NCBI GenBank assembly: GCA_947630465.1
Contig: CANRHT010000023.1
Location: 1-15,671, forward strand
Length of the DNA: 15,671 nt
Direction: 5' to 3'
Source: an uncultured Pseudomonadaceae bacterium
Lineage (GTDB): Bacteria > Pseudomonadota > Gammaproteobacteria > Pseudomonadales > Pseudomonadaceae
The notes below the pieces were generated by a model, which did no database searches, was not told where the DNA came from, and saw nothing but the letters and a program-made list of their open reading frames with translations. Shown here piece after piece: positions 1-15,671 of this stretch. Within the stretch, counting starts at the first letter, position 1, and every line of letters starts with the position of its first letter. A program made the translations under genes and the position numbers.

Positions 1-116
1 CGCCAGAAGCGGATGCCGATTTCAGTAATGCGGTCGCGGGATGAATTGCCACCGGTGGTTTCAATATCGAGAAATGCAAAAGTTGTGTGTTCGAGGTGGT
101 TGTTTTTGGAGGCCAT
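1..116 (-). CDS. 3'-5' exonuclease family protein (DnaQ-like), 5' end only
   Basis: Reading the minus strand from the ATG at 116-114 gives 38 codons that stay open to the window edge. Residues 15-20 read FLDIET followed by TGG, the first exonuclease motif of the DEDD (DnaQ/epsilon) superfamily, in which the Asp and Glu bind the catalytic metals. ITEIGIRFW follows, as in pseudomonad exonuclease proteins. A ribosome site (AGGA, 7 bases before the ATG) supports the start. The family degrades DNA 3' to 5' and is cytoplasmic. Only the first motif is visible, so I cannot tell a stand-alone exonuclease from the version fused to a GIY-YIG nuclease domain. The gene diverges from everything to its right and shows no link to the iron genes. 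Confidence 0.8.
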   Translation of the reverse strand, partial: MASKNNHLEHTTFAFLDIETTGGNSSRDRITEIGIRFW

Positions 117-307
117 GAAACCATCCTGATGCAGTAGTGAGCGCGTCGTCTTAGGTATCGCAAAGTTAATATTCTATAGGCTGAGGCCTAAAAAATCTAA
201 GAAAGCGCTTAATAATGAGCTGCGGTATCAGGGCGGTGAGGATGTCAAAATGCACCTTTGTTAGTTATGGTGTAATACATTGTAGTGGTGCGAATTAAGG
301 TATAGCC

Positions 308-397
308 ATGAGCGTCACGACAGTGCGTCTTCAGTTAGAAATTGAGTCGCATGTTACAGCAATTGCTAGCAAGCTTTAGCAGTCAAAAAACTGCTGG
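308..397 (+). pseudogene. remnant of a CopG/ribbon-helix-helix antitoxin
   Basis: An ATG with a good ribosome site (TAAGG, 7-8 bases upstream) opens a reading frame of 23 codons, MSVTTVRLQLEIE followed by SHVTAIASKL, ended by TAG at 377. The sequence resembles the beta-strand and first helix of small CopG/RHH antitoxins, whose usual continuation is an Arg/Gln-Ser-Lys-x-Trp stretch. Past the TAG the same frame reads QSKNCW, which matches that continuation, and homology then fades. A CAG-to-TAG change could explain the stop. No toxin gene follows. I read it as a decayed toxin-antitoxin or regulator fossil. The alternative is a real 23-residue peptide. The family match is from memory of the motif and was not searched. 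Confidence 0.5.
378..395 (+). repeat. small inverted repeat (6-bp arms)
   Basis: AGCAGT at 378-383 and ACTGCT at 390-395 form a perfect stem over a 6-base A-rich loop. No T tract follows on either strand, so it is not a classical terminator. It lies over the stop codon of the antitoxin remnant and about 45 bases before the next gene. The rest of 117-440 shows only the short palindromic stretch TAGGC/GCCTA at 177-190 and no further gene. Confidence 0.4.
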
Positions 398-440
398 CAT
401 GCATATATGTATAGCAGCACATTAAAAAGAGGATTTTGTC

Positions 441-869
441 ATCAACGAAAAATGCAGTTCCACATCCACATCCACATCCACTCGCCGCAAACCTTGGGTT
501 TTAATCGGTGTCACCGCATCCATATTGATCCTGCTAGGGCTTGTGTTATCGGCCATGCCTAAAGGTTTTAAGGGGACACATGAGCAAATAGGTACGGGTA
601 AACCGGCTTTGGTGTTTATCTACGATCCAAACCTTGGCGTGAGTGTCAGCCAAACTGAGCAAATGAATAAAGCGCGCGATCAACTGGGCGAGCAAGCCTT
701 TTTTCTCATTGCGCAACTGAGTACGCCAGAAGGCGATCAGCTGATTGCTGAGCACCGTGCCAATCCAGCGGAGCTTTTACTGTTTGATCCATCTGGGCAG
801 CTGATTAAAAGGCAGTTTGCTTTGCAGAACTCTAGCGAGCTGATCCAGTGGATTGGGGTCGATGAGTGA
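441..869 (+). CDS. membrane-anchored thioredoxin-fold protein, non-standard start
   Basis: The protein has a short N-terminal segment with four Ser-Thr pairs, a basic RRK, one membrane helix (VLIGVTASILILLGLVLSAM) and a roughly 95-residue domain beginning GKPALVFIYDP with the beta-alpha-beta pattern of thioredoxin-like proteins. There is no CxxC, so disulfide exchange is unlikely. The domain should face the periplasm. The first conventional start in frame is TTG at 525, but it falls inside the membrane helix. The frame is open back to 423, and a ribosome site (AAGAGGA, 427-433) lies 7 bases before ATC at 441, so I place the start there. The neighbour at 924 begins 54 bases downstream and may share its transcript. 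Function unknown. Confidence 0.6.
   Translation: MNEKCSSTSTSTSTRRKPWVLIGVTASILILLGLVLSAMPKGFKGTHEQIGTGKPALVFIYDPNLGVSVSQTEQMNKARDQLGEQAFFLIAQLSTPEGDQLIAEHRANPAELLLFDPSGQLIKRQFALQNSSELIQWIGVDE
459..482 (+). repeat. hexanucleotide microsatellite TCCACA, nearly 4 copies
   Basis: Three TCCACA units and a TCCACT unit stand in tandem. In the reading frame of the thioredoxin-fold gene they encode four Ser-Thr pairs in the cytoplasmic tail. Copy-number change by whole units would lengthen the tail without shifting the frame. Confidence 0.75.
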
Positions 870-923
870 TTTGAGTTGTCCTGTATGGTAATGCGTAACC
901 TGCATTAGGAGTTACACTCCATC

Positions 924-1862
924 ATGATTAAAGAAAACGCTCGAAGATACGGTCTCAAATCATGCTTAATAAGTGTGGTGTCGCTGATGGCGCTTACATC
1001 CTGTGCGAGTCACCACCACAGTCACAGCCCAGTATCAGATGCGAATCATGTGTATCAGGTTGAGAGTAAGTCTATGGCTGATTTTACTGTGGTTAAAGAT
1101 ATCACCTACTCAACGGTGGATTGGCCACAGGCATTGGCGGCTGATCTGTATTTGCCCAAACAAGGCTCAACTGCTGCAGACACGATGCCGGTTGTGTTGA
1201 TGGTGCATGGTGGCAGTTGGTCGGGGCGTGACCGCAGTGATATGAACTCCATAGCCAAAAAGTTAGCGCGCCAAGGCTATGCCGTTTTTAATGTGAGTTA
1301 TCGCTTTGCCCCACGTTTTAAATACCCCGCGCCGGTGCACGATCTGCAGATCGCACTGCTGTGGCTGCAAAATAATGCCGCGCAGTACCAGTTGGATTTG
1401 CAAAGAGTGAATGCATGGGGCTATTCGTCGGGCGCGCATTTAGTGGCCCAGCTGGCCAGTGCCCAAGCAGGCGCTGCAGGTACGCTTGATTTGTCACCGC
1501 CATTGCCAAGTATTCGGGTGGTTGTGGCAGGGGGTATTCCAGCTGATTTAAGCCAATATGCTAACAGTCCGATTGTGGTGCCATTTTTGGGTGCTAAACG
1601 CGATGAAGATCCACAGTTGTATAAAGATGCGTCTCCGCTGACTCATGTGTCTGCAGAGCATCCGCCCACCTTTTTGTACCATGGCCAGCGCGATCGATTG
1701 GTTGAAAAAGAGCAGTCGATCAACTACTACGCGGCTTTGCGTCAGGCGGATGTGCCCGCTGAATTATATTTACATCCCCTGTGGGGCCATATCGCGATGT
1801 TTTTGTTTGGTTGGGGTGCGGAAAACCAAGGCATCGATTTTTTGAATCAGCACAATATGTGA
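924..1862 (+). CDS. alpha/beta hydrolase lipoprotein (BD-FAE/HSL-type esterase)
   Basis: A 312-residue predicted lipoprotein: a hydrophobic N-terminal helix ends in the lipobox LTSC with Cys27 as the acylated residue, followed by a His-rich run (SHHHSHS, 29-35). The catalytic domain has the oxyanion motif HGGSW (95-99), the nucleophile motif GYSSG with Ser168, an acid candidate Asp257 in HGQRD, and His289 in WGH, all in the order of carboxylesterases related to BD-FAE and hormone-sensitive lipase. It should hydrolyse a small ester at a membrane surface; the substrate is not visible. TTAGGAG about 10 bases before the ATG is the ribosome site. The gene lies upstream of the siderophore operon, which has its own promoter, so a role in iron uptake is possible but unproven. 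It is a different hydrolase family from the esterase at 9344. Confidence 0.85.
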   Translation: MIKENARRYGLKSCLISVVSLMALTSCASHHHSHSPVSDANHVYQVESKSMADFTVVKDITYSTVDWPQALAADLYLPKQGSTAADTMPVVLMVHGGSWSGRDRSDMNSIAKKLARQGYAVFNVSYRFAPRFKYPAPVHDLQIALLWLQNNAAQYQLDLQRVNAWGYSSGAHLVAQLASAQAGAAGTLDLSPPLPSIRVVVAGGIPADLSQYANSPIVVPFLGAKRDEDPQLYKDASPLTHVSAEHPPTFLYHGQRDRLVEKEQSINYYAALRQADVPAELYLHPLWGHIAMFLFGWGAENQGIDFLNQHNM

Positions 1863-1864
1863 TG

Positions 1865-1888
1865 TTGCTTACCAATTTGCTTACCAAT
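1865..1888 (+). repeat. 12-bp tandem repeat, two copies
   Basis: TTGCTTACCAAT occurs twice head to tail directly after the hydrolase stop codon, with a partial third match (TACCAATTGC) near 1970. It looks like a local duplication. No binding protein is implied by the sequence. Confidence 0.7.
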
Positions 1889-1999
1889 AATAATTCCCGT
1901 AGGAGGGGTGAGGTCACGCTACAGCCTGAGAAATACTTATTTGCACCGCTTGTTTACATTCATCTGCTCTACCAATTGCGCGCCTTACACTCAAACCTC

Positions 2000-2027
2000 T
2001 TGCAAACACGAATCATTCGCATATAAT
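2000..2027 (+). promoter_or_regulatory. sigma-70 promoter with overlapping Fur-box-like site, siderophore ABC operon
   Basis: TTGCAA (2000-2005) and a perfect TATAAT (2022-2027) are separated by 16 bases. The stretch 2002-2020 matches the 19-base Fur consensus at 11 positions, including an unbroken AATCATT half. Fur bound here would cover both promoter elements, so iron repression is expected. The remainder of the 225-base gap (1863-2087) holds the tandem repeat, a purine-rich AGGAGGGG with no usable start behind it, and the ribosome site of the next gene. Confidence 0.65.
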
Positions 2028-2087
2028 GTGTCGCGCTTTAGCGTGCTTGCACGGCTGAATATTGCTTTTTATTCGAATTAGGAGTCA

Positions 2088-3023
2088 ATGATGCGCATAA
2101 ACGTCTTCAGCGTTTTTAGATATTTTACGTTATTAAGCTTTCTGGCGATTGGCTTAACTGTGCCGGTGCAGGCCGATGAGTTGCTGATGATTGAGCATGC
2201 ACAAGGGCAAACCCAGGTGCAAAATCTACCTAAAACGGTTGCGGTGTTGGATTGGTCAACCCTCGATACGATGGCGGGCCTAGGCGTGCAAGCGCAGGGT
2301 ATTCCTAACTCGAATATTTTGCCGCCGATGCTCAGCGAGTATGAGGATGCACGTTTTGTGCGTATTGGAACCCTGTTTGAACCTGATTACGAAGCGCTGA
2401 AAAACCTTCAACCAGACCTGATTATTTTAGGCCGTCGTGCGGCTGGGCAATATGCAGAAGTGGCTAAGTATGGCCCGACCCTTGATCTAACGCCGAACCC
2501 AAACGATATGCTCGGCAGTGTGGTGCGTAACACAGAAATTCTTGGGCAGATTTTTGATCGTGAACAACAGGCTGCTGAGTTAACCGCCAAGCTGCAGGCA
2601 TCTGTTAAGCAGTTACAAACGCTCAGTGCTCAGCAAGGTACAGGCCTGACACTGCTGACCACGGGCGGAAAAATGAGCGCTTTTGGTATCGGTACGCGTT
2701 TTGGCATGATCCATGATGTGTTTGGTGTGCAGCCAGCAGTTGCTGACTTAAAAGTAGGTCGTCATGGGCAGTCTGTATCCTATGAGTTCTTGCTGGAAGC
2801 CAACCCCGATTGGTTGTTTGTAATGGATCGCGACGCTGCGATTGGGCGTGAAGGCGTAGCCGCGCAGCAGATGATGGACAACGAGTTGGTGCAAGCCACG
2901 GAAGCGGGCGCGAAAGGGCAGATTGTTTATCTAGAACCTGTCGGTTGGTACCTGCTGGATAACAGCGGTTTGCGCGTGATGCAAGATAATGTTGATCGTC
3001 TAGTCGATGTTTTTTCTAAGTAA
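2088..3023 (+). CDS. periplasmic ferric-siderophore binding protein (CeuE/FatB/VctP/YclQ type)
   Basis: Type III periplasmic binding protein of an iron-siderophore ABC importer, 311 residues. A signal peptide ends at VQA (27-29). The pattern of KVGRHGQS (222-229), PDWLFVMDR (240-248) and WYLLDNSG (287 on) is that of the CeuE/YclQ family. Campylobacter CeuE completes iron coordination of tetradentate catecholates with a His and a Tyr; the equivalents here are His226 and Tyr288. Arg117, Arg204 and Arg248 match the three pocket arginines of CeuE. It should therefore bind bis-catechol iron complexes such as hydrolysed enterobactin. Two ATGs stand in tandem; the one at 2091 is better spaced (6 bases) from AGGAG at 2080-2084. 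First gene of the transporter operon, behind a Fur-type promoter. Confidence 0.92.
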   Translation: MMRINVFSVFRYFTLLSFLAIGLTVPVQADELLMIEHAQGQTQVQNLPKTVAVLDWSTLDTMAGLGVQAQGIPNSNILPPMLSEYEDARFVRIGTLFEPDYEALKNLQPDLIILGRRAAGQYAEVAKYGPTLDLTPNPNDMLGSVVRNTEILGQIFDREQQAAELTAKLQASVKQLQTLSAQQGTGLTLLTTGGKMSAFGIGTRFGMIHDVFGVQPAVADLKVGRHGQSVSYEFLLEANPDWLFVMDRDAAIGREGVAAQQMMDNELVQATEAGAKGQIVYLEPVGWYLLDNSGLRVMQDNVDRLVDVFSK

Positions 3024-3046
3024 ACGCACCTCATAAAATCACCTGA

Positions 3047-3100
3047 GTTTAGGCTAGCTTAATCGGTAGCCTAAGCCCAGAGAGCGTTGCAATAACGCTC
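3047..3100 (+). repeat. two tandem hairpins between binding-protein and permease genes
   Basis: TTAGGCTA (3049-3056) pairs perfectly with TAGCCTAA (3067-3074), extendable by a wobble and a G-C pair to 3047-3076. GAGCGTT (3082-3088) pairs with AACGCTC (3094-3100) over a 5-base loop. A T-rich stretch (TTTTGTTT) follows, but only after about ten bases. The pair sits where binding-protein operons often carry structures that protect the upstream messenger or partly stop transcription, giving more binding protein than permease. That role is an inference. Confidence 0.6.
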
Positions 3101-3149
3101 CCAATGGTGGTTTTGTTTATCTGTATGATTCTGTAGTAAGCGAACCTGT

Positions 3150-4157
3150 ATGGCTGTTGCTCCTTCTGAAATTTCCCTCTCGACTCAGCCGCGTACTGCT
3201 TGGTGGTTACTTGGTTTGGTGTTGCTGGTCGTTGCCTTATCGATCGTCAGTTTAAATGTGGGTGCCAGCCGCATGAATCTGATGCACCTATTTACTGACC
3301 CGGATGATCGGATAACACAGTTGCTGTTTGTCAGTCGTTGGCCGCGTACTCTTGCATTGATTTTGGCTGGGGCATCGCTGGCCGTGTCGGGTTTGATTCT
3401 GCAAATGATGGCGCGTAATCGCCTCGTCGAACCCTCTATGGTTGGCACGGTCGATGCCGCTGCTTTTGGTGTTTTACTTTGTACTATTCTCGCGCCCAGC
3501 ATGCTGCTGTGGCTTAAATTCAGCATCGTGACCCTTTGTGCGACGCTAGGCACTGTGTTGTTTTTGGCCGTGCTGAAACGCATTCCCTTACGCGCAGCTT
3601 TAATTGTGCCGTTGGTGGGTTTGGTGTTAGCGGGAGTGATTCATGCAGGCAGCAGTTTAGTTGCCCATCAGTTTGAATTGACCCAAGCCTTACGCGCGTG
3701 GAATAGCGGTGATTTCTCGGCGATTTTGCGCGGACGCTATGAGCTGCTCTGGGTTGCTGCAGGGATTATGCTGCTGGCGATGCTGTTGGCTGATCGCTTT
3801 ACTGTGATAGGCATGGGTAAAGATTTTGCGACCAATGTTGGGGTGAACTATCGCTGGCTGATGATCGCGGGTGTGCTGTTGGTGTCGATGATTGTTTCAA
3901 GTGTGGTGATTATTGCCGGTGCTTTACCTTTTATCGGTCTGATTGTGCCTAATATAATTCGCCTGATTACCGGCGATAACTTACGCCGTGCGATTCCATT
4001 GGTGGCGTTGGCGGGGTCTGCCTTAATGCTAACGGCTGACTTATTAGGCCGCGTTTTGATCCATCCGTATGAAATTCCCTCGGCTAATATTTTAGCGATT
4101 TGCGGCAGCGTAGCGTTCTTAGTGATTTTAATACGGGGGCGTAGACAATGGGCTTAA
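3150..4157 (+). CDS. iron-siderophore ABC transporter permease (FatD/CeuB/VctD type)
   Basis: Inner-membrane permease of the FecCD family, 335 residues, highly hydrophobic with eight or more membrane helices. Family signatures are SRWPRTLALILAGASLAVSG followed by LILQ (63 on), a GMGKDFATNVGVN loop that contacts the ATPase, and LPFIGLIVPNIIRLITG near the C terminus. It forms a heterodimeric channel with the next gene product and moves the iron complex from the binding protein to the cytoplasm. The ribosome site is weak, which fits lower output than the binding protein. The stop codon overlaps the next gene by 10 bases, indicating coupled translation. Confidence 0.93.
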   Translation: MAVAPSEISLSTQPRTAWWLLGLVLLVVALSIVSLNVGASRMNLMHLFTDPDDRITQLLFVSRWPRTLALILAGASLAVSGLILQMMARNRLVEPSMVGTVDAAAFGVLLCTILAPSMLLWLKFSIVTLCATLGTVLFLAVLKRIPLRAALIVPLVGLVLAGVIHAGSSLVAHQFELTQALRAWNSGDFSAILRGRYELLWVAAGIMLLAMLLADRFTVIGMGKDFATNVGVNYRWLMIAGVLLVSMIVSSVVIIAGALPFIGLIVPNIIRLITGDNLRRAIPLVALAGSALMLTADLLGRVLIHPYEIPSANILAICGSVAFLVILIRGRRQWA

Positions 4158-5107
4158 ATCGGCGTGGCCAGCTGCTGCTGAGCCTAACCGTGCTGCTGGC
4201 GTTACTCAGTATGCTCGGCTTTATGACGCTTAACGTGCACAGTGACTGGAGTTTTATCCTGCAGTATCGCGGCAGCCGCTTGTTAGCAATGTTGCTGGTG
4301 GCGATGACCATGGGGCTGTCGACCGTGGTATTTCAGACCATCACTCACAACCGCATTTTAACCCCGTCATTGATGGGGTTTGATGTGCTCTATGTGTTGG
4401 TGAGCTCGCTGGCACTGGTGCTATGGGGTAGCGAATACGCTGCGAGTTGGCCGCTGGAGTTGCATTTTATTGTAGAAGTGGCGGTGATGGTGGCCATCGC
4501 TGTACTGCTGTTTCGTTGGTTGTTTACCGATTCTGTGTGCGGTTTACATGTGTTGATCCTGCTGGGCATGGTCGGTGGCCTGTTGTTTCGCGAGCTGGCA
4601 GAACTTGCCCTACGGCTGCTTGATCCCAGTGAGTTTTCTATTCAGCAGGGCAGTGGTACGGCAAATTTCAACCGCATTAACCTGCAGTTGTTGTCCGTGA
4701 GTTTAGTGGGTGTGGTTGTCTGCGGTGTGCTGCTGTTTCGTTTGCGTCGCCATTTGGATGTGCTCAGCTTAGGGCGCGATGTCGCCATTAATCTGGGCGT
4801 GCCCTATACAAAAATAGTCACTCAGTTGATGTTGCTGATTTGTGTGCTGGTGTCGATTAGCACGGCGTTAGTTGGTCCGATGCTGTTCTTTGGTTTGCTC
4901 GTGGCTAATTTGGCGTACTGGTTAACCGGCAGTCATCAGCACCGATGGACTTTGCCGGCCAGTGTGTTGGCGGGGATTGTGTGCTTGGTCGGCGGGCAAG
5001 TTGTATTTGAGCATCTATTGCAGTCCGGCTTGCCGTTAGCCATGGTGATTGAGTTGTGCGGTGGTGTGTTATTTATTGCGCTGTTGTTGCGTGGAGTTAA
5101 ACAATGA
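4148..5107 (+). CDS. iron-siderophore ABC transporter permease (FatC/CeuC/VctG type)
   Basis: Second FecCD-family permease, 319 residues. The segment from residue 42, with RGSRLLAMLLVAMTMGLST then FQT and the NRILTPSLMGFD motif, is the hallmark of the FatC/CeuC/VctG half rather than the FatD half. SLGRDVAINLGVPYTK is the cytoplasmic coupling loop for the ATPase. It is the partner of the preceding permease. The start lies inside the preceding gene, and its TGA overlaps the ATPase start as ATGA, so all three are translated as one coupled block. Confidence 0.92.
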   Translation: MGLNRRGQLLLSLTVLLALLSMLGFMTLNVHSDWSFILQYRGSRLLAMLLVAMTMGLSTVVFQTITHNRILTPSLMGFDVLYVLVSSLALVLWGSEYAASWPLELHFIVEVAVMVAIAVLLFRWLFTDSVCGLHVLILLGMVGGLLFRELAELALRLLDPSEFSIQQGSGTANFNRINLQLLSVSLVGVVVCGVLLFRLRRHLDVLSLGRDVAINLGVPYTKIVTQLMLLICVLVSISTALVGPMLFFGLLVANLAYWLTGSHQHRWTLPASVLAGIVCLVGGQVVFEHLLQSGLPLAMVIELCGGVLFIALLLRGVKQ

Positions 5108-5868
5108 TTGAAACACGTGGGCTGAGTAAAAAATATCAAGACACAGTGGTGGTCGATAAAGTCAGTTTACAAATCAGCAAAGGCGGCCTGACCTCAATTA
5201 TCGGCCCTAATGGTGCGGGTAAATCGACCTTGCTCTCGATGATCAGTCGTTTAACGCCGATGAGTGCGGGCAGTGTCGAAATTGATGGCTTAGATGTCAC
5301 GCGCACCCCAGGGCCTGAATTGGCTAAACGCTTGTCGATTTTGCGCCAACATAACGAATCGACTTTACGCCTGACAGTGCGAGACTTAGTCGCTTTTGGT
5401 CGTTTTCCGCATTCGGCTGGGCGTCTAACCGCTGATGATCAGCAGCATATTGATGAGGCCATTGAGTACCTTGAACTGGGTGACTATCAGCACCGTCATT
5501 TAGATGAGTTATCCGGTGGGCAGCGCCAACGTGCTTATGTCGCTATGGTGATGTGCCAAGACACTGAGTATGTGCTGCTGGATGAGCCGTTGAATAATAT
5601 CGATATGCGCCATGCTGTGGGGATGATGCAGTTATTGCGGCGCGCAGCAGATGAAAAAGGTAAAACGATTGTTGTCGTCCTGCACGATATCAATTTTGCC
5701 TCTTGTTATTCTGATCATATTATTGCCATGCGCGCAGGCAAATTGGCCTATCAAGGGACGTCTGAGCAGATTATTCGCAGCGAGGTATTGAGTGATATTT
5801 ATAAGATACCCATGCAGGTTCATGAGCTAAGTGGACAAAGAATTTGCGTGTATTTTCGGCAGTTTTAA
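5104..5868 (+). CDS. iron-siderophore ABC transporter ATP-binding protein (FatE/CeuD/VctC type)
   Basis: A 254-residue ATPase that powers the two-permease channel. All nucleotide-site motifs are intact: Walker A GPNGAGKST (34-42), Q-loop Gln82, signature LSGGQ (136-140), Walker B YVLLDEP with Glu161, D-loop NNID, and the switch His194 in VLHD. The length and the FecE-like architecture are normal for siderophore importers. Translation is coupled to the upstream permease by an ATGA overlap. No convincing terminator follows, so some transcripts may continue into the receptor gene 151 bases downstream. Confidence 0.95.
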   Translation: MIETRGLSKKYQDTVVVDKVSLQISKGGLTSIIGPNGAGKSTLLSMISRLTPMSAGSVEIDGLDVTRTPGPELAKRLSILRQHNESTLRLTVRDLVAFGRFPHSAGRLTADDQQHIDEAIEYLELGDYQHRHLDELSGGQRQRAYVAMVMCQDTEYVLLDEPLNNIDMRHAVGMMQLLRRAADEKGKTIVVVLHDINFASCYSDHIIAMRAGKLAYQGTSEQIIRSEVLSDIYKIPMQVHELSGQRICVYFRQF

Positions 5869-5917
5869 GGGCTGATGCTATTTGCCATGTGCGGCCTATT
5901 AATTGAATGTGTGAGTT

Positions 5918-5948
5918 TTTAGCAAACATATCTGCACCTTTAGCAAAC
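5918..5948 (+). promoter_or_regulatory. direct repeat TTTAGCAAAC x2, 21-bp period: candidate AraC-family operator
   Basis: Two identical 10-mers begin at 5918 and 5939, exactly two helical turns apart on the same strand. AraC-type activators bind such paired half-sites with their two helix-turn-helix motifs. The second copy abuts the place where the receptor's -35 box would be, and the best -10 candidate (CATACT/TACTAT, 5970-5977) has no recognisable -35 partner, as expected for an activator-dependent promoter. The AraC-type gene at 8332-9219 is the obvious candidate to bind here. Confidence 0.6.
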
Positions 5949-5982
5949 TTTCTCCAAATATTAATGTGACATACTATCGCCT

Positions 5983-6001
5983 GTTAATGAGAATCATTTC
6001 A
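5983..6001 (+). promoter_or_regulatory. Fur-box-like site before the receptor gene
   Basis: The 19 bases match the Fur consensus at 14 positions, with an unbroken TTAATGA half and AATCATT half. It lies just downstream of the -10 candidate and before the ribosome site, so iron-loaded Fur would block receptor transcription. Confidence 0.75.
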
Positions 6002-6019
6002 ATTTAAGGTGTGAATAGT

Positions 6020-8296
6020 ATGCGCAAATCTTTATGGCTGCTCAGCGGGCTTGCTTTTGCTGTCGCTGCTCAAGCAAACGACTCTAATTCTAAAGTGTAT
6101 GAATTAGGTGACGCTGTGGTGCTGGGTACCGCAGAAGAAACCCTGAAGCAAGCGCCGGGTGTGTCAATTATTACCGCTGAAGACCTTGCCAAGCGTCCGG
6201 TGAATAACGATCTATCGGAAGTTATTCGAACCATGCCTGGCGTTAATTTGACGGGAAATAGCACCAGTGGCCAGCGTGGTAATAATCGCCAGATTGATAT
6301 TCGTGGCATGGGCCCAGAAAACACGTTGATCCTAATTGATGGCAAGCCCGCCAGCAGCCGCCAGTCGGTGCGTTACGGTTGGCGTGGTGAGCGTGACTCG
6401 CGCGGTGACACCAACTGGGTTCCCGCGGAAGCAGTAGAACGTATTGAAGTGCTACGTGGGCCCGCTGCTGCTCGTTATGGCAGTGGTGCTGCGGGTGGTG
6501 TGGTGAATATCATCACCAAAAGTGTTCCAGATAAACTCCAAGGTTCAGTGACCGCTTATACCAACCAGCCGCAATCCTCGAAAGATGGTGCCAGCAAGCG
6601 CATGAACTTTATGTTGGCGGGGCCGTTGTCCGATAAAGTGGGTGTGCGACTCTCTGGCAATGTCGCAAAAACCGATTCAGATGCGCGTGATATTAACCTA
6701 GGCCACCAATCAACTCGTGGTGTAGCGCCTAATGGTACGGATTACCGTGGTACATACCCGGCAGGGCGTGAAGGTGTGCGTAATAAAGACTTAGCAGCGC
6801 GCTTAAGTTTTCAGCCCGTTGATGACCATCAGTTTGACCTCGATGCCAGTTTCAGTCGGCAGGGCAATATCTACACCGGCGATACGCAAAATACCAATAA
6901 CTACACCACCGATAAAAATGGACAGTTAGTGGCGACCTCGGATCGAGTAGAGCGTTACCTAGATCGTGAAACCAATGTGATGTACCGCGAAAACTATGCG
7001 TTGACTCACCGGGGTGAGTACGACCTCGGAGATTCCTTAAGCTATATCCAGTATGAGAAAACCCGCAATCGCCGTTTAGATGAAGGGCTTGCAGGCGGGA
7101 CTGAAGGTTTGTTCTCTGATGATCGTAAAAGCACATCAGTGCTGCATCAATACAGTGCCCACTCTGAATTTGATATGCCAACTGAGCTGCTAGGCTTGAA
7201 TCAAGTGCTGACCTTTGGTGCACAATGGACCCAGAGCAAGCTGATTGATCAAAACTCGACTGGGCAAAACACCACTGGTACGGGGCAAGTGGGTAGCCTT
7301 GCGAGTGTCGGGCGCAATAACCAAGCCAAAGATCATATGATTTCAGTATTTATTGAGGACAATATTGAGTTAACTGGCAAAACTGTACTCACGCCCGGTG
7401 TGCGCTACGACAAACACAGTGTCACCGGTGATAACTGGAGCCCTGCGCTGAATATCTCTCATTATCTTGATGATGCATGGACATTAAAAGCGGGGATTGC
7501 TCGGGCTTATAAAGCGCCGAATCTGTATCAAACCAACCCTAACTACCTACTCTATAGTCGCGGTAATGGTTGCTGGGGCTCTGGCGGTGCCTGCTACTTG
7601 CAAGGCAATAAAAATCTGAAGGCTGAGACCAGCATTAATAAAGAGTTCGGTGTTGAGTTTGTTCAAGGTGATGTTGTTGCTGGGATCACTTATTTCCATA
7701 ATAGCTATCGTGACAAAGTTGAGGCCGGATTGCAGCCAGTGGGTCAGGCTGTCGGTGGCTCGGGTGCCTTTGCTAATCCGGATATTTTTATGTGGGATAA
7801 CGTGCCTAGGGCAGTAGTGGAAGGGCTTGAGGGGACCTTTAATATTGGCCTGACGCCCACCTTAGATTGGTCAAATAATCTAACCTATATGCTGCAAAGT
7901 AAAAATAAAACCACAGGCGAGTCATTGTCGGTGATTCCCGAATTTACTTTGAACTCGCGCTTGGATTGGCAAGTCACCAGTCAGTTGGGTTTGCATACCC
8001 ACGTGACTTGGTACGGTAAACAAAAACCGAACAAGTATGATTTTCAGGGTGTGCGAGCCACGGGTGAAGAGCGGCAGCAATTATCACCCTATGCTTTGGT
8101 TGGCTTAGGCGGGCGCTACGCATTATCTGAGCAGTTCGCTTTTACGGCGGGTATCGATAATTTATTTGATAAACGCTTGTACCGCCGTGGTAACGGTGTT
8201 GGTGTCGGTGATCCGCGCACTATTTATGGTGCCGGTGCGGCGACCTATAACGAACCAGGGCGTAGCTTTTATACTTCAGCGACTTTTAGCTTTTAA
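6020..8296 (+). CDS. pfeA: TonB-dependent ferric enterobactin-type receptor (FepA/PfeA/BfeA family)
   Basis: Outer-membrane receptor of 758 residues. The signal peptide ends at AQA (17-19), and a TonB box (DAVVLG, 31-36) follows. The plug contains stretches nearly identical to FepA-family proteins: PGVNLTGNS, RGNNRQIDIRGMGPENTL, SVRYGWRGERDSRGDTNWVP and RGPAAARYGSGAAGGVVNI. Cys518 and Cys525 fit the conserved loop disulfide of the family. The barrel ends in ATFSF, a typical outer-membrane insertion signal. It should carry ferric enterobactin or related catecholates. I start at ATG 6020 because AAGG at 6006-6009 is well spaced to it; GTG at 6011 overlaps the ribosome site. The gene has its own Fur-like and AraC-like sites and is followed by a terminator. 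Confidence 0.93.
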   Translation: MRKSLWLLSGLAFAVAAQANDSNSKVYELGDAVVLGTAEETLKQAPGVSIITAEDLAKRPVNNDLSEVIRTMPGVNLTGNSTSGQRGNNRQIDIRGMGPENTLILIDGKPASSRQSVRYGWRGERDSRGDTNWVPAEAVERIEVLRGPAAARYGSGAAGGVVNIITKSVPDKLQGSVTAYTNQPQSSKDGASKRMNFMLAGPLSDKVGVRLSGNVAKTDSDARDINLGHQSTRGVAPNGTDYRGTYPAGREGVRNKDLAARLSFQPVDDHQFDLDASFSRQGNIYTGDTQNTNNYTTDKNGQLVATSDRVERYLDRETNVMYRENYALTHRGEYDLGDSLSYIQYEKTRNRRLDEGLAGGTEGLFSDDRKSTSVLHQYSAHSEFDMPTELLGLNQVLTFGAQWTQSKLIDQNSTGQNTTGTGQVGSLASVGRNNQAKDHMISVFIEDNIELTGKTVLTPGVRYDKHSVTGDNWSPALNISHYLDDAWTLKAGIARAYKAPNLYQTNPNYLLYSRGNGCWGSGGACYLQGNKNLKAETSINKEFGVEFVQGDVVAGITYFHNSYRDKVEAGLQPVGQAVGGSGAFANPDIFMWDNVPRAVVEGLEGTFNIGLTPTLDWSNNLTYMLQSKNKTTGESLSVIPEFTLNSRLDWQVTSQLGLHTHVTWYGKQKPNKYDFQGVRATGEERQQLSPYALVGLGGRYALSEQFAFTAGIDNLFDKRLYRRGNGVGVGDPRTIYGAGAATYNEPGRSFYTSATFSF

Positions 8297-8304
8297 ATAG
8301 AGTT

Positions 8305-8345
8305 CACGCTCTAAAGCAGTCACCGGCTGCTTTAGAGCGTGTTTT
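8305..8345. terminator. strong terminator shared by convergent receptor and regulator genes
   Basis: Arms 8305-8319 and 8327-8341 pair perfectly over 15 bases with a 7-base loop, followed by TTTT on the plus strand. On the minus strand the run after the stem is weaker. The right arm contains the TAA stop and last codons of the AraC-type gene. Confidence 0.9.
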
Positions 8346-9219
8346 GCAACTGCTTTGGAGTGGCACCGTACTCTTTCTTTACTGCTGTTGAGAAGTTGGC
8401 TGTATTGCTATATCCCGCTAGATCAGCCGCTTGGCCAATCGTTATATGCTCATTTTTTAACGCATCAATTGCGCGCTTAAGGCGTTGCTGTCGATGGTAT
8501 TGGGCGACGCTGATATGAAAGTGGCGTTGAAAGTGCCGCTGCAGACTACTGATGCTCATGCCGACACGCTCGGCTATAGCTTGAAGTGAAAAGGGCTCAC
8601 AGTTGCAGTTGTCGAGTAGTGCTTTGGCCCGTATCAGACGTTCATCGGGGGAGATCATTGCGCCTGCACAATGCGGCGCACTGTCTAGCAAAGACAGCAG
8701 TGCCTCGCTGATCAGTTCAATGCAGCGGCTTTCTAAAAAAAGCTTAGGCACGCCACACCCAGAGACTGGTGTAAGCAAAATTTGCTGAGCGATCACTAGC
8801 GCTTTTTTGGAGGGCTCCCACATATGGACGCTCAGATGTTGCTCAAGTATGTTCAGTCGTTGTGCAGGTGTGTTTTGCAGGCTTTGTAATAGCCAGTCAT
8901 GGCTAAAGTAAACGCTGAGCGTCTTTGCATAAGTCTGTGGTTGGCAGTGCTGCACACATAACTCAGGGCGAACTAAGTTAATCAGCGCGCCAGTATTCTT
9001 ATCTGTTCCCGGTGTCTTACCCAATACACAATCGAGACCATTAAAAGCAAAATCGGCACAACCGTCTACAACAAGTGCTAACTTCAAGCCGGGTAGCGCG
9101 CACATATCTGTAGTGATGTGCTGAGCAGTATTAATCTGTGCGGTCCGCACAAGCAGCCCTTTGCGCAGAGTAACAATTTGTGAGTGTTCACTGTTCAATG
9201 CTTGTAAACCCTTGTGCAT
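8332..9219 (-). CDS. AraC-family transcriptional regulator of siderophore uptake (PchR/BfeR-like)
   Basis: A 295-residue protein with a variable N-terminal ligand-sensing part and a C-terminal AraC DNA-binding domain. The first helix-turn-helix is FSLQAIAERVGMSISSLQRH and the second is ITIGQAADLAGYSNTANFST, closing with YGATPKQL. The GYSNTANFST form is typical of the PchR-like group that switches on siderophore receptors when the siderophore is present. Target candidate: the 21-bp direct repeat at 5918. The ATG has no clear ribosome site; TTG at 9198-9196 has AAGGG about 9 bases upstream and could be the true start, removing seven residues. The gene follows the esterase by 124 bases on the same strand. 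Its last codons lie in the shared terminator stem. Confidence 0.9.
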   Translation of the reverse strand: MHKGLQALNSEHSQIVTLRKGLLVRTAQINTAQHITTDMCALPGLKLALVVDGCADFAFNGLDCVLGKTPGTDKNTGALINLVRPELCVQHCQPQTYAKTLSVYFSHDWLLQSLQNTPAQRLNILEQHLSVHMWEPSKKALVIAQQILLTPVSGCGVPKLFLESRCIELISEALLSLLDSAPHCAGAMISPDERLIRAKALLDNCNCEPFSLQAIAERVGMSISSLQRHFQRHFHISVAQYHRQQRLKRAIDALKNEHITIGQAADLAGYSNTANFSTAVKKEYGATPKQLQNTL

Positions 9220-9271
9220 GTGGTGTGCGTTTTAGAGCATGCAAAGGCTCCGAAACGGTATGACCTAGATA

Positions 9272-9302
9272 CTGTGCAGTAAATGTAGGCACAGCTGTGC
9301 AG
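9272..9302. promoter_or_regulatory. repeat cluster CTGTGCAG / GCACAGCTGTGC before the regulator gene
   Basis: CTGTGCAG occurs at 9272-9279 and 9295-9302 (period 23), and a perfect 12-base palindrome GCACAGCTGTGC spans 9289-9300. The cluster lies 50-80 bases upstream of the regulator start, where an operator could sit. No specific protein can be assigned, and it does not resemble the TTTAGCAAAC repeat. Confidence 0.35.
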
Positions 9303-9343
9303 GCTTCATGCAGGTCTGAATGGGATGTGTAGTGCACTGAAAA

Positions 9344-10255
9344 CTACTCATACACAAGTCCTTGCGTTAGCCGCAACGCAGTGGGTATTGAAGCATCCAA
9401 TAAACTACCGTGAGTATGCTTAAAGTATTCGTGGTATTGCACTTCTAGTTCTGGCAAACGACTTAAACGCTCGGCTAAGCGCCGTGTTGCATCATCTGGC
9501 AAAGTATCGCCTTTGCGATGTGATGAGCTGCGCTGAATGACGACCTGTGCTGCTGGGCGCAGGCTCAGTTGTTGATACGCTGACTCATTATTTAAAATCA
9601 AACCCTGCTGCCACCACAGTGAAGGGTCTGCTGCAATGTAGGTTTGAAAACTTTTTGGGTGATTAAATAAGGTATGCAGCACAAACAGACCGCCGAAAGA
9701 GTGCCCCCATACGGCTTGGCGTTGCAGGTCTAATGCAGCTGTCTGCGCTACCAGAGGTTTTACCTTGTACTCTATAAATTGCCAGAATATATCTGCACCA
9801 CCGTGTTTCTTGATTTCTTCAGGGGTACCGTTCGATAGCGGTGGTGTGTAGTCGTATGCCCGTGCGTTGACGTCAAAATAGGCTTCAGTGTCATAGGCAA
9901 TAGTGACAATCACTGGGCTGTCAGCGGTTTGTAAGCGTTTGAATCTCTGCTCATTTAAACCTGCTAAGGCTGCATTGCCGTCTAACATATACAGAACAGG
10001 ATAGCCGGAATCAGGAGCCGGTACTTTTGGTAGGGCAATAGTGATTTTGTAGTGCCATAGCTGATCAGCGGATGAGAGCAAGTGCTGCTTGAAATTATAA
10101 TACTCTGATCCTGTGTCAACGATTGTCGCGCCGACTTTGCGTGTTAAATCAGGCGCTGCGATTGCAGCCGTCGGTAGTATAAGGGCTAGGCTCAAGGTTA
10201 CAGCCGTGCACAAAGCCATAATTGTATTGGGCTCTGCGTGAGTGTTTCTCTGCAT
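9344..10255 (-). CDS. periplasmic siderophore esterase (IroE/PfeE/Cee-like)
   Basis: A 303-residue alpha/beta hydrolase of the esterase-D-like family that linearises enterobactin-type trilactones. A hydrophobic signal sequence ends at AIAA (31-34), so it acts in or facing the periplasm, as IroE and PfeE do, unlike cytoplasmic Fes. Family marks are YPVLYMLDGNAAL (85-97), the nucleophile motif GHSFGG with Ser186, ADPSLWW (209-215) and HTHGSL with His282, matching the Ser-His pair of IroE. The segment AYDYTP (133-138) is also typical. ATG at 10255 has a weak ribosome site; Met13 is an alternative. A Fur-box-like site lies about 90 bases upstream and the regulator gene follows, so iron should control both. 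Confidence 0.9.
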   Translation of the reverse strand: MQRNTHAEPNTIMALCTAVTLSLALILPTAAIAAPDLTRKVGATIVDTGSEYYNFKQHLLSSADQLWHYKITIALPKVPAPDSGYPVLYMLDGNAALAGLNEQRFKRLQTADSPVIVTIAYDTEAYFDVNARAYDYTPPLSNGTPEEIKKHGGADIFWQFIEYKVKPLVAQTAALDLQRQAVWGHSFGGLFVLHTLFNHPKSFQTYIAADPSLWWQQGLILNNESAYQQLSLRPAAQVVIQRSSSHRKGDTLPDDATRRLAERLSRLPELEVQYHEYFKHTHGSLLDASIPTALRLTQGLVYE

Positions 10256-10309
10256 GTAATGTACCGTTTTTATCAGGATGCTTTTAAGGTCATATGATTT
10301 GCATCGGCC

Positions 10310-10326
10310 TATGCTGTACCAGCATA
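10310..10326. repeat. 17-bp palindrome in the esterase leader
   Basis: TATGCTG and CAGCATA flank TAC, a perfect 7-base inverted repeat between the Fur-box-like site and the esterase start. It could be an operator or a small hairpin in the messenger leader. Confidence 0.55.
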
Positions 10327-10342
10327 AGAATACCTTGTAAAT

Positions 10343-10361
10343 CTAAATGATAATCATACTC
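10343..10361 (-). promoter_or_regulatory. Fur-box-like site before the esterase gene
   Basis: Fourteen of 19 positions match the Fur consensus, with a perfect ATGATAATCAT core. On the minus strand it overlaps TATGAT (10358-10353), a good -10 candidate for the esterase, although no clear -35 is present. The rest of the 349-base gap (10256-10604) holds the palindrome at 10310 and no convincing gene; a promoter for the plus-strand gene at 10605 is not obvious. Confidence 0.75.
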
Positions 10362-10604
10362 GATAGTGCGCGTGAATATAAGAGGCACTGCAAACCGATA
10401 TTTTTGGGTATCCTGATAACTTAACGCTGCACTCGTTGCTAGAATTGTTTGCCATAGCCGTAGAGTAACGCTCAATATTTACTCAACTGCTTTAGCATTT
10501 TTTTGCCCGAGAGTACGATTAGGCTGCGATGGATATGCTTGCAGAGCAGCATCAATAACAGCTTAGGTAATAGCAGAGCCTTCATACTCAAAACTGGAAT
10601 TTAA

Positions 10605-11408
10605 ATGGCTGGACGAATCAGGTTTATATGGCATGCATCGGTGGCGACTTTATTTGCGGTGCTGTCATTTTTTGTGTGGCGCATCGCTTATCAATGGACT
10701 GACTGGGCGGCGCTTGCGTTGCTGCCGTTTGCGTTTGTGCTGGCTTATGGAACCTGGTCTCTGACCATGGAGTCGTGGAGGGCTCAGCTGCATCTTATCG
10801 TTCGACCCAAATCAGGCTTGGCTAAACTTTTATCCGGTAAGATTCGAGCCTTTTTTATCAGTGCTGTTTTTACGCTGATCGCGATCACTGTTTTAGCTTG
10901 GAAAGCGCTGGATGCCTCGATGCTTGAAGCGCTCGTTATGTGCACGGCCTTTCTGCTATCGGCGTACGTGTTATCAGTCTTGCAAATAATTTTTTCACGA
11001 CATTTTCACCCACCGTTTGACCGTAATATAGCTGTGAGTGTGGCCACTTGGCTGAGTGCAATGCTGGTGTTTGTGGTGTTTTTTGTACTGTATTGGGCGG
11101 TGAAGCTCAGTCCTGGAGAGTTGTTCGCTGCAGAAAATTTAACTGACGTTATTGGCTTGGCACAAAATAGTTTACCGGCAAGAAGCGGGTGGGTTACAGC
11201 GCTGATGTCTGCTTTGGCAAGCTACGAAAACCTTAAGTTATGGCTGGTTGTGCAGCTCAGGGATTATCTGGTATCGGGTGTTTTCTACAGCTTGGACGCA
11301 GCGTTGTGGGCCTATGTGCTGTGCCGTTCTGCAGTTGTCAGCACCCATCTGATTAAAACAAAAGTGTTTGGGAGTGTAATGGGTGAGCAGGATGCACAAG
11401 CAGAATAA
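10605..11408 (+). CDS. six-helix membrane protein of unknown function
   Basis: I do not recognise this 267-residue protein. It has about six membrane helices (roughly 10-26, 33-52, 81-99, 108-130, 142-166 and 222-245) with short basic loops, a 55-residue stretch between helices five and six that may face the periplasm, and a short polar tail. There are no catalytic motifs or binding sites I can name. A stop codon stands directly before the ATG, so the start is firm, although the ribosome site (GGAA) is weak. Its last 26 bases overlap the next gene, which points to coupled translation and a joint function of the two membrane proteins. Confidence 0.75.
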   Translation: MAGRIRFIWHASVATLFAVLSFFVWRIAYQWTDWAALALLPFAFVLAYGTWSLTMESWRAQLHLIVRPKSGLAKLLSGKIRAFFISAVFTLIAITVLAWKALDASMLEALVMCTAFLLSAYVLSVLQIIFSRHFHPPFDRNIAVSVATWLSAMLVFVVFFVLYWAVKLSPGELFAAENLTDVIGLAQNSLPARSGWVTALMSALASYENLKLWLVVQLRDYLVSGVFYSLDAALWAYVLCRSAVVSTHLIKTKVFGSVMGEQDAQAE

Positions 11409-13122
11409 TCATACAAACGACGCTATAGAGGGGCTCAATGACGGTGAAGAAACTGATGACTTGGGGAATGCAGAAGCTGCCTTAGAGTCCGAAGATCATC
11501 AGCGCGCTGACACCGCATCTGTTGCCGTGTTGAGTTTTACGAGGTGGTTTTGGGGGAGTATTATTGTCCTTGCGTTGATCGCGATCATGTTAAGCAGTAT
11601 TGCGATATGGCGTCAAAATAGCACGGCAGAACCGAGTCACCCAGCGCATGAAATCAGCGCCAGCACCTTAAGAGATGTTTTATCAAACCCAAAAGATCGT
11701 GCGCTCGATGCTGTCTTATCAGAGCTGCCGGAGCGGTTAGATCGAGCCTATAAGCCTGTTTACGCAGCAATTACTGATTATGCGGATTTTCATTATTCAC
11801 TTAAAGGTGAGTACACAGAGCTTTATGTGGCCAGTTTGGGTGATCCTGCGGAAAAGTTGCAAAGCATAGTTTTTAATGGGTTGGATCAGCGTCTTGAGCG
11901 TATAACAGGTGGCCTTGATGACAGATTCAATGAAGTGTTTAAGGCGCAACTTGCTGTCGTATTGCAGCGTGAGGAAAGCGCACAGGGGGCGTTTGGCGTT
12001 GTGACTCAGCGGGTTATTGAGGATGTCAACGCGCGGATTATCTACACCGCACCTTTATCTGCATCCAGTGCTGTGGGCGGCGCAGTGGCGTTAAGCGCTG
12101 CTGCAAAAGCCATGTCAAAAAAACTGGCCGCTAAGGTGGCCACTAAAGCCGCTGCGAAATCAGGTGGTAAGTTAGCGAGTACTTTAACCGGTGCCGGTAC
12201 TGCAGCCTTAGCCTGTGGTCCGGCCGCGCCAGTGTGTGGAGTGGTGGGCGGTGCAGTGGCTTGGTTTGTAACGGATTACGGTATTTTAATGGTGGATGAG
12301 AGTTGGAATCGTGAGGATTTTGAAAACGATTTACGCGTATTAGTGGATGACATGAAAGAGGCGCATCGTCTCGCTATAGAGCAGGCGCTTGTCGCGAGAG
12401 CGGGTGCGACTGCAGCACTTATTAGTGAAGTTGTTGAATATCAAAGTTTTACTGTGCGTGAACTCAATAATCTAGGTATGCAGAAACTATGCTCTGTTGC
12501 CACACAAATGAGCTCAAATTATGCACAGATGAGCAACAGTATCGAGGCGCGTGCCCCGAAGGGGCTGGAGTCTTTGCGTGAAACAGCCGACGCTTATGAA
12601 GGCCATGTTTCAATCGGTCGCTTAGCAGATGAAATCAAGAAAAATCTAACCCATGCTGAAGATATAAAGGCTGTTGAGTTTGAGTTGAGCGGTCATTTGC
12701 CTGCAGCTTATCGAGCCGACCGTGAGATTTCAGCGGTGCTGGTATTGAATGGACAGACATTTAACATCAAGAAAATGGCCGCCACCGCAGATAAAGAGTT
12801 CTCCATCAGGTCTGCGGTGGATGCAGCATTAAAGATCAATCAACCACTGCGGTATAACATTGTCTTTGAGCAGCATTTACGCTTACAGGGCAATAGGTAT
12901 TTTAAGGGCGCTGGTGAAATTGGGGATTTAGCAGAGGCTGGGGTTAGCGATGGTTTAAGTAAGCATCTTGAGCTACAGATAGCGATCGCACGCGATTCCA
13001 GTAGTAATGTGCAGCAGGTGGTTAATAGGCAGCCCGTTGACGGCAGTCAGGTTAAGTTGGCTCTGAGGTTAAATGCACCAGCTTTACCGCCACTTGAAAT
13101 GCTACCGGCTGCTTGTCAGTAA
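11383..13122 (+). CDS. single-pass membrane protein with Gly/Ala-rich hydrophobic segment, unknown function
   Basis: A 579-residue protein I cannot assign. Order of parts: an acidic, disordered-looking N-terminus (14-43), a membrane helix (56-76), a helical region (about 95-220), a Gly/Ala/Lys-rich stretch (225-295) with alternating small residues and two close cysteines (Cys278, Cys285), then VAWFVTDYGILMVDE and a C-terminal part (about 415-579) that looks rich in beta strands. With the single helix the bulk should be periplasmic. The small-residue stretch resembles glycine-zipper helices that insert into or pack within membranes. GTG at 11383 has GGGAG 8 bases upstream and is preferred to ATG 11392. 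It overlaps the six-helix gene by 26 bases. Confidence 0.8.
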   Translation: MSRMHKQNNHTNDAIEGLNDGEETDDLGNAEAALESEDHQRADTASVAVLSFTRWFWGSIIVLALIAIMLSSIAIWRQNSTAEPSHPAHEISASTLRDVLSNPKDRALDAVLSELPERLDRAYKPVYAAITDYADFHYSLKGEYTELYVASLGDPAEKLQSIVFNGLDQRLERITGGLDDRFNEVFKAQLAVVLQREESAQGAFGVVTQRVIEDVNARIIYTAPLSASSAVGGAVALSAAAKAMSKKLAAKVATKAAAKSGGKLASTLTGAGTAALACGPAAPVCGVVGGAVAWFVTDYGILMVDESWNREDFENDLRVLVDDMKEAHRLAIEQALVARAGATAALISEVVEYQSFTVRELNNLGMQKLCSVATQMSSNYAQMSNSIEARAPKGLESLRETADAYEGHVSIGRLADEIKKNLTHAEDIKAVEFELSGHLPAAYRADREISAVLVLNGQTFNIKKMAATADKEFSIRSAVDAALKINQPLRYNIVFEQHLRLQGNRYFKGAGEIGDLAEAGVSDGLSKHLELQIAIARDSSSNVQQVVNRQPVDGSQVKLALRLNAPALPPLEMLPAACQ

Positions 13123-13180
13123 GTTTAGATAAAGTATTAGATCAATCTTTGTCGTTGGATTGGGCAGCGCTCATGCGTAA

Positions 13181-13206
13181 GCGACGGCTCAATGGTGCGC
13201 CGTCGC
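13181..13206. repeat. GC-rich hairpin between convergent genes
   Basis: GCGACGGC (13181-13188) and GCCGTCGC (13199-13206) form a perfect 8-base stem over 10 bases in the 107-base gap between the convergent genes ending at 13122 and 13230. No T run follows on either strand, so it is at most a weak or protein-assisted terminator. Confidence 0.55.
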
Positions 13207-13229
13207 AGCAGGCTATACACACCTAAAGT

Positions 13230-14849
13230 TTACAACTGTACCGGTGCCGACCAACTGTTTTTCATAGTCAGCAGCCAGTCGCTGGGGTGTAGGGGCAAAA
13301 ACTTAAATAAAGGCCTGTAATTGATATGAGCGATTGCCCCTTCGCGTTTGCCGTAGGGGAAGACTTTTCCGGCGAGTTTTGCGCTCAACGCCTGAGTTAC
13401 TGCGACTTCTAGCGCATTCTCTTTGTTTTGCCCTGATTTTTCATTGGCGTTGAAACGGGTAAACACAAATGAACTTATCCTTAATGGGATAAACTTATTG
13501 CGTGCTACGCGAGGGCGCACGTCGGTTGCTGGCTGCATGGTAAAGCGCGTGATGCCTTTATAGGTTGTACCCGCAGCTTTTACTGTGACTTTGGCTTCGT
13601 GGGGGTTGGCGAAACTAAATAGCACCGATGCGGGTTGGCCTTGGTAAACAAAATCCACATGATAATCCGGATTCCAGTCCAAAATATTGAAGTCCACTCG
13701 GTGTTCTTTAATCATTTTTTCAGGCATCGCTACTTTGTAAAGATCAAACAGCGGATAAGAAAACAAATAAAACGCCACATAGCAGCTGGCGGCTAGAGTT
13801 AAGGCATGGCGCAAGCGTTTGCGTGGCTGCAGGCCGAGGCAGTGCTCTTTGTAGTTTGCGAAATTGCTACGCAGGCTGAACAAGCGCATCCCTTTATAGC
13901 CCCTGAGGTGAGCCTCGCAACCTTGTAGTCGGCCATTGATAAAGTCCTCTTTACTTTTAAGTAGCTTTCCAATTTTTTTGATCATGGCTTTGTGCTGAGC
14001 TTTATCGGGCGCTAGGTCTGCTAGTAAGGCATTGGCATAACGCCGATCGGGTCCTCTACGGCACAACACGCTGATTAAGAGTAAGTTAACCAAGCTCACA
14101 CTCAGCAGTGCGAGTAGGCCATGTCCCACCACAGCAAAAAGTATGACCAGTAAAAAAATAGCACTAAACAGAACTTTACTGGACTGAAAAATATTGCCAG
14201 TGGAGGCCGCATGAGCGCCTTCGCTAAAAAAACTACCCATGATTTTAAATGGACCGACACACAACGCATAAATCACGCTGCTGATGTGCATGGCTTTATT
14301 GCGATGGGCAAGACTTGAAGTACCGCGGTCCAGACGCGACATTTCGGTAGCAAGCAACCAAGTCAGCTCTGGTCTACTTAAACCGTAAAGTGCCGCTGAG
14401 GTGATCACTAAAACGGGCGGTACCAGTAAGCGCACTTTACAGCTGTTAATGCGTACCACATTGGACTGTTCAATAAACACGCTCGGCTCGCAGAGCATGT
14501 CGCGATGTCTAGCTAAAGTGCTGACTTGTTTTTGCAGAAAGGCAATGCGCTCATCCATATCGCAGAGCTCATCATTCACCCAAACGAATGAGCTGTCGTC
14601 ATTTAAAAAAAGAGCGCTGGCTATATAACGTGTTTGATACCAGCGCACGCCAACGTAGAGAATGAGCATGATTGAGGTGAAAAAATAGTACATTTTCTGC
14701 GGTGCGGCCATCTCGTATATATCCCAAGACAGCTCATGGGCGTTAAACAAGCTGTACCAGCCCATGTCCATGAAAAACCCCGTCAACAGGTAGCCCATAA
14801 ACCAAATCAACTCAAGAATCACAATCATAACAACAGCCTGCACCGCCAA
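13230..14849 (-). CDS. multi-pass membrane protein, M48 peptidase homologue without zinc ligands
   Basis: A 539-residue protein with membrane helices near 5-27, 53-70, 187-203, 226-262 (two) and 350-372 and a C-terminal soluble domain (about 380-539). Residues 141-176, with VLVITSAALYGLSRPELTWL then LATEMSRLDRG, line up with the M48/HtpX pattern in which a hydrophobic strand and 'L..EL..VLAHE..H...' precede the active site. Where HExxH belongs there is TEMSR (168-172), and where ExxAD belongs there is RRYAN (269-273). All three zinc ligands are therefore absent, so peptidase activity is not expected. The start is uncertain: TTG at 14849 has no ribosome site, the frame is open back to 14885 without an ATG, and ATG 14828 is an alternative. 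Transcribed towards the unknown pair. Confidence 0.7.
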   Translation of the reverse strand: MAVQAVVMIVILELIWFMGYLLTGFFMDMGWYSLFNAHELSWDIYEMAAPQKMYYFFTSIMLILYVGVRWYQTRYIASALFLNDDSSFVWVNDELCDMDERIAFLQKQVSTLARHRDMLCEPSVFIEQSNVVRINSCKVRLLVPPVLVITSAALYGLSRPELTWLLATEMSRLDRGTSSLAHRNKAMHISSVIYALCVGPFKIMGSFFSEGAHAASTGNIFQSSKVLFSAIFLLVILFAVVGHGLLALLSVSLVNLLLISVLCRRGPDRRYANALLADLAPDKAQHKAMIKKIGKLLKSKEDFINGRLQGCEAHLRGYKGMRLFSLRSNFANYKEHCLGLQPRKRLRHALTLAASCYVAFYLFSYPLFDLYKVAMPEKMIKEHRVDFNILDWNPDYHVDFVYQGQPASVLFSFANPHEAKVTVKAAGTTYKGITRFTMQPATDVRPRVARNKFIPLRISSFVFTRFNANEKSGQNKENALEVAVTQALSAKLAGKVFPYGKREGAIAHINYRPLFKFLPLHPSDWLLTMKNSWSAPVQL

Positions 14850-14947
14850 AATGAAAATTGGTGGCCGAGTGTAGATGAGTTTTTAGCCGATTTTGGGCTT
14901 ATTTAATCTATGATTTAGTTAATTAAAACAATGAGTTAAGTGAAAAC

Positions 14948-15094
14948 TTATTGCTGCTGCATCATGGCAATGTATTTGCGCACGGCTCACCGACTTACGT
15001 GTTACGTGCTGATGCGTTGCACGAGGTGTTTGGTATTGATGTTTTGATCCAGCAACATCCTGAGCGCGACCACCCGCTGGTTATTGATAAATAA
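14948..15094 (+). pseudogene. hmuV: 3' fragment of a haem ABC transporter ATPase (HmuV/PhuV)
   Basis: An open frame of 48 codons ends in TAA at 15092. It reads LLLLHHGNVFAHGSP, then YVLRADALHEVFGIDVLIQQ and HPERDHPLVIDK, which is the C-terminal tail of HmuV/PhuV-type haem importer ATPases, after the H-loop. Walker A, signature and Walker B parts are missing. The frame is closed by TAA at 14924 in AT-rich sequence, so the break point lies between about 14925 and 14950. No start codon serves it. It directly precedes the ChaN-like gene, as phuV precedes phuW in Pseudomonas. Confidence 0.75.
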
Positions 15095-15156
15095 TGGTGT
15101 CAAAACGGTGTCAGTCAAATTAAAGTCAAGGTGTTTTTAAACCAAAAAGGTGATGT

Positions 15157-15671
15157 ATGCGCTGGTGTTTATTTGCGGTGATCGGATTGTTAGCGGCTTG
15201 TCAAAGTACTCCTATAGAGCGTGCTGCACCAGCCTCCGCTGCAGTGGCAAACGAGTATCAATTGCCCGAATGGCAAAGCCCGCGTGAGCGTGATCATGCA
15301 CAAGTGGGGCAGATTATTGATCTGCGTAGCGGTCATGAGATAACCCGTGATGCCTTAGTACAGACGTTAGCGGCTGCGCCTCTGGTATTGCTCGGGGAGA
15401 AACACGATAACTTTGATCACCATGCGCTGCAGTTGTGGTTGCTGAAAACGCTGGAAGCGCAGCGTAAACAAGGCGCTCTGGTGATGGAAATGCTCACGGT
15501 AAACCAGCAAGAAAGCGTCAGTGCCGTACAAAATAAAATACGCGCAGGCGAAATGCCGGACGATGTGCCGGCAGCATTGGAATGGCATACCGGCTGGGAT
15601 TGGCAGCAGTACGGCGAATTAGTGACCTATGCACTGCAGCAGCCCTATCCTTTATTAGCGGCCAATTTAAA
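15157..15671 (+). CDS. phuW: ChaN/PhuW-family haem-binding lipoprotein, 3' end outside window
   Basis: The reading frame opens at ATG 15157, with AAGG 6 bases upstream, and runs off the window after 171 codons. The N terminus is a lipoprotein signal with lipobox LAAC (Cys15). The mature part has VLLGEKHDNFDHH (77-89), LVMEMLTVNQQ and the W-x-x-GW-x-W-x-x-Y pattern (WHTGWDWQQYGE), all typical of the ChaN/PhuW family, which binds haem at the membrane surface and is linked to haem-iron use. PhuW belongs to the phuSTUVW operon; here only a tail of the ATPase gene remains upstream, so how this gene is transcribed is unclear. No Fur box is evident in 15095-15156. Confidence 0.85.
   Translation, partial: MRWCLFAVIGLLAACQSTPIERAAPASAAVANEYQLPEWQSPRERDHAQVGQIIDLRSGHEITRDALVQTLAAAPLVLLGEKHDNFDHHALQLWLLKTLEAQRKQGALVMEMLTVNQQESVSAVQNKIRAGEMPDDVPAALEWHTGWDWQQYGELVTYALQQPYPLLAANL

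Follow-up and report, generated by a model that had tools for sequence, protein, structure and literature searches.

A PfeA/PfeE-type receptor and esterase beside a candidate two-catechol iron importer in an uncultured Pseudomonadaceae bacterium

By which route might iron that is freed from enterobactin by a PfeE-type esterase cross the inner membrane? According to the authors of a 2021 study on Pseudomonas aeruginosa, nothing is known on this step (PMC8001512, as far as its available text goes), and since it is reported as unknown, a locus in which such an esterase lies together with an importer is useful. Such a locus is present in a 15,671-nucleotide stretch of DNA (contig CANRHT010000023.1; hereafter the window) from an uncultured Pseudomonadaceae bacterium, where seven genes at positions 2088–10255 bring a receptor, an esterase and an importer side by side. 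The genes form two convergent groups, i.e., a plus-strand group with the binding protein, two permeases, the ATPase and the receptor, and a minus-strand group with the esterase followed by an AraC-family gene. A sequence-only reading had proposed the receptor, the esterase and the importer, and each of these genes was found in place via the ORF list, Pfam, NCBIfam and comparison with the PDB (Table 1). The AraC gene, situated between receptor and esterase, had not figured in that reading.

Table 1. Features of the locus, with positions in the window; residue numbers are those of the listed ORFs, not of the revised starts.
Feature	Position	Strand	Evidence
Periplasmic binding protein, predicted CeuE/YclQ/FatB (His/Tyr) class	2088..3023	+	Pfam Peripla_BP_2; H226, Y288, R117, R204, R248
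FecCD-type permease 1	3150..4157	+	PF01032, 198 bits
FecCD-type permease 2, overlapping permease 1	4148..5107	+	PF01032, 156 bits
ABC ATPase	5104..5868	+	Pfam ABC_tran; top NCBIfam match FecE, 239 bits, below cut-off of 375
PfeA/FepA-type TonB-dependent receptor	6020 (possible ATG start, rather than GTG 6011 of the listed ORF)..8296	+	Pfam Plug and barrel
AraC-family regulator, downstream of esterase, same direction	8332..9219	-	PF12833 (HTH_18)
PfeE/IroE-type esterase, signal-like N-terminus, S186 and H282	9344..10255 (likely start 10219)	-	Esterase PF00756
Fur-like box before receptor	5983..6001	.	14/19 to Fur consensus
Fur-like box upstream of esterase	10343..10361	.	14/19 to Fur consensus
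15-pair hairpin, terminator-like, at the convergent 3' ends of the receptor and AraC genes	8305..8341	. (minus-strand listing)	Terminator scan

The FepA/PfeA-like nature claimed for the receptor was borne out both by the NCBIfam FepA-family model NF010048, the cut-off of which was well exceeded (1067 vs. 493 bits), and by PfeA being the nearest PDB entry (974 bits, followed by FepA with 842 bits and PirA with 813 bits). Likewise, the esterase that had been read as IroE-like with Ser186 and His282 indeed carries both residues, the serine within a GHSFG motif, and is nearest in the PDB to PfeE (159 bits), with IroE as second (144 bits). Both residues are invariant in 12/12 aligned sequences and are kept in the best 120 of 1635 homologues. 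The length of homologue P0121 (291 aa) makes a start 12 codons after that of the listed ORF likely, and the N-terminus is, judged by eye, hydrophobic and ends in AIAAP.

For the binding protein, the nearest PDB sequences were Pth (221 bits) and Gst (210 bits), both being CeuE homologues from thermophiles, followed by YclQ (192 bits), a Xylanimonas protein (188 bits), CeuE (162 bits), BauB (151 bits) and VctP (142 bits). In a fold comparison, the structural model of the protein clustered with two-catechol binders, which ranked above the tris-catecholate binder FeuA; Escherichia coli FepB was not among the 50 matches listed, an outcome that carries no weight as proof. His226 and Tyr288 align with His218 and Tyr279 of Gst, the roles of which are described in the available part of PMC10394670. 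Among the best 120 of 1161 homologues, the Tyr and the arginines R117, R204 and R248 were kept in 120/120 and the His in 118/120, some of this conservation being expected anyway among homologues this close. A further alignment, reaching down to 32% identity, had the His and the three arginines in 13/13 sequences and the Tyr in 12/13, with L070 having no Tyr in that column. By their order and spacing, rather than by a residue-by-residue alignment with FatB, these arginines would correspond to the basic Arg triad, and the length of homologue P0001 (310 aa) hints that the protein may start at 2091. On the best reading of sequence and model, the protein is a member of the CeuE/YclQ/FatB (His/Tyr) class and is predicted to bind a two-catechol ferric complex. 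The earlier claim of a CeuE-type binding protein with its importer was upheld by the kept His226/Tyr288 pair, by CeuE homologues as nearest sequences, and by the linkage to two FecCD permeases and an ATPase.

With a probability of roughly 0.6, we regard the region as an iron-regulated xenosiderophore locus for hydrolysis and subsequent import of a two-catechol ferric complex. Through the PfeA-type receptor, a ferric tris-catecholate (e.g., enterobactin) would reach the periplasm, where the presumably exported PfeE/IroE-type esterase would open and cut the trilactone, leaving a ferric complex held by two catechols only (i.e., either a linear dimer or a pair of DHBS monomers). This complex would be caught by the binding protein, with His226 and Tyr288 filling the last two iron positions, and would be pumped inward by the linked FecCD/ATPase importer. 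We infer these substrates and this order of steps from the gene content, the protein families, the key residues and the fold class observed. A comparable sequence of events is described for Campylobacter in the available text of PMC5382913, where Cee acts first and complexes of the fragments, bisDHBS among them, are then imported.

The sequence-only reading had been more specific in having iron cross as a linear dimer complex. The two-catechol complex stands as the best reading of those data, but the dimer itself goes beyond the evidence, since hydrolysis of ferric enterobactin by PfeE reportedly yields three DHBS monomers (PMC8001512, available in part), and since the Tyr/His site of FatB is reported to bind petrobactin and also two loose catechols (PMC13279818, available in part). 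By analogy, Fe(DHBS)2, petrobactin or the dimer would all fit as cargo of the binding protein.

Iron regulation is what we infer from the Fur-like boxes, which were observed as 14/19 matches to the Fur consensus: three such sites are present in the window vs. 0.09 expected per first-order Markov shuffle, the third (11583–11601) lying within a coding frame. The binding-protein gene had no Fur-like box above chance, its only 12/19 site (2084–2102) being situated over the start codon, with 6.2 sites of this quality expected per shuffle of the window. The AraC protein, for which five relatives at 52–56% identity were found besides itself, probably tunes the locus. Since terminator-like sites occurred at a chance rate in the scan (11 found vs. 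10.2 expected), it is the length of the hairpin at 8305–8341 that supports it.

The assembly that contains the window is 76% complete and consists of 308 contigs. Within this recovered genome, the earlier claim that siderophore biosynthesis genes are missing held for both routes searched, as neither an NRPS condensation domain nor a match to isochorismate synthase was found. In a control, isochorismate synthase gave matches in 14/14 named genomes (seven over the cut-off), so the lack of any match here may in part be due to gaps in the recovered sequence. The recovered genome likewise contained no FeoB over the cut-off (six weak matches, the best having 50 vs. 316 bits), and a third FecCD match, on contig C113, was barely over the cut-off (27.4 vs. 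26.5 bits). Taken together, these searches are suggestive of a lack of both siderophore synthesis and another inner-membrane route, and suggestive only, since they covered an incomplete assembly and, of the routes of siderophore synthesis, these two.

The main rival to our reading is that two separate systems happen to be neighbours, i.e., a PfeA/PfeE-type pair that frees enterobactin iron in the periplasm, as in P. aeruginosa, and a bis-catechol importer for another siderophore, e.g., petrobactin. We consider this unlikely, if still deserving of serious attention. The FepA-type receptor gene directly follows the ATPase gene, the esterase gene lies only ca. 1.1 kb beyond the receptor, and the scanned ORFs of the window include no second siderophore receptor. 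Moreover, the two permeases of the window are the only strong FecCD permeases in the recovered genome, and the best match to the binding protein, both by sequence and by Foldseek, is Pth and not YclQ.

Another rival is that the importer takes intact ferric enterobactin, with the esterase merely helping with excess or linear forms. Mecam is a tris-catechol mimic. A crystal structure of CeuE in complex with ferric mecam (2chu, from the entry title) speaks for such an uptake, which we nevertheless rate as improbable.

The linkage was also compared across relatives. In the genus, a strong importer match was found in 4/12 genomes (that of the window included), and the esterase in 1/12, i.e., the window's own. 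Among 19 esterase-centred loci (L030, L051 and L053–L069), a FepA-type receptor (at least 44% identity) was situated within ca. 2 kb of the esterase in 15, and the binding protein and AraC regulator of the window were found in none (0/19 each). A different importer adjoined the esterase in two of these loci (L053 and L058), the binding protein of L053 being nearest to YfiY (schizokinen) and SirA. Conversely, none of ten importer-centred loci (L031–L039 and L070, of which L031, L034 and L039 are short contigs) contained the esterase, nor did any contain a FepA-type receptor at 44% identity or above, the receptor matches in L033 reaching only ca. 30%. In the order sample, 16 genomes gave a strong FepA-type match, and in nine of them the esterase lay within 1.7 kb of this receptor; two of these nine had the importer too and seven had no importer match at 1e-30, with linkage of the importer seen in the window's genome only. 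Genome G017 contained all parts, the receptor adjoining the esterase and the importer being located ca. 24.5 kb off on the same contig. A contig scan with one esterase sequence yielded one locus (Oceanisphaera, L030), and on plasmids the importer operon was accompanied by changing neighbours (four examined of 15 listed, of 1214 records).

Co-occurrence was assessed by one-sided Fisher tests in three samples, each counting the window's genome, with E-value limits of 1e-30 (order and relatives) or 1e-40 (class) for the importer and of 1e-20 (order and relatives) or 1e-30 (class) for the esterase. Weaker matches were dropped, so that for the importer in the relatives 11 genomes were kept of the 21 matched at 0.001. 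Both genes were present in 3/390 genomes of the order sample (importer in 27, esterase in 28; 1.9 expected, p = 0.30), in 4/57 relatives (11 and 15; 2.9 expected, p = 0.31) and in 2/321 genomes of the class sample (two and five; 0.03 expected, p = 0.0002). A conserved esterase–importer partnership was rejected, since co-occurrence was at chance in two of the three samples and the excess in the third consists of two genomes, one being the window's own and the other (G567) having the genes ca. 81 kb apart. As for the suggestion that a pseudomonad receptor and esterase had been combined with a CeuE-type importer, the parts are present together here, but no conserved partnership stood, and a foreign mix is doubtful since binding proteins 83% identical to that of the window occur in 3/11 other genus genomes searched.

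Against hydrolysis followed by two-catechol import stand this lack of conserved linkage (0/19 and 0/10 loci), the seven of nine receptor–esterase genomes without an importer match, and the different importer beside the esterases of L053 and L058. The lack of a Fur-like box above chance at the binding-protein gene also counts against it, as does the esterase scoring below the curated cut-offs of both NCBIfam models that it matched. An artefact of assembly as the source of the linkage, to which the 308 contigs, the 76% completeness and the absence of the same linkage from all other loci examined would lend themselves, is very improbable in our estimate. The ATPase–receptor junction shows little change in GC skew (0.19, 0.14 and 0.09 for consecutive windows of 1 kb, the first starting at 4001) or GC (0.46–0.53), a weak test. 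The binding protein itself was found on 33 contigs (the longest of 20.7 kb).

The earlier observation is sound, in sum, and its interpretation partly supported. None of the parts is of a novel type, and what appears new is a PfeA/PfeE-type pair with a His/Tyr importer at its side, no description of which was found in the literature searched (mainly open-licence, and available in part). This arrangement hints at a solution for the inner-membrane step of the PfeE route, the importer being a concrete candidate both for that step and for the form in which iron is carried. More tentatively, and at somewhat less than even odds, the PfeE-type esterase in this Pseudomonas-family lineage could feed a dedicated His/Tyr importer, with iron reaching the cytoplasm still on enterobactin pieces. 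If true, this would supply the missing step and would contradict, for this organism, the view from P. aeruginosa that no siderophore reaches the cytoplasm.

Among known systems, PfeA and PfeE of P. aeruginosa are the closest solved receptor and esterase to those described here. The pfeE gene adjoins pfeA and a PfeR/PfeS two-component system is used (PMC8001512, available in part), whereas here the pair is accompanied by a linked importer and AraC gene. A close precedent is vctPDGC-iurV-vctA of Vibrio cholerae, in which importer, AraC regulator and receptor are together as well; deletion of the regulator strongly increased vctA expression and also increased that of vctPDGC (available part of PMC7600106, in the main text of which the word "esterase" is absent). 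There, iurV is located between importer and receptor, whereas the AraC gene lies beyond the receptor here. By structure, the binding protein of the window falls into one class with those of the importers FatBCDE and YclNOPQ, the ligand of which is petrobactin. These importers are not known to have a FepA-type receptor or esterase partner. FatB ligates iron via Tyr/His (PMC13279818, available in part), and in Sinorhizobium fredii a receptor gene, petrobactin synthesis genes and FatBDCE importer genes lie together, which was attributed to horizontal transfer (PMC8822346, available in part). The V. cholerae and S. fredii cases mean that receptor–importer clusters of the His/Tyr class were already known. 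In Campylobacter jejuni, CfrA (presumably the receptor, judging from the title of a reference), Cee and CeuBCDE combine a receptor, an esterase that acts on trilactones in the periplasm, and an importer with a His/Tyr binding protein, much as predicted here, and Cee is reportedly the subject of a 2013 study by Zeng. This set serves an organism with no siderophore of its own (PMC5382913 and PMC10394670, both available in part). The same Cee–CeuBCDE-type parts, i.e., receptor, esterase (with a putative export signal, judged by eye) and His/Tyr importer, were found in one genome here, in which, unlike in C. jejuni, the receptor is PfeA-type (the CfrA model scoring far below its cut-off), the esterase is PfeE/IroE-type, and an AraC gene is linked.

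Among the other ORFs of the window, the BD-FAE-type hydrolase appeared by eye to have a lipoprotein-like N-terminus. Three sizeable ORFs (267, 579, and 539 aa; window 10605-14849) gave no match in a Pfam scan at 0.01, and hydrophobic stretches were seen in them by eye.

Location of features in the window and in loci compared with it
Location	Feature	Remark
Window 924-1862	BD-FAE-type hydrolase	directly upstream of binding-protein gene
Window 15157-15669	ChaN-like haem-binding protein	PF04187; truncated by window end
L053:5184-10196	PfeE-type esterase adjoining ABC importer of another kind than the window's	
L058:5208-10096	PfeE-type esterase adjoining ABC importer of another kind than the window's	
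L071:1-11821	stretch with relative of window importer operon and gene annotated as enterochelin esterase domain protein	Comamonas odontotermitis plasmid
L036:9212-14479	CeuE-type importer operon with adjoining receptor, AraC gene, and MFS gene	

The binding protein of the esterase-centred locus L053 was closest to YfiY (140 bits), with SirA second (90 bits). On the plasmid locus L071, the binding protein was 45% identical to that of the window, and a gene annotated as an enterochelin esterase domain protein was located ca. 7 kb from the importer operon, making this locus a second loose importer-esterase association. In another plasmid locus (L072), a TonB-dependent receptor lay directly 5′ of the importer operon. 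Separately, the importer-centred locus L033 held a TonB-receptor-like gene that, by eye, was apparently split by a transposase-looking ORF (L033:13718-17089).

The importer-centred locus L036 encodes a binding protein with 40% identity to that of the window, and the alignment revealed that both the His and the Tyr were retained. The receptor directly adjoining this operon scored highest against the FauA (alcaligin) model (712 bits, below the cut-off of 900), followed by FhuE (633 bits, below the cut-off of 666). An AraC and an MFS gene accompany this operon and receptor. Since alcaligin is a tetradentate dihydroxamate and this receptor scored best against FauA, siderophore-binding proteins of the CeuE/YclQ/FatB His/Tyr class may also take tetradentate ligands other than catechols.
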